From Acidimicrobiia bacterium (GTDB lineage: Bacteria; Actinomycetota; Acidimicrobiia; Acidimicrobiales; AC-14), in the NCBI GenBank assembly GCA_023264995.1, contig JAHFUR010000005.1, positions 91,156-155,155 on the forward strand: DNA of 64,000 nt, in the 5' to 3' direction. The position numbers and the translations under genes were made by a program. Of this stretch, positions 1-64,000 are shown one piece after another. The stretch's first letter is position 1. Every line of letters starts with the position of its first letter. The notes beneath the pieces are model-generated. The model saw only the letters and a program-made list of their open reading frames with translations. It was not told the DNA's origin and searched no databases.

Positions 1-666
1 GCCGATCTCCTCCGGGGCCCGTCCGGCGGCCTCCGCGGCGCGGTCGACGATGGCCGACTTGCGAGTGAGGTCGTCGACCGCCCCGAAGCCGTGCCACACG
101 TCGGCCAGGCGGGCGACGAGCGGGAGCATGACCTTCTCGCCGCCGGCGCCGATCCAGATCGGCGGGTGGGGCCGCTGCACCGGGCGGGGGTGGTAGTAGG
201 CGTGGTGGAGCCGGTAGTGGCGGCCCTCGAAGTCGAAGTCGTCCGAGGTGAGCAGGCCCTTGATGATCTGCACGGTCTCGTCGAGGCGCTCGATGCGCTC
301 GCCGGTGGCCGGGAAGTCGAACCCGAGCCGGTCGTGCTCGCTCCGGTGCCACGCCGCGCCGAGGCCGACATTGAGCCGGCCGCCCGACACCTGGTCAACG
401 GTGACCACCTCGGCGGCCAGCAGCGCGGGGTTCCGGTACGTAACGCCGGTCACCAGGGCACCGAGGCGGATCTGCGTAGTGATGGCCCCCAGCGCGGCCA
501 GTAGCGTCCACGCCTCGAGACAAGGGCCCATCGGGTCGCCGTAGAGGCTGGTGAAGTGGTCGAACACCCACGCCGACTCGAACCCGGCCTCGTCGGCCCA
601 CAGCACCCGCCGGCGGATCTCGGGCCATTCGAGCTGGTGCTGTGAGACGTCGATCCCGACCTTCAT
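1..666 (-). CDS. LLM-class F420-dependent oxidoreductase, partial (C-terminus beyond window start)
   Basis: Manual reverse translation from ATG at 664-666: MKVGIDVSQHQLEWPEIRRRVLWADEAGFESAWVFDHF...GLGAAWHRSEHDRLGFDFPATGERIERLDE, typical luciferase-like F420 family. Open at the window edge, so absent from the ORF track. Confidence 0.85.
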   Translation of the reverse strand, partial: MKVGIDVSQHQLEWPEIRRRVLWADEAGFESAWVFDHFTSLYGDPMGPCLEAWTLLAALGAITTQIRLGALVTGVTYRNPALLAAEVVTVDQVSGGRLNVGLGAAWHRSEHDRLGFDFPATGERIERLDETVQIIKGLLTSDDFDFEGRHYRLHHAYYHPRPVQRPHPPIWIGAGGEKVMLPLVARLADVWHGFGAVDDLTRKSAIVDRAAEAAGRAPEEIG

Positions 667-681
667 GGCGGGCACGCTAGA

Positions 682-1551
682 TCAGTCGGTCTTGCTGAAC
701 CGCCGAACCGCGATCGCGAACGCGACCAGCCCGAGGGCGGCGAGCATCACGAGCTGGAGGGCGAACGGCACGGGCCACCCGCCCCACGTCAGCTGGTGGT
801 CCAGCACCTTGGCCGCCGCCGGCGTGAGGTCGAGGTGGGTGAAGAGCACGTGGCGCATGGGGTTCACCGCGTAGGTCACCGGGTTGACCTTGGTGGCCAG
901 GGCCAGCCACGTCGGCAGGCCGGCGGTGGGGTAGAGGGCGCCCGACAGGAACATCATCGGGGTGATCACGGTCTGGATCACCGGCATGACCGACTGAATG
1001 TTGGCCACCCGCGCGCCCAGGAGCAGGCCGAACGCGGTGATGGAGAGCGAGGCGAGGAAGAGCACGCCGAGCAGCTCCAGCATGAGCACGGGCGAGTACG
1101 GCACACCGCACAGCCCGGCCAGGGCCAGGATGACCACCGCCTGCGACGTGGCCACGATGGCGCCACCCAGGCACTTGCCGGCCATGATCGACGAGCGCCG
1201 GATGGGCGCCACCAGCATCTCCCGCAGGAAGCCGAACTCCCGGTCCCAGACAACCGAGACGCCGGCGAACACGGCGGTGAACATCACCGAGGTGGCCAGC
1301 ACGCCGGGGAAGAGGAAGGTGCGGAAGTCGACATTGCCCGGCCCGACGTTGACGACCCGCGACAGGCCCGAGCCCAGCACGAACAGCCACAGCAGGGGTT
1401 GGACGAGGCCGGCGGCCAGCCGGCGCCGGTCCTTGAGCCACCGGAGCAGCTCGCGGTGGCAGACGATGCGGGCGGCCCGCAGGTCGGCGGCCAGGCCCGA
1501 CGGGGGCCGGTGGACGTCGGCGACGGGAAGTGGGGTGACGGTGGTCGTCAT
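682..1551 (-). CDS. ABC-2 type transporter permease (DrrB-like)
   Basis: 289 aa with multiple TM segments (LLWLFVLGSGLSRVV, FPGVLATSVMF); directly downstream of a DrrA-like ATPase. Confidence 0.85.
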   Translation of the reverse strand: MTTTVTPLPVADVHRPPSGLAADLRAARIVCHRELLRWLKDRRRLAAGLVQPLLWLFVLGSGLSRVVNVGPGNVDFRTFLFPGVLATSVMFTAVFAGVSVVWDREFGFLREMLVAPIRRSSIMAGKCLGGAIVATSQAVVILALAGLCGVPYSPVLMLELLGVLFLASLSITAFGLLLGARVANIQSVMPVIQTVITPMMFLSGALYPTAGLPTWLALATKVNPVTYAVNPMRHVLFTHLDLTPAAAKVLDHQLTWGGWPVPFALQLVMLAALGLVAFAIAVRRFSKTD

Positions 1552-1647
1552 CGCCGGCCCCTGAACACGCCGGCGGTCATCGCCGGCCCCTGAACACGCC
1601 GGCGGTCATCGCCGGCCCCTGAACACGCCGGCGGTCATCGCCGGCCT
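1548..1647 (-). repeat. 29-bp tandem repeat (3 copies plus partial) at the ATPase/permease junction; each copy is a 10-codon micro-ORF MTAGVFRGRR*
   Basis: Direct reading: tcatcgccggcccctgaacacgccggcgg x3 (1548-1576, 1577-1605, 1606-1634), then tcatcgccggcct. Confidence 0.95.
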
Positions 1648-2663
1648 CGGAACATCGCCGGGATCTCGGAGCCGGGGGCGGCCTCCGCGTCGCGGATGGT
1701 GCGACCGGTGTAGGTCATGAACACGTCGTCGAGGGTCGGCCGGGTGACGCTCACCGACCGCACGGGGACGCCGAGGTCGGCCAGGAGCTTGGGGACGAAG
1801 CGCTCGCCGTCGGGCACCTGGAGGACCAGGGCGCCGCCCGCCGACGTCGCCTCCAGCCCGAAGTTGCGGTTGATCGCCGCGGCCGCAGCCGCCCCGTCGT
1901 CGGTCTCCAACCGGATGCGGTCGGTACCGATGGCCGCCTTGAGGGCCTGCGGGGTGTCGAGGGCGACGATGCGGCCGGCGTCCATGATGGCGATGCGGTC
2001 GCAGTTCTCGGCCTCGTCCATGTAGTGGGTGGTGAGGAAGATGGTCAGGTCCTCCTGGTGGCGGAGCTCGTTGAGGTACTCCCAGATCGACGCCCGGGTC
2101 TGGGGGTCGAGGCCGACGGTGGGCTCGTCGAGGAACAGCACCCGGGGCGAGTGGAGCAGGCCCCGGGCAATCTCCAGGCGGCGCTTCATACCTCCCGAGA
2201 AGGTGCTGACGTCCTTGTCGCGCCGGTCCCACAGCCCCACGAGCTCGAGGACCTGCTGCATGCGGGTCTCCAGCCGAGCGGCGGGCACGCCGTAGAGCTG
2301 GCCGTGGAAGCGCAGGTTCTGGGCCGCGCTCAGGTAGGTGTCGAGCGTCATGTCCTGGAAGACGAGGCCGATCTCGCGACGCACGTCGTCGCGCTGGGTG
2401 GCCACGTCGTAGCCGGCCACCACCGCCCGGCCCCCGGTGGGCCGCAGGAGGGTGCAGAGCATGTTGATGGTGGTCGACTTGCCGGCGCCGTTGGGGCCGA
2501 GGAAGCCGAACGTCTCACCGGCCCGGACCTCGAAGTCGACACCGCAGACGGCCTCGACCTCGCCGAAGCGCTTCTGTAGGTTCTCGACCCGGATTGCCGC
2601 CGGGCGTCGGTCCTCGGTATCCATTGGGAATACCAACGATAGACACTTCCCATCGAATGTCAA
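1635..2663 (-). CDS. Daunorubicin-resistance-type ABC transporter ATP-binding protein (DrrA-like)
   Basis: 342 aa; Walker A GPNGAGKST, signature STFSGGMKRRLEIA, Walker B VLFLDEPTVGLD. Confidence 0.93.
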   Translation of the reverse strand: MTFDGKCLSLVFPMDTEDRRPAAIRVENLQKRFGEVEAVCGVDFEVRAGETFGFLGPNGAGKSTTINMLCTLLRPTGGRAVVAGYDVATQRDDVRREIGLVFQDMTLDTYLSAAQNLRFHGQLYGVPAARLETRMQQVLELVGLWDRRDKDVSTFSGGMKRRLEIARGLLHSPRVLFLDEPTVGLDPQTRASIWEYLNELRHQEDLTIFLTTHYMDEAENCDRIAIMDAGRIVALDTPQALKAAIGTDRIRLETDDGAAAAAAINRNFGLEATSAGGALVLQVPDGERFVPKLLADLGVPVRSVSVTRPTLDDVFMTYTGRTIRDAEAAPGSEIPAMFRGRR

Positions 2664-2683
2664 GGCGGGGTACGATCGCGGCG

Positions 2684-3169
2684 ATGGACGACGACGAGCG
2701 CCTCGACGCCTTGAGCGGCGTGTTCGTCCTGGCCCGGGAGATGCGCCGGGAGATCCACGAGCTGATCGCCGAGGAGCCTTGGGCCATGGAAGCGGGCTTC
2801 CGCCCGCCGTGCATGGGCGTGCTGGCCGTGATCGAGCACCTGCAACCCGTCTCCCAGCGCCAGATCAGCGACCACCTGGGCCTGGACGCCAGCGACGTCG
2901 TCGGCGTGCTCGACATCCTTGAAGCGGCCCATATGGTCCAGCGCCGCCGCGACCCGGCCGACCGCCGGCGCCACGCCGTCGTCCTCACCGAGCTGGGCGA
3001 GACCGCGGCCCGCCGGTTCGCCGACCTCCGCACGCGGGCCACCGACCGCGTGCTGGCCGGCCTCGACGACGGCGAACGCCGCCAGCTCGTGGCCCTGCTC
3101 GAGCGGGCCAATGCCAACACCTCGCCGGCGTGGGGCTCCGCCGTCCCGGCCCGGTCCCACCGGGTCTGA
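2684..3169 (+). CDS. MarR-family transcriptional regulator
   Basis: In-frame ATG at 2684; winged helix QRQISDHLGLDASDVVGVLDILEAAHMVQRRRDPADRRRHAVVLTELG. Divergent from the exporter. Confidence 0.88.
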   Translation: MDDDERLDALSGVFVLAREMRREIHELIAEEPWAMEAGFRPPCMGVLAVIEHLQPVSQRQISDHLGLDASDVVGVLDILEAAHMVQRRRDPADRRRHAVVLTELGETAARRFADLRTRATDRVLAGLDDGERRQLVALLERANANTSPAWGSAVPARSHRV

Positions 3170-3216
3170 GGCGCCTCGGCGTTTTGGTGGCGCCGGTCCG
3201 TGGGTACCCGCGTCGG

Positions 3217-3819
3217 ATGGCCGGTTCGCTGGAACAGGTGCGGCTCGTCGCCGCCGGCTGCCGGGCCTGCGACCTGTGGCGTACCAGCACCCAGACCGTC
3301 TTCGGCGAAGGGTACGAGCGGGCCGACCTGATGCTCGTCGGCGCGCAACCGGGCGACAAGGAGGATCTGGCCGGTCGACCGTTCGTCGGGCCCGCCGGCC
3401 GGGTCCTCGACCGGGCGCTGGGCGACGCCGGGATCGACCGGGGCGCGGTGTACGTCACAAACGCGGTCAAGCACCTCAAGTGGGAGGCCCGGGGCACGCG
3501 CCGGCTCCACCAACGGCCCGGTGCGGCCGAGATCGCCGCCTGCCGGCCGTGGCTCGATCACGAGATCGAGCTGGTGGCGCCCAAGGTCGTCGTCTGCCTC
3601 GGCGCCACCGCGGCCCAAGCGCTCCTCGGCCGGGCGTTCAAGGTCAGCCGGCAGCGGGGCGAGGTGTTCCCCCAGCCCGCCGGCCACGTCATCACGGCCA
3701 CGGTGCACCCGGCGTCGGTCCTCCGGGCCCCCGTCGGCGCCCGGCGGGACGCGGAGCTGGCCGCCTTCACCGAGGACCTGCGGCGCCTGGTCGAGCACCT
3801 CCCGCCCCAGCCCGCCTAA
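3217..3819 (+). CDS. udgX: UdgX-like uracil-DNA glycosylase
   Basis: VGAQPGDKEDLAGRPFVGPAGRVLDRAL...VYVTNAVKHLKWEARGTRRLHQRP...VVVCLGATAAQALLG...VTATVHPASVLR; insert loop TRRLH corresponds to the UdgX KRRIH loop. Confidence 0.85.
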   Translation: MAGSLEQVRLVAAGCRACDLWRTSTQTVFGEGYERADLMLVGAQPGDKEDLAGRPFVGPAGRVLDRALGDAGIDRGAVYVTNAVKHLKWEARGTRRLHQRPGAAEIAACRPWLDHEIELVAPKVVVCLGATAAQALLGRAFKVSRQRGEVFPQPAGHVITATVHPASVLRAPVGARRDAELAAFTEDLRRLVEHLPPQPA

Positions 3820-3830
3820 CATCGCCCGCC

Positions 3831-4763
3831 ATGCACGAAGGCAGCAAGAAGGCGATCATCGCCGCGTTCGCCGCCAACCTGGCCATTGCCGTGGCCAAGC
3901 TGGTCGGCTTCTTCCTCACCGGTGCGGCGTCGATGCTGGCCGAGGCCGTCCACTCCGGCGCCGACACGACCAATCAGGGGCTGCTGTTCCTGGGCGGCGC
4001 CCGGGCCCGGAAGACGGCGACGACGGAGCACCCGTTCGGCTACGGGCGCGAGCGGTACTTCTGGGCCTTCGTCGTGGCCCTGGTGATCTTCATGCTGGGT
4101 TCGCTGTTCGCCCTCTTCGAGGGGATCGAGAAGCTCCGCGAGCCCCACGAGCTGGAGTCGGCCGGCGTCGCCGTGGCCATCCTGCTGGTGGCCATGGCCT
4201 GCGAGGGCTTCTCGTTGCGCACCGCCATCAAGGAGAGCACCCACACCAAGGGCGAGGAGGGGTGGTGGAGCTTCATCCGCCACTCGAAGACGCCGGAGCT
4301 GCCCGTCGTGCTCCTGGAGGACTTCGGCGCCTTGATCGGCCTCGTCCTCGCCCTCCTGGGCCTGGCTCTCGCCGAGATCACCGGCAACCCCCGCTTCGAC
4401 GCCATCGGCAGCATCGCCATCGGTATCCTCCTCGGGGTCATCGCCATCACCCTGGTCGTGGAGATGAAGAGCCTGCTCATCGGCGAAGCGGCGTCGCCGG
4501 CCACCGTCGCCAAGATCCGCCAGGCCATGGAGTCCAGCGACAAGGTCGACCGGGTGATCCACCTGCGTACCCAGCACCTCGGCCCGGAGGAGCTGCTGGT
4601 CGGGGCCAAGCTGGCCTTCGCGACCACCCTCGACCTGCGGGGCCTGGCCGCGGCCATCGACGAGACCGAGGTCCTGGTCCGCGCCGCGGTGCCTGAGGCC
4701 CGGATGATCTACATCGAGCCCGACATCCACCGGGACGCGGCGGCGCCGGTCACGTCACCGTGA
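3831..4763 (+). CDS. Cation diffusion facilitator (CDF) family transporter
   Basis: SMLAEAVHSGADTTNQGLLFLG...HPFGYGRERYFWAFVVAL; CDF hallmark motifs. Confidence 0.92.
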   Translation: MHEGSKKAIIAAFAANLAIAVAKLVGFFLTGAASMLAEAVHSGADTTNQGLLFLGGARARKTATTEHPFGYGRERYFWAFVVALVIFMLGSLFALFEGIEKLREPHELESAGVAVAILLVAMACEGFSLRTAIKESTHTKGEEGWWSFIRHSKTPELPVVLLEDFGALIGLVLALLGLALAEITGNPRFDAIGSIAIGILLGVIAITLVVEMKSLLIGEAASPATVAKIRQAMESSDKVDRVIHLRTQHLGPEELLVGAKLAFATTLDLRGLAAAIDETEVLVRAAVPEARMIYIEPDIHRDAAAPVTSP

Positions 4764-5121
4764 AGGTGCCGGTCATGCCCCGGGCCTCGTGGTCGGAGAC
4801 GCCGCATACGAACCGGTAAGTGCCGGGCTTGGCCAGCTTGAGCGTGACCTTCTTGGTCTTGCCCGCGGAGGTGGGGCCGACCTCTCCGACGGCCTTGCCG
4901 TCGGCGTCGAAGACCTCGAACTCGTGGTCGGCCGAGCCGGTGTTGGTCAGGACGAACTCGACCCGCTCGCCGGCCCGGCCCGCGAAGCCGTCCATCCCGG
5001 AGAACCGGTAGTCCACCGCGCCGACGGCCACCGTGCGGTCGGCGCCGGCGCCCGAACAGGCGCCGGCCGCGGCCAGGGCGAGGGTGGGCGCCGCCGCCCA
5101 TCTAAGGAGATGTGAATTCAT
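4750..5121 (-). CDS. Secreted cupredoxin-domain protein
   Basis: Signal/lipobox-like N-terminus ALAAAGACSG; cupredoxin C-terminus TNTGSADHEFEVFD...PGTYRFVCGVSDHEARGMTGTFTV. Confidence 0.82.
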   Translation of the reverse strand: MNSHLLRWAAAPTLALAAAGACSGAGADRTVAVGAVDYRFSGMDGFAGRAGERVEFVLTNTGSADHEFEVFDADGKAVGEVGPTSAGKTKKVTLKLAKPGTYRFVCGVSDHEARGMTGTFTVT

Positions 5122-5122
5122 C

Positions 5123-5142
5123 TTCTTAGGATTACCTAAGAA
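5123..5142 (-). promoter_or_regulatory. Perfect 8-4-8 inverted repeat (TTCTTAGG-ATTA-CCTAAGAA) just upstream of the cupredoxin start
   Basis: Direct reading; sits 1 nt upstream of the ATG (5121), where the RBS should be. Confidence 0.6.
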
Positions 5143-5153
5143 CTACCCTTCGG

Positions 5154-6952
<1,799 letters not shown>

Positions 6953-6956
6953 TTTC

Positions 6957-9353
6957 TCACACCGCTCCGGCAGGGAAGGTGCTCACCCGGCGGGTCGTGC
7001 CCACGGCGAACAACCAGCCGCCCAGGAGCAGGATCAACGCCGGCGGCACCACGACCTGGGCGGCCCGGCCGAGCTGCTGGTTCTGGAAGTCGGCCGGGTT
7101 CGGGCATCGGGACGTGGGGTTGCTGCAGTACTCCACCGTCCGGAGCTGCCACCGGCCGTCGAGGGCCTTGAACACGACTTGGGTGGTCCGGGCCACCTTC
7201 GGGCCGGTGGGCACGTAGACCGCACCGTCGGCGACCCGGGCCTTCTCGTTGGTGGCGGTGGGGACCGTGGCCATCCAGGCGCCGTCGGCCCCGGCGAAGC
7301 AAAGCGGGGCGCCGGGCGTGGCCACCACCGAGAACGGCGACTCCTCGTCGATCAGCCGGATGCGGCTGCCGAACGGGTCGACGGCCTCGCCCTTGGCCAG
7401 GCAGGGGACGTCGACCGGCCGCTTGGTCACGGGCACGAGCTGGGGGGTCGTACCCCGCACGTTGCGGAAGGTGAAGGCGGCGGTGGGGTTCGGCGGGGGG
7501 TTGACCGGCAGGGTGTGGGCCGCCACGCCGGCGAGGAGCGCATCGAGCCAGGGCTTGAGCGCCTGCTCGGTGCGGACGTGTCCCGCCGGCTTCGGGTGCA
7601 GGCTGCCGTGGATCCAGTTCTTGGGGTTGACCCGCTCCAGGAACGATCCCTGGACGGGGTTGAAGCTGAGGAAGTTCATCACGGTCGGCTTCTTTGATGG
7701 GTCGCAGATCCGGGCGCCGTCGAAGGCGAACATCTCGTCGCTGAAGAAGTAGATGCCGGCCTTCTCGGCGGCCACGCGCACCCGGTCGTTGAGCACCACC
7801 ACGAACTCGGAGATGAACGCGCTCTCCTTGTCATCGAGGCGGGACGACCCGCAGGCCCGGTCGGTCAACATGAGCGGGTACGGGACGGCGACGATGGGCA
7901 CCGTCGGGTACTGGGCCTTGATGGCGTCGTACGCCTTGGCGACCTCGGTCCCGATCTGGTCGAGGTTGGTCATCCACACGTCGCGGAGCTCGTCGCAGGT
8001 CCCCGGCAGGATGCAGCCCTTGCCGATCGTGCTGAAGCCGGCGTCGTTGCCGCCGATCCCGACCAGGACCAGGCTGACCTTGGCCGGGTCGGCCGGCGGG
8101 TCCTGCAGCTGGGGCAGCTCGCCGGCGACCTTGTCGGGCGACCGGGGGGGAGCCTGGCCCTCCTTGTAGAGCTGGGCCGCCTTGGCCCCCGAACAGGCGA
8201 AGAAGTCGAGCCCCATCCCCATGTCGCGGGCCAAGAGGTAGGGGTAGGCGGTGATGGCCCGCCGGCACTCGTTCTCGGCCGGCCCCCGCACGTTGGTGCC
8301 GTCGAAGAAACGCGGCGCCCCCTCGCCGGAGATGTAGGAGTCGCCCAGCGCCAGGATGCGGTGCGCGGCATCGGGATGGGGGTCCACGCTCGTGCCGACG
8401 CCCCGGTCGAAGGTCAGCCACACGAACGCCGTGCCCACCAGGACGGCGACGACGAGGGCCTCGCCCCGCCACAGGAACGACCCGCCGACGGCGGCGACGA
8501 GCACGGCCACGATTGCCGCCGCCCCGGGCGCGGTGTTCAAGGCGCCCCGCGCCATGAAGCCGCCGGCGATGACGATGGCTAACCCGAACGCCATCGCCCA
8601 TTTGCCCGTGAACGGCTTGCGCCCCAACTTGGGCCAGCCGACGCTCATGGCCATCAGCCCGAGGGCAACCAGGCCCGCTCCGACCAGGCCAGGGAGCACG
8701 GCCTTTCCACCGCTGGCGTTGAGCACCTCGCCCGCGCCGACCACGGTCACCGCCAGCCCGCCCCACGTGACCACCCGCGCACCGCGCCGCTGCTCACACG
8801 CCCGCCTCACCCCGACCTTGTAGGCCGCCAAGCCGAGGAGCGTGCCCACCAGCACCGCCCACCACGGCCCACCGGCGACCGCCCGCCACACCCCGAGGGC
8901 CATCAGGAGGAGGCCGGCCGGCGCCCACCACCAGTGCCCGCCCTCGCCCTGGGAGCGCAACCAGCCACCCACCGGGAGGAGGCCGACGATGGCGACGAGC
9001 GAACCGAGCGCGGCCGCGGCGGCCGAGTTCTCGGCGAACGCGCCGGCGATGACCCCACCGCCGGCGCCGGTGACGACCACGCCGATCGCCAACCACCGGA
9101 GCGGATGGCGGTCGGTCTCGGTACGAAGGCGGTCGTGAAGGGCCGTCAGCCCGGCCACGGCGACGACGACGCCGATGAGGCCCCAGACCACGCTGAGGGT
9201 GCGCACGGCGACGGCGAGGAGGTCGCTGCCGAGCACCATCAGCACAAGGGCCAAGGCCAGGCACTCCGTGGGGGAACGGCGGGCCCAGCTCCGTGCCGCA
9301 TCCGTGCGGGCGTCGACCCGCCCGAGCACTCCCGTCCGCCTCATTTCGTCCAC
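6957..9353 (-). CDS. Multi-TM membrane protein with SGNH/GDSL hydrolase domain
   Basis: 798 aa; N-terminal TM region, then ILALGDSYISGEGAP, FACSGAKA, LVGIGGNDAGF, HPKPAGH (SGNH blocks I, II, III, V). Confidence 0.85.
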   Translation of the reverse strand: MDEMRRTGVLGRVDARTDAARSWARRSPTECLALALVLMVLGSDLLAVAVRTLSVVWGLIGVVVAVAGLTALHDRLRTETDRHPLRWLAIGVVVTGAGGGVIAGAFAENSAAAAALGSLVAIVGLLPVGGWLRSQGEGGHWWWAPAGLLLMALGVWRAVAGGPWWAVLVGTLLGLAAYKVGVRRACEQRRGARVVTWGGLAVTVVGAGEVLNASGGKAVLPGLVGAGLVALGLMAMSVGWPKLGRKPFTGKWAMAFGLAIVIAGGFMARGALNTAPGAAAIVAVLVAAVGGSFLWRGEALVVAVLVGTAFVWLTFDRGVGTSVDPHPDAAHRILALGDSYISGEGAPRFFDGTNVRGPAENECRRAITAYPYLLARDMGMGLDFFACSGAKAAQLYKEGQAPPRSPDKVAGELPQLQDPPADPAKVSLVLVGIGGNDAGFSTIGKGCILPGTCDELRDVWMTNLDQIGTEVAKAYDAIKAQYPTVPIVAVPYPLMLTDRACGSSRLDDKESAFISEFVVVLNDRVRVAAEKAGIYFFSDEMFAFDGARICDPSKKPTVMNFLSFNPVQGSFLERVNPKNWIHGSLHPKPAGHVRTEQALKPWLDALLAGVAAHTLPVNPPPNPTAAFTFRNVRGTTPQLVPVTKRPVDVPCLAKGEAVDPFGSRIRLIDEESPFSVVATPGAPLCFAGADGAWMATVPTATNEKARVADGAVYVPTGPKVARTTQVVFKALDGRWQLRTVEYCSNPTSRCPNPADFQNQQLGRAAQVVVPPALILLLGGWLFAVGTTRRVSTFPAGAV

Positions 9354-9383
9354 CGGCGCGGGAGGCTACCCGGCGCCGTCGGC

Positions 9384-10418
9384 CTACGCCCCGACGACCG
9401 ACGTCGGCAGCGCGGCCAGGCGTTTGGCGAACACCCCCACGATGCCCTGGATGCTCGTCTGGCCCTCGACCGGGAGCTGCGGGCCGTCGGCCTGGGTGAA
9501 GTACACGCCGAGCAGGGCCCGGCCCCGCCGCAGGTAGACGGCCACCGTGTGCGACAGCTGCCCGGCGCCGTCGTCGCTGGTGAGGTCGTAGGCCTGACGG
9601 GTCACCGACGGGGTCTGGGGCCACGCGCTGTCCGGCGGCGGGTTGAAGGTGGTGATGACCGGCGGTTGGCCGGCCGGGCCGGGCACGGGGGTCGACGGGC
9701 AGGCCGCGGTCACCGACCGCAGCTCGGTGAAGGCCTGGGTGGTCCCTCCGGAGTCGCCGTAGAGCACCGCCTCGGTGCTGAGGGCGATGTGCCCCTGGTT
9801 GTCAAGGACGGTGTCCTGGAGCCGGGCCACCCGGCGGGACTCGCTCGGGTACGTGCCGTTGCACAGGTCGAGGGTGGGCTGGCCGAGGCCGGCGCCGCCC
9901 TGGAAGATGACGACCGAAGCCGACGCCGGCACGTCCTCCGGCTTGACGACGACGGCCATGAGCGCCGCGGTCGACGGGTCGTTGTTCTGGGTGGACGGGA
10001 TGGTGGGGAGCGGCAGCGTCGAGCGGGGGTCCAGCGACACCTCGGGCACCGAGGTGGCCGGCGACGCCGACGGCTTCGAGGGCGAGCGGGTCGACAGCAC
10101 CACGCCGACCACGCCGACCAGCAGCCCGACGACCACGGCCAGGGCCCACTTCACCGGCCGCTGCGGTCGCTTCGCCGGCGCCGGCGCCGACGTCGGCCAC
10201 GCCGACCGGGGCGCGACCGGGTCGGGGAGCCGGTGGCCAGGGGGCAGGGTGAGGACGTCGAGGGGTGGCGGGTGGTCGACCGGGACGGCGTCGCTGGTGG
10301 CGTAGGTCCACGACGAACCGGTCCAGTAGCGGCGCCGGGCCGGCGTCATGGGATCGGGGTACCAGCCGGGGTAGGCCCGGGCCGTGGGGAGGTCACCTCC
10401 GTCGGTCATGCCCCCCAT
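9384..10418 (-). CDS. DUF2510 domain-containing membrane-anchored protein
   Basis: N-terminal ARAYPGWYPDPMTPARRRYWTGSSWT (DUF2510), one TM segment (WALAVVVGLLVGVVGVVL), extracytoplasmic C-terminus. Confidence 0.72.
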   Translation of the reverse strand: MGGMTDGGDLPTARAYPGWYPDPMTPARRRYWTGSSWTYATSDAVPVDHPPPLDVLTLPPGHRLPDPVAPRSAWPTSAPAPAKRPQRPVKWALAVVVGLLVGVVGVVLSTRSPSKPSASPATSVPEVSLDPRSTLPLPTIPSTQNNDPSTAALMAVVVKPEDVPASASVVIFQGGAGLGQPTLDLCNGTYPSESRRVARLQDTVLDNQGHIALSTEAVLYGDSGGTTQAFTELRSVTAACPSTPVPGPAGQPPVITTFNPPPDSAWPQTPSVTRQAYDLTSDDGAGQLSHTVAVYLRRGRALLGVYFTQADGPQLPVEGQTSIQGIVGVFAKRLAALPTSVVGA

Positions 10419-10496
10419 CCTGTACCCCGCGAGCGACCGGTACTGGTCGTCCCGCCGCCTGGGGTACCTCCGGGGCCGGCGGTAGGGTCGTCAGCG

Positions 10497-11504
10497 GTGA
10501 ACACCTCCCTGCTCGACGCGTGCTGGGGTAAGCCCGTCGAGCGGTTGCCGGTGTGGTTCATGCGCCAGGCCGGCCGCTGCTTGCCCGAGTACCGGGCGCT
10601 GCGGGAGAAGCACGGCATGTTCGACATCTTCCGCGCCCCGGAGCTGGCCGCCGAGGTGACCATGCAGCCCGTGCGCCGGCTGGGGGTCGACGCCGCCATC
10701 CTGTTCTCCGACATCGTCGTGCCCCTCGCCGCGGTCGGCATCGAGATCGACCTGCAACCCGGCCCCGTCCTGGCCCGGCCTTTCCGGTCGGCGGCCGACC
10801 TGGCCCGGCTCCGCCCGCTCGAGCCCGAAGCCGACATGCCCTACGTGCTCGACACCGTCCGGCTGCTGGCCGGGGAGCTCGACGTGCCCGTCATCGGCTT
10901 CGCCGGCGCCCCCTTTACCCTGGCCAGCTACCTGGTCGAGGGAGGCTCGTCGAAGACCCTCGGCCGCACCAAGGCGGTCATGCACGCCGATCCCGCCTTC
11001 TGGGCCGAGCTGCTCGACCGGCTGGCCGGCATCGTCGTGGCCTCGCTGCGGGCCCAGGTGGCGGCCGGCGCCCGCGCCGTCCAGGTCTTCGACTCGTGGG
11101 CCGGCTTCCTCAGCCCGGCCGACTACCGGCGCTCGGTGCTCCCCGCCACCCGGAAGATCTTCGCCGGCCTGGCCGACCTGGGCGTGCCCCGCATCCACTT
11201 CGGCGTGGGCACCGGCGAGCTGCTGGAGCTGCTGGCCGAGGCGGGGGCCGACGTCGTCGGCGTCGACTGGCGGGTCCCGCTTGACCGCGCCCGGGCCCGG
11301 CTGGGCGACCACGTCGCCGTGCAGGGCAACCTGGACCCGGCGGTGTGCCTGGCGCCGTGGGAGGTCGTGGCCCGCGAGGCCACCGGCGTCCTCGAGGCCA
11401 ACGGGGGGCGCCCGGGCCACATCTTCAACCTCGGGTGGGGCGTGCTCCCCGAGACCGACCCCGACATCCTGCGCCGGCTGGTCGACTTCGTCCATGGTGA
11501 CTGA
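10497..11504 (+). CDS. hemE: Uroporphyrinogen decarboxylase
   Basis: PVWFMRQAGRCLPEYRALRE; GFAGAPFTLASYLVEGGSSK; GTG start at 10497. Confidence 0.97.
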   Translation: MNTSLLDACWGKPVERLPVWFMRQAGRCLPEYRALREKHGMFDIFRAPELAAEVTMQPVRRLGVDAAILFSDIVVPLAAVGIEIDLQPGPVLARPFRSAADLARLRPLEPEADMPYVLDTVRLLAGELDVPVIGFAGAPFTLASYLVEGGSSKTLGRTKAVMHADPAFWAELLDRLAGIVVASLRAQVAAGARAVQVFDSWAGFLSPADYRRSVLPATRKIFAGLADLGVPRIHFGVGTGELLELLAEAGADVVGVDWRVPLDRARARLGDHVAVQGNLDPAVCLAPWEVVAREATGVLEANGGRPGHIFNLGWGVLPETDPDILRRLVDFVHGD

Positions 11505-12414
11505 CCGGACGGCGCCGGTCGGCGTCCTGCTCATGGCATACGGCACGCCGGCGGCGCCGGCCGACGTCGAGGCGTACTACACCCATGTCCGGCGAGGACG
11601 GCCGCCCACCGAGGAACAGTTGGCCGACCTTCGCCGGCGCTATGAGGCCATCGGCGGCACGTCGCCCCTCCTGGCCCGCACTCGGGAGCAGGCGGCCGGG
11701 CTCCAGGCCGCCCTGGGCGACGGCTACCACGTCGAGCTGGGCATGAAGCATGCGCCACCGTTCATCGAGGACGGCGTGGCCGCCCTGGTCGCCGCGGGGA
11801 TGACCCGGATCGTCGGCCTGGTGCTCGCGCCGCACTACTCGGCCCTGTCGGTGGGCGAGTACGCCACGCGGGCCGAGGCCGCCGCGGCCGGCGCCGGCGC
11901 GGCCCTGACCATGGTGCGGTCCTGGCACCTGGCCCCGGGCTACCTCGACCTGCTGGCCGGCTTCGTCCGGGCCGAGCTGGCCGGCCTCAGCGCCGAGCCG
12001 GTCGAGGTGGTCTTCACTGCCCACAGCCTGCCGACGCGCATCCTCGCCCTGGGCGACCCCTACCCCGACCAGCTCGCCGAGACGGCCCGGGCGGTCGCCG
12101 GCCGAGCCGGCGTGGGCCGGTGGTCGGTCGGGTGGCAGAGCGCGGGCCGCACACCCGAACCGTGGATCGGGCCCGACGTGCTCACCGTCCTGCCAGCGCT
12201 CGTCGAGGCCGGCGCCGCCGGCGTGGTCGTGTGCGCCGCCGGGTTCGTGTCCGACCACTTGGAGGTCCTCTACGACCTCGACATCGAGGCCCGGGCCGCG
12301 GCCGACCGGCTGGGGCTGGCCTTCACCCGCACCCCGTCACTGAACGCCCAGCCCGAGTTCTGCGCCACCCTCGCCGAGGTCGTCCGGGGTGTGGACGTGG
12401 GGCGCGATGCCTGA
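11494..12414 (+). CDS. hemH: Ferrochelatase (coproporphyrin ferrochelatase type)
   Basis: GVLLMAYGTPAAPADVEAYYTHVRRGRPPTEEQLADLRRRYEAIGGTSPL; FTAHSLP; FVSDHLEVLYDLD. Confidence 0.95.
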   Translation: MVTDRTAPVGVLLMAYGTPAAPADVEAYYTHVRRGRPPTEEQLADLRRRYEAIGGTSPLLARTREQAAGLQAALGDGYHVELGMKHAPPFIEDGVAALVAAGMTRIVGLVLAPHYSALSVGEYATRAEAAAAGAGAALTMVRSWHLAPGYLDLLAGFVRAELAGLSAEPVEVVFTAHSLPTRILALGDPYPDQLAETARAVAGRAGVGRWSVGWQSAGRTPEPWIGPDVLTVLPALVEAGAAGVVVCAAGFVSDHLEVLYDLDIEARAAADRLGLAFTRTPSLNAQPEFCATLAEVVRGVDVGRDA

Positions 12415-13792
12415 ACCGAGGCGGGTCGCCGTGGTCGGCGGGGGCATCACCGGCCTGGCCACCGCCTACTTCCTGCGCCAGTCCGGCCTCGACGTCACCC
12501 TCATCGAGGCCGGCGACAGCCTGGGCGGGAAGATCCAGACCCTCGAGCTGGCCGGCGTCCCGGTCGAGGCCGGGCCCGACACCTTCCTGGCCCGGGTCCC
12601 GTGGGCCGTGGACCTCTGCCGCCAGCTCGGCCTGGGCGACGACCTCGTCGCCCCGGCCACGGGGAAGGCGTGGCTCTGGATCGGTGACCGCCTCCGGCCC
12701 CTGCCCGAGCGCCACGTCCTGGGCGTGCCCACCGCCCTCCGCCCCCTGGTCCGCTCCGCTGTGCTGTCGCCGGCCGGGGTGGCCCGGGCCGCCCTCGACC
12801 TGGTGCTCCCGCCGACCTCGGCCGGGCCCGACCCGTCGGTAGCCGCCGTCGTCGGCCGGCGCATGGGCCGCCAGGTCGTCGACCGCCTGGTCGACCCGCT
12901 GGTCGGCGGCATCAACGCCGGCCGGGCCGACATGCTCAGCCTGGCCGCCACCGCCCGCCCCATCGCCGACGGCGCGGCCCGGTCCCGCAGCCTGGTGCTC
13001 GGGCTCCGCCGGGCGGCGCCGGGGCCGGGCGGGCCGGTGTTCCTCGGCCTGGTCGGGGGCCTGCACCGCCTGGTCGACCGGCTGGCCGAGGAGGCCGGCG
13101 CCGCCGACGTCCGCACCGCCACGACCGTCACCGCCATCGCCACCGGGGCCGGCGGGTACAAGGTCGAGTGCGCCCCCGGGCCCCATGTCGAAGTCGAGAC
13201 GGTGGTCCTGACCGTCCCGTCGTTCGCGGCCGCCGGGATGCTGGCGGCGCTCTCGCCGCTGAGCGCCGGGCACCTGGGCGCCATCCGCCATGCGTCGGTC
13301 GTCACCGCCACCCTGGCCTACGCACCGTCGGCACTGGCCCGTCCCCTGGAGGGCGCCGGCATGCTCGTGCCGCGCGTCGAAGGCCGGCTCATCACGGCCT
13401 GCACCTGGTCGACCACCAAGTGGCCGGCGCTGGCGGCAAGCGGCATGGTGCTGCTGCGGGCCTCGGCCGGGCGCGACGGCGACAGCCGGGCCATGGACCT
13501 CGACGACACCGAGCTGGTACGCCGGGTGCACGGTGAGCTGGCCGAGGCACTCGGGTTGCGCGAACCCCCGCAGGCGTCACTCGTGTCGCGCTGGGCGCGG
13601 GGCTTCCCTCAGTACGACGTCGGCCACCAGGCCCGGGTCGACGCCATCGAAGCCGCGCTGGCCGCTGACGCGCCGGGCGTACTGGTGGCCGGCGCCTCCT
13701 ACCGAGGCCTGGGCATCGCCGCCTGCGTGGAGCAAGCCCGACGGGCCGCTGGGCTGGTCACGGCCCCCGGCCCGGTGGCTGCGCCCGGCTAG
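12407..13792 (+). CDS. hemY: Protoporphyrinogen/coproporphyrinogen oxidase (HemY/CgoX)
   Basis: RRVAVVGGGITGLATAYFLRQSGLDVTLIEAGDSLGGKIQT; overlaps the hemH 3' end; TAG stop at 13790-13792. Confidence 0.95.
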   Translation: MPEPRRVAVVGGGITGLATAYFLRQSGLDVTLIEAGDSLGGKIQTLELAGVPVEAGPDTFLARVPWAVDLCRQLGLGDDLVAPATGKAWLWIGDRLRPLPERHVLGVPTALRPLVRSAVLSPAGVARAALDLVLPPTSAGPDPSVAAVVGRRMGRQVVDRLVDPLVGGINAGRADMLSLAATARPIADGAARSRSLVLGLRRAAPGPGGPVFLGLVGGLHRLVDRLAEEAGAADVRTATTVTAIATGAGGYKVECAPGPHVEVETVVLTVPSFAAAGMLAALSPLSAGHLGAIRHASVVTATLAYAPSALARPLEGAGMLVPRVEGRLITACTWSTTKWPALAASGMVLLRASAGRDGDSRAMDLDDTELVRRVHGELAEALGLREPPQASLVSRWARGFPQYDVGHQARVDAIEAALAADAPGVLVAGASYRGLGIAACVEQARRAAGLVTAPGPVAAPG

Positions 13793-15581
13793 CTACTTCC
13801 TGGTGAAGAAGTCGGACCGGAAACCGTTGCAGGACAACGGTTTGCGCTCCTGAGGATCCCCCAGTTCCGACCCGAATGTCGTCATGATGGCCTCAACCCC
13901 TTATTGCGGAAGGGATTGAGACCATCGTGTACAGAACCTACGGCCCCGGGCCGAGCCTGTGGGAGTCGTTGTTGCCCGAGCCGGCGTTGCGGATGCCGGC
14001 CGAGCTGGTCCGGGTGGATGCGTTGCTGGACGATCCGGTGTTCTTCGAGCCGTTCCGGCCGTTCTTCCATCCCGTCGCCGGCCGGCCCTCCACGCCGATC
14101 GAGACCTACCTGCGCCTCATGTTCCTGAAGTACCGCTACAAGCTCGGCTTCGAGTCGCTGTGCCGGGAGGTGGCCGACTCCGTGTCGTGGTCGAGGTTCT
14201 GCCGCATCCCCCTGGGCGGTCGGGTGCCGGATGCCTCGACGCTCAAGAAGCTCACCACCCGGTGCGGGGAAACCGCGGTGGCCGCCCTCAACCATGCGCT
14301 GCTGGCCAAGGCCGCGCAGGCCAAGGTGCTCAGGACCGACAAGGTCAGAGGCGACACCACCGTCGTCCCCGCCGACGTGGCCTACCCGACCGACTCGGGG
14401 CTCATGGCCCGGGGGGTGGCCCGCATGGTCGCCCTGGTGGCGGTGCTGCACGGCCTGGGCCTGGCGTCGCGCACCACGATGCGCGACCGGGGCCGCTCCC
14501 TGCGCCGGCGGGCCCATGACATCGGGGCCTGGCTGCGCCGGCGCTCCGACGAGGCGAAGGAGGAGGCCAAGGCCATCACCGGCGAGATGGCGACGATCGC
14601 CGAACTGTCCCTCGCCGAGGCCCGCCACGTGGCCACCAACGCCCGCCGGGGCATCGCCAAGGCCGGGGACCGGGCGAGCGGCAAGGCCAGGGCGACGCTG
14701 GCCGAACTGGAGCTGACGATCGCCCGGCTGGAGCGGGTGGTCGACCAGACCAAGCTGCGCCTGGCCGGCACGATGCCCGAGGGCTCGACCCGCCTGGTCA
14801 GCCTGCACGACCCCGACGCCCGGCCCATCGCCAAGGGACGCCTGGGCCGGCCGGTGGAGTTCGGCTACCTGGCCCAGGTGCTCGACAACGCCGACGGGGT
14901 GGTGCTCGACCACCGCGTCATGGTCGGCAACCCCCCGGACGGGCCGTTGCTGGCTCCGGCGATCGCCCGCATCAAGGCCCTCGCCGGTCGGGCCCCCAGA
15001 GCGGTCACCGCCGACCGTGGCTACGGCGAGGCCAAGGTCCAGGTCGCTCTCGAAGAACTCGGCGTCAAGGTCGTGGCCATCGTGCGCAAGGGCCGCCCGG
15101 GCGCCGCCCGCCAGCAGGTCCAGCGCCGGCGCAGCTTCGTCAAGCTCATCAAGTGGCGCACCGGCTGTGAGGCCCGCGTCGCCTGCATGAAGCGCGACTT
15201 CGGCTGGTCCCGCAGTCTCATGGACGGCATCGACGGGACCCGCACCTGGTGCGGCTGGGGCGTGCTGGTTCACAACTCGGTCAAGATCAGCGGCCTTCTC
15301 GACGCCAAGGACCAGCCCCCGGCGCCCACGCCGCCACGCCCTTCGTCACCTCGTCCCGGCGCAGCCAAGGCACCACCACGAACTGATCCACCACGCCGCC
15401 TACCGCTCTCTGCCTGACCTCCGCCCTCCGTCCCGGCCACCGCGCCTCTCCGAGCCCGATCAGGGCAACGAGGGAGCGGAAAGGCCCGGAGGACGGACGC
15501 AGGACAGGGAAATTCGCCCTCGGAGGGCGCGTTCACGGCGCGTGGGCCGGCGTCCCCGTCCAGTTCTTCACTAGGAAGTAG
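13793..15581 (+). mobile_element. Complete IS element, IS5/ISNCY-like, flanked by 4-bp CTAG target duplication (13789-13792 and 15582-15585)
   Basis: Terminal inverted repeats CTACTTCCTGGTGAAGAAGT / CTACTTCCTAGTGAAGAACT (18/20 identical) and matching CTAG flanks, all read directly; one intact transposase inside. Confidence 0.93.
13927..15417 (+). CDS. DDE transposase with InsH/DUF772-type N-terminal domain
   Basis: PFFHPVAGRPSTPIETYLRLMFLKYRYKLGFESLCREVADSVSWSRFCRIPLGGRVPDASTLKKL; RTDKVRGDTTVV; RAVTADRGYGEAKV. Confidence 0.92.
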   Translation: MYRTYGPGPSLWESLLPEPALRMPAELVRVDALLDDPVFFEPFRPFFHPVAGRPSTPIETYLRLMFLKYRYKLGFESLCREVADSVSWSRFCRIPLGGRVPDASTLKKLTTRCGETAVAALNHALLAKAAQAKVLRTDKVRGDTTVVPADVAYPTDSGLMARGVARMVALVAVLHGLGLASRTTMRDRGRSLRRRAHDIGAWLRRRSDEAKEEAKAITGEMATIAELSLAEARHVATNARRGIAKAGDRASGKARATLAELELTIARLERVVDQTKLRLAGTMPEGSTRLVSLHDPDARPIAKGRLGRPVEFGYLAQVLDNADGVVLDHRVMVGNPPDGPLLAPAIARIKALAGRAPRAVTADRGYGEAKVQVALEELGVKVVAIVRKGRPGAARQQVQRRRSFVKLIKWRTGCEARVACMKRDFGWSRSLMDGIDGTRTWCGWGVLVHNSVKISGLLDAKDQPPAPTPPRPSSPRPGAAKAPPRTDPPRRLPLSA

Positions 15582-15962
15582 CTAGAACTGGTCCAGCAGG
15601 TCCGCCAGATCATTGATGAGGTCAGCGAACCGATCGCCGAAGTCGTCCAGCCGGTCGATCAAGCGGCGGATCTCGTCGTGCAGACCGCTGTACTGCACTG
15701 GCATCGTCGGCGGCGGGGTACTCGTCGGCGGGGGCATCGTGGGCGGCGGGGTGGTCGTCGGCACGGGCATCGTCGGCGGCGGGATCGTCGGGTTGGGGAA
15801 CACCGGCAGCGTCGGCGGCGGGATCGTGAACGTCGGGAACGTGAAATCGGGCGGGAGCGTCGGCGGCGGGGGGATCTGGGCAACGGCCGACGAGCGCGCC
15901 AGCCCCGCCACTCCCGCACCGACAGCCGCCAACACCGCCATGCGCCGACGCCACGCCTGCAT
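15582..15962 (-). CDS. Secreted Pro/Thr-rich low-complexity protein with C-terminal amphipathic helix
   Basis: Signal-like MQAWRRRMAVLAAVGAGVAGLARSSAVAQ, then IPPPPTLPPDFTFPTFTIPPPTLPVFPNPTIPPPTMPVPTTTPPPTMPPPTSTPPP, then LHDEIRRLIDRLDDFGDRFADLINDLADLLDQF. Confidence 0.6.
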   Translation of the reverse strand: MQAWRRRMAVLAAVGAGVAGLARSSAVAQIPPPPTLPPDFTFPTFTIPPPTLPVFPNPTIPPPTMPVPTTTPPPTMPPPTSTPPPTMPVQYSGLHDEIRRLIDRLDDFGDRFADLINDLADLLDQF

Positions 15963-16198
15963 CCCCGACCTCCCTGGCCGACCGCGAACAGCCCGGACAC
16001 TACCATCACGAGCCTCTCGGGACCGTAGGTTCGGGAAATGAGCGACGCCAAGGCGGTGCTCCATCGTGGGACGGCACCGACGCGGGCCATGGTCGGCCGA
16101 CCAAATGTCCGACGGGCCGGCGTGGGCGGTCCGGCAGATGAGCGACGAAGCACTGGCGGTGATCTCCGCCATCCCACGCATCTGGGCAGGTCAGACGC

Positions 16199-16240
16199 GA
16201 TGCGAATGTGCAGTACCGAATTCGCATCTAGATGCGAATT
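16199..16240. promoter_or_regulatory. 22-bp perfect palindrome AATTCGCATCTAGATGCGAATT (16219-16240) plus an extra GATGCGAAT half-site (16199-16207)
   Basis: Direct reading; three copies of the GATGCGAAT word in the region upstream of the 16358 gene. Confidence 0.65.
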
Positions 16241-16357
16241 AGATACACACAAACGGGTTCTATTGCTTCCGTAGTCCTTCCCAGGTGAAACTCAGGCAGG
16301 GGTGGGCTCCCGACTGGCGTGGAAACGCCCTAAGCGAAAAGGTGGGTAACACTGCTC

Positions 16358-16951
16358 ATGAACCTCCGCAAGAAGGTCACGACCGTCTTCGGCGCAGCCG
16401 CGGCTGCTTCGGTCATCGCTGGCGCAGCGGCTTTCGCCTGCACCAACCTGGCCACCCTCAACCTGTCCAGCACCGCTGGCAAGGCGGGCGACTCCGTCAC
16501 CGTCACCGGCTCGTCCTTCAAGGTCAACACGGCCAACGTGTCGGCTTCGGACCCGGTCGTCCTGCGTTGGAACGGCACCGAGGGCACGCAGCTCGCCTCC
16601 GTGACCCCCGACAAGGCCGGCAACATCTCCGCCACCTTCGCCATCCCCGAGGGCCAGCCCGGCTACTACGTGATCGTGGCCACGCAGAAGGACGCCAAGG
16701 GCGTTGACGCCTACGGCACCCCGGCTCGTGCCTCCTTCCAGATCCTCGGCGCCAACGGCCAGTCCGTTGTCACCCCGGTTGCTTCCTCCGCTGGCTCGAC
16801 GGTTGCTTCCTCCCCGTCGTCCTCCGGCATCATCGCCCTGACCGTCGGCCTCGGCGCCCTCGGTCTCGCCCTGTTCGGCGCTGGCTTCGTGGCCTTCGTC
16901 CGTCAGGCCCGCCGCCGTGACGTCCCCGTCACCGCTTCGGTGCGCAAGTAA
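16358..16951 (+). CDS. Exported, C-terminally membrane-anchored Ig-like (TIG/IPT-type) protein
   Basis: Signal peptide MNLRKKVTTVFGAAAAASVIAGAAAFACTN; GKAGDSVTVTGSSF...; C-terminal TM GLGALGLALFGAGFVAFVRQARRR. Confidence 0.7.
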   Translation: MNLRKKVTTVFGAAAAASVIAGAAAFACTNLATLNLSSTAGKAGDSVTVTGSSFKVNTANVSASDPVVLRWNGTEGTQLASVTPDKAGNISATFAIPEGQPGYYVIVATQKDAKGVDAYGTPARASFQILGANGQSVVTPVASSAGSTVASSPSSSGIIALTVGLGALGLALFGAGFVAFVRQARRRDVPVTASVRK

Positions 16952-16979
16952 CTAGCAACACGAAGTAGGTAGTTCGGAC

Positions 16980-17007
16980 CTCTGCCGGGCCTTCGGGCCC
17001 GGCAGAG
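16980..17007 (+). terminator. 12-bp GC stem with TTCG tetraloop
   Basis: CTCTGCCGGGCC-TTCG-GGCCCGGCAGAG, 29 nt after the 16358 gene; no T-tract. Confidence 0.75.
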
Positions 17008-17030
17008 CCGCGTCTGGGGCCCGGACGACG

Positions 17031-17078
17031 AACCGGTGACGCCGGCGGCGGGCACCGCCCCCAGATCCGTCACCAGTT
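17031..17078. repeat. 48-bp palindrome-ended element, left copy
   Basis: AACCGGTGACG...CGTCACCAGTT; inverted relative to the copy at 19959-20006 (perfect 23-bp match CGCCCCCAGATCCGTCACCAGTT). Confidence 0.85.
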
Positions 17079-17190
17079 GGGCCGCAGGGCCGGCGCCGGG
17101 ACGCGAATGATCCCCCTCACCGGATGATCTCTAAGGGGTGGGCAACCTGCAAAGAGTTCAGCGTTGAGGAGGATCGAACATGAGTATTCC

Positions 17191-18240
17191 ATGAGAGCGG
17201 GGGTCGGCGCTCGTGGGCAAGGATGCGGCGTGGACGTGCCCCGGTTCCTCCCCATGCTGGCCGGCGGGACCGGCATCCCGCCGAACTCCAAGGCCTACCT
17301 CCTGGAGCCGAAGCTGGACGGCCAGCGGGTGATGGCCTACGTCGAGGCCGGCGGTGTCGTCCTCACCAACCGGCGGGGCGGCGAGATCACCGCCACCTAC
17401 CCCGAGCTGGCCGGCCTGGCCGCCGCCCTCGCCCCCCACCAGGCCGCCCTCGACGGCGAGATGGTCACCTTCGACGCCCAGGGCCAGACCAGCTTCCAGC
17501 GGCTCCAGCGCCGGATGCACGTCGCCCAACCCGGCGCCCGCCTGGTGGCCGAGACGCCGGCGGTGTTCGTGGCCTTCGACGTCCTGTGGCTCGACGGTGA
17601 GCAGCTCGTCGACCACCCCCAGACCGCCCGCCGCGCCATCCTCGACGCCCTGGCCATCAAGGGGCCGGCGTGGCAGACGGCCCCGGTGGTCGACGCCAGC
17701 CCGGAGGAGTTCCTGGAGGTGTGCCGCCAGCTCGGCCTCGAGGGGTTCATGGCCAAGCGCCGCGACGCGCCCTACCAGGTGGGCCGGCGCTCCATGGCGT
17801 GGTGGAAGGTCAAGTGCGGCCGCCGGCGGGAGTTCGTGGTCGGCGGGTGGTCCGCCGGCCAGGGGAGCAGGCAGGCGAGCATCGGGTCGCTGGCCGTCGG
17901 CTGCTACGACACCGCCGACCCGGCCACCCAGCGCCTGTTCTACGTGGGCCAGGCCGGCTCGGGCCTGAACGACGAGATGATCCGCCAGCTCATGGCCCTG
18001 TTCGCCCAGATCGAGGTGCCGGCGCCACCGTTCGTGAACCCGCCGGCCACCGGCCTCCATTGGGCCCGCCCCCTCCTCGTCACCGAGGTGGCCTACACCG
18101 AGGTGACCGAGACGGGGACCCTGCGCCAGCCGTCGATCAAGGGCCTGCGCACCGACGTGATCGCCGGCGAGGTGACCTGGGACGACGAGATCGCCGGGCG
18201 TTTCGCCGGTTTTGGGAACGGGCCGGCCGGTCCGACGTAG
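17191..18240 (+). CDS. ATP-dependent DNA ligase (LigD ligase-domain type, stand-alone)
   Basis: Ligase motif EPKLDGQRVMAYVEAGGVVLTNRRGGEIT; EGFMAKRRDAPYQVGRRSMAWWKVKC; next to Ku. Start codon uncertain (ATG 17191 or GTG about 17230). Confidence 0.88.
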   Translation: MRAGVGARGQGCGVDVPRFLPMLAGGTGIPPNSKAYLLEPKLDGQRVMAYVEAGGVVLTNRRGGEITATYPELAGLAAALAPHQAALDGEMVTFDAQGQTSFQRLQRRMHVAQPGARLVAETPAVFVAFDVLWLDGEQLVDHPQTARRAILDALAIKGPAWQTAPVVDASPEEFLEVCRQLGLEGFMAKRRDAPYQVGRRSMAWWKVKCGRRREFVVGGWSAGQGSRQASIGSLAVGCYDTADPATQRLFYVGQAGSGLNDEMIRQLMALFAQIEVPAPPFVNPPATGLHWARPLLVTEVAYTEVTETGTLRQPSIKGLRTDVIAGEVTWDDEIAGRFAGFGNGPAGPT

Positions 18241-18249
18241 CATCTCAGT

Positions 18250-19038
18250 GTGCCCAGGCCCATCTGGAGTGGCGCCATCAGCTTCGGGCTGGTGAACGTG
18301 CCGGTGAAGGTGTTCAGCGCCACGTCGTCGAAGGACGTCCGCTTCCACCAGCTCGACGGCACGTCGAACTCCCGCATCAAGCAGAAGCGGGTCTCGGTCG
18401 CCACCGGCGAGGAAGTGCCGTACGAGAACCTCATCAAGGCCTACGAGATCTCGCCGGACAACTACGTCACCATCACCCCCGAGGAGCTCGACGCCCTCGA
18501 CCCCAAGGCCACCAAGACCATCGACATCGAGGACTTCGTCGACCTCGACCAGATCGACCCCGTCTACTACGAGCGGCCGTACTACCTCGTGCCCGACAAG
18601 GGCGGCCAGAAGGCCTACGCCCTGCTGCGCAACGCCATGCGGGAGACCAACAAGGTCGGCATCGCCCGCGTCGTGCTGCGCACCAAGCAGTACCTGGCCG
18701 CTATCCGCCCGCTGGGCAACGCCCTGGTCATGGAGACCATGCTGTTCGCCGACGAGGTGAACGACCTCGACGAGCTCGACCTGCCCGGCCCCGATGTCGA
18801 CGTCACCGACCGCGAGGAGAAGATGGCCCGGTCGCTCATCGACTCCCTCACCACCGACTTCGAGCCCGAGCGCTACCGCGACGAGTACCGCGACCGCGTC
18901 CTGGCCCTGATCGAGCAAAAGGCGTCGGGGCAGGCCATCGTCATCGAAGAGGCGGCGCAGGAGGCGCCCCGGGTCGTCGACCTCATGGCCGCCCTCGAAG
19001 CCAGCCTGGCCGCGGTGAAGGCCGGCAAGAGCGGGTGA
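18250..19038 (+). CDS. ku: Ku protein (NHEJ)
   Basis: MPRPIWSGAISFGLVNVPVKVFSATSSKDVRFHQLDGTSNSRIKQKRVSVATGEEVPYENLIKAYE. Confidence 0.97.
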   Translation: MPRPIWSGAISFGLVNVPVKVFSATSSKDVRFHQLDGTSNSRIKQKRVSVATGEEVPYENLIKAYEISPDNYVTITPEELDALDPKATKTIDIEDFVDLDQIDPVYYERPYYLVPDKGGQKAYALLRNAMRETNKVGIARVVLRTKQYLAAIRPLGNALVMETMLFADEVNDLDELDLPGPDVDVTDREEKMARSLIDSLTTDFEPERYRDEYRDRVLALIEQKASGQAIVIEEAAQEAPRVVDLMAALEASLAAVKAGKSG

Positions 19039-19967
19039 GCCCGGGCTCGACCGCTGTCGAGGTGGAGGTCGGTGGCCGGCAGCTCAGCCTGTCCAACCTC
19101 GACAAGGTGCTGTACCCCGGCGCCGGCTACACCAAGGGCCAGGTGATCGACTACTACACCCGCATCGCGCCGGCGCTGCTCCCCCACCTCCACCAGCGGG
19201 CCCTGACCCTCAAGCGCTACCCCAACGGCGTCGACGGCCAGTTCTTCTACGAGAAGAACTGCCCCAAGCACCGGCCCCCGTGGGTGGAAACCCTCCCGGT
19301 GTGGAGCGCCCGCACCAAGGCCGACGTGAACTACTGCCTCATCGACGAGCTGGCCGGCCTGGTGTGGGTGGCCAACCTGGCCTCGCTCGAACTGCACACG
19401 TCGCTCGCCCACGCCCGCGACGTCCAGCGCCCGTCGATGGTGGTCTTCGACCTCGACCCCGGCCCGCCGGCCACCGCCGTCGAGTGCGGCCAGGTGGCCC
19501 TGTGGCTGCGCGAGGTGCTCGACGGCCTCGGCCTGCAGGCCTTCCCGAAGACGTCGGGCTCCAAGGGCCTCCAGATCTACGTGCCCTTGAACACGCCGGC
19601 CACCTACAACGACACGAAGCCCTTCGCCCACGCCCTGGCCAAGCTGCTGGAGAAGCAGCACCCCAACGAGGTGCTGTCGGTGATGGCCAAGGACCTGCGT
19701 ACCGGCAAGGTCTTCATCGACTGGAGCCAGAACGACGACTCCAAGACCACCATCTGCGTCTACTCGCTGCGCGCCCGGCCCCGCCCCACTGTCTCCACGC
19801 CGGTGACGTGGCAGGAGGTGGAGCGCGCCGTGGCCAGCGGCGACCCCGACGACCTGGTGTTCGAGGCCGGCGACGTGCTGGCCCGGGTCACGGCCGACGG
19901 CGACCTCTTCGCCCCCCTGAACGAGCTGGAACAGGTCCTGCCCACGTCGCCCCCCTCGAACTGGTGA
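19035..19967 (+). CDS. LigD-type primase-polymerase domain protein (NHEJ polymerase, stand-alone)
   Basis: LSNLDKVLYPGAGYTKGQVIDYYTRIAPALLPHL...VVFDLDPG...KTSGSKGLQIYVPL; GTG start overlaps the Ku stop. Confidence 0.93.
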   Translation: MSPGSTAVEVEVGGRQLSLSNLDKVLYPGAGYTKGQVIDYYTRIAPALLPHLHQRALTLKRYPNGVDGQFFYEKNCPKHRPPWVETLPVWSARTKADVNYCLIDELAGLVWVANLASLELHTSLAHARDVQRPSMVVFDLDPGPPATAVECGQVALWLREVLDGLGLQAFPKTSGSKGLQIYVPLNTPATYNDTKPFAHALAKLLEKQHPNEVLSVMAKDLRTGKVFIDWSQNDDSKTTICVYSLRARPRPTVSTPVTWQEVERAVASGDPDDLVFEAGDVLARVTADGDLFAPLNELEQVLPTSPPSNW

Positions 19968-20006
19968 CGGATCTGGGGGCGCCGGCCGCCGTTTACGTCA
20001 CCAGTT
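19959..20006. repeat. 48-bp palindrome-ended element, right copy (inverted relative to 17031-17078)
   Basis: AACTGGTGACGGATCTGGGGGCG...CGTCACCAGTT; overlaps the last codons (N W stop) of the polymerase gene. Confidence 0.85.
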
Positions 20007-20015
20007 CGGCAGTGG

Positions 20016-20879
20016 TCACGGAGACTGAGCCGGCCTGAAGGTGGAGTCGACCCCCAGCAGGCGGGGCCGGGTGACGGCGCGCGCCCCCCGCATCAGCCCG
20101 AAGATGGCCGCCACCCAGGCGAACAGGCCGACCCACAGGCCGGCGTTGCCGGCGCCGAGCAGGCCGCCGGTGGACTGGGCGTAGGAGATCATGATCAGCG
20201 GCAGGGTCACCAGCCCCGAGGCCTGCTGGGCCGCCGCCGCGCTCTTGACCCGAGCCGACAGGCGCAGCACCACCGACAGGGTGATGGCCAGGAACGGCGG
20301 GACCACCCAGAGCATGAGCACCCACCAGGCCGACGTTGGAAAGAACCAGCCGCCCACGTGGGGCCCGACGATGAGGTTGACGGCCAGCGAGTAGCACCCG
20401 AACCCGATGAGGGTGGTCAGGTAGCCGGGCACCAGGCTGGCGATGAGCTTGCCCAGGTAGATCTCCCGCTCCGACGCCGGCGAGTGGGCCAGGAACTCGC
20501 CCGTGCCCTTCTCCTTCTCCCCCACCAGGGCGTTGGCCCCGACGGCGGTCGAGATGGTCATGGGCACGATGACGGCCATGGGGGCGAACAGGTAGACGGC
20601 CAGGGCGTAGCTGGTGCGGTCGGCCTCGGTCGTGCCCCGGATGGCGTGCTGGGCCGTCTGGGGCAGCAGGTCGAGGGCGGCGGACACGTTCTTGACCGTC
20701 CCCACGTTGCCCAGGTTGGTGATCGTCAGCAGCAGGAACGTGGGGATGATCACGAAGAACAGGGCGGCCAGCACCAGCATCGGCGCCCAGAAGTCGGGGC
20801 TGTGGCCGAGCTGGCGGAGGTCGTTGCGGGCGACGGCCCACATGCGGCTGCGGTCCATACGGCGGTGACCGCGCCTCAT
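20016..20879 (-). CDS. ABC-2 type transporter permease
   Basis: Frame MRRGHRRMDRSRMWAVARNDLRQLGHSPDFWAPMLVLAALFFVIIPTF...VGEKEKGTGEFLAHSPASEREIYLGKL. Confidence 0.88.
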   Translation of the reverse strand: MRRGHRRMDRSRMWAVARNDLRQLGHSPDFWAPMLVLAALFFVIIPTFLLLTITNLGNVGTVKNVSAALDLLPQTAQHAIRGTTEADRTSYALAVYLFAPMAVIVPMTISTAVGANALVGEKEKGTGEFLAHSPASEREIYLGKLIASLVPGYLTTLIGFGCYSLAVNLIVGPHVGGWFFPTSAWWVLMLWVVPPFLAITLSVVLRLSARVKSAAAAQQASGLVTLPLIMISYAQSTGGLLGAGNAGLWVGLFAWVAAIFGLMRGARAVTRPRLLGVDSTFRPAQSP

Positions 20880-21838
20880 CGGTTCCTCACCCGCAGGTAG
20901 AGCTCTTCCAGCGACCGGGCATGCGGCGTCACCTGGGTGAGCCGCACGCCGGCGGCGGTGAGGGCGGCCACCAACCCCGGCACCCGGGCCAGGTCGTCGA
21001 GGTCGACGTTCGCCCCGCCGGCGTCTCGGGCGTAGGCGACCACGCCGTCGAGGCCGGCCAGCACATCGAGCCCGGCAGCGTCGACCGCGCCGAAACGCAC
21101 CGACGGCCGGGGCCAGAAGCGGTGGATCAGCTCGTCGGTGGCGCCGGCCAGGATGTCGGTGCCGTCCTCCATCATCACGACCTGGTCGGCCAGGCCCTCG
21201 GCCTCGAGCAGGAGGTGGGTCGACATGACCACCGTCGTCCCGCCGGCGGCCATCTCCCGGACCAGCCCCAGCACGGCGTGCGACGACTCGGGGTCGAGGC
21301 CCGACGTCGGCTCGTCGAGGAGGAGCAGGTCCGGCCCGTGCAGGACGGCCCGGGCCAGGGCCAGGCGGGTCTTCATACCGGTCGAGTAGCCGCTCACCCG
21401 CAGGTCGAGCGACCGGTCGATCCCGAACCGGGCCGCGGCCGCCTCGATCGGCGCGTCCCGGCCCAGCCCGAACAGCTCGGCCGCGAAGCGCAGGTTGTCC
21501 CGCCCGGTCAGGCGGTCGTACAGGGCGGGCTTGGCCGCCACCACGCCGCAGCGCCGGCGGACGTCCTCGCCGTCTCGGCCCCCGGGGTCCGACCCGAACA
21601 CCCGGGCCGTGCCGACGTGGGGCACCAGGGCCCCGGTCACCACCCGCAGGGCGGTGGTCTTGCCGGCGCCGTTCGGGCCGACGAGGACGGTGATCGACCC
21701 GGCCGGCACCGCCAGGTCGAGGTCGTGGAGGCCGGTGCCGGCCGAGAAGCTGAAGCCCACGCCGGCCAGGTCGACGACGGCCGGCGGCCCGGCGGCGGGG
21801 GCCGCGGCCTGCTCCGAGAACGTGGTGTCGATGGTCAT
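20876..21838 (-). CDS. ABC transporter ATP-binding protein
   Basis: GPNGAGKTTALRVVTG; VSGYSTGMKTRLALARAVLHGPDLLLLDEPTSGLDPES. Confidence 0.95.
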   Translation of the reverse strand: MTIDTTFSEQAAAPAAGPPAVVDLAGVGFSFSAGTGLHDLDLAVPAGSITVLVGPNGAGKTTALRVVTGALVPHVGTARVFGSDPGGRDGEDVRRRCGVVAAKPALYDRLTGRDNLRFAAELFGLGRDAPIEAAAARFGIDRSLDLRVSGYSTGMKTRLALARAVLHGPDLLLLDEPTSGLDPESSHAVLGLVREMAAGGTTVVMSTHLLLEAEGLADQVVMMEDGTDILAGATDELIHRFWPRPSVRFGAVDAAGLDVLAGLDGVVAYARDAGGANVDLDDLARVPGLVAALTAAGVRLTQVTPHARSLEELYLRVRNR

Positions 21839-21882
21839 GAGGCGCCCGCGTCCTCATCGACACGAACGCCCCGCGCCTTGAG

Positions 21883-22524
21883 TTAGACCAGCCGGCGGTC
21901 GGTGGCCCACCGGCTGAGCTGGTGGCGGTTGGTGAGCTGGAGCTTGCGCAGGACGGCCGACGCGTGGGTCTCCACCGTCTTGATCGAGATGGCCAGCTGG
22001 CGGGCGATCTCCTTGTACGAGTAGCCGCGGGCCAGCAGGCGCAGCACCTCCTTCTCCCGCACGGTGAGCTGGTCGAGCTCGGGGTCGACCGGGCCGCGGT
22101 AATCAGCGGCGAAGGCGTCGAGCACGAAGCCGGCCAGGCGGGGCGAGAACACGGCGTCACCCTCGGCCACCCGGCGCACGGCCTCGACCAGCTCGGGGCC
22201 CGAGATCGTCTTGGTGACGTACCCCCGGGCGCCGGCCCGGATGACGGCGATGACGTCCTCGGAGGCGTCCGACACCGACAGGGCCAGGAACTTCACCTCG
22301 GGGTGGGTGAGGCCCACGGCCTCGATGACGGCCCGGCCGCCGCCGCCGGGCATGTGGACGTCGAGCAGGACCACGTCGGGCACCCGCTCGCCGATCATCT
22401 CGATGGCGGCGTCGACCTCCGACGCCTCGCCCACCACCTCCACGGAGTCGCCCAGCTCGGCCCGCACACCGGACAGCACGAGGGCGTGGTCGTCGACCAA
22501 GAAGACCCGGGGCCGCGCCGTCAT
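21883..22524 (-). CDS. NarL/LuxR-family response regulator
   Basis: RVFLVDDHALVLSGVRAEL...DVVLLDVHMPGGGG...LTVREKEVLRLLARGYSYKEIARQLAISIKTVETHASAVLRKL. Confidence 0.95.
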   Translation of the reverse strand: MTARPRVFLVDDHALVLSGVRAELGDSVEVVGEASEVDAAIEMIGERVPDVVLLDVHMPGGGGRAVIEAVGLTHPEVKFLALSVSDASEDVIAVIRAGARGYVTKTISGPELVEAVRRVAEGDAVFSPRLAGFVLDAFAADYRGPVDPELDQLTVREKEVLRLLARGYSYKEIARQLAISIKTVETHASAVLRKLQLTNRHQLSRWATDRRLV

Positions 22525-23336
22525 CGAGGCATGACCAGCTCGACCTCGGTGCCCGAGCCGGGTTCGCTGTGCACGGTGGCCTTGCCGCCGTGGCGGTCCA
22601 TGCGCCCGACGATGGAGTCGGCGATGCCCCGGCGGTGGCGGGGGACCTTCTCGAGGTCGAAGCCGGTGCCCCGGTCGCGCACGTAGACGGTCACCTGGTG
22701 GGGTTCCACCTCCAGGTAGGCCGACACGGTAGGTGCGCCCGAATGGCGGGCGGCGTTGGCCAGTGCTTCCCGGCTCGACAGGACCAGGGCGATCAGGCGG
22801 TCGTCGACCGGGCAGTCACCCACCTCGACGGCCTCCACGGCCACGTCGTGCAGGTACTCGATCTCGTCCCGCACCCGTTCCAGCGACGCGGCCAGGCTGT
22901 CGCCCGGGTTGACCTCCGGCGCGCCGTACAGCCAGTTGCGCAACGCCCGCTCCTGCGAGCGGGCCAGGGTGCTGACCTTGCGGGCGTCGGTGGCGTTGCG
23001 CTGGATCAGGGCCAGGGTCTGCAGCACCGAGTCGTGGATGTGGGCGGCCACCTCGGCCCGCTCCTGGGTGCGGATGCGCTCCTGGCGCTCGATGCCGAGG
23101 TCGTGGGTCAGCCGCCACCACCAGGGCCCGAACACCATGACCAGGCCGACGGCGATGGCCGCGGAGGCCAGGATGCCGGCGCTGGGCGACTCCACGCTTG
23201 GCGTCGTGATGAAGAACACGGCCACGCCGGTGACGACCAGCGTTGCACCGAGCGCCACCTGTGCCAGCGCGGCAGCCACGCCGGCCAGCATTCGCCGGTC
23301 GGCGTCACGGACCACCCGAGCGGGCGACGGCGCCAC
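22521..23336 (-). CDS. NarX/DegS-type sensor histidine kinase
   Basis: AEVAAHIHDSVLQTLALIQRNA...REALANAARHSGAPTVS...VRDRGTGFDLEKVPRHRRGIADSIVGRM; GTG start assigned at 23336. Confidence 0.88.
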   Translation of the reverse strand: MAPSPARVVRDADRRMLAGVAAALAQVALGATLVVTGVAVFFITTPSVESPSAGILASAAIAVGLVMVFGPWWWRLTHDLGIERQERIRTQERAEVAAHIHDSVLQTLALIQRNATDARKVSTLARSQERALRNWLYGAPEVNPGDSLAASLERVRDEIEYLHDVAVEAVEVGDCPVDDRLIALVLSSREALANAARHSGAPTVSAYLEVEPHQVTVYVRDRGTGFDLEKVPRHRRGIADSIVGRMDRHGGKATVHSEPGSGTEVELVMPR

Positions 23337-23382
23337 CCCTGCATGATCCCATGCATGGGCGCCGGCCGGTACGGTCGGCCCC

Positions 23383-24516
23383 ATGGAGCAGGACGAGGCC
23401 CGCCGGCTGGTCGTCGAGCGGGGCCTGGCCGGCGCCGCGTTCGGGCACCTCACCGAAGCGGTCATGGGGCTCCCGTTCGAAGCACTGGGGCCGGTCAAGA
23501 CGCTCCTCAAGCGCTTCCTGTCGGCCGGCCCGTGGTCGGAGGCCGACGACGACGCCCTGGCCCTGGCCGTCGGCGCCGGCGACGGTTGGTGGGAGCGCGA
23601 CCTCGACGCCGGCGTGCCGCTGCGCTTCGGGTGGGCCGGCGGGCGCTTCCAGGTGTCGCTCGGCCCCCGGTCGCCGGCCGGCGAGCCGGTCGCAGCCCTC
23701 GACGCCAGCTTCGACGGACCGGTCGTCCCCGAAGCCACACCCAACCCCCGCACCATCCGGTTCGGCTTCAGCCACCCCGTGCAGGACGGGCCCAGCCGCT
23801 GGTACGAGTCGGCGGCAGCCGCCGGCGACGACCCCCGGGTGTCCCGCCTCTTCGCCGACTTCGACCGGGTGGCCAACGTGCTGGTCGGCCCCGACTTCGT
23901 CGCCGTCGGCCTGCGCCGGCCCGACGATTGGGAGCCGCTGCTCGCCCCCGTCCTGGCCGTGGTCACCGAGGAGTTCGCCGACCCCGACGACGAGAGCGGC
24001 CGACCGGCTCCCTCCGCCGGCGGGGGGCCGGCGTGGCTGGGCGGCGCCGGGCCGGCGCCCACGATGGGCGACGGGCGGCGGCTCACCCGCCTCGAGCAGG
24101 CGTGGCAGGAGCTGGGCTCCCTCCGGCCCGCCGTCCCGACCGACCTGGCCACGCTGCTCGCCGCCGCCGGCGGCGCCGACCCGGCCCACCGCCAGGTGGC
24201 GGCCAACCTGCTCCGCGAGGCCGAGCCGGCGACCGCCCTTGAGCAGTGGGCTCGGCTCGTCGTCGACCCGGTCCGGGCGGTGCGCCGGGCGGCGGTCGAC
24301 GCCATGGTCGACGCCGGCCGCCCCGAGCTGCGCCCCCTGCTGGAAGACGCCCTCGGCGACGCCGACGCCTGGGTGCGCTGGAAGGCCCTGCGCGGCCTGG
24401 CCGAGCTGGGGCCGGCGCCCAGCCGGGCGGCCATCGTCGCCCACGCCGACGATCCCGACTTCCGGGTCCGCCTGGAAGCCGCCGCCGCCCTCCGCGCTGC
24501 GGCCGAGGCGCCGTGA
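23383..24516 (+). CDS. CvfC-like protein: Nfu/NifU N-terminal scaffold-type domain plus C-terminal HEAT repeats
   Basis: PEATPNPRTIRFGFSHPVQDG...RLFADFDRVANVLVGPDFVAVGLRRPDDWEPLLAPVLAVVTEEF resembles Nfu_N; HEAT units VRAVRRAAVDAMVDAGRPELRPLLEDALGDADAWVRWKALRGLAELG. Confidence 0.75.
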   Translation: MEQDEARRLVVERGLAGAAFGHLTEAVMGLPFEALGPVKTLLKRFLSAGPWSEADDDALALAVGAGDGWWERDLDAGVPLRFGWAGGRFQVSLGPRSPAGEPVAALDASFDGPVVPEATPNPRTIRFGFSHPVQDGPSRWYESAAAAGDDPRVSRLFADFDRVANVLVGPDFVAVGLRRPDDWEPLLAPVLAVVTEEFADPDDESGRPAPSAGGGPAWLGGAGPAPTMGDGRRLTRLEQAWQELGSLRPAVPTDLATLLAAAGGADPAHRQVAANLLREAEPATALEQWARLVVDPVRAVRRAAVDAMVDAGRPELRPLLEDALGDADAWVRWKALRGLAELGPAPSRAAIVAHADDPDFRVRLEAAAALRAAAEAP

Positions 24517-26138
24517 CCCAGTCGCTCCAGTCCCGCCTGCACGGCGCCGACGCCGGCTACGCCCCCGCCCGCGAGCCCACGATCGCCGACCCGGTGGCCT
24601 TCCTGCGCCGGCTGGCGTCGAGCGGCCGGTTCCACCGTGACGGCGGCCTCGGCCGCATCTACCACCCGGGCAGCGTGTCGCTTCGCGAGAACGCGCCGGC
24701 CGACAGCCTGCACATCGTCGTCCACGGCGACCACATCTCGGCCCACGTCGACCGCGTCTCGCCCCTCGACGCCCGGCCCGACGCCCCGACGAGGTACTCC
24801 GTCTCCCGGGCCGCCCTTCACAACGTGGTCGGCGCGGCCCAGGACCTCGTGCGCCTGCTGCGGGGCCGCAAGGGCGACCATCGGTCGCACCTCGACTGCC
24901 GGTGGGTCTGGCAGGGCGTCCAGCCGGCGCCCGACCCCACCCACCTGCTGGAACCGTCGGCATGGAGCGTGCACATCGAGGCCCGGGTGGAAGGGGTGCT
25001 CGACGACGCCCGGCTGGGCAAGGCGCTGGCCACGGTGCTCGGCCCCCGGCCCCCCGGGCACGACGCCGTCACCGTGGCCGACTGCCCCGACGACGCGTCG
25101 CTCGACCGGGCCCGCGCCGACCTCCTGTCCGAGCCGCTGGCCGTGACCGCGTGGCCGCCGCTGCGGGCGTGCGTCGCCCACCACCCCGCCGGCGACACCC
25201 TCCTCCTCAACGTCAACCACGGCGCCGCCGACGCCTTCGGCGCAGTGCGGGCCCTCCAGTCGCTGGCCGCGGCCTACGCCGGCGACGACGCCGCCGGCCC
25301 CCTCGACTTCCTGGCCAGCCGCGACCTACCCGTGCGGCCGGCGTCGGCCCCGGTGTCGGCGCTGGAGGCGTGGTACCGGACCGCCGTCGAGCGGGTACGC
25401 GACCTGCTGGCCAACCCGGCCCGACTGGCCCCCGAGCAGCCCGACGACCTCCCCGGCTACGGCTTCCACTTCGTGGCCCTCTCGGTGGCCGACACCCGGC
25501 GGGTGGCCAACATCCACCGCCAGGGCACGGCCCGCAACGTGCTGCTGGCCGGCCTCCACCTGGCCATCGGCGAGTGGAACCTCGACCACGGCACGCCCGG
25601 CCGGCGCATCGGGGTGCTCGTGCCCGTCGACCTGCGCCCGCCCGAATGGGCCGACGACCTGGTGGGGAACTTCTCGGTGACGGCCCGGGTGTCGACCAGC
25701 CGGCGCCACCGCTCGGGGGCACGGGCCGCGCTGAAGGCCATCACCGCCCAGAAGACCCGCAACAAGCGTTTCCGCACCGGCGTGGCCCTGCTGGCCGCCC
25801 TGGAACGCAACGGCCTGCTCCCGCTGTGGGCCAAGCAGTCCCTGGTGGTCCTCCAGCCCCTGACCCGCAACCGGGAGGTCGACACCGCCCTGCTGGCCAA
25901 CGCCGGCTGGCTGGTCGACGCCCCATCGTTCGGGCCCGACGCCGGCGAGACCACCGATGTGTGGTTTTCCCTGCCCGCCCGGATGCCGCAGAGCCTGTGC
26001 ATCGGCGCCGTCACCGTGGCCGGGCGCCTGCACCTGACCTTCCGCTACCCCCGCCGCCTGTTCGGCGCCGACGCCGCCCGCCGCTTCGCCGACAGCTACG
26101 TGCAGCACATCCTGGCCGTGGCCGAGCGGCGCTGGTAG
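24513..26138 (+). CDS. Condensation/WS-DGAT-like acyltransferase superfamily protein (HxxxD)
   Basis: LLLNVNHGAADAFGAVRALQSLAAAY (HxxxD-type motif); GVLVPVDLRPPEWADDLVGNFSVTARVST; GTGA overlap with the upstream gene. Confidence 0.65.
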   Translation: MTQSLQSRLHGADAGYAPAREPTIADPVAFLRRLASSGRFHRDGGLGRIYHPGSVSLRENAPADSLHIVVHGDHISAHVDRVSPLDARPDAPTRYSVSRAALHNVVGAAQDLVRLLRGRKGDHRSHLDCRWVWQGVQPAPDPTHLLEPSAWSVHIEARVEGVLDDARLGKALATVLGPRPPGHDAVTVADCPDDASLDRARADLLSEPLAVTAWPPLRACVAHHPAGDTLLLNVNHGAADAFGAVRALQSLAAAYAGDDAAGPLDFLASRDLPVRPASAPVSALEAWYRTAVERVRDLLANPARLAPEQPDDLPGYGFHFVALSVADTRRVANIHRQGTARNVLLAGLHLAIGEWNLDHGTPGRRIGVLVPVDLRPPEWADDLVGNFSVTARVSTSRRHRSGARAALKAITAQKTRNKRFRTGVALLAALERNGLLPLWAKQSLVVLQPLTRNREVDTALLANAGWLVDAPSFGPDAGETTDVWFSLPARMPQSLCIGAVTVAGRLHLTFRYPRRLFGADAARRFADSYVQHILAVAERRW

Positions 26139-26211
26139 TGGGTCAGTCGTTGTCGATCACGTAATCGTCGGGCTCGGCCAGCACGACCCGTTCGCCCGTC
26201 CCCGCTGCCTT

Positions 26212-26775
26212 CTACTCCACGCCCAAGTCGAAGGTACCGCCCGTGCGCCAGTAGAACCCGTCCCGGCGCTCGAACAGCTCCTCCTCCACCATGTAGCGGC
26301 GGAGGGCGGCGTAGTCGGGGTGGAACCGGCCGATGGTGTAGTTCACCTGCTCCTCGGGGTAGATCCGGCCCGGCTCGAACTGCCCGGCCAGGAAGTCCAG
26401 CACCACCAGCCGCTTGGTGCGGTTCGCCGGGATGTGGCTGAGCTTCCCGTCCACCAGGTAGTGCCGCAGGACGTTGGCCTGGTCGGCCGTCGCCCCCAGC
26501 TCCTCAGGCCGCGGCTGCGGCCGGGCCGATGCCGCCCGCTGCGCCGCCTCCTTGAACCGTTCCGTCGCCACGCGGAGGTGACCCTCGGCCATGGTTTCCA
26601 GCAGCCCGCCCCGCAGCAGGCGCTCGAGGGCCTTCCGGACCGTCTTGAGGTCGAGCCCGGTGGCGCCGGCGACGGCCTGGTCCGACGTGGCGCCGAGGAC
26701 GACGGCGCTGACCACCTTCAGCCGGCTCTCCTCGGCCAGCAGGCCGACGAGCGCTTCGGGGCCGGCGTCGCTCAT
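26212..26775 (-). CDS. DUF2087-containing winged-helix protein
   Basis: N-terminal HTH ATSDQAVAGATGLDLKTVRKALERLLRGGLLE; C-terminal KLSHIPANRTKRLVVLDFLAGQFEPGRIYPEEQVNYTIGRFHPDYAALRRYMVEEELFERRDGFYWR (DUF2087). Confidence 0.85.
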   Translation of the reverse strand: MSDAGPEALVGLLAEESRLKVVSAVVLGATSDQAVAGATGLDLKTVRKALERLLRGGLLETMAEGHLRVATERFKEAAQRAASARPQPRPEELGATADQANVLRHYLVDGKLSHIPANRTKRLVVLDFLAGQFEPGRIYPEEQVNYTIGRFHPDYAALRRYMVEEELFERRDGFYWRTGGTFDLGVE

Positions 26776-26783
26776 GGCCGAAC

Positions 26784-26897
26784 GGTAGCGCCGGCCGGCG
26801 GGTACAGGTTGATGACCACCAGGCCGGCGTTGGCGGCGACGGCCAGGAGGTTGCCGTGAATGGCGATGCTGCTGGCTCCCGACCGGAGCGAGATGCG
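26784..26897 (-). pseudogene. Possible decayed coding remnant (beta-propeller-like)
   Basis: Minus-strand translation ISLRSGASSIAIHGNLLAVAANAGLVVINLYPPAGAT, with no intact ORF around it. Confidence 0.25.
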
Positions 26898-27037
26898 GGC
26901 CCTGTGGCTAGCGGTCGTCGTGTCCACAGCCGAACGGTGACATCAGTCGACCCGTCGCTCGAGGCCAGCGGCGACGGCTGAGGAGCGCCGGCGCTAGCGT
27001 TTGGCCTGTTCGGCGGTCATGACAAGGGGGAATCGGC

Positions 27038-27529
27038 GTGCCCAACCCGGGACAACCCACCATCGGCCTCGGCGCCAGCGGCGACGCCGTCCGGCGAGCC
27101 CAGCGTGCCCTCCGCCGCACCCCGAACCTCGGGCTGACGGTCGACGGGCAGTTCGGCTCGCTGACCGAGGCCGCGGTGAAGGGCTTCCAGACCGGCGCCG
27201 GCCTCGTCGCCGACGGCATCGTCGGCCCGCTCACCTGGGACGCCCTCCCCAACGGCGGCCCCATGCCGACCCTGGCCGAGGGGTCGCACGGCCTGGTCGT
27301 CGCCCGCCTCCAGAACGTGCTCACCAACGGCGCCGGCGGGCAGTGGCCGGCGCCCGGCCCCATCGACGAGCACTTCGGGCCGCTCACCAAGGCCGCGGTC
27401 GAGGGGTTCCAGGCCTGGGCCGGCGTGGCCGCCGACGGGGTCGTCGGCGACCAGACGTGGGCCGCGTCACTTCACGCCTTGAGCGCCACCTTGGAGTCGA
27501 CCGTCGGGCTCGATTTCGCCTCGACCTGA
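27038..27529 (+). CDS. Protein with two peptidoglycan-binding (PG_binding_1) repeats
   Basis: Two units: GDAVRRAQRALR...TVDGQFGSLTEAAVKGFQTGAGLVADGIVGPLTWDAL and HGLVVARLQNVL...IDEHFGPLTKAAVEGFQAWAGVAADGVVGDQTWAA. Confidence 0.85.
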   Translation: MPNPGQPTIGLGASGDAVRRAQRALRRTPNLGLTVDGQFGSLTEAAVKGFQTGAGLVADGIVGPLTWDALPNGGPMPTLAEGSHGLVVARLQNVLTNGAGGQWPAPGPIDEHFGPLTKAAVEGFQAWAGVAADGVVGDQTWAASLHALSATLESTVGLDFAST

Positions 27530-27533
27530 TCCG

Positions 27534-27579
27534 AGTGTGGGCGATTCGCGCTGAAATAGCGGTCCGAATCGCCCACACT
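27534..27579 (+). repeat. 46-bp hairpin element copy A (15-bp stem, 16-nt loop)
   Basis: AGTGTGGGCGATTCG-CGCTGAAATAGCGGTC-CGAATCGCCCACACT, perfect stem; between convergent genes. Confidence 0.85.
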
Positions 27580-27599
27580 GGGCCGCGATCTGGTGCCGG

Positions 27600-28652
27600 C
27601 TACGCCACCTTGAGGGCGCCGGCCATGCCGCTCGGGGCGTGGAGGAGGCACACGTAGGTGTAGGTGCCGGCGGTCTTCACCACGAAGGAGAAGCTACGGG
27701 CGACTTCGGGGGGCCCGGCGCCCGGGGGGGCGTTGGGCGGCAGGAGCCCGGTGTTGAAGAAGTCGGTGGCGTTGAGGGTCTGGGGCGACGCCCCCGGCGC
27801 CGGCTTGCCCACCGCCGGGTCGAGCGGGTTCTGGGGGAGGGTGCCCTTGCCGGCGAAGCTGGCCGTGTGCGGGGCGCCGCTGTTGTTGACGAAGGTGACG
27901 GTGTCGCCGATCTTCACGTCGGCCGACGGCGGGGCGAAGGCCAGCACGTCGGTGTGGGCCGTGGTCGTCCCCATCTGGAGCTTCCACGTGGTGGTGCCGT
28001 CGGCGTTCTTGGTGCTCACCGGCGGCGTCGACGACAGTGTGGCCTTGGCGGCGCGGCCCTCGGTGAGCCACTGGTTCGACTCGGTGTCGGCCCGGGCCGT
28101 GACGGCGGCCTGGGTGTCGACCTTGCCGCCGGCGGCCACCACGTTGACCGTGCCCGTCATCTGCGGGTGGATGACGCAGACGTAGGAGTAGGTGCCGGCC
28201 GTCGGGAAGGTCACGCGGAAGGGCGGGGCGGCGGCGGGGCCAAGCGGCTGGAGACCCGAGTTGATCAGGCGGCTCGGGTCGAAGGTGCCGTTCACCGGGG
28301 GGGTGGGCGCGTACAGCGTCTCGTCGGTCCCCGGTGCCGGCGCGGTCTTCCCGGGCGGGAAGAAGGTGACGGAGTGCGGCTCAGGACCGGCCATCTTCCA
28401 CTCGACCGTGCTGCCGGCCGTGACCGTCACCGCCTGGGGCAGGAAGGCCAGCACGGCGATGTTCGGGTCCTTCGGGTCGTTGAGCCCGGCCTGCATGCTG
28501 ATCGTGCCGGCGGCGCCGGCCGCGGCGGTCGTCGGTGTCGACGACGTGCTGTCCTTCTTGTCGCTCCCGCACCCCAGGAGCGTCGTCCCGGCCAGGAACG
28601 TCGCCGCCACGCCCCACACGGCCAGCCGGCCCCTACCTGTTCCTGCCCTCAT
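27600..28652 (-). CDS. Secreted protein with two cupredoxin-like domains (putative lipoprotein)
   Basis: LAGTTLLGCGSD lipobox; two repeats ending AGTYSYVCVIHPQMTGTVNV and AGTYTYVCLLHAPSGMAGALKV. Confidence 0.82.
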   Translation of the reverse strand: MRAGTGRGRLAVWGVAATFLAGTTLLGCGSDKKDSTSSTPTTAAAGAAGTISMQAGLNDPKDPNIAVLAFLPQAVTVTAGSTVEWKMAGPEPHSVTFFPPGKTAPAPGTDETLYAPTPPVNGTFDPSRLINSGLQPLGPAAAPPFRVTFPTAGTYSYVCVIHPQMTGTVNVVAAGGKVDTQAAVTARADTESNQWLTEGRAAKATLSSTPPVSTKNADGTTTWKLQMGTTTAHTDVLAFAPPSADVKIGDTVTFVNNSGAPHTASFAGKGTLPQNPLDPAVGKPAPGASPQTLNATDFFNTGLLPPNAPPGAGPPEVARSFSFVVKTAGTYTYVCLLHAPSGMAGALKVA

Positions 28653-28747
28653 CCGTGTCCTCCCAACGAACTACGCCGTACCTGATCCATCAACGGCATG
28701 CGTACCACGCCCGTTGCCCGCCGGGAAACACCCATTCGCGCCTGATG

Positions 28748-30220
28748 CTAGGTCGTGGCCACCTTGGCTTTGAGGAAGGCCACGTTGAGGGCCTCCTGCG
28801 CCGGCGCCTGGCTGGCCGCCATGAGGGCGGAGATGTCCTCCTTGGCCGCCTCGTAGCCCGGCTCGGGCGACACGTGGGGGTTCTTGTACCGGTGGGCGTA
28901 GTTCTGGTTGGCGTTGCTGAGGGCCAGGTGGAACACCGTCTCGCGGCCCTTGAAGTTCCGCCGGAAGCGGGCCAGGCGGCGCGAGCCGGAGTAGAAGGTG
29001 CGGTAGGCCGTGGCCAGGCCGGTCTCGAGCTGCTCGGCCGTCATCTGGGCCGGCTCGAAGACGCAGCTGTACATGTTGTAGCGCTTCCAGTCGAACGTGG
29101 TGATGCGGTCGTCGGCCAGCATGCGGGCGTAGGTGGCGGTGCCCGGGTAGGGCGTGAGGATCGAGAAGTGGGCCACGTCGACGTTGATGTTGTCGACGAA
29201 CCTCGCCGTCTCCTCGAAGCAGTCGGGGCCCTGGCTGTCGAAGCCGAAGATGAACCCGCCCTCGATGCCGGCGCCGGCCTTGTGCACCTTGGCCACCAGC
29301 TCGCCGTACTCGCCGGGCCGGTTCTTCTTGTTGCACTCGACGAGCGCATCGCGGTCGATGCCCTCGAAGCCGATGAACATCGTCCGCAGGCCGCTGCGGG
29401 TGGCCATCGCCAACAGCTCGGTGTTGCGGGCCAGACCGATCGACGCCTGGGCACCCCAGCGGACCTTCACGCCCGACGAGAGGATGGCCTCCGACAGCGA
29501 CCCGCAGAAGTCGAGGTCGGCGGCCAGGTCGTCGTCGAGGAAGAACACGTAGGCGAACTCGCCCAGGTGCTGGCCGGCCTTCTTGAGGACCCTGATCTCC
29601 TCGAGGATGCGGTCCGTCGAGCTGTGGCGCGAGCCCCGGCCGTTGATGCGGATGACCGAGCAGAAATCGCAGTTGAAGCGGCAGCCCCGGGTGGTCTGCA
29701 GGGTGTTGAGCGGGGCGTACCGGTAGATCGGCCACTTCTTGAGGATGTCGATCCACTCGTGGTTCATGGGGACGGCCTCCATGTCCTGGAAGCTGCCCTT
29801 GTAGAGCCGTTGCAGGTTGCCGGCGGCGGCGTCGGCCAGGACGGTGCCCATGATGGTGTCGGCCTCGCCGGAGACGACGGAGTCGCAGTGGCGGAGGGCC
29901 TCGATCGGGATCAGCGAGGCGTGGACACCGCCGAGGACGACCGGCACACCCTTGGCCCGATAGGCGTCGGCCAGGCGGTAGGCCTGGGGGGCGATCGACG
30001 TCCACACGGTCAGGCAGGCCAGGTCGGGCGTCTCGTCGGGGATCTTCTGGTAGTTCTGGTCGATGACCCGCGGCTCCCAGCCGGCCCGGCGGGCGTGCGC
30101 GGCCAGCACGAGCAGGGCCATCGGCGGCATGCGGTGGCCGAAGGTCTGATGGATCCCGGTGCCGCCCCACTTCGGGATGACGAGGTGGACGAGCGGCTTC
30201 TCGCGCTTGGGCGCTGGCAC
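28748..30220 (-). CDS. B12-binding-domain radical SAM protein
   Basis: N-terminal cobalamin-binding-like region (PVVLGGVHASLIPIEALRHCDSVVSGEAD); TTRGCRFNCDFCSV (CxxxCxxC). Confidence 0.93.
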   Translation of the reverse strand: MPAPKREKPLVHLVIPKWGGTGIHQTFGHRMPPMALLVLAAHARRAGWEPRVIDQNYQKIPDETPDLACLTVWTSIAPQAYRLADAYRAKGVPVVLGGVHASLIPIEALRHCDSVVSGEADTIMGTVLADAAAGNLQRLYKGSFQDMEAVPMNHEWIDILKKWPIYRYAPLNTLQTTRGCRFNCDFCSVIRINGRGSRHSSTDRILEEIRVLKKAGQHLGEFAYVFFLDDDLAADLDFCGSLSEAILSSGVKVRWGAQASIGLARNTELLAMATRSGLRTMFIGFEGIDRDALVECNKKNRPGEYGELVAKVHKAGAGIEGGFIFGFDSQGPDCFEETARFVDNINVDVAHFSILTPYPGTATYARMLADDRITTFDWKRYNMYSCVFEPAQMTAEQLETGLATAYRTFYSGSRRLARFRRNFKGRETVFHLALSNANQNYAHRYKNPHVSPEPGYEAAKEDISALMAASQAPAQEALNVAFLKAKVATT

Positions 30221-30230
30221 GAGGTGGAGG

Positions 30231-31478
30231 CTACGCCCTGGAGGGCGCGGGCTGCGCAGTGAACCGGATCCGGAGCTCGTCGAGCCCGCGGATCACGTAG
30301 TGGTCACGGTAGGTCGGCGCATCGGTGACGAGCTCCATGCCCGGCAGGCGCCGGAGCATGGTGTCGAAGGCGATCTGGCCCTCCATGCGGGCCAGGGCCG
30401 CGCCTAGGCAGAAGTGGGGGCCGCCGCCGAAGCCGAGATGGCGGTTGGGCGTGCGGCCGACGTCGAGCCGGTCGGGGTCGGGGAACTGGTCAGGGTCGCG
30501 GTTGGCCGCCCCGAGGATGGCGACGGCCTGCTCGCCCTCCCGGATGATCTCCCCGCCGATCTCGACGTCCTCGGTGGCGATGCGGGCGGTCACGTGCACC
30601 GGCCCGTCGTAGCGCAGCAGTTCCTCGACGCCGGTGCGGACCAGCACCGGGTCGTCGCGCATGCGGGCCAGCTCGGCCGGGTTGCGCAGCAGGGCCAGGA
30701 TGCCGTTGCCGACCAGGTTCATGGTGGTCTCGAAGCCGGCGACGAAGAGCAGGGTGGCCGTGCTCAACAGCTCGGCGTGGGTCAGGTGCTCGCCATCGGC
30801 CTCGGCGGCGAGCAGCGCCGACAGCAGGTCGTCGCGGGGCTCGGCCCGGCGGGCCTCGACCAGGTCGGTGAAATACTGGAACAGGTACATCCCGGCCACC
30901 ATGCCCTTGTCCATGGCCGCCTTGTCCAGGTACCCGTCGAGCAGCCGGGAGGCGTCCGCCGACCAGCCCTTGAACTTGTCGCGGTCCTCCGCCGGCACGC
31001 CCAGCAGCTCGCAGATCACGACGGTCGGCAGCGGGTAGGCCAGGTCGGCCAGCACGTCCATCTCGCCGGTCTCGACCACGGCGTCGAGCAGGTCGTCGAC
31101 CAGCAGGTGGATCCGGGGCCGGAGCGACTCCACCATGCGGGGCGTGAACGCCTGGCTGACGAGCGACCGGAGGCGGGTGTGGTCGGGCGGGTCGAGGAAC
31201 ATCATCAGGCTGGAGCCGACCTGGCGGATGGGGCCCATGGCCGCCGGGTCCGGGCCCTCGGTGAGCCGGGCCGGGTTGGTGCTGAAGCGGGGGTCGCGCA
31301 GGAGCGCGGCGCAATGGTCGTACCGGGTCAGGACCCAACTGCCATCGGGGGCGTGGTGCACGGGCTCCCGCTCCCGGATGAACCGGTAGATGCCGTACGG
31401 GTCGCCCCGGTTCTCGGGCAGCATGGGGCTGCTGAGGTTGGCCTCGGCCAGGGCTGCGGCCAGATCGGTGACGGCCAT
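30231..31478 (-). CDS. Cytochrome P450
   Basis: AGFETT I-helix; EELLRYDGPVH (ExxR); heme loop FGGGPHFCLGAALARME. Confidence 0.97.
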   Translation of the reverse strand: MAVTDLAAALAEANLSSPMLPENRGDPYGIYRFIREREPVHHAPDGSWVLTRYDHCAALLRDPRFSTNPARLTEGPDPAAMGPIRQVGSSLMMFLDPPDHTRLRSLVSQAFTPRMVESLRPRIHLLVDDLLDAVVETGEMDVLADLAYPLPTVVICELLGVPAEDRDKFKGWSADASRLLDGYLDKAAMDKGMVAGMYLFQYFTDLVEARRAEPRDDLLSALLAAEADGEHLTHAELLSTATLLFVAGFETTMNLVGNGILALLRNPAELARMRDDPVLVRTGVEELLRYDGPVHVTARIATEDVEIGGEIIREGEQAVAILGAANRDPDQFPDPDRLDVGRTPNRHLGFGGGPHFCLGAALARMEGQIAFDTMLRRLPGMELVTDAPTYRDHYVIRGLDELRIRFTAQPAPSRA

Positions 31479-33003
31479 CGGTCCAGGTAAGCACAGGGAG
31501 CGCACTATCAGGCCGCGAGGGAGCATTGGGGCGGCGCTGGCCGGCGGGTTGCTGCTGGCCGCCAGCCTGCCGCCATGGCCGGTGGCGACGGGGGCCTGGC
31601 CACTCGGGCTGGCCGGCGCCGCCCTGGTGTTGGTGGCGCTCGACGGTCGCCATGGGCGGGGTCGACTGGCCGCCGGCATGGCCGCCGGCCTCGGCCTCTA
31701 CCTCCCCGGGCTGTGGTGGATGCGCGACTTCAGCGCGCCCGGGTACGTCGTCGCCACCCTCATGGAGGCGGGGTTCCTGGCCGCCGGCGTGGCCCTCGTG
31801 CCGCCGGCGGGGCGCTGGCGGCGGGCACTGGCGTTCCCCGCCGCCCTGGTCATGGTCGAGGCCGTCCGGGGCGCGTGGCCCTTCGGCGGTCTGCCCATCT
31901 CCGGGATCGACCTCGGCCAGGTGGGGGGACCGCTGGCGCCGGCGGCCCGCATCGGCGGGCGCCTCCTCCTGGTCGCCCTGGTCGGCATCGGTGGCGTGGC
32001 CCTCGCCAGCCTGGGCCGGCGCCGATGGCGGATGGCGCTGGCCGGGGCCGCAGCCGTGGCCGTCGTGGCCGGCCTGGGGGTCGTCGCGCCCGACGGTTCC
32101 CCGACCGGTCGCCGGCTGGCGGTCGCCGCCGTCCAGGGCGGGGGCCCCCGGGGCACGAGGGCCATCTCGAGCGACCCGGCTCTCGTGTTCGAACGCCACC
32201 TCGCCGCCACCGCCGGCGTGCGGCTCCCCGTCGACCTTGTCCTGTGGCCGGAGGACGTGGTCGACGTCGAGGACGAGATCGCCACCACGCCCGAGGGCCG
32301 GCGGCTGGCCGCACTGGCCAGCTCCCTGCACGCCACCCTGGTCGCCGGCGTGGTCCAGGACGAGCCAGGCCGGCGCTTCCGCAACTCGGCGGTGCCGTGG
32401 GGCCCCGACGGCACGCTCCTCCCCCGCTACGACAAGGTGCACCGGGTGCCCTTCGGCGAGTACATCCCGGCCCGCTCGTTCTTCGCCCGCCTGGCCGACG
32501 TCTCCGCCGTGCCCCGTGACGCCCTGGTCGGGCGGGGGCCCGCCGTCCTCGACACGCCGGCCGGCAAGCTCGGCGTGGTCATCAGCTACGAGGTCTTCTA
32601 TCCCGACCGGGCCCGCGCCGCGGTGCGGGCCGGCGGCCAGGTCGTCCTGGTGCCAACCAACGCGTCGTCGTACCGCGACGCCCAGATCCCGTCCCAAGAA
32701 GTGGCCGTGGCTCGCCTGCGCGCCCTGGAAACCGGTCGCTGGGTGGTGCAGGCCGCGCCCACCGGGTACAGCGCGGTGATCGACCAGCGGGGCCGAGCCC
32801 GGGTGCAAAGCGGGCTGGGCGGGCCGGCGGTGCTCCAGGCCAGCGTCGACCTCCGCACCGGCCACACCCTGTTCGTCGCCCTCGGGCCGGCGCCATGGGT
32901 GGCCGGCGCCCTCTTCGCCCTCGCCGCCAGCTGGCTGAGACCCCGGACCGTTCGGTCAATCGGTGGTGACATTGCACCCCCGATTGACCAAACGTCGTCC
33001 TGA
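31468..33003 (+). CDS. lnt: Apolipoprotein N-acyltransferase-like protein
   Basis: N-terminal multi-TM, then CN-hydrolase domain: LWPEDVVDVEDEI, YDKVHRVPFGEYIPAR, VVISYEVFYPDRAR, VPTNASSYRDAQIPSQE. GTG start at 31468 is the best in-frame candidate. Confidence 0.85.
   Translation: MTAIGPGKHRERTIRPRGSIGAALAGGLLLAASLPPWPVATGAWPLGLAGAALVLVALDGRHGRGRLAAGMAAGLGLYLPGLWWMRDFSAPGYVVATLMEAGFLAAGVALVPPAGRWRRALAFPAALVMVEAVRGAWPFGGLPISGIDLGQVGGPLAPAARIGGRLLLVALVGIGGVALASLGRRRWRMALAGAAAVAVVAGLGVVAPDGSPTGRRLAVAAVQGGGPRGTRAISSDPALVFERHLAATAGVRLPVDLVLWPEDVVDVEDEIATTPEGRRLAALASSLHATLVAGVVQDEPGRRFRNSAVPWGPDGTLLPRYDKVHRVPFGEYIPARSFFARLADVSAVPRDALVGRGPAVLDTPAGKLGVVISYEVFYPDRARAAVRAGGQVVLVPTNASSYRDAQIPSQEVAVARLRALETGRWVVQAAPTGYSAVIDQRGRARVQSGLGGPAVLQASVDLRTGHTLFVALGPAPWVAGALFALAASWLRPRTVRSIGGDIAPPIDQTSS
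32949..32994 (+). repeat. 46-bp hairpin element copy C, embedded in the lnt 3' end
   Basis: CGTTCGGTCAATCGG-TGGTGACATTGCACCC-CCGATTGACCAAACG; one stem mismatch. Confidence 0.85.
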
Positions 33004-33023
33004 CGACCGGCCACACTCTTGCG

Positions 33024-33386
33024 ATGCACCAGCCCATCTACCACCTCGCACTCGAGCATGCGTGGGCCGCGGCATGCGCGGCCGGGGACGGGTACCGCCG
33101 GTCCACGATCGACAGTTCGCTCGAAGAGGAAGGCTTCATCCACTGCTCGTTCCGGGACGAGGTGCAAGGGGTGGCCGACCGCTTCTACCAGGGACACGCC
33201 GACGTGCTCCTCCTGACCATCGACCCGTCCAGGGTGCCGGCCGAGATCAGGACCGAGAACCTGTTCCCGCACATCTACGGACCGCTGCCGATCGATGCCG
33301 TCGTGAGCGTACGACCGGTCCCCTGTGGCGAAGATGGGCGGCTCCTGGTGGACGCCCTCCTTGACGGGCCGCCCGGCCCTGTTTGA
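33024..33386 (+). CDS. DUF952 domain-containing protein
   Basis: IYHLALEHAWAAACAAGDGYRRSTIDSSLEEEGFIHCSFRDEVQGVADRFYQG...LFPHIYGPLPIDAVV. Confidence 0.9.
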   Translation: MHQPIYHLALEHAWAAACAAGDGYRRSTIDSSLEEEGFIHCSFRDEVQGVADRFYQGHADVLLLTIDPSRVPAEIRTENLFPHIYGPLPIDAVVSVRPVPCGEDGRLLVDALLDGPPGPV

Positions 33387-33419
33387 TTCCACGCTCGGGG
33401 GCGGTCAGGCTCCTGCACC

Positions 33420-34664
33420 GTGCCCGAGCCGCTCCGAGTCGCCCTGCTGGCCTACCGGGGCAACCCCCATTCCGGCGGCCAGGGCGTCTACGTCCACTAC
33501 CTGAGCCGCGAGCTGCACGCGCTCGGGCACCACGTCGAGGTCTTCAGCGGGCCGCCGTACCCCCGGCTCGCAGCCGGGGTGCCCGTCATCGAGGTGCCCA
33601 GCCTCGACCTGTACCGGCCGGAGAGCCCGTTCCGCACGCCGGCGCTGGAGGAGTTCCGCGACCTGGTCGACGTGGCCGAGTTCGCCACCATGTGCGCCGG
33701 CGGCTTCCCGGAGCCGTTCACGTTCAGCCTGCGGGCCCGGCGGGCCCTGCGGAGCCGCCGGGCCGACTTCGACGTGGTCCACGACAACCAGTGCCTGGGC
33801 TACGGCATCCTCGGGATCGCCCGCGACGGGCTGCCGGTGGTGGGCACCATCCACCACCCGATCACCGTCGACCGGGCCGTCGAGCTGGCCGGCGCCGAGG
33901 GCTGGCGCCGGCAGATGAGCGTGCGCCGCTGGTACGGGTTCGTCCGCATGCAGAAGCGGGTGGCCCGGCGCATCGACCGGGTGCTGACCGTGTCGGAGTC
34001 GTCGGCGGGTGACATCGCCGCCCAGATGGGCGTGCGCCGGGACCGGATGTCGGTCGTGCCGGTCGGCGTGGACACCGGCCTGTTCCGGCCCCTCCCCCAC
34101 ATCGCCCGGGTGCCGGGACGGCTGATGACCACGGCCAGCGCCGATGTCCCCCTCAAGGGCCTGGTGCCCCTCCTCGAGGCCCTGGCCAAGGTGCGGACCG
34201 AGCGCCACGCCGAGCTGGTCGTCGTCGGCGCGCCACGCGACGGCAGCATCGTGCCGGCCACGATCGAGCGCCTGGGGCTCGAAGGTGCGGTCACCATCGC
34301 CGGCATCGTCGACAACCTCCGCATGATCGAGCTCTACGCCGAGGCCGAGGTGGCCGTCGTGCCCTCGCTCTACGAGGGCTTCTCGCTGCCGGCGGTGGAG
34401 GCCATGGCCTGCGGGCTCCCCCTGGTCACGACCACCGGCGGGGCGCTCCCCGAGGTCGTGGGGGCCGACGGCGAGTGCGCCCTCCTCGTGCCGCCCAACG
34501 ACCCCGGCGCGCTGGCGTCGGCCATCGTGACCGCCCTCGACGATGCCGAGCTACGGGCCCGCCTCGGCGCCGCCGGCCGCCAGCGCGTGCTGCGGAAGTT
34601 CACGTGGCGGGCCACGGCCGAGGCCACCGTCGAGGTGTACCGGGAGGCCGCTGGCTCTTGTTGA
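33420..34664 (+). CDS. Glycosyltransferase family 4 protein
   Basis: NPHSGGQGVYVHYLSRELHALGHHVEVFSG...PSLYEGFSLPAVEAMACGLPLVTTTGGALPEVVG. Confidence 0.95.
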   Translation: MPEPLRVALLAYRGNPHSGGQGVYVHYLSRELHALGHHVEVFSGPPYPRLAAGVPVIEVPSLDLYRPESPFRTPALEEFRDLVDVAEFATMCAGGFPEPFTFSLRARRALRSRRADFDVVHDNQCLGYGILGIARDGLPVVGTIHHPITVDRAVELAGAEGWRRQMSVRRWYGFVRMQKRVARRIDRVLTVSESSAGDIAAQMGVRRDRMSVVPVGVDTGLFRPLPHIARVPGRLMTTASADVPLKGLVPLLEALAKVRTERHAELVVVGAPRDGSIVPATIERLGLEGAVTIAGIVDNLRMIELYAEAEVAVVPSLYEGFSLPAVEAMACGLPLVTTTGGALPEVVGADGECALLVPPNDPGALASAIVTALDDAELRARLGAAGRQRVLRKFTWRATAEATVEVYREAAGSC

Positions 34665-35386
34665 CCGTGGACTTCGCCCGGCTCGGCCTTCGGGCGGGCG
34701 ACCGGTTGCTCGACCTGGGCTGCGGGGGTGGGCGGCACGCCTTCGAGGCCCACCGCTTGGGCGCTCACACCGTGGCCTTCGACCGCAACGCCGGCGACAC
34801 CAAGGACGCGGCCGCCATGCTGGCCGCCATGCGCCTGGCCGGTGAGGCGCCGGCCGGCGCCCTCGGCACGGCGGTGAACGGCGACGCCCTCTCCCTTCCC
34901 TTCGCCGACGGCGCCTTCGACCGCGTCATCGCCGCCGAGGTGCTCGAGCACGTGCCCGCCGACGGTGCCGCCATGGCCGAGCTGGCCCGGGTCCTGCGCC
35001 CCGGCGGCACCCTGGCCGTCACCGTCCCCCGCTGGTTCCCCGAGCAGGTGTGCTGGGCGTTGGCCGACGAATACCACGCCCCCCATGTACCCGACGGCCA
35101 CGTGCGCATCTACCGCCGGCGCGGGCTGGCCGGCGTCGTCGCCGGCGCCGGCCTCGAACCCCGGGGGTCGCACCATGCCCACGCCCTCCACTCGCCGTAC
35201 TGGTGGCTGAAGTGCGCCCTCGGCCTCGACCGCCCCGACCGCTGGCCGGTGCGCACCTACCACCGCTTCCTGCTGTGGGACATCACCAAGCGGCCGGCGC
35301 TGACCCGCGCCCTCGACCGGGCCCTGAACCCCGTGCTGGGCAAGAGCTTCGTCCTCTACGCCGTCAAGCCGGCCGTAGCCACGTGA
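34661..35386 (+). CDS. Class I SAM-dependent methyltransferase
   Basis: GDRLLDLGCGGGRHAFEAHRLG...VIAAEVLEHVPADGAAMAELARVLRPGGTLAVTVP; start TTG 34661 (TTGA overlap) or GTG 34667. Confidence 0.9.
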   Translation: MTVDFARLGLRAGDRLLDLGCGGGRHAFEAHRLGAHTVAFDRNAGDTKDAAAMLAAMRLAGEAPAGALGTAVNGDALSLPFADGAFDRVIAAEVLEHVPADGAAMAELARVLRPGGTLAVTVPRWFPEQVCWALADEYHAPHVPDGHVRIYRRRGLAGVVAGAGLEPRGSHHAHALHSPYWWLKCALGLDRPDRWPVRTYHRFLLWDITKRPALTRALDRALNPVLGKSFVLYAVKPAVAT

Positions 35387-35486
35387 CCGGCCCGGGAGGC
35401 CGGTCCAGCGGACATTCACGGGGCGGAGCCTCGTGACCGGCCCGGGAGGCCGGTCCAGCGGACATTCACGGGGCGGAGCCTCGTGA
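35383..35486 (+). repeat. 50-bp tandem repeat (2 copies plus GTGA) at the methyltransferase/toroid-protein junction; each copy is a 17-codon micro-ORF
   Basis: gtgaccggcccgggaggccggtccagcggacattcacggggcggagcctc at 35383-35432 and 35433-35482, then gtga. Confidence 0.95.
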
Positions 35487-36487
35487 CGCCGGCGGAGCTG
35501 GCCGGCACCGTCGACCACATCGCCGCCGTCCAGCAGGCCGACGGGATGATCCCCTGGTTCCCCGGCGGGCACGGCGACCCGTGGAACCACGTCGAGGCGG
35601 CCATGGCCCTCGACGCCGGCCACCGCCGCGCCCAAGCCGAGCGGGCTTACGACTGGCTGCTCTCCACCCAACGGGCCGATGGCGCCTGGCACCAGTACTA
35701 CCGGGACGGGCAGGTCGAGGAGGCCACCCTCGACGCCAATGTGACGGCCTACGTCGCCACGGGTGTGTGGCATCACTTCCTGACTACCGGTGACGCCGGC
35801 TTCCTCGAGACCATGTGGCCGGCCGTCCGGCGCGCCGTCGGGTTCGTCCTCGACCTGCAGGCGCCGAGGGGCGAGGTCATCTGGGCCCGCCATGCCGATG
35901 GGACACCCTGGTCCTTCGCCCTGCTGACCGCGTCGTCGAGCACCTTCGCCAGCCTGCGAGCGGCAGGTGCCATCGCCGACCGTCTCGGCCACGCCCGGCC
36001 CGAATGGGAGACCGCCGCCGCCCGCCTCGGGCGGGTGATCGCCGAGGAGCCGGGCGCGTTCCTGCCCAAGGACCGGTGGTCGATGGACTGGTACTACCCG
36101 GTGCTTGCCGGCGTCGTGACGGGCGACGCGGCCCGGGCACGGCTCGCCGCCGGCTACGACCGCTTCGTGCTGGACGGCCTCGGCGTTCGCTGTGTCGCCG
36201 ACAAGGACTGGGTGACCGCGGCGGAGACAGCCGAGTGCGCCATGGCCCACCTGGCCGCCGGCGAGGTGGGCACGGCCGGCCGTCTGCTCGAGTGGGCCGG
36301 CCACCTCCGCGACGACGACGGGCGGTGGTTCACCGGCATGGTCCACCCGCAACGCCACCACTTCCCGCCGAAGGAGCGCAGCACGTACACGGCCGCGGCC
36401 GTGACCCTGGCCCACACGGCGCTGGCCGGCGCTGGCCCGCTCGTTCCCATCCTCCCGGTCGCGCCGGCGCCGCTCACCGCTCTCTGA
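35483..36487 (+). CDS. Prenyltransferase/six-hairpin-glycosidase-like alpha-toroid protein
   Basis: HIAAVQQADGMIPWFPGGHGDPWNHVEAAMALDAGHRRAQAERAYDWLLSTQRADGAWHQYY; toroid-like repeats; no specific function assignable. Confidence 0.7.
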   Translation: MTPAELAGTVDHIAAVQQADGMIPWFPGGHGDPWNHVEAAMALDAGHRRAQAERAYDWLLSTQRADGAWHQYYRDGQVEEATLDANVTAYVATGVWHHFLTTGDAGFLETMWPAVRRAVGFVLDLQAPRGEVIWARHADGTPWSFALLTASSSTFASLRAAGAIADRLGHARPEWETAAARLGRVIAEEPGAFLPKDRWSMDWYYPVLAGVVTGDAARARLAAGYDRFVLDGLGVRCVADKDWVTAAETAECAMAHLAAGEVGTAGRLLEWAGHLRDDDGRWFTGMVHPQRHHFPPKERSTYTAAAVTLAHTALAGAGPLVPILPVAPAPLTAL

Positions 36488-36620
36488 TCAACGTCAGAGC
36501 AGGCGCGCACGTAGGCCGGCGGCGTGGCTCTGCAACTCCCGCAGCGGGGCCGGGCCAGGGTCGCGTTCGTGGCCGCCCTGGCCCTTGCCGCCGCCATCGC
36601 GCTCGATTATCATGATTTCG

Positions 36621-36676
36621 AAGCCTCTGCTTCGGGCCGGACCGCTGTACTAGGCCGATGGCATAGAGGCTTTTTT
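36621..36676 (+). terminator. Probable intrinsic terminator with branched loop and T6 tract
   Basis: AAGCCTCT (36621-36628) pairs with AGAGGCTT (36665-36672), followed by TTTT; in the gap between 36487 and 36729. Confidence 0.5.
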
Positions 36677-36728
36677 GGCGCGGCAATACTCGCTTGATTC
36701 GAGCAGGACTTGCTCGTAGTTTGAGCCG

Positions 36729-37547
36729 ATGGCACACGTCGGCGGCGCCCCTCTTTCTCTGTACTGGGCCGTCGCCCGGCGCTCGTTCCGGCGCTATTCC
36801 ACCTACCGGGGCGCCACCTTCGCCGGCGCCTTCACCAACACGGTGTTCGGGTTCATCCAGGCCTACGTACTCCTCGCCGTGTTCCGCCGGCGCGACACGA
36901 TCGGGGGCCTCGATGTCGTCGACGCGGTCACGTTCACCTTCGTCACCCAGGGCCTGCTGGCGATCGTGGCCGCGTTCGGCCCCCTGGAGCTGGCCGATCG
37001 GATCACCTCGGGCGACGTGGTCAGCGACCTCTACCGCCCCCTCGACCTTCAGTCGTGGTGGCTGGCGCAGGACATCGGCCGGGCTGGCTTCCAATTGATG
37101 TTCCGCGGGATCCCACCGTTCGCGGTCGGGGCGGTGGCGTTCCATTTGCGCCTGCCCGCCGGCCCGAGCGTCTGGGCCGGGTTCGCCGTCTCGCTCAGCC
37201 TGGCCCTTGCCGTCGGGTTCGCGTGGCGCTTCGCCATGTCCCTCAGTGCCTTCTGGCTGCTCGAAGTGCGCGGCCTGGTGCAGCTCATGGGACTGGTGTT
37301 CATGTTCTTCGCCGGGTTCATCCTCCCGCTGCCGTTCTTCCCTCCGGCCCTCCGCGACGTGGCCAACGTGCTCCCTTTCGCGGCCGTCGTCGAGCTCCCC
37401 GTGGAGGTCTTCCTGTCCAAGCACCGCGCCCTGCCCGACCTCCTCGGCGTGGTCGCCCACCAGGCCGCGTGGTTGGCCGTCCTCGTCGGCACCGGGCGGG
37501 TCGTCATGGTCAGGGCCTGGCGCCGAGTGGTCGTGCAGGGTGGTTGA
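36729..37547 (+). CDS. ABC-2 family transporter permease
   Basis: YWAVARRSFRRYSTYRGATFAGAFTNTVFGFIQAYVLLAVF...; multi-TM. Confidence 0.85.
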   Translation: MAHVGGAPLSLYWAVARRSFRRYSTYRGATFAGAFTNTVFGFIQAYVLLAVFRRRDTIGGLDVVDAVTFTFVTQGLLAIVAAFGPLELADRITSGDVVSDLYRPLDLQSWWLAQDIGRAGFQLMFRGIPPFAVGAVAFHLRLPAGPSVWAGFAVSLSLALAVGFAWRFAMSLSAFWLLEVRGLVQLMGLVFMFFAGFILPLPFFPPALRDVANVLPFAAVVELPVEVFLSKHRALPDLLGVVAHQAAWLAVLVGTGRVVMVRAWRRVVVQGG

Positions 37548-38367
37548 AACCCACGGCGGCCCGACCGTCGCGGAACAGGCCGTCATCTGGCGCCGGCTCG
37601 TCGGAGCAAGGATCCGGGCCGACTGGCAGTACCGGACCTCGTTCATCACGTTCATGGTGAGCCAGTTCGTGGCCGGCTTCCTCGACATCGTGGCGATCGT
37701 CATCCTGTTCTCCAACGTCGACCGGCTGGCCGGCTGGTCGGTGGCCGAAGTGGCCCTCCTGTACGGCACGTCGAACCTCTCCTTTGCGTTGAGCGACGTG
37801 TTCGTGAGCGAGGCGGAGTTTGCGGCTCACCACATCCGGGCCGGGTCCTTCGACCGGTTCCTGCTCCGGCCGGTCGGGCCGCTCCTCCTGCTCTGCGGCC
37901 AGGAATTCGCCCTCCGCCGAGCGGGCAAAGTGGTCCAATCGGTCCTGGTGCTGGCCGTCGCATTGACCCAGGTACCGGTGGACTGGGACCTCCCCAAAGC
38001 GGCGATGGTCGTGACTATGGTCGCCGTCGGCTTCGTGATCTTCGGCGGGCTCTGGGTCCTCACCTCGTCGATCGCCTTCTGGGCCGTCGAGGCTCGGGAG
38101 GTGGCCAACTCCGTGACCTATGGGGGGAACTTCGTGACGCACTACCCCCTGGAGATCTTCTCGGGCTGGCTCCGCCGGCTCGTGACCGTCGTGCCCCTGG
38201 CCTTCGTGAGCTACCAACCGACGTTGTGGGTGCTCGGGCGCCGCGACCCCCACGGCTCGCCGGCCTGGTTCGCCTTTGCCGGCCCCCTCGTCGCTCTTGC
38301 CACCGTGCTGGTCGCCCGCGCCGTCTGGTTCTCGGGCATCCGCCACTACCGCAGCACCGGGAGCTGA
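37540..38367 (+). CDS. ABC-2 family transporter permease
   Basis: RIRADWQYRTSFITFMVSQFVAGFLDIVAIVILF...HYPLEIFSGWLRRLVTVVPLAFVSYQP. Confidence 0.87.
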   Translation: MVETHGGPTVAEQAVIWRRLVGARIRADWQYRTSFITFMVSQFVAGFLDIVAIVILFSNVDRLAGWSVAEVALLYGTSNLSFALSDVFVSEAEFAAHHIRAGSFDRFLLRPVGPLLLLCGQEFALRRAGKVVQSVLVLAVALTQVPVDWDLPKAAMVVTMVAVGFVIFGGLWVLTSSIAFWAVEAREVANSVTYGGNFVTHYPLEIFSGWLRRLVTVVPLAFVSYQPTLWVLGRRDPHGSPAWFAFAGPLVALATVLVARAVWFSGIRHYRSTGS

Positions 38368-38368
38368 C

Positions 38369-39337
38369 GTGGGCCTGATCGAGCTGGACGGCGTCGAGCG
38401 GGACTTCGTCGTGCACCGGCGAGTGGGGCGGGTCCGCCGGCACCGGGACGTGGTCCGCGCCGTCGACGGAGTCTCGTTCACGGTCGAGGCGGGTGAAATG
38501 GTCGGCTACATCGGGCCGAACGGCGCCGGGAAGTCGACCACCATCAAGATGCTCACCGGCATCCTCGTGCCGACCGCGGGGTCGGTCAGGGTTGCCGGGC
38601 TCGACCCCCAGCGGTCGCGCACCGAGCTGGCCATGCGCATCGGCGTGGTGTTCGGCCAGCGCAACCAGCTGTGGTGGGACCTTCCCCTGCGCGACTCCTT
38701 CGAGCTCCTGCGCCATATGTACCGGGTACCCGCCGACCTCCACCGCCGCCGGCTGGCCGAGTTCGTCGAGCTGCTCGACCTCGGCTCCTTCCTCGACACC
38801 CCGGTACGCCAACTGTCCCTCGGACAGAAGATGCGGGGCGAGATCACCGCTGCGCTCCTGCACGGGCCGAGCATCCTCTACCTCGACGAGCCCACCATCG
38901 GCCTCGACGTGGTCTCCAAGAGCCGGGCCCGGGAGTTCCTGGCCCGGGTCAACCGCGAGCTCGGTGTGACGGTGGTCCTGACCACTCACGACCTCTCCGA
39001 CGTCGAGCGCCTCTGCTCCCGGTTGATGGTGATCGACCACGGGCGGGTGGTCTATGACGGCACGGTCGACGACCTGAAGGCCCGGCACGGCCAGTACCGG
39101 ACCCTTGTGGTCGACCTCGAAGGTCCCGCCGAGCCGCTTGTCGTGGACGGGGCGGAGGTCGTACGGGTCGACGGGCCCCGCCAATGGTTGCGGTTCCACC
39201 GCGATCGGACGACCGCGGCCCAGCTCATCGCCGCCATCGCGTCGACGACCGCCGTCGTCGACCTCACCATCGAGGAGCCGCTGATCGAGGATGTCATCGC
39301 CGGCGTCTACGTCGGCGGCGCGCCGGACCGGACGTAG
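38369..39337 (+). CDS. ABC transporter ATP-binding protein
   Basis: GYIGPNGAGKSTTIKMLTGILVPTAG...RQLSLGQKMRGEITAALLHGPSILYLDEPTIGLDVVSK. Confidence 0.95.
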   Translation: MGLIELDGVERDFVVHRRVGRVRRHRDVVRAVDGVSFTVEAGEMVGYIGPNGAGKSTTIKMLTGILVPTAGSVRVAGLDPQRSRTELAMRIGVVFGQRNQLWWDLPLRDSFELLRHMYRVPADLHRRRLAEFVELLDLGSFLDTPVRQLSLGQKMRGEITAALLHGPSILYLDEPTIGLDVVSKSRAREFLARVNRELGVTVVLTTHDLSDVERLCSRLMVIDHGRVVYDGTVDDLKARHGQYRTLVVDLEGPAEPLVVDGAEVVRVDGPRQWLRFHRDRTTAAQLIAAIASTTAVVDLTIEEPLIEDVIAGVYVGGAPDRT

Positions 39338-39375
39338 GCGGGTGGCGGTTGGCGGGTTCGACTACCGTCCGGGCC

Positions 39376-40209
39376 ATGGCACGCCGAGGCCTCCCGCGGG
39401 CGGGGGTTGCGCTGCTCGCCGGCGCTCTGCTCGTCTCCTGCCGAGGGTCGTCGGGCTCGTCCGGTCCGGGAGACGCCGACACGGCGGTCACCACCCCAGG
39501 CCCCGACTCCGCCGACTGCCCGGCCCGCAACCACCTGGCTGCCGAGTTCAACGGCCGCCAGCGCATCGGGGTCGAGATGCCGGTGGACTACGCGTTCCTC
39601 GAGACGCGTCCCGGCGGCTGCGTCCCGTTGCGGTTCAACCCCTGCGAGCCGGTCCACTACGTGGTGAACAGCGCCCTCGCCCCGCCGGGTGCGCTCGACG
39701 ACCTGCAGGAGGCCATCCACCGGGTGGAGGCGGCCACCGGGCTGACCTTCGTCAACGACGGGCCCACCGACGAGCCGGCCACGATGAACCGTCCGGCCGC
39801 CCAGGTGCCGCGCTACGGGAAGCGCTGGGCGCCGATCCTGATCGTCTGGGACCACGGTGCCCAGTACCGGATGGAACCCACCAACCCGGCCGGCGGCCAG
39901 TCGGTGCCGGTGGACGGCGTGCGGGTCAGCGGCGTGCTCATCATCAACGTCGACGCCACCGCCCAGGACCACGGCCGGTCCCGGCCGGCCAACGGGTTCG
40001 GCGAAGGGGCCACGTGGGGCCGGGTCTTCATCCACGAGCTGGCCCACATCGTCGGGCTCGGCCACGTGGCCCGCTCCGACGAGATCCTGTTCCCCGAGCT
40101 GGGGGTCCAGCAGGGGGAGGCCGTGTTCCACGCCGGCGACCTCATCGGCCTGCGCATCCTGGGCAAGGAGTCGGGGTGCCTCACCACCCCGGACCCGCCG
40201 ACGCGCTGA
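39376..40209 (+). CDS. Metzincin-type (matrixin-like) zinc metalloprotease lipoprotein
   Basis: Lipobox GALLVSCRG; HELAHIVGLGH (HExxHxxGxxH). Confidence 0.87.
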   Translation: MARRGLPRAGVALLAGALLVSCRGSSGSSGPGDADTAVTTPGPDSADCPARNHLAAEFNGRQRIGVEMPVDYAFLETRPGGCVPLRFNPCEPVHYVVNSALAPPGALDDLQEAIHRVEAATGLTFVNDGPTDEPATMNRPAAQVPRYGKRWAPILIVWDHGAQYRMEPTNPAGGQSVPVDGVRVSGVLIINVDATAQDHGRSRPANGFGEGATWGRVFIHELAHIVGLGHVARSDEILFPELGVQQGEAVFHAGDLIGLRILGKESGCLTTPDPPTR

Positions 40210-40219
40210 CCGGCCTGGG

Positions 40220-40654
40220 TCAGCCCGACCAGCGGTAGACGTTGGTGTCGCGCTCGACGAAGCCGAGGCGGCGGTAGAGCCGGTTGGCCGCCTCCCGCGT
40301 GGGCCGGGAGGTCAGGTCGACCGTGCGGGCGCCGGCGGCCGAGGCCCGGTTGAGCGCCTCCCGGCACAGGATCTCCGCCACCCCCCGGCCGCGCGAACCC
40401 TCGTCGACCACCACGTCCTCGATCCAGGCCCGGAGCCCGGTCGGGATCCGGAACAGCACCAGGGTGAGGCTGCCGATCAGGCCCTTCTCGTCGTCACGGG
40501 CCATGAGCAGCACCGTCGCCGGCGACCGCACCATCTCGGCCAGCACCTGCCCGCTCGGCGCCGGCGCCGAGCGCGACAGCTGGGGGGTGAGCAGCCGGAA
40601 GGCGGCCACCAGCTCGGGCGTGACCGCCTTGGCCTCCTCGACGAGAACGGTCAC
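40220..40654 (-). CDS. GNAT-family N-acetyltransferase
   Basis: AWIEDVVVDEGSRGRGVAEILCREALNRASAAGARTVDLTSRPTREAANRLYRRLGFVERDTNVYRW. Confidence 0.93.
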   Translation of the reverse strand: MTVLVEEAKAVTPELVAAFRLLTPQLSRSAPAPSGQVLAEMVRSPATVLLMARDDEKGLIGSLTLVLFRIPTGLRAWIEDVVVDEGSRGRGVAEILCREALNRASAAGARTVDLTSRPTREAANRLYRRLGFVERDTNVYRWSG

Positions 40655-40721
40655 TGGGACGCGCTCCCGAGGGGAGTGCGTCCCAGTGCATGCTCGATGG
40701 TCGGGCCTCCGGGGCCGGCCA

Positions 40722-42266
40722 CTACAGCTCGGGCACCGGCACGGGCGGCGGCGGGCCGGCGTAGTGGGCGCTCGGCCGGATCAGCCGGTTGTCGGCAGCC
40801 TGCTCGAGGATGTGAGCCGTCCAGCCGATCACCCGGCTGGACGTGAACGTGGGCGTGAAGAGGGTGCGGGGCAGGCCCACCTTGTCCATGACCACGCCGG
40901 CGTAGAACTCCACGTTGGCGTACAGGTTGCGGCCCGGCTTGAGCTCGGCCAGCACGTCGACCACCGTCTTCTCGACCTGCTTGGCGAAGTCGACCATGTC
41001 GCCGCCCAGGCGCTCGGCCACGCCGCGGAGCATCAGCGAGCGGGGGTCGTCGGTCTTGTAGATGCGGTGGCCGAAGCCCATGATCCGCTCGCCCTTCATG
41101 ACCGAGTTGCGGATCCACTCCTCGGCCTTGTCGGGCGTGCCGATGGCGTCGAGCATGTCGAGCGCCCGGCTGGGGGCGCCACCGTGCAGCGGCCCGGAGA
41201 GGGCCCCGATGGCGCCGACCACGGCCGAGCCCAGGTCGGCGCCGGTGGAGGTGATGACCCGGGCGGTGAAGGTCGACGAGTTGAACCCGTGGTCGGTGGT
41301 CGAGATCAGGTACTGCTCGATGGCCCGGGCATGCCCGGGCTCGGGGACCTCCCCCGTGAGCATGTACAGGTAGTTGGCCGCGTAGGCCAGGTCGGGGTGG
41401 GGGTCGATGGGGTCGAGCCCCTGGTTCAGCCGGTACAGCGCCATGATCAGCGTCGGCATGACCGCGCTGGTCTGCATGGCGTTGGCCCGCAGCGTCACCT
41501 TGTCGATATCCAGCCACGACCTGAAGTCGAGGGCGTAGGCCAGCAGCGAGTAGGCCGTACGCAGCGCGTCGAGGGGCACGAAGTGGTCGCCGGCGGTGGC
41601 GATGGCGGGCAACAGGCCCTTCACCGCCGGTGGGATGGTGCGCAGCGACCGGATCTCCTCGGCGAAGGTCTCCCGCTCGGCCGGGGTCGGGAGGTGGCCC
41701 TCGTAGAGCAGGTGCCACACGTCTTCCAGCGACCGCTTCTCGGCCAGCTCGACGGCGTTGTACTGGCGGTAGTGGTAGAAGCCCTCCTGGCCCCGAACGT
41801 CGCCCACCTCGGTCTCGGCGACGACCACCCCTTCAAGGCCACGCCGGGCCTCGATGGCCCCCGGGTGCTCGATGCGCAGGACCTGGGCCAGCTTCAGCAT
41901 GTCGCGGATCGACACCACGCCGACCAGCGCCCCGGCGTCGACGACGGGCAGGTGGCGGTAGCCGTGGGCGTTGAGGCTGTCGAACGCGGCGAGGACCTCG
42001 TCGTTGGGGCCCACCGTGTTGGCATTGGGCGTCATCCAGTCCGACACCCTGGCCGTCGACAGGTCGGCGCCGGCCGCGCCGGCCCGGACCAGGTCGCGCT
42101 CGGTGAGGATGGCCACCGGGGTGCCGGGGTCGACGACGACGATCGAGCCGACACCCCGCTCGATCATGCGGGCCGACGCCTTCGCCAAAGGGTCCGACGC
42201 CGAAGCTGTCAGGACATCCGTGGTCATGACCTCGGCGACCGTGCGTACCTTGGCTCCGTCAGCCAT
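40722..42266 (-). CDS. Citrate synthase-like protein with N-terminal tandem CBS domains
   Basis: CBS pair VAEVMTTDVLTASASDPLAKASARMIERGVGSIVVVD...SDWMTPNANTVGPNDEVLAAFDSLNAHGYRHLPVVD, then citrate synthase VWHLLYEGHLPT...LHGGAPSRAL...MGFGHRIYKTDDPRS. Confidence 0.9.
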   Translation of the reverse strand: MADGAKVRTVAEVMTTDVLTASASDPLAKASARMIERGVGSIVVVDPGTPVAILTERDLVRAGAAGADLSTARVSDWMTPNANTVGPNDEVLAAFDSLNAHGYRHLPVVDAGALVGVVSIRDMLKLAQVLRIEHPGAIEARRGLEGVVVAETEVGDVRGQEGFYHYRQYNAVELAEKRSLEDVWHLLYEGHLPTPAERETFAEEIRSLRTIPPAVKGLLPAIATAGDHFVPLDALRTAYSLLAYALDFRSWLDIDKVTLRANAMQTSAVMPTLIMALYRLNQGLDPIDPHPDLAYAANYLYMLTGEVPEPGHARAIEQYLISTTDHGFNSSTFTARVITSTGADLGSAVVGAIGALSGPLHGGAPSRALDMLDAIGTPDKAEEWIRNSVMKGERIMGFGHRIYKTDDPRSLMLRGVAERLGGDMVDFAKQVEKTVVDVLAELKPGRNLYANVEFYAGVVMDKVGLPRTLFTPTFTSSRVIGWTAHILEQAADNRLIRPSAHYAGPPPPVPVPEL

Positions 42267-43518
42267 CCGTCCTCCTCGTTTCAGCCACGGCATCGTACCG
42301 GGCCAGTTCGGGGACGAGCCGAAGGAGGGCAACGACGCCCAGGATGCACGCCAGCCCGCCCGAGACAACCGAGAACCGGGCCGACGTCAAGGCGGCCACC
42401 GCGCCGGCCTCGGCGTCGCCCAGTTGGGGGCCACCGGTGACCACGGCGATGTGCACCGACGTCAGCCGGCCCCGCAGCCCGTCGGGCACGGAGAGCTGCA
42501 GGATGGTGTTGCGGAACACCGCGGAGATGACGTCCGCCGCGCCGGCGAGCGCCAGCATGGCCAACCCGAGCGGGAGCCAGGGGACCAGGCCGAACGCGGC
42601 GATCGCCCCGCCCCACACGAGCACGGCGACGATCACCGCCCGGCCCTGGTGGCGGACCCGGCCCACCCATCCGGTGAAGAGCGCGCCCAGCAGCGCGCCG
42701 GCGCCGGGCGCGGCGTAGAGCAGGCCGACGGTGACGGCGCCACCGCCGAAGAAGCCGGTGCCCAGGGCGGGGAACAGGGCTCGGGGCATGCCGAAGACCA
42801 TGGCGTCGATGTCGATCAGGAAGGTGCTGACGAGCAGGCGCCGGCCCTTGAGGTACCGGAGGCCCTCGCCGATCGAGGCCAGGCTGGCCCGGGTGCCGCC
42901 CCCTTCTGGCGGCTGTGGGGCGATCATCGTCAGCGCCACCACCGCCGCCGTGAAGCTGGCCACGTCGACCCAGTACGCCGCGGCCAGGCTGACCTGGCTG
43001 ATGACGACGCCGGCCAGGGCCGGGCCGAGCACCTGGCCGATCTGGAACTGGATCTGGGCCAGTGCGGCGGCCGACGGGTACAGCTCCCGCCCGACGAGCC
43101 GGGGGATCGTGGCGTTCCGCGCCGGCAGGTCCACGCCCGCCAGGCCGGCCGAAAGGGCGGCCAGGACGTAGATCGGCCAGAGCCGGGGCGACGACGAGCC
43201 GGCGTTCAGGGCCAGGCCGGCGCTGGTACTGGCCGACAGCACCTGGGTGACGAGGAGGAGCTTGCGCCGGTCCACCGCGTCGGCGATGGCCCCGCCCGCC
43301 AGCGAGAGGGTGACGAGCGGCACGACTGTGGCCAGCCCGACCATGCCCACGGCCAGCGACGACCTGGTGATCGTGAACACCTGGAACGGGATGGCGACGA
43401 CGGTGAGCTGCCGCCCGAGGTACGACACGCCTGAGCCGGCGAAAAGGAGCCGGTAGTCGCGTGAGACGCGCAACGGGGTCAGGTCGGCCAGCAGCCGGCG
43501 GCGGGGCTCAGCCGGCAC
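42259..43518 (-). CDS. MFS transporter
   Basis: LRVSRDYRLLFAGSGVSYLGRQLTVVAIPFQVFTITRSSLAVGMVGLATVVPLVTLSLAGGAIADAVDRRK. Confidence 0.92.
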   Translation of the reverse strand: MPAEPRRRLLADLTPLRVSRDYRLLFAGSGVSYLGRQLTVVAIPFQVFTITRSSLAVGMVGLATVVPLVTLSLAGGAIADAVDRRKLLLVTQVLSASTSAGLALNAGSSSPRLWPIYVLAALSAGLAGVDLPARNATIPRLVGRELYPSAAALAQIQFQIGQVLGPALAGVVISQVSLAAAYWVDVASFTAAVVALTMIAPQPPEGGGTRASLASIGEGLRYLKGRRLLVSTFLIDIDAMVFGMPRALFPALGTGFFGGGAVTVGLLYAAPGAGALLGALFTGWVGRVRHQGRAVIVAVLVWGGAIAAFGLVPWLPLGLAMLALAGAADVISAVFRNTILQLSVPDGLRGRLTSVHIAVVTGGPQLGDAEAGAVAALTSARFSVVSGGLACILGVVALLRLVPELARYDAVAETRRTDG

Positions 43519-43583
43519 GGGCGTCGCAGCTCACGCCGCATCCTTGCAGGACCGGAACGACCGACGAGCCCGACCCACCGCAG

Positions 43584-43629
43584 CGTTTGGTCAATCGGGG
43601 CCGCCATTTCGCCTCCGATTGACCAAACG
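43584..43629 (-). repeat. 46-bp hairpin element copy B (perfect 15-bp stem, 16-nt loop)
   Basis: CGTTTGGTCAATCGG-GGCCGCCATTTCGCCT-CCGATTGACCAAACG; intergenic. Confidence 0.88.
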
Positions 43630-43653
43630 GTCGGGGGCGCCGACCCGCGCCCG

Positions 43654-44406
43654 TCAGCCCGGCTGGCAGGCCGGGCACCAGTAGGCGACGCGCGACTGCT
43701 CGCCCTGGCCGAGCGACCGCACCGTCGTGGCGCACCGGAGGCACGGGCGGCCGGCACGCCGGTAGACCCACCGCGCCGGGCGACCGGTGGACGGCGCCAG
43801 GCTTTGCCTCATGATCCGGCTCGCGGTCGAGACCAGGGCGTCGAGCTCGCCATCGGTGAGCGCGGACACGGCGGCCCAGGGACTGCGGCCCTCCAGGAAC
43901 AGGGCCTCACAGCGCCAGATGTTCCCGATGCCCGCCACGATGCGCTGGTCGAGCAGGAGCTCGCCGAGCGCCGTCGCCGGCGGTCGCTGCCGGGCCCGCC
44001 GGCGGACGTCGGCCAGGTCGAGCGGCTGCACGAGGATGTCGGGGCCGAGGCCGGCCAGCGACGGGTGGCGGTGCTCGCCTCCCGGCCCGAGCAGCTCGAC
44101 GACCGGGGCGTTGAAGCAGACCGCCAGCCGCCGACCACAGGTCAACGTCACCCGGGCCTGGCTCGCCGGGCGCTGCCAGCGGTCGCCGGCGCTGTAGACG
44201 TGCCACGACCCGGTCATGCGCAAGTGGGTGTGGAGGACGTGACCAGAGCCGAACCGGATGAGCAGGTGCTTGCCGTTGGCGTCGACCCGCTCGACGGTGC
44301 GCCCGACCATCGGTGCGGCCGCCGCCGTCGCCGCGGTGACCTCGCGGCCGGCCAACCAGGTCTGGAGCGTGGCCGCGGTGCGGAGGAGAACGTCGCCTTC
44401 AGGCAC
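43654..44406 (-). CDS. Fpg/Nei-family DNA glycosylase (Nei2-like)
   Basis: MPEGDVLLRTAATLQTWLAG; DQRIVAGIGNIWRCEALF; C-terminal zinc finger CLRCATTVRSLGQGEQSRVAYWCPAC. Confidence 0.94.
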   Translation of the reverse strand: MPEGDVLLRTAATLQTWLAGREVTAATAAAAPMVGRTVERVDANGKHLLIRFGSGHVLHTHLRMTGSWHVYSAGDRWQRPASQARVTLTCGRRLAVCFNAPVVELLGPGGEHRHPSLAGLGPDILVQPLDLADVRRRARQRPPATALGELLLDQRIVAGIGNIWRCEALFLEGRSPWAAVSALTDGELDALVSTASRIMRQSLAPSTGRPARWVYRRAGRPCLRCATTVRSLGQGEQSRVAYWCPACQPG

Positions 44407-47400
44407 CGTACCGGACGAGGCCCTTCGGCGACGGGACGAACCCGGCCGCCCGGAGGACGGGCCCGAGCTCGGCGTCGAAGCGTTCGACGCTCAGCCGGCG
44501 CACCCGGCCGCTGCTGGCCAGGCTGCTCAAGGCGGCGACGGCGCCGTCCTCCCACGTGCCGTCGAACCCGCGGAGGGCGACGAGCCCCTTGGCCCCCTTC
44601 TCCACGTAGAGGCAGGGCAGGCCGTCGAGGAGGACGACGTAGGCGCCGGCCACTCGCCGGGGGCCGCTCACGGGCCATGGGAGCGACAGCCCGTAGACGT
44701 TGGCCGGGTCGGTGGCGGCCAGGACGAGCGGGCCTTTCCCACCGTCGCGCCGGTCGGCGCGGAGACGGTCGACAGCGCCGGGCAGGGCGAACTGGGCGCC
44801 GCCCAGCCCGGCCACGAAGTAGCCCCTCCGGCACCGGCCGGTCTCCTCCATGGCCCGCAGCACCGGGTAGACGCCGGCGAACCCGCCGGCGTGGCCCTCG
44901 GCCCGCACCGCCTCCCGAGTGAGCACGCCGTGCCGGTCGAGCAGCGCGGTGGCCAGGGCATGGCCCCGGGCCGTGGCCCCCACCTCGTCGACGGGAAGGT
45001 CGGCGTCGACCAGCGACCACCGGCCCTGGGCCCGCGGCGGGCCGAGCACGGTCAGCGACCCCACCCGGGGCCGGCCGGTGCGCGCGGCCGGGCCACAGGA
45101 CCGGCTGCCGGCGCCGCCGGCAAACGCCCGCAGGGCGGCGAAGGAGTCGTTGGTCACCTCGCCGGCCCACACCAGGTCCCAGAGGGCGTCGAGCGACGCC
45201 GTGTCGTCACCGCCGGCCAGCTCCCGGAAGAACGACGCGCCCCGCCGGCCCAAGAACTCCCGCAGCCGGTCGTGCTCGGGGCCGTCGGGCCGGTCTCCGA
45301 CCGGCAGCGGGCGCAGCAGGGCGGCGTGGCCGCGCAGGAAAAGGGTGACCTTGCCGTCGTCGCGGCCCAGCGGGCCGGCGCCCATCCACACCACCTCACC
45401 CGCCGCCGCCAGCTCGTCGAGCAGGCGGGGCGAGTAATCGGCCATGCGGGCCGGGAGCACGTCGCGCTCCAGGACAGACGCAGGGACGGCCACGCCCTGG
45501 AGCTGGCGGACCACCTCGAACAGCCGGTCGAGGCCACGGGCCTCGCTGCCCACGCCCTGCCATGCGGGCAGGAACCCGGCCAGGGCGCCGGCGTCGACCG
45601 GCTCGACCTCCCGGCGCAGGGCGGCCAGCGACCGCTGGCGCAGCTGACGAAGGACCTCAGGGTCGCACCACTCCCGACCGCTGCCGCCGGGGCGGAACTC
45701 GCCCCGGAGCACGACGCCGGCGTCGGCCCGGGCCGCCAGCAACGGCTCCACCACCCCGGCCGGGAGGCCGAACCGTCGCGCCGGCTCCTCGGTCCGGAAC
45801 GGCCCGTGGGTGCGGGCGAACCGGCCGAGCAGCGCGCCGAGGGGATCGTCGACCGGCGCCAGGAACACCTCGGGGAGCCCGGCCGGCGGCTGGATGCCGA
45901 GGGCGTCGCGGTAGCGGCCGGCGTCGTCGGCGGCGATGAGCCGGACCTCGCCGGCCAGCCGGACCTCCACCGCCCGCCGCTCGGCGAGCAGCGCCGGCGC
46001 GAAGTCAGCTGTGGACCGGGCGCGCAGCTCCGCTCCGGTGAGGTCGCCGAGCCGGCGGAGCAGATCGTGGGCCTCGTCGGCGTCGCGCGCCCACCACCGC
46101 TCTTCGAGGGCCTGGAGGTTGGCTTCGAGGGCCTCCAATGCCTCCGGGTGGATCAGCTCCCGCAGCTCCTCGGCGCCGAGCAGCTCGGCCAGCATGGTCC
46201 GGTCGAGGGTGAGGGCCTGGGCCCGCCGCTCGGCCAGCGGGGCGTCGCCCTCGTAGAGGAAGTTGGCCACGTACTGGAAGGCCAGCGACTGGGCGAAGGG
46301 CGACGGCGACGCCGTGTCGACGGAGACCACTCGCACGGTGCGGGCCCGGATGGCCGTCATCAGGTCGGTGAGCGCCGGCAGGTCGAAGACGTCACGCAGG
46401 CACTCGCGGTAGGTCTCGAGCAGGATCGGGAAGTCGCCGTGGCGGGAGGCGACGGCCAGCAGGTCGGCAGCCCGCTGGCGCTGCTGCCACAGCGGCGTGC
46501 GGGACCCGGGCCGCCGGCGAGGCAGCAGCAGGGCCCGGGCCGCGTTCTCCCGGAAGCGGGCCGCGAAGAGGGCCGAGTTGGCCAGCTCCCCCACGACCAG
46601 GGCCTCGATCTCCTCGGGCTCGAGGAGTACCGAGCTGATCGGCGGGGACTCGTCGGCCTCGGGCAGGCGGAGCACGATGCCTTCGTCGCTCCACATGGTC
46701 TGCACCTCGACGGCGAGGCGGTCGCGGCAGCGGGCCTCGATGGCCAGGGCCCAGGGCGCGTGCACCCGGCCGCCCAGGGGCGAGAGCACGCAGATGCGCC
46801 AGTCGCCCAGCTCGTCACGGAAGCGCTCGACCACGATCTGGCGGTCGGTGGGGAGGGCGCCGCCCGTGGCCAGGCGCTCCTCGGCCAGGTAGGCCCGCAG
46901 GTTGGAGAGGGCCAGTGGGTCGAGGGAGCACTCATCGACCAGCTTCTGGTCGGACCACCCGTCGACCACCCGCAGGAAGGCGCCGATGGCCCGGCCCAGC
47001 TCGGCCGGGCGCCCCAGCCCGTCACCGTGCCAGAACGGCATCTTCCCGGGCTGGCCTGGCGCCGGCGTGACGACGACCCGGTCACGGGTGATCTCCTCGA
47101 TGCGCCATGTGGTGGCCCCGAGCAGGAAGGTCTCCCCCACCCGGCTCTCGTAGACCATCTCCTCGTCGAGCTCGCCGACCCGGTTGCCCTCGGGGGTGAA
47201 GACGCCGTACAGGCCCCGGTCGGGGATCGTGCCGCCACTGACCACCGCCAGCATCCGGGCGCCGGCCCGTGGCCGCAGCATGCCGGTGGCCCGGTCCCAC
47301 ACGATGCGGGGCCGCAGCTCGGCGAACTCGTCCGAGGGGTAGCGGCCGGCCAGCATGTCGAGCACGTTCTCGAGGAGCGCCGGCGAGCAGTCGGCGAACG

Positions 47401-48766
47401 GGTAGGCGCCGGCCACCACCTCGGCCACCTCCTCGACGGTCAGATCCTCGACGGCGACCATGGCCACGATCTGCTGGGCCAGCACGTCGAGCGGGTTCCT
47501 GGGGACGCGGGTCTCCTCGATCAGCCCGGCCACCATGCGCTGCGCGACGACCGCCGCCTCCACCAGGTCGCCCCGGAACTTGGGGAAGATCCGCCCCCGG
47601 GACGGTTCGCCGACCTGGTGGCCGGCCCGGCCGATGCGCTGGAGACCGCTGGCCACCGACGCCGGCGACTCCACCTGCACCACCAGGTCGATGGCCCCCA
47701 TGTCGATCCCCAGCTCCAGGCTCGACGTGGCGACCAGCGCCGGCAGCTTGCCCGCCTTGAGGGCGTCCTCGATCTCCAACCGCTGCTCCCGCGCCACCGA
47801 GCCGTGGTGGGCCCGCACCAGGTCCTCGCCCGCCAGCTCGTTCAGGCGGGCGGCCAGGCGCTCGGACAGCCGCCGGGAGTTGACGAAGATCAGCGTCGAC
47901 CGGTGGGTGCGGATGAGATCGAGCAGGACCGGGTGGATGGCCGGCCAGATGGAGTGGCGGGCCTCGGGGTTGCCGGCCGCCGGGCCGGACAGCAACGGGC
48001 CGTCGCCTTCGTCGATGGGCCGGCCCAGCTCGGCCATGTCCTCCACCGGCACGATGACCTGGAGCTCCAGGGTCTTGCGGACGCCGGCGTCGACCACGGT
48101 GACCGGCCGAGGGGCGCCGCCGGCCCGGCCGCCCAGGAACCGGGCCACCTCGTCGAGGGGGCGCTGGGTGGCCGACAGGCCGATGCGCTGCGGTGGCCGT
48201 TCGGTCAGGCGCTCCAGCCGCTCCAGCGACAGGGCCAGGTGGGCGCCCCGCTTGGTGCCGGCCACCGAGTGGATCTCGTCGACGATCACGTGTTCCACCG
48301 ACCGGAGCATCTCCCGGGCCTGCGACGTCAGCAGCAGGTACAACGACTCCGGCGTGGTGATGAGGATGTCGGGCGGGTGGCGGACCAGGTCGCGCCGGTC
48401 GGCCGCCGGCGTGTCACCGGTGCGGGTGCCCACCCGGACCGACGGGACGGGCAGGCCCCGGCGCTCGGCCTCCAGGGCCATGCCGGCCAGGGGGGCCCGG
48501 AGGTTGCGCTCGACGTCGTAGGTCAGGGCCTTGAGGGGGCTGACGTAGAGCACCCGGCAGGTGTTGACCGTGGGCTCGGTGATGAGCCGGTCGAGCGTCC
48601 AGAGGAAAGCGGCCAGGGTCTTCCCCGACCCGGTGGGAGCCAGGATCAGGGTGTGCTCACCCCGGCTGATCGCCGCCCACCCCTGCTCCTGGGCGCTGGT
48701 CGGCGCGGCGAACGCGGCCTCGAACCAGGCCCGGGCCGCCGGCGAGAAGCGCTCCAGTGAGGCCAT
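44399..48766 (-). CDS. lhr: Lhr-family ATP-dependent helicase
   Basis: 1455 aa; TLILAPTGSGKTLAAFLWTLDRL, VIVDEIHSVAGTKRGAHLALSLERL, GLSATQRPLDEVARFLGG; large C-terminal Lhr region. Confidence 0.96.
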   Translation of the reverse strand: MASLERFSPAARAWFEAAFAAPTSAQEQGWAAISRGEHTLILAPTGSGKTLAAFLWTLDRLITEPTVNTCRVLYVSPLKALTYDVERNLRAPLAGMALEAERRGLPVPSVRVGTRTGDTPAADRRDLVRHPPDILITTPESLYLLLTSQAREMLRSVEHVIVDEIHSVAGTKRGAHLALSLERLERLTERPPQRIGLSATQRPLDEVARFLGGRAGGAPRPVTVVDAGVRKTLELQVIVPVEDMAELGRPIDEGDGPLLSGPAAGNPEARHSIWPAIHPVLLDLIRTHRSTLIFVNSRRLSERLAARLNELAGEDLVRAHHGSVAREQRLEIEDALKAGKLPALVATSSLELGIDMGAIDLVVQVESPASVASGLQRIGRAGHQVGEPSRGRIFPKFRGDLVEAAVVAQRMVAGLIEETRVPRNPLDVLAQQIVAMVAVEDLTVEEVAEVVAGAYPFADCSPALLENVLDMLAGRYPSDEFAELRPRIVWDRATGMLRPRAGARMLAVVSGGTIPDRGLYGVFTPEGNRVGELDEEMVYESRVGETFLLGATTWRIEEITRDRVVVTPAPGQPGKMPFWHGDGLGRPAELGRAIGAFLRVVDGWSDQKLVDECSLDPLALSNLRAYLAEERLATGGALPTDRQIVVERFRDELGDWRICVLSPLGGRVHAPWALAIEARCRDRLAVEVQTMWSDEGIVLRLPEADESPPISSVLLEPEEIEALVVGELANSALFAARFRENAARALLLPRRRPGSRTPLWQQRQRAADLLAVASRHGDFPILLETYRECLRDVFDLPALTDLMTAIRARTVRVVSVDTASPSPFAQSLAFQYVANFLYEGDAPLAERRAQALTLDRTMLAELLGAEELRELIHPEALEALEANLQALEERWWARDADEAHDLLRRLGDLTGAELRARSTADFAPALLAERRAVEVRLAGEVRLIAADDAGRYRDALGIQPPAGLPEVFLAPVDDPLGALLGRFARTHGPFRTEEPARRFGLPAGVVEPLLAARADAGVVLRGEFRPGGSGREWCDPEVLRQLRQRSLAALRREVEPVDAGALAGFLPAWQGVGSEARGLDRLFEVVRQLQGVAVPASVLERDVLPARMADYSPRLLDELAAAGEVVWMGAGPLGRDDGKVTLFLRGHAALLRPLPVGDRPDGPEHDRLREFLGRRGASFFRELAGGDDTASLDALWDLVWAGEVTNDSFAALRAFAGGAGSRSCGPAARTGRPRVGSLTVLGPPRAQGRWSLVDADLPVDEVGATARGHALATALLDRHGVLTREAVRAEGHAGGFAGVYPVLRAMEETGRCRRGYFVAGLGGAQFALPGAVDRLRADRRDGGKGPLVLAATDPANVYGLSLPWPVSGPRRVAGAYVVLLDGLPCLYVEKGAKGLVALRGFDGTWEDGAVAALSSLASSGRVRRLSVERFDAELGPVLRAAGFVPSPKGLVRYGA

Positions 48767-48830
48767 CGGGGACCAGGGTAGGGCGGGGGTGGGACAAGCA
48801 CGGCCCGCGCCCGCCGGTACCGTGGGGCCA

Positions 48831-49691
48831 ATGGACTACGTGCGCTGGCAGGACCGGCCCCAGTTGCGCCAGCCGGTCCTCATCGCCGCGTTCGAGGGTT
48901 GGAACGACGCGGCCGACGCCGCGTCGGCGGCGGTCCAGTACCTACGCGACGCGTGGTCGGCGCAGCCCTTCGCCACCATCGACCACGAGGACTTCTACGA
49001 CTTCACCGCCACCCGGCCGCAGGTCCGCCTGGTGAACGGCATCACCCGCCAGATCGACTGGCCGGCGACGGAGCTGTCCTACGCGGCCCTGCCCGGGACC
49101 GCCCATGACGTGGTCGTGCTCCTGGGCCACGAACCACAGCTCAAGTGGCGGACCTTCACCGAACAGGTCGTCGGCGTGGCCATCGACCTGGGCATCGAGA
49201 TGGTCGTCATCCTCGGCGCCCTCCTGGCCGACGTGGCCCACACCCGGCCGGTCCGGGTGACCGGCACCGCGGCGGACGCCGAGCTGGTCCGCCGCCTGCA
49301 CCTCGGCCGGTCGACCTACGAAGGGCCAACCGGCATCGTTGGCGTCCTCCACGACGCCTTCAGCAAGGCTCACCTCCCGTCGGCGTCGCTGTGGGCCGCG
49401 GTGCCCCACTACGTGGCGTCCACCACGTCGCCGAAGGCGTCGCTGGCCCTCGTCGAGCGGACCACCCAGCTCCTCTCGACCACCGTGGACACCGACGACC
49501 TCAAGCTGGCGGCGGCCGACTACGAGCGCCAGGTCAGCGAGGTGGTGGCCGCCGACGACGACGTGACGGCGTACGTGCGCCGGCTCGAGACCAGCGCCGA
49601 CGACGAAGACCTGGCCGATATGGAGATGGTCACCGGCGAGGCGCTCGCCGACGAGCTCGAGCGCTACCTCCGGGAGCAGCGGGGCGACTGA
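48831..49691 (+). CDS. PAC2-family protein
   Basis: RQPVLIAAFEGWNDAADAASAAVQYLRDAW...HEPQLKWRTFTEQVVGVAIDLGIEMVVILGALLADVAHTRPVRVTGTA...PTGIVGVLHDAF. Confidence 0.93.
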   Translation: MDYVRWQDRPQLRQPVLIAAFEGWNDAADAASAAVQYLRDAWSAQPFATIDHEDFYDFTATRPQVRLVNGITRQIDWPATELSYAALPGTAHDVVVLLGHEPQLKWRTFTEQVVGVAIDLGIEMVVILGALLADVAHTRPVRVTGTAADAELVRRLHLGRSTYEGPTGIVGVLHDAFSKAHLPSASLWAAVPHYVASTTSPKASLALVERTTQLLSTTVDTDDLKLAAADYERQVSEVVAADDDVTAYVRRLETSADDEDLADMEMVTGEALADELERYLREQRGD

Positions 49692-49716
49692 GGCGCCGCG
49701 GCCGGGTGGGGGCCTG

Positions 49717-49750
49717 TGTACATCAGTGTACGGCCCGGTACAATCAAGGC
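49717..49750 (+). promoter_or_regulatory. Predicted leaderless promoter with TGTAC repeats for the toxin-antitoxin operon
   Basis: TGTACA-16 bp-TACAAT, then ATG 7 nt after the -10; GTGTAC at 49716 and 49726 and GGTACA at 49737. Confidence 0.5.
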
Positions 49751-50041
49751 ATGTCAACCATGACGGTGAGCGAGGCCCGAGCCGCGCTGCCCCAGGTGCT
49801 CGACCGCGTGGTCGCCGGGGAGGAGGTCACCATCACCCGGCACGGCAAGCCCGTTGCCGTGGTCGTCCGACCCGATAGCCTCCGGGCCCGGCGGGCCGAC
49901 GCCGCCTTCGCCGCCGCGGCGGCGGTGCACGAGGCACTCGATCGGAGCCGCGGGAAGCCCCTCCCTGTCCGTCCGACACTGAGCCCGGAGCGTGCCGAGG
50001 CGCTGGCGGAGGAGGTACGCCAGGCTCGCGTGAGCCGATAG
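49751..50041 (+). CDS. Type II antitoxin, Phd/YefM family
   Basis: MSTMTVSEARAALPQVLDRVVAGEEVTITRHGKPVAVVVRPDSL. Confidence 0.93.
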   Translation: MSTMTVSEARAALPQVLDRVVAGEEVTITRHGKPVAVVVRPDSLRARRADAAFAAAAAVHEALDRSRGKPLPVRPTLSPERAEALAEEVRQARVSR

Positions 50042-50052
50042 CGGCGAGCGCC

Positions 50053-50478
50053 ATGGATGCCTTCGACGCCGACGTGCTCATCTACGCGGCCGTCGCCGAT
50101 CATCCGCTCGGGCGGCGAGTGCGGGCCTTGTTCCCGGCCGGTCCGGTGGAAGGTACCGAGGTCGTTGCCGGCGTCGGATCGGTGCTGCTCCTCCCCGAGT
50201 TGCTCACCAAGCCGTTGCGCGAGGGCTCACGCTCCGAGCTCGACGAGCTCGGAGCGCTCCTTGTCCGGCTCGACCTTCGCCCGGTGGACACCGCCACCTC
50301 CGAGCTCGCCGCGGCGCTTGGCGCGTCCTACGGGCTTCGGGCTGCCGACGCCGTGCATCTGGCCACCGCCGTGGGCGCGGGCGCCGACCGGTTCCTCACC
50401 AACAACAAGGGAGACTTCCCGAAGTTGATCGCCGAGATCGCGGTGACCTACCCCGAGGACCTGCCCGAGCCCCGCTGA
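50053..50478 (+). CDS. PIN-domain toxin (VapC-like)
   Basis: FDADVLIYAAVADHPLG...ELAAALGASYGLRAADAVHLATAVGAGADRFLTNNKGDF. Confidence 0.92.
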   Translation: MDAFDADVLIYAAVADHPLGRRVRALFPAGPVEGTEVVAGVGSVLLLPELLTKPLREGSRSELDELGALLVRLDLRPVDTATSELAAALGASYGLRAADAVHLATAVGAGADRFLTNNKGDFPKLIAEIAVTYPEDLPEPR

Positions 50479-50490
50479 AGACCCATTGCC

Positions 50491-50531
50491 GCCGGCGCCC
50501 AGGGGGACGTTCGACCACCTGAGGCGCCGGC
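50491..50531. terminator. Probable bidirectional terminator hairpin between convergent genes
   Basis: GCCGGCGCC (50491) ... GGCGCCGGC (50523), 9-bp perfect stem. Confidence 0.45.
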
Positions 50532-50534
50532 GCC

Positions 50535-51962
50535 CTATCCCTTCACGCCGTAGGACGCCAGGGTGGCGGCGGCGTCGGGGAAGACGGCGGCCGCGGCTCG
50601 CACCAGGTCAGGCTGGCGGGCGATGCGGTAGGCGTTCACGGCCACGTAGACGCGCAGGGCGCAGTCGACCAGCGCCGGGTCGCCCAGGGCGGCCAGGGCT
50701 TGGGCGCCCTGGGTGTAGACGCCGTCGTCGTAGAGCTGGGACTTGTCGGCCCAGAACGACATGGGCTCCCCCACCCTGTGGCGGACCGCCGGGGGGATGA
50801 CCCGGGCCTTGACGCGGTCGAGGCGGCCCTCGAAGCGGGCCGCGGCCCACGTGGCCAGGCCCTCGTCGAGCCACGGGTCGCGGCCCTGGTCGTTGCCGAC
50901 CAGGCCGTAGAACCACTGATGGCCGACCTCGTGGCTGGTGACGCCGAAGGTGTTCTGGCCCTGCATGACGTGGCCGGGGTACTCGATGCCGCCGCCCAGC
51001 TCGGGGGTGATCGCCATGGTGAACGCCGGCCAGGGGTACGGGCCGAACCGCTTGCCGAAGTCCTCGAGCGATGCAACGACCCGGTCGAGGTAGGCCTTCG
51101 GCGTCTCGGTGTCGACCACACCCTTCTGGACACCGACGGTCACCTGCACCGGCTGGGGGGCCATGGCCACGGCGGAGACGGTGTCGAACCGGCCGACCGA
51201 CAGGGCGACGTCGCGCATCCCGGCGGCGATGAAATGGCCAGGCCGGGCCGGGTCGGGCGCGCCGCTGGCCAGGACATTGAACCCGTCGGGGAGGACGACG
51301 GTGAGGTCGAAATCGGCGGTCGGGGCGGTGGAGGACTCGGCGAACCCGCCGACCGCGGCGTCGGTGGCCCAACCCACGCCCGGCTCCCACGGCAGGATCG
51401 GGAAGAACGACCCGAGACGCATCGAGTCCCCGTTCTTGGACACCCGGTCGTTGGCCGGCCCCGACATCCGCAGCTGCCAGGTCATGGCCACCTCGAGCGG
51501 GCGGCCGGCCCGGAACGTGCCGCCCGACCGGACGACGAGGGTGGTGGCGTCGTCGAGGGTGGAGGTGACCGGGCGGTCGCCGATGGTCACCGGGCCGGTC
51601 TCCAGTGAGGCGGCCGCCGGCCCGGACTTCGGCCCGTTGGGCCACAACCTGAACACCAGCCGGTCGGTGTCGAGGTCCGGTGTGAACACGACTTTGAGCT
51701 GCCCGTCGACCGTACCCTCGACCGGGTGCACGTCGGCCCGCAGCATGTACTTGGGCCGAGCGGGGTCCGGCTGGGCCCGGGCGGGGACGGCAGGGCAGCC
51801 GGCGACGGTGGCTGCGGGCAACGCCGTGGTCGTGCTCGTGGGGGGCGCCGTGGCGGGGGCCGGGGCGGTCGTCGCCGGCGGGCGGGCCGTCTGCGCCGTA
51901 TCGCCCTCCGTACACGCGGTGAGGAGCAGGGCGAGCAGGAGCAGGCCGGCCCTCCTCGTCAT
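50535..51962 (-). CDS. M1-like (gluzincin) metallopeptidase lipoprotein
   Basis: Lipobox ALLLTACTEG; TSHEVGHQWFYGLVGNDQGRDPWLDEGLATW. Confidence 0.88.
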   Translation of the reverse strand: MTRRAGLLLLALLLTACTEGDTAQTARPPATTAPAPATAPPTSTTTALPAATVAGCPAVPARAQPDPARPKYMLRADVHPVEGTVDGQLKVVFTPDLDTDRLVFRLWPNGPKSGPAAASLETGPVTIGDRPVTSTLDDATTLVVRSGGTFRAGRPLEVAMTWQLRMSGPANDRVSKNGDSMRLGSFFPILPWEPGVGWATDAAVGGFAESSTAPTADFDLTVVLPDGFNVLASGAPDPARPGHFIAAGMRDVALSVGRFDTVSAVAMAPQPVQVTVGVQKGVVDTETPKAYLDRVVASLEDFGKRFGPYPWPAFTMAITPELGGGIEYPGHVMQGQNTFGVTSHEVGHQWFYGLVGNDQGRDPWLDEGLATWAAARFEGRLDRVKARVIPPAVRHRVGEPMSFWADKSQLYDDGVYTQGAQALAALGDPALVDCALRVYVAVNAYRIARQPDLVRAAAAVFPDAAATLASYGVKG

Positions 51963-51985
51963 CCCGCCATGGTGCCAGCCGTAGG

Positions 51986-52462
51986 GTGGAGCGCGTGCCG
52001 CACCTCGTTCCCACCTGCGTCTGGAAGGCCACTCCGGACCTGCTCCTCGCCCTCGACGCCCGCTTCGGCGAGCCGGTCGACACCTATGTCAACGGCTCCC
52101 AGGTCTGGCTCCGCGACGACGGGCCGGCCGGCGAGGCCCTGGAATGGCGGCTCCACCCCGTGGCCGGCTACCGCCGCCCGGCCGGGCTGGCCACCGAGGA
52201 GGTCTTCGACGTGGTGACCGCCGCCCTCGCCGGCGGGAGCGAGCCCCCGGTGGCGCTCGACCGGCTGTGGGAGGGCCTCGAAGCCTTCGCCGCCTACGAC
52301 GACGAGATCGAGCCCGCCCCCCTGGCCGCGGCCTGCACCGCGTCGCTCGGCATGGCGCCCGACGCCGCGGGGCTGGCCGACCACGACCTCATCGGCGACG
52401 AGTGGGAGCGGTCCGGAGGGGCCACGTCGATCGTGACCGCCCTCCTCGCCCAGCTCGGCTAG
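51986..52462 (+). CDS. Hypothetical protein
   Basis: Intact frame in good context; no family recognised. Confidence 0.6.
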   Translation: MERVPHLVPTCVWKATPDLLLALDARFGEPVDTYVNGSQVWLRDDGPAGEALEWRLHPVAGYRRPAGLATEEVFDVVTAALAGGSEPPVALDRLWEGLEAFAAYDDEIEPAPLAAACTASLGMAPDAAGLADHDLIGDEWERSGGATSIVTALLAQLG

Positions 52463-53223
52463 GCGTCGCCGGCGTCGTCGTCCGAGCCCGTGTCGTCGTC
52501 CGAGCTGCCGGCGTCGTCCGGGCCGCCGGCATCGTCGTCCAGGTCCGGCAAGCTGGCCATGTCGACGGCCTCGGTCGGCGGCCCGCCGTCGTCGGCGGTA
52601 TCGGCTGCGTCGGCCACGCCCTGAGTGTCGGCGACCGCCTCCTCCTCGACGATCCGCTCGGCGGCCTCGTCAGCGGCCTGTCCGGCCGGCTCGTCGCCGT
52701 CGCGGCGGCGGCGGGCGGACCTCTCGATATCGACCACCGGCGCGATGAGATCCTGCTCCACGACCGCCTCGGCCACCTCGCCAGGGACGGCGTCGTCGAG
52801 CGGGGGCACCTCGCGCAGGACCGCCGGCTGCTCCTCGGGCGCCGGCACCGGGTCGACCAGCGCGCTGTAGATGCGGGCCCAGCGGATGCGGTCGCCCTGG
52901 ATGCCCATCACGAAGATGCCGGCGACCTCGGCGTCGTCGCCGGCGCCGTGCAGCTCGAGCCAGACGGTGTCGTCGGCCGAGGCCGAGCGCAGCACGGTCA
53001 GCCGGAAGCCGGGCTCGGCGTCGAAGATGGCCTGCCAGTTGCGGCGTACCTGGTTGGCGCCGCGGAAGTTCCGGCTCGGGTACATCGGCTGGATGCTGTC
53101 GAAGTCGGGATGGAGGCAGGCGGCGATGCCATCCGCATCGTGGCGGTTGCAGGCGTTGACGAACCTCGTCACCACCGACATCGCATCGTTCAGACCAATT
53201 CGCTTGCGCTTCAGCAGGGCCAT
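52459..53223 (-). CDS. SnoaL/NTF2-like protein with long acidic C-terminal tail
   Basis: VVTRFVNACNRHDADGIAACLHPDFDSIQPMYPSRNFRGANQVRRNWQAIFDAEPGF; tail LDDDAGGPDDAGSSDDDTGSDDDAGDA. Confidence 0.78.
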   Translation of the reverse strand: MALLKRKRIGLNDAMSVVTRFVNACNRHDADGIAACLHPDFDSIQPMYPSRNFRGANQVRRNWQAIFDAEPGFRLTVLRSASADDTVWLELHGAGDDAEVAGIFVMGIQGDRIRWARIYSALVDPVPAPEEQPAVLREVPPLDDAVPGEVAEAVVEQDLIAPVVDIERSARRRRDGDEPAGQAADEAAERIVEEEAVADTQGVADAADTADDGGPPTEAVDMASLPDLDDDAGGPDDAGSSDDDTGSDDDAGDA

Positions 53224-53233
53224 GTACACCTCA

Positions 53234-53962
53234 TCATCGGGAAGGTAGCTCGTCGTGACGGCGCCACGTCGGTTGACGGGGTCGGTCGAAGACCACATCG
53301 ACGGTCTCGCCCCGTATGGCTTGGAACGCCGGGGCGCTCCAACGACTGGCGCCGGCAAGCGGTTCGGGCAGGCCCGCCTCGGCGAACCAGCCCACATCGA
53401 GGCATTCGAGGGGGTGGCGGCGCAGCTCGCCGCCGACCACCCGGCAATGGAACACGAGCGAGTAGAGGGGCACTTGGGTGAAGCCCAGCCGGAGCCCGTC
53501 GAGCACGGCGATGAGCCGCATCGGCTCCACCTCCATGCCGGTCTCCTCGAGGACCTCCTTCACCGCGACCTCGGAGGCCGAGTAGCCGACGTCGGCCCAC
53601 CCGGTCGGGTAGAGCCACACCCCGTTGTCGGCCCGCTGGACGAGAAGGATCTCACCCCGTTCGTTCCCGACGACCGCACCCACCGCCACCTTCGGCGTCA
53701 CGTAACCAGCCACGCCGGCGCCCACCTGGCGCATCCACTCCTGCACGAGCGGCCCGGCCTCGAGCTCCTCGCCGGCGGCCAGGCCGGCCGCCGCCCGGAT
53801 GTCGGCAGCCACGTGGAGCACCTCCTGGAAGCGCTCGCGCTCGTACAGGTTCTCCGTGAAGGCCAGGCCGGTCCGGGCGATCCCGGCAAGCGCTTCGCTC
53901 CACCGCAGGAGATCCGGAGGTGCGGTCACTGCGTGAAACGCTACCCGTCCCATCTGGGACAA
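53234..53962 (-). CDS. NUDIX hydrolase with N-terminal helical domain
   Basis: Nudix box GWADVGYSASEVAVKEVLEETGMEV. Confidence 0.92.
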   Translation of the reverse strand: MSQMGRVAFHAVTAPPDLLRWSEALAGIARTGLAFTENLYERERFQEVLHVAADIRAAAGLAAGEELEAGPLVQEWMRQVGAGVAGYVTPKVAVGAVVGNERGEILLVQRADNGVWLYPTGWADVGYSASEVAVKEVLEETGMEVEPMRLIAVLDGLRLGFTQVPLYSLVFHCRVVGGELRRHPLECLDVGWFAEAGLPEPLAGASRWSAPAFQAIRGETVDVVFDRPRQPTWRRHDELPSR

Positions 53963-53969
53963 TGGGCGG

Positions 53970-54155
53970 GTGGGGGTACGAGCCGACTGCCGCCATTACT
54001 CCAGCCGGTCGTTGCCCACGGGTGACACCGTCGACCGGTGCCGCCTCGATGTGGCCCAGACCATGCCGTTCGCCTGCCCGGACGACTGCGTGTTCTTCGA
54101 ACCACGGCCGCTGGACGACGCCGGCTGGCACCGCCCCCCGCCCGACAACCGCTGA
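53970..54155 (+). CDS. Small cysteine-containing protein (61 aa)
   Basis: MGVRADCRHYSSRSLPTGDTVDRCRLDVAQTMPFACPDDCVFFEPRPLDD; four Cys; divergent from the NUDIX gene. Confidence 0.6.
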   Translation: MGVRADCRHYSSRSLPTGDTVDRCRLDVAQTMPFACPDDCVFFEPRPLDDAGWHRPPPDNR

Positions 54156-54167
54156 CGGAGCGGGCGC

Positions 54168-54470
54168 TCAGGCCAGCAGCTCGTCGATGCGGGCGAAGAA
54201 GTCGGAACGGGGCAGGACCTGCTCGCAGCCGGCGGCCCGGGCGGCGTCCATGGCCTCGCGGGCGGTGTGGTTGGCGAAGGCGATGACGCGGGCGTCAAGG
54301 TCGCCCAGCACCTCGACCACGCCGGCCTTGGTCAGGTCGACCACCACGATGTCGGCCGACGGGCACAAGGCTGCCAGGTCCGCCGGCTTCGAGACGAAGA
54401 TGCAATCGCCGGCGGCGGCCACCTTCGATCGGTCCATGAGGTCGGGGACATAGGCGACGATGCGGTTCAC
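54168..54470 (-). CDS. Small receiver-like (Rossmann-like) hypothetical protein
   Basis: RIVAYVPDLMDRSKVAAAG...ADIVVVDLTKAGVVEVLGDLDARVIAFANHTAREAMDAARAAGCEQVLPRSDFFARIDELL. Confidence 0.62.
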   Translation of the reverse strand: MNRIVAYVPDLMDRSKVAAAGDCIFVSKPADLAALCPSADIVVVDLTKAGVVEVLGDLDARVIAFANHTAREAMDAARAAGCEQVLPRSDFFARIDELLA

Positions 54471-54910
54471 GGTGTGTGCCTCCGGCGGTGGGCGAGGGCC
54501 TTGGCCGCGCCCCACACCAGCCCGGGCTCGGCCAGGGCAGGGTCGACGTCGGCGAAACTGGCTGGGCACAGATCGTAGAGGTCGTCGGGCAGCAACCGGA
54601 CCTGGAAGGGATCCCGCTCGACGGGAGGCACGCCGGCGGCCCGGAGCACGTCGGTCGGGAAGCGCACCGCCGCCCGCAGCAGGCTCAGCGGCGTTGTCCA
54701 CTGGTCGTCCAGGTCGGCGGCCAGCAGCGCCCTGACTTCGGCGCCCACCTCGACGGCCGCCCGCTGCCCCGCGGCGCGAGCGGCGTCGATGACCGCTGGG
54801 CCGACGTCGGCCCCTTGCCACGCCGAGAGGATCCGACGCACCGACCGCTCCACCCAGCCCGGAAGGGCGACGACGACGGCGTCGGCCAGCGCCGTAGCAT
54901 GCGGCTCCAC
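54467..54910 (-). CDS. Conserved hypothetical protein
   Basis: VEPHATALADAVVVALPGWVERSVRRIL...DDLYDLCPASFADVDPALAEPGLVWGAAKALAHRRR; GTGA overlap with the next gene; start approximate. Confidence 0.6.
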   Translation of the reverse strand: MEPHATALADAVVVALPGWVERSVRRILSAWQGADVGPAVIDAARAAGQRAAVEVGAEVRALLAADLDDQWTTPLSLLRAAVRFPTDVLRAAGVPPVERDPFQVRLLPDDLYDLCPASFADVDPALAEPGLVWGAAKALAHRRRHTP

Positions 54911-54937
54911 CCACCCATCGTACGGAGCGCCACCGGC

Positions 54938-55438
54938 ATGTCTGCCCGCCCCCAGCCCATCCCGCCCGGCGAGGGCCAGGAATCGGTCTGGGACTATCCC
55001 CGCCCACCCCGGGTCGAGCCGTGCCGCAGCCAGGTGGAGGTCGTGTTCGCCGGCGTGACCATCGCCGTCACGCTGGCCGCGCTCCGGGTACTCGAGACCA
55101 GCCACCCGCCGAACTACTACTTCCCGCCAGACACGGTGATCCCGGGCATCTTCCGGGCGTCGATCAAGACGAGCTGGTGCGAGTGGAAGGGCCTGGCCAA
55201 CTACTACTCGGTCGTCCACCGGGGCAAGGCGGTGGCCGACGCCGTCTGGACCTACCGTGACCCGCTCCCCGGCTACGAAGCGCTCGCCGGCTACCTGGCC
55301 TTCTACCCGGCGCTGATGGAAGCGTGCATTGTCAACACCGAGCTCGTCCTGCCTCAGCCCGGTGGGTTCTACGGCGGGTGGATCACGTCGAAGGTGGTCG
55401 GCCCGTTCAAGGGCGAGCCCGACAGCATGGGCTGGTAG
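54938..55438 (+). CDS. DUF427 domain-containing protein
   Basis: ESVWDYPRPPRVEPCRSQVEVVFAG...RVLETSHPPNYYFPPDTV...TSWCEWKGLANYYSV...WTYRDPLPGYEALAGYLAFYP. Confidence 0.95.
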   Translation: MSARPQPIPPGEGQESVWDYPRPPRVEPCRSQVEVVFAGVTIAVTLAALRVLETSHPPNYYFPPDTVIPGIFRASIKTSWCEWKGLANYYSVVHRGKAVADAVWTYRDPLPGYEALAGYLAFYPALMEACIVNTELVLPQPGGFYGGWITSKVVGPFKGEPDSMGW

Positions 55439-55560
55439 GCCCGGCACTTCTGCCGTTCTTTGTCCCCTCGACGACATCCTCGGTCGCTCAGCGGACAAAG
55501 AAGCGTGCGGGCGCCCGGCAAGGGCGTTGGGTACCCTGAGCGGGACGAGAGGAGCTGGCA

Positions 55561-56432
55561 TGGCGGGCAAGTTCGTTGTCAAGAAGGGCTCGACGGGGAA
55601 GTTCCGCTTCAACCTGGTGGCGACGAACGGCCAGGTCGTCGCCACCAGCGAGGCGTACAACACGAAGGCCGCGGCCATGACCGGCATCCGGGCGGTCAAG
55701 TCACTGGCGGCCGACGCGGCCATCGATGACCAGACCGTGGCGCCGGCGCCGGCCGCCAAGAAGGGGTACGGCCCGGCGCCGACTCGGGCCGGCGGTGCGT
55801 GCGGGTACTACACCGAGGTCAGTCTCTTCGGAGGCCCGGCCGAGCGACGAGGGTGCGGCCAGAGCATCCCGCCCGGGAGCCCCGACAGCGCCAGCCCGTC
55901 GGTGGACCTGCCGGCGGCGGGTTCTGCCACCGCCGTCACTGCCACCGACGCCGACGGGGCGTTGGCCCAGTACGGCCCGGCCGTGCTCTTCGGGGGCAAG
56001 ACGCCGACGGGCACGAACACGATCCCTCGGTCGGGCGCCATGTCGGTCAGCACGAAGGGGACGACCACGGTGACCAGCACGGCCACGGTGAAGAACGTCG
56101 CCACCGGGCCGTTCACGGCCACGGCGGTCAAGAGCACGGCCACGGCGGCGAAATCGGGGGTCAAGGGGTCCACCACCATCACGAAGGGCGCAGTCGTGAC
56201 CGCCTTTGACGCCAAGGGCAACCCAAAGACCACCAAGGCGGTGCCGGCGGCGCCCAAGGCCAACCTGACCATGACGGGCACGATCAACACCGGCGACCGG
56301 TTCAAGCTGGTGTTCAACGAGCAGAAGAAGGGCAAGGACGGGTCGATCGCCGTCGTCGCCGTCCACCTGTACCTGCTCGGCCCGACGGCCGTGGGCGACG
56401 TGGTCGTCGCCGAGTCGCTCGCCCGCGCCTAG
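55561..56432 (+). CDS. DUF1508 (YegP-like) N-terminal domain fused to a beta-rich choice-of-anchor-like region
   Basis: GKFVVKKGSTGKFRFNLVATNGQVVATSEAYNTKAAAMTGIRAVKSLA, then VSLFGGPAERRGCGQSIPPGSP...GSATAVTATDADGALAQYGPAVLFGG. Confidence 0.75.
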
Positions 56433-57028
56433 AACCTCACCTCGTCGAGCGGGCGCCCGAGGAGCTCAGCGGGGATCTCGTGGACGGTGCAGGTGAGGCG
56501 GACCCGTCCGGCGAGGATCTGGACGTCGGAGACACAGGGCACCAGCGCCAGGGTGGGCACTCGCAATGGCGGCACCGTGAGCCCGGCCGCCACCACGCGA
56601 AGGTTGTTGTCACTCACCGACACCCCTCCGGTGAGCGTGGTGCCGCCGACCACAACCTGAGCCCGGCCGGGCGCCAAGGTGATCGGTACGCCGAGCCGGG
56701 CTGAGAGTTGCTCCTGGGTCATCTCGGCGGTCGCCGTCCCCTGCGTCACGGTCTGCAGCACAACTTTGCGCTCGGAAAGAAGGCGGTCTCGGTCGAACGT
56801 CACGCCGTCGAGGTCGAGCGCCACCCGGTCGAAGGTCAACCCCTCCACGGTGACGCCGGCAGCCGCCACATGGATGTGGGCGACACGGCCGGAGAACACC
56901 AGCCGGGCCAGGAACGGGAACGACGTGATGCGGGCGGTGGCGGCGCCGGCCGGTGAGACAGCCAGCTCGACCCGCCGGCGGAGCTGGGTCTCGGCGACCG
57001 AACGGGCACCGACGTCGCCCGCGACCAC
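56429..57028 (-). CDS. DUF2993/LmeA-like protein; N-terminus uncertain
   Basis: AETQLRRRVELAVSPAGAATARITSFPFLARLVFSGRVAHIHVAAAGVTVEGLTFDRVALDLDGVTFD; in-frame TM-like LPLLRKLLLLAVVLGLVVAG upstream lacks an ATG/GTG/TTG start. Confidence 0.75.
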   Translation of the reverse strand: MVAGDVGARSVAETQLRRRVELAVSPAGAATARITSFPFLARLVFSGRVAHIHVAAAGVTVEGLTFDRVALDLDGVTFDRDRLLSERKVVLQTVTQGTATAEMTQEQLSARLGVPITLAPGRAQVVVGGTTLTGGVSVSDNNLRVVAAGLTVPPLRVPTLALVPCVSDVQILAGRVRLTCTVHEIPAELLGRPLDEVRF

Positions 57029-57073
57029 CAGGCCCAGGACGACGGCGAGGAGCAGGAGCTTGCGCAGGAGGGG

Positions 57074-57150
57074 GAGCTCAGCTCTCGACGGTGGTCATGG
57101 CGAGAGCTCAGCTCTCGACGGTGGTCATGGCGAGAGCTCAGCTCTCGACG
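57074..57150 (-). repeat. 30-bp tandem repeat (2 full copies plus 17 bp) between the NIL-domain and DUF2993 genes
   Basis: gagctcagctctcgacggtggtcatggcga at 57074 and 57104, partial at 57134. Confidence 0.95.
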
Positions 57151-57425
57151 ACGTCGCCCAGGCGGTCGACCTGGACGCCGGCGTCGGCCAGCCAGGCCAG
57201 CGCCTGCTCGACCGAGCCGGGCTCGCCGGCCAGCTCGCAGACGATCCAGCCCACCTCGTCCTCGATATTGGCCCGCCGGATGTTGGGCAGCACGTCGAAC
57301 TCGCGCACGAGGCGGCCCATGAGGGGCTGCTTGATGAGGTGCTCAGGGAAGGTGAGCTTGACCCGCAGGTTCGTCACGGCCCGAAGCATGCGACGAATCC
57401 CGGCCGGCGTCCAGCGCGACCCCAT
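57138..57425 (-). CDS. NIL domain-containing protein
   Basis: NLRVKLTFPEHLIKQPLMGRLVREFDVLPNIRRANIEDEVGWIVCELAGEPGSVEQALAWLADAGVQVDRL. Confidence 0.9.
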   Translation of the reverse strand: MGSRWTPAGIRRMLRAVTNLRVKLTFPEHLIKQPLMGRLVREFDVLPNIRRANIEDEVGWIVCELAGEPGSVEQALAWLADAGVQVDRLGDVVES

Positions 57426-57475
57426 CCGGGGCCCGGTCCAGCGGCGAAGACAGGAATACCCTGTCCATCATCTGA

Positions 57476-57496
57476 CTTGATGCATACGCACTCAAC
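57476..57496 (+). promoter_or_regulatory. HAIR-like HspR operator overlapping the dnaK promoter
   Basis: CTTGATG-CATACGC-ACTCAAC against HAIR consensus CTTGAGT-N7-ACTCAAG (11/14 arm positions, exact N7 spacer). Confidence 0.75.
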
Positions 57497-57566
57497 TTTG
57501 CTACAGTCGGTTCTCACTAGAACCAGCAGCGCATCCGTCTAGACCACGTTTCGGGAGGAAGATCCC

Positions 57567-59387
<1,821 letters not shown>

Positions 59388-59393
59388 TCGCCC

Positions 59394-59993
59394 GTGCCCG
59401 ACCCCTCTGACGTCCCCCAGGCGGAGGAGGCGCAGGAGCCCGAGGCTCCCGCGTCTCCGCCGCCGGCGGACGCGTCGATCACCACGGGCCCGCCGGTGGA
59501 AACCGCCGGGAGCGAGGAAGTGACCGAGGACGACCTCGACCACGAGGAGCTCGAGATCTCCGAGCTCGAAGCGCAGCTGCTGGAAGACATGGACCGCCTC
59601 CAGTCGGAGCGCAACGACTACCTCGACCAGCTCCTGCGGACGCGCGCCGACTTCGACAACTACCGCAAGCGCATCGTGAAGCAGCAGTCCGAGCACCAGG
59701 AGCGGGCCGCTGAGTCCCTCGTGGTCAAGCTGCTCGACGCCCTCGACACCTTCGAGCTGGCCGTGGCCCACGGCCAGGGCTTCGAGCAGGTGCACGAGAT
59801 GCTGGTCACGACCCTGGTCAAGGAAGGCCTGGAACGCATCGACCCGGCGGGCGCGGCGTTCGACCCCAACGAGGCCGATGCCGTTGCCCACGAGGCCGGC
59901 GACGGTGGCCCCGTCGTCGCCGAGGTCCTGCGGCCCGGGTACCGCTGGAAGGGGCGGGTCCTCCGGCCTGCCATGGTGAAGGTCCGAGGGTAG
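59394..59993 (+). CDS. grpE: Nucleotide exchange factor GrpE
   Basis: RNDYLDQLLRTRADFDNYRKRIVKQQSEHQERAAESLVVKLLDALDTFELA; between dnaK and dnaJ. Confidence 0.97.
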   Translation: MPDPSDVPQAEEAQEPEAPASPPPADASITTGPPVETAGSEEVTEDDLDHEELEISELEAQLLEDMDRLQSERNDYLDQLLRTRADFDNYRKRIVKQQSEHQERAAESLVVKLLDALDTFELAVAHGQGFEQVHEMLVTTLVKEGLERIDPAGAAFDPNEADAVAHEAGDGGPVVAEVLRPGYRWKGRVLRPAMVKVRG

Positions 59994-60002
59994 GCCCGCA
60001 CC

Positions 60003-61157
60003 ATGGCCCCGCAGCGGGAGTGGTTCGAGAAGGACTACTACAAGGTGCTCGGGGTGCCTCAGTCGGCCTCCGACACCGAAATCCGCCGCGCCTACCGGAA
60101 GCTGGCCAAGGAGAACCACCCCGACGCCAACCCGGGCAAGGAGGAGCGCTTCAAGGAGATCTCGGCGGCCTACGACGTGCTCTCCGAGCCGGCCAAGCGC
60201 AAGGAGTACGACGAGGTCCGCCGGCTCGGGCCCATGGCCGCCGGCGGCCCCGGCGGCCCCGGCGGTCCCGGAGGCTCGCCGTTCAACGTCCGCTCCGACA
60301 CCTTCCGCACCGACAACCTGGGCGACATCTTCGGCGACATCCTCGGGCGCTTCGGCGGGGGCGCCCCCGGGGGCGCTCGGGGCCGTCCCACCGCCACCGC
60401 CGGCCAGCGGGGCGAGGACGTGGAGGCCGAGCTGCACCTGTCCTTCCTGGACGCCCTCAACGGGGTGACCACCTCAGTCAACGTCACCAGCGAGGCCACC
60501 TGCAGCACCTGCCACGGCAGCGGCGCCGCCCCGGGCACCACGCCGATCGTGTGCTCGCGCTGCGGCGGGCGGGGCGTGACGTCGGAGAACCAGGGCCTGT
60601 TCTCCTTCAGCCGAGCCTGCCCGCAGTGCGCGGGCCGGGGGATGACCGTGGAGACCCCGTGCCCGACGTGCCGGGGCGGCGGCGTCGAGACGCGACCTCG
60701 CCAGGTGAAGGTCCGCATCCCCGCCGGCGTCGACGACGGCCAGCGCATCCGGGTGAAGGGCCGGGGCAGCCCGGGCCGCACCGGGGCGCCGCCCGGCGAC
60801 CTCTGGGTCACGGTCAGGGTGGCGACCCACGACATGTTCGGGCGGAAGGGCCGCAACCTCACGCTCACCGTGCCCATCACCTTCGCCGAGGCCGCCCTGG
60901 GCGCCGAGGTCACCCTCCCGACCATCGACAGCACCGTCGTCCTCCGCGTTCCCCCCGGCACCCGTTCGGGCCGCACGTTCCGAGTCAAAGGCCGAGGTGT
61001 CGCTGACGACAAGGGGGCGGGTGACCTGCTCGTCACCGTCGAGGTGAGCGTCCCCACCAAGCTTTCGCCGGCCGAGCGCGAGGCCATCGAAGCGCTGGCC
61101 TCCGCGTCCACCGGCTCGCCGCGGACCCACCTCGACGCCAAGACCAGGGGTGCCTGA
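60003..61157 (+). CDS. dnaJ: Chaperone DnaJ
   Basis: DYYKVLGVPQSASDTEIRRAYRKLAKENHPDANPG; four CxxCxGxG-type zinc motifs. Confidence 0.98.
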   Translation: MAPQREWFEKDYYKVLGVPQSASDTEIRRAYRKLAKENHPDANPGKEERFKEISAAYDVLSEPAKRKEYDEVRRLGPMAAGGPGGPGGPGGSPFNVRSDTFRTDNLGDIFGDILGRFGGGAPGGARGRPTATAGQRGEDVEAELHLSFLDALNGVTTSVNVTSEATCSTCHGSGAAPGTTPIVCSRCGGRGVTSENQGLFSFSRACPQCAGRGMTVETPCPTCRGGGVETRPRQVKVRIPAGVDDGQRIRVKGRGSPGRTGAPPGDLWVTVRVATHDMFGRKGRNLTLTVPITFAEAALGAEVTLPTIDSTVVLRVPPGTRSGRTFRVKGRGVADDKGAGDLLVTVEVSVPTKLSPAEREAIEALASASTGSPRTHLDAKTRGA

Positions 61158-61158
61158 G

Positions 61159-61545
61159 ATGGCGGCCCTCGGCAGCGCGCCCGACCGGGGCGTCTACGTG
61201 ATCTCGGTGGCGGCCGAGCTGGCGGGCGTCCACCCCCAGACCCTGCGGATCTACGAGCGCCGGGGCCTGCTCGACCCGGCCCGCACGGGCGGGGGCAGCC
61301 GGCGCTACAGCCAGCGCGACATCGACCGGCTCCGCCGCATCCACGAGCTCACCGAAGCCGGCCTGAACCTGGCCGGGGTCAAGGCGGTGATGGAGCTGGA
61401 GGACGAGGTCGTGCGGCTCCGCCGCCAGCTCAACGACGTCATCGCCGACGCCCGCGACGCGGTCGAGCGAGTGCACCGCCAGTACCGCCGGGAGCTGGTG
61501 CCGATCAAGCAGACGCCGGCGCCCTACACCAAGCCCCGGCGCTAG
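61159..61545 (+). CDS. hspR: MerR-family heat-shock repressor HspR
   Basis: GVYVISVAAELAGVHPQTLRIYERRGLLDPARTGGGSRRYSQRDIDRLRRIHELTEAGLNLAGVKAVMELE; last gene of the dnaK operon. Confidence 0.95.
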   Translation: MAALGSAPDRGVYVISVAAELAGVHPQTLRIYERRGLLDPARTGGGSRRYSQRDIDRLRRIHELTEAGLNLAGVKAVMELEDEVVRLRRQLNDVIADARDAVERVHRQYRRELVPIKQTPAPYTKPRR

Positions 61546-61618
61546 CCGCACCCGCCGGCGGGGGCCCGGCCCGGCCGGTGTGCACCCCCCACCCCGCCAG
61601 ATGCGAGAGGATCAGGGG

Positions 61619-64000
61619 ATGCGTCGAACGGGTCTACCTCGCCGCGCCGTCGTTCTGCTGCTCCTCGGGCTGGTCCTGGCCCCGGCCACGGTCACCACCT
61701 TCTCCCTCCTCCGGCGCCCCGGTGCGCCGGCCGCCACCGCCGCCCGGGCCGACGACGTGCTCGCCACTCTCCCCCTCTCCTTCGAGCCTGCGGGCGACAA
61801 CGGGTTCGCCGTTCGCGGCCCCGGCTACTCCCTCCGCCTCACGGGTGCCGCCGCCTCCATCGATGTCGGCGGGGCGTCGTTCCGGCTTCGCCCGGCCGGG
61901 CCGCTCGCCGACCCGGCGGCCACCCTGGTGGGCGACCAGCCGCTGGCGGGCACGGTCAGCCGGTTGACCGGCAACGACCCGGCCCAGTGGCAGTCCGGGC
62001 TGCCCACCTTCGCTCGGGTCGAGGCCCGGCAGGTGTGGCCGGGCATCGACATGGTGTGGCACGGCGACGGCCGCCGCCTCGAGCACGACATGGTGGTGGC
62101 CCCGGGCGCCGACCCGGCGGTGGTCACCTTCGACGTCGAGGGTGCCCGGGCCATCACGCTGTCCCCCGCCGGTGACCTCACCCTGGACCTTGGCACCACG
62201 AGCGCGGTGCTGGCCCGGCCGGTCGTGTACCAGGACGACGGCGGGCGGCGGCGCCCCGTGGCGGGCGCGTTCACCGTGCCCGGCCCGTCGAGCATCGGCT
62301 TCCAGGTCGGCTCCTACGACACCGGCCTGCCGCTGGTGATCGACCCGACCCTCGTCACGTCGACGTTCCTGGGCGGCATCGGGACCGACGCCGGCTACGC
62401 CATCGCCGTCGACGCCCAGGGCAACACCTACGTCACGGGGTCCACCGAGTCCACCGACTTCCCGACCAACACGCCCCTGCAGGCCACCCAGCTCGTCGCC
62501 GGGACCCCGTCCAGCGACGTGTTCGTGAGCAAGATCAGCCCCGACGGCTCCCGGCTGATCTGGTCGACCTACCTGGGCGGCCGGGGCCGCGACACCGGCT
62601 ATGCCATCGCCGTGGCGGCCGACAGCTCGGTCTACGTCGGCGGCGTCACCGAGTCGCCCGACTTCCCGGTGGCCCGAGCGGCCCAGAACGTCTACGGCGG
62701 TGGCCCGAGCGATGCCTTCGTCGTCCGGATCACCCCCAACGGGACCGCGGTCGAGTTCTCGACGGTCGTCGGCGGCAGCGGGACCGACCGGGCCCGGGGC
62801 CTGGCCCTCGATGCGTCCGGGAACGCGTACCTCACCGGCTCGACCAGTTCCACGGACTTCCCCGCGGTCAACCCGCAGCAGCAGGGGCCCTTCCGGGCCG
62901 ACGACCTTGACGCCTTCCTGGTCAAGGTGCCGGCCACCGGCGGTGCGTTCGGCTTCGCCACCCGCCTCGGCGGGAGCAACGACGACCGGGCCCTGGCCGT
63001 TGCCGTCGACAGCCAGGGCGACGCCATCATCACGGGCGACACCCTCTCGCCCGGCTTCCCGACCGTACGGCCGCTCCAGGCCACGTTCGGGGCGAGCGCC
63101 GGCGGCGCGGCCGGGACGGTCCCGGACGCGTTCGTCGCCAAGTACAACCCCACCGGCTCCACCCTGCTCTACTCCACGTTCCTCGGGGGGAGCGACTTCG
63201 ACCAGGGCACCGCCATCGCGGTCGACGCCTCCGGCGCGGCCTACGTCGCCGGCAACACCAACTCCCCGAACTTCCCGACGGTGAGCCCGCTCCAGGCCGC
63301 CAAGGGCGGCGAGCCCGACGCGTTCGCCGTCAAGATCGACCCGCAGGGCACCTCCCTCGTGTACTCCACCTACATCGGCGGCGCCGGCGCCGATGGGGCC
63401 AACGGGATCACCGTCGACAAGACGGGGGCAGCCATCCTCGTCGGCACCACCGGCTCGGCGAACTGGGCCACGGTCAAGCCCGTCCAGGCCACCAAGGGAG
63501 GGACCGACGACGCCTTCGTGCTCAAGCTCGACTCCACCGGCCGCGGCCCCCTCTTCTCCACCTTCCTCGGCGGTCGGGAGTCGGAGGCCGGCACCGGTGT
63601 GGCCCTCGACAACCAGGGCGGCGTCCACGTCGTCGGCCTGACCGGCTCGGCTGACTTCCCTTCGGTCAAGCCGGTCCAGGGCTCGCGGCCCGCCACCGGC
63701 GGCGACGCGTTCGTCGCCAGCCTGGAGCTGGTCGACGCCGCCGCCCCCACCACCAGCGTCGCCGCCGCGCCGGCGCTGGCCTCCTCGTCCTCCAGCCAGC
63801 ACGACCGCCGGGTGAAGATCCTCGGCTTCGTGACCTTTGCCCTCCTGCTGGCCGCCGGGCTGCAGACCGTGATCCTGCGCCGCCGCTCGCCGGCGCCGGC
63901 GGGCGGCGGCGCCCGACCGAGGTCGAGCGCCTCGCCGCCGGCCTCAGGTCGGCCTACCGGCACCGGCGCCGGCGCCAGCGCCAAGAAGGCCGGCGCCAGC
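61619..64000 (+). CDS. SBBP-repeat (beta-propeller) surface protein, partial (runs off the window end)
   Basis: Manual translation: signal RRTGLPRRAVVLLLLGLVLAPATVTTF; repeats STFLGGIGTDAGYAIAVDAQGNTYVTGSTESTDFPT, STYLGGRGRDTGYAIAVAADSSVYVGGVTESPDFPV and more; C-terminal TM VKILGFVTFALLLAAGLQTVILRRR. Not in the ORF track because no stop is reached. Confidence 0.9.
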   Translation, partial: MRRTGLPRRAVVLLLLGLVLAPATVTTFSLLRRPGAPAATAARADDVLATLPLSFEPAGDNGFAVRGPGYSLRLTGAAASIDVGGASFRLRPAGPLADPAATLVGDQPLAGTVSRLTGNDPAQWQSGLPTFARVEARQVWPGIDMVWHGDGRRLEHDMVVAPGADPAVVTFDVEGARAITLSPAGDLTLDLGTTSAVLARPVVYQDDGGRRRPVAGAFTVPGPSSIGFQVGSYDTGLPLVIDPTLVTSTFLGGIGTDAGYAIAVDAQGNTYVTGSTESTDFPTNTPLQATQLVAGTPSSDVFVSKISPDGSRLIWSTYLGGRGRDTGYAIAVAADSSVYVGGVTESPDFPVARAAQNVYGGGPSDAFVVRITPNGTAVEFSTVVGGSGTDRARGLALDASGNAYLTGSTSSTDFPAVNPQQQGPFRADDLDAFLVKVPATGGAFGFATRLGGSNDDRALAVAVDSQGDAIITGDTLSPGFPTVRPLQATFGASAGGAAGTVPDAFVAKYNPTGSTLLYSTFLGGSDFDQGTAIAVDASGAAYVAGNTNSPNFPTVSPLQAAKGGEPDAFAVKIDPQGTSLVYSTYIGGAGADGANGITVDKTGAAILVGTTGSANWATVKPVQATKGGTDDAFVLKLDSTGRGPLFSTFLGGRESEAGTGVALDNQGGVHVVGLTGSADFPSVKPVQGSRPATGGDAFVASLELVDAAAPTTSVAAAPALASSSSSQHDRRVKILGFVTFALLLAAGLQTVILRRRSPAPAGGGARPRSSASPPASGRPTGTGAGASAKKAGAS

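Follow-up and report, generated by a model that had tools for sequence, protein, structure and literature searches.

Why do three identical 29-bp units stand at the very point where the gene for an ABC transporter ATPase gives way to the gene for the permease, and what would they mean for ribosomes that pass from one to the other? The locus lies in a stretch of 64,000 nucleotides (the window), taken from the one draft genome that represents the host species, an uncultured actinobacterium. We refer to this genome as G000; G001 and G002 are its congeners. The features of the locus are as follows.

682..1551, minus strand: ABC-2 permease (Pfam ABC2_membrane 2.5e-36)
1552..1580, minus strand: 29-bp unit 3, with micro-ORF 1580-1548, the stop of which overlaps the permease start (direct reading)
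1581..1609, minus strand: 29-bp unit 2, with micro-ORF 1609-1577 (direct reading)
1610..1638, minus strand: 29-bp unit 1, with micro-ORF 1638-1606 (direct reading, TRF)
1635..1661, minus strand: ATPase 3' end homologous to the 29-bp unit (24 of 27 columns, one gap; TRF array 1547-1661)
1635..2624, minus strand: ABC transporter ATPase, DrrA-like, ending ...EIPAMFRGRR, source of the unit (Pfam ABC_tran 1.8e-33, DrrA1-3_C 1.6e-09); the start at ATG 2624 is our assignment, and the longest frame begins at TTG 2663

On the minus strand the ATPase gene ends ...CCG GCG ATG TTC CGA GGC CGG CGA TGA, with its stop at 1637-1635, and direct reading of what follows gives three letter-identical units, ATGACCGCCGGCGTGTTCAGGGGCCGGCG, before the permease gene is reached. 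Each unit encodes MTAGVFRGRR and a stop codon that shares 4 bp (ATGA) with the next start, and the stop of the third micro-ORF overlaps the permease ATG at 1551 in the same manner. The first-pass annotation had described three identical MTAGVFRGRR units chained by ATGA, and the minus-strand sequence confirms that description. TRF reports an array of period 29 and 3.9 copies (score 207), in which the partial fourth copy is the end of the ATPase gene itself. Direct reading also places a weak SD-like AGGGG in each unit, 6 nt 5' of the next ATG. The 102-bp stretch that holds the array occurs once in the whole genome. Ten-codon ORFs such as these fall under the size usually called by gene finders.

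We do not attribute the array to chance: the whole 64-kb window has no more than three exact tandem arrays of period at least 12 (this one at 1547, 29 bp; the others at 35382, 50 bp, and at 57074, 30 bp). All three sit at gene junctions. Four further exact arrays of period at least 22 were found in ~727 kb more of the genome (L186, L189, L194, and L197), each at the stop codon of a gene; these local-array counts rest on a sample of genome stretches of about 790 kb. The window also contains a TPP riboswitch at 6824-6952 on the minus strand (Rfam RF00059, 58.5 bits).

Origin of the unit and gene-tail copies at other junctions

The alignment of the 29-bp unit with the 3' end of the ATPase gene scores 37, whereas the best of 2000 shuffles reaches 24. 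This upholds the earlier proposal that a duplicated ATPase 3' end, together with a start codon, makes up the unit. The three units match letter for letter, whereas the ATPase tail differs from them; either the first copy had already diverged when amplification took place, or homogenisation has since made the units alike. The array is absent from all of the ~100 homologous ATPase/permease junctions that we compared, two of them from the same genus; the same-genus junctions are plain and direct within 5-7 nt, reading ...CGGAGGTGACCCGATGACC in G002 and ...CGGAGGTAGCGATGACG in G001. To judge from these sequences, the array is a lineage-specific tandem duplication. In Modestobacter excelsi, the start region of the homologous permease (L048:2938-2973) has a 15-bp in-frame repeat with several alternative start codons.

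Copies of a gene's own tail are found at other junctions of this genus. Elsewhere in G000 (L194:18168-18265, minus strand), the tail of a FabF-like ketoacyl synthase gene is copied into ATGA/GTGA-coupled micro-ORFs 5' of a carboxyltransferase gene; these read MTGGDHRASLVLTPPS (47 bp) and MTGGDHRAGLVLTPYSG (50 bp), each ending in a stop codon, and the same junction is a direct GTGA in the congeners, including G001. In G002, the gcvPA/gcvPB junction (L145:2941-2970, minus strand) holds a 29-bp copy of the gcvPA tail, LTTSSDKVVR plus stop, and the overlap is direct (ATGA/GTGA) in G000 and G001. The corresponding junction of G003 (L273) has a 27-codon ATGA-coupled micro-ORF, and the other relatives that we read have none. 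A further case lies in the window itself.

57074..57150, minus strand: 30-bp array of 2.6 copies between a NIL-domain gene and an LmeA-like gene (exact-array scan)

This array contains two micro-ORFs, MTTVES plus stop, that copy the tail of the NIL-domain gene (VES plus stop), and its counterpart in G002 reads MTAFES plus stop, once (L173). The LmeA-like gene (about 57050-57065 of the window, minus strand; L172, L173, and L175) appears to start at CTG: in G000, G001, and G002, CTG CGC AAG follows an in-frame stop with no ATG, GTG, or TTG between, and in G004 the gene has a CTGA overlap. Also seen were tandem arrays of 25-27 bp, each starting from the TAG stop of a gene whose 3' end it copies (L189:318-374, L190 from 9677, and L197:16606-16684); they have no coupled start codon.

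Gene-tail near-copies show no enrichment when the threshold is loose, with 5/752 (one of them a spurious antisense call) against imperfect repeats in 15/3008 control segments inside genes. A coupled micro-ORF between two genes is not rare: a crude criterion finds one at about 15-25% of NTGA junctions, outside the genus as well, and this genome shows no clear excess of such sandwiches (0.25 against 0.15-0.19 in others). What is unusual here is the presence of three perfect copies in one coupled chain, together with companion arrays in the genome.

Proposed passage of ribosomes from the ATPase to the permease

Ribosomes that terminate at a -4 overlap are able to reinitiate on the downstream ORF (PMC12548453; PMC6728339), and -4 spacing is among the most efficient for translational coupling (PMC12548453). 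We propose the following course of events. First, a tandem duplication would have taken the last ~25 bp of the ATPase gene plus the overlapping start codon. The copy would then have diverged slightly before being amplified to three identical units. A duplication across an NTGA overlap would produce chained, coupled micro-ORFs on two conditions, an open frame and a length of 2 mod 3, and 29 fits; each unit of such a length and frame is a micro-ORF with a stop that overlaps the following start. As we argue from the sequence, the tail of the micro-peptide would then repeat the upstream C-terminus automatically. The upstream protein would be unchanged, as its stop is still met in the first copy, and so would the downstream protein at any length of insert, as its start is still in the last copy. 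Because the stops and starts are chained, ribosomes finishing the ATPase could be relayed on to the permease, passing by termination-reinitiation through three ten-codon relays. An insertion at this junction would be tolerated because the -4 translational coupling is preserved.

A precedent is offered by the mycobacterial interspersed repetitive units (MIRUs; Supply et al., 1997, as described in PMC12548453). These seemingly mobile repeats enter at start codons and bring with them an ORF coupled at -4; the coupled ORF likely lets insertion occur with minimal impact on the gene (PMC12548453). The reading that we prefer, and consider reasonably likely to be correct, is that the 29-bp array has expanded an ATGA operon junction in a way that preserves coupling and is probably near-neutral, acting like the micro-ORFs of MIRUs. 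That the micro-ORFs are translated, that the coupling works, and that expression changes little we infer from the arrangement of the junction. With no more than two or three gene-tail arrays known from the NTGA junctions studied here, the unit length of 2 mod 3 could be luck, at one in three each. Furthermore, serial reinitiation through three micro-ORFs might lower the permease substantially, which counts against the near-neutral reading.

If each micro-ORF costs one reinitiation step, the array could be a copy-number attenuator, in which selection acts on the number of units and this number determines the ratio of ATPase to permease. The chain architecture of the three micro-ORFs would suit such a device, as would the weak SD-like motif before each next ATG, and arrays of a dispersed family (described below) differ in copy number between species at one orthologous junction, with three to four copies in G002 (C208) and one remnant in G000 (C59). 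However, the predicted free energy needed to open the permease start region stays between 13.8 and 15.2 kcal/mol from 0 to 5 units, with no trend, and the junctions of the congeners are without any unit; we regard the attenuator as possible but unlikely. The permease start is predicted to be well buried, with an opening cost of ~14 kcal/mol where the congeners need 7 and 12, and the RNA of the array folds no better than shuffles (z -0.88). Since the opening energy is independent of the number of units, equilibrium folding lends no support to the suggestion, made in the first-pass annotation, that copy number tunes ATPase:permease coupling, although a cumulative loss at reinitiation could still lower the permease despite the flat folding prediction.

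A dispersed family of coupled elements in the same genome

A second kind of coupled repeat, mostly 50, 65, or 68 bp in length, occurs at dozens of gene junctions in this genome. In the window it is represented as follows.

35383..35486, plus strand: two 50-bp copies at the GTGA junction between a methyltransferase gene and the next gene, with the micro-ORF VTGPGGRSSGHSRGGAS plus stop twice
40651..40722, minus strand: single 72-nt member (covariance model R1, 61.5 bits, E 1.6e-10)

From the stop codon of the preceding gene (NTGACCGGCCCGGGAGGCCGGTCC), the element runs through GCATTCACTGG and then a second hairpin as far as the GTG or ATG with which the following gene starts (CCAGTGA); it reads as a coupled micro-ORF, (M/V)TGPGGRS..HS...VDQ plus stop. 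With one mismatch allowed, CCCGGGAGGCCGGTCC, which is common to the 50-bp array at 35382 and other sites, has 50 matches in the genome, compared to 2 for the reversed control pattern. Counted without mismatches, the matches come to 31, 14, and 21 in the three genomes of this genus and to 13 over the remaining 57 genomes. An NTGA stands at the expected place in 42 of the 50 core sites, and 39 of the 50 have a short ORF in the coupled frame that ends in NTGA, against 1 of 50 in the control frame; of these 39, 28 lead directly into a frame of at least 100 codons and another 10 into a following unit. The covariance model finds 49 copies in G000, 25 in G001, and 33 in G002. Beyond the genus it reports six in G006, which belongs to the same family, two in G019, and one in G005, and it finds none in 54 other genomes. 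In the congeners the site at 35383 is empty (GTGA or ATGA). A search of Rfam gave no family matching the element. The 50-68-bp family is undescribed and almost entirely restricted to one genus.

The micro-ORF frame is open in 14/14 full-length units. No selection on the peptide was seen in this family, codon position 2 being the most variable and synonymous changes not being in excess. In the second helix of the element, TCAC or TCAT lies opposite the downstream start codon, and the pair formed by the first base of that codon covaries in three sequences, the G of GTG with C and the A of ATG with U. This modelled pairing suggests that the element may keep the start sequestered until a ribosome passes; a helix like the one that covers the start codon would also be formed by the terminal inverted repeats of a mobile element.

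A broader proposition would be that the operon junctions of this lineage accept inserts mainly as NTGA-coupled micro-ORFs, either mobile (MIRU-like) or derived from the tail of the neighbouring gene, and that serial micro-ORFs are a selected, copy-number-variable device that sets downstream expression. Taken as a whole, we find this distinctly unlikely.

Could the 29-bp array instead belong to the dispersed family, as a degenerate member inserted at the ATGA? The two share an architecture (NTGA start, GC-rich core, NTGA end, and a length of 2 mod 3), the 29-bp unit begins ATGACCG, and members of the family as short as 23 and 29 bp exist. Given that the covariance model is silent on the array even at E<10 with filters off, that the unit aligns to family units no better than shuffles and to the ATPase tail far better, and that the unit is found at a single locus, we reject membership on the alignments and the covariance model and consider it very improbable. 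It is also very improbable that the array is an assembly artefact of what is a draft, probably metagenome-assembled genome in 81 contigs, since 7/7 exact arrays of period at least 22 in ~790 kb lie at gene 3' ends, as random artefacts would not, comparable arrays occur in two separately assembled congener genomes, and an 87-bp array is shorter than a 150-base read.

Relation to known systems

Like the MIRUs, the 29-bp array is a short tandem repeat at an operon stop/start junction, where it forms an NTGA junction with an ORF coupled at -4. In contrast, MIRUs are dispersed and look mobile, whereas the 29-bp unit is confined to one locus and derives from the neighbouring ATPase gene. As the array is not interspersed, with one match in the genome and none by the family model, we class it as a local, gene-derived variant of the MIRU type. 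The dispersed 50-68-bp family has many loci, an NTGA with a coupled ORF, and tandem arrays of variable copy number, and on the structural description given in PMC12548453 it fits the MIRUs much better than the 29-bp array does. Its host lineage is another matter, as the nearest named relative is an Acidimicrobiia MAG, unlike the mycobacterial hosts of MIRUs.

Other systems bear a more limited resemblance. Termination-reinitiation coupling at ATGA (PMC6728339, PMC10666635) likewise involves an overlap between genes for partner proteins, here the ATPase and the permease, but a single overlap is the normal case, and this junction strings together four, with three ten-codon relays. Short leader ORFs that deliver ribosomes (PMC12548453) also have a stop that overlaps the next start, but the 29-bp unit has neither a stalling peptide nor a conserved leader and is a repeated copy of a gene tail. 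The palindromic hairpins and many copies of the dispersed family recall REP-type repeats (PMC3733652); however, REPs are described as extragenic palindromes, whereas the dispersed family lies at NTGA and keeps its frame open.

Two independent routes, a dispersed element and the local duplication of a gene's own tail, lead here to one coupling-preserving micro-ORF design. The shared architecture suggests that repeats of the MIRU type extend beyond the mycobacteria. Furthermore, the natural series of 0, 1, 2, and 3 coupled micro-ORFs could serve to gauge the cost of repeated termination and reinitiation.
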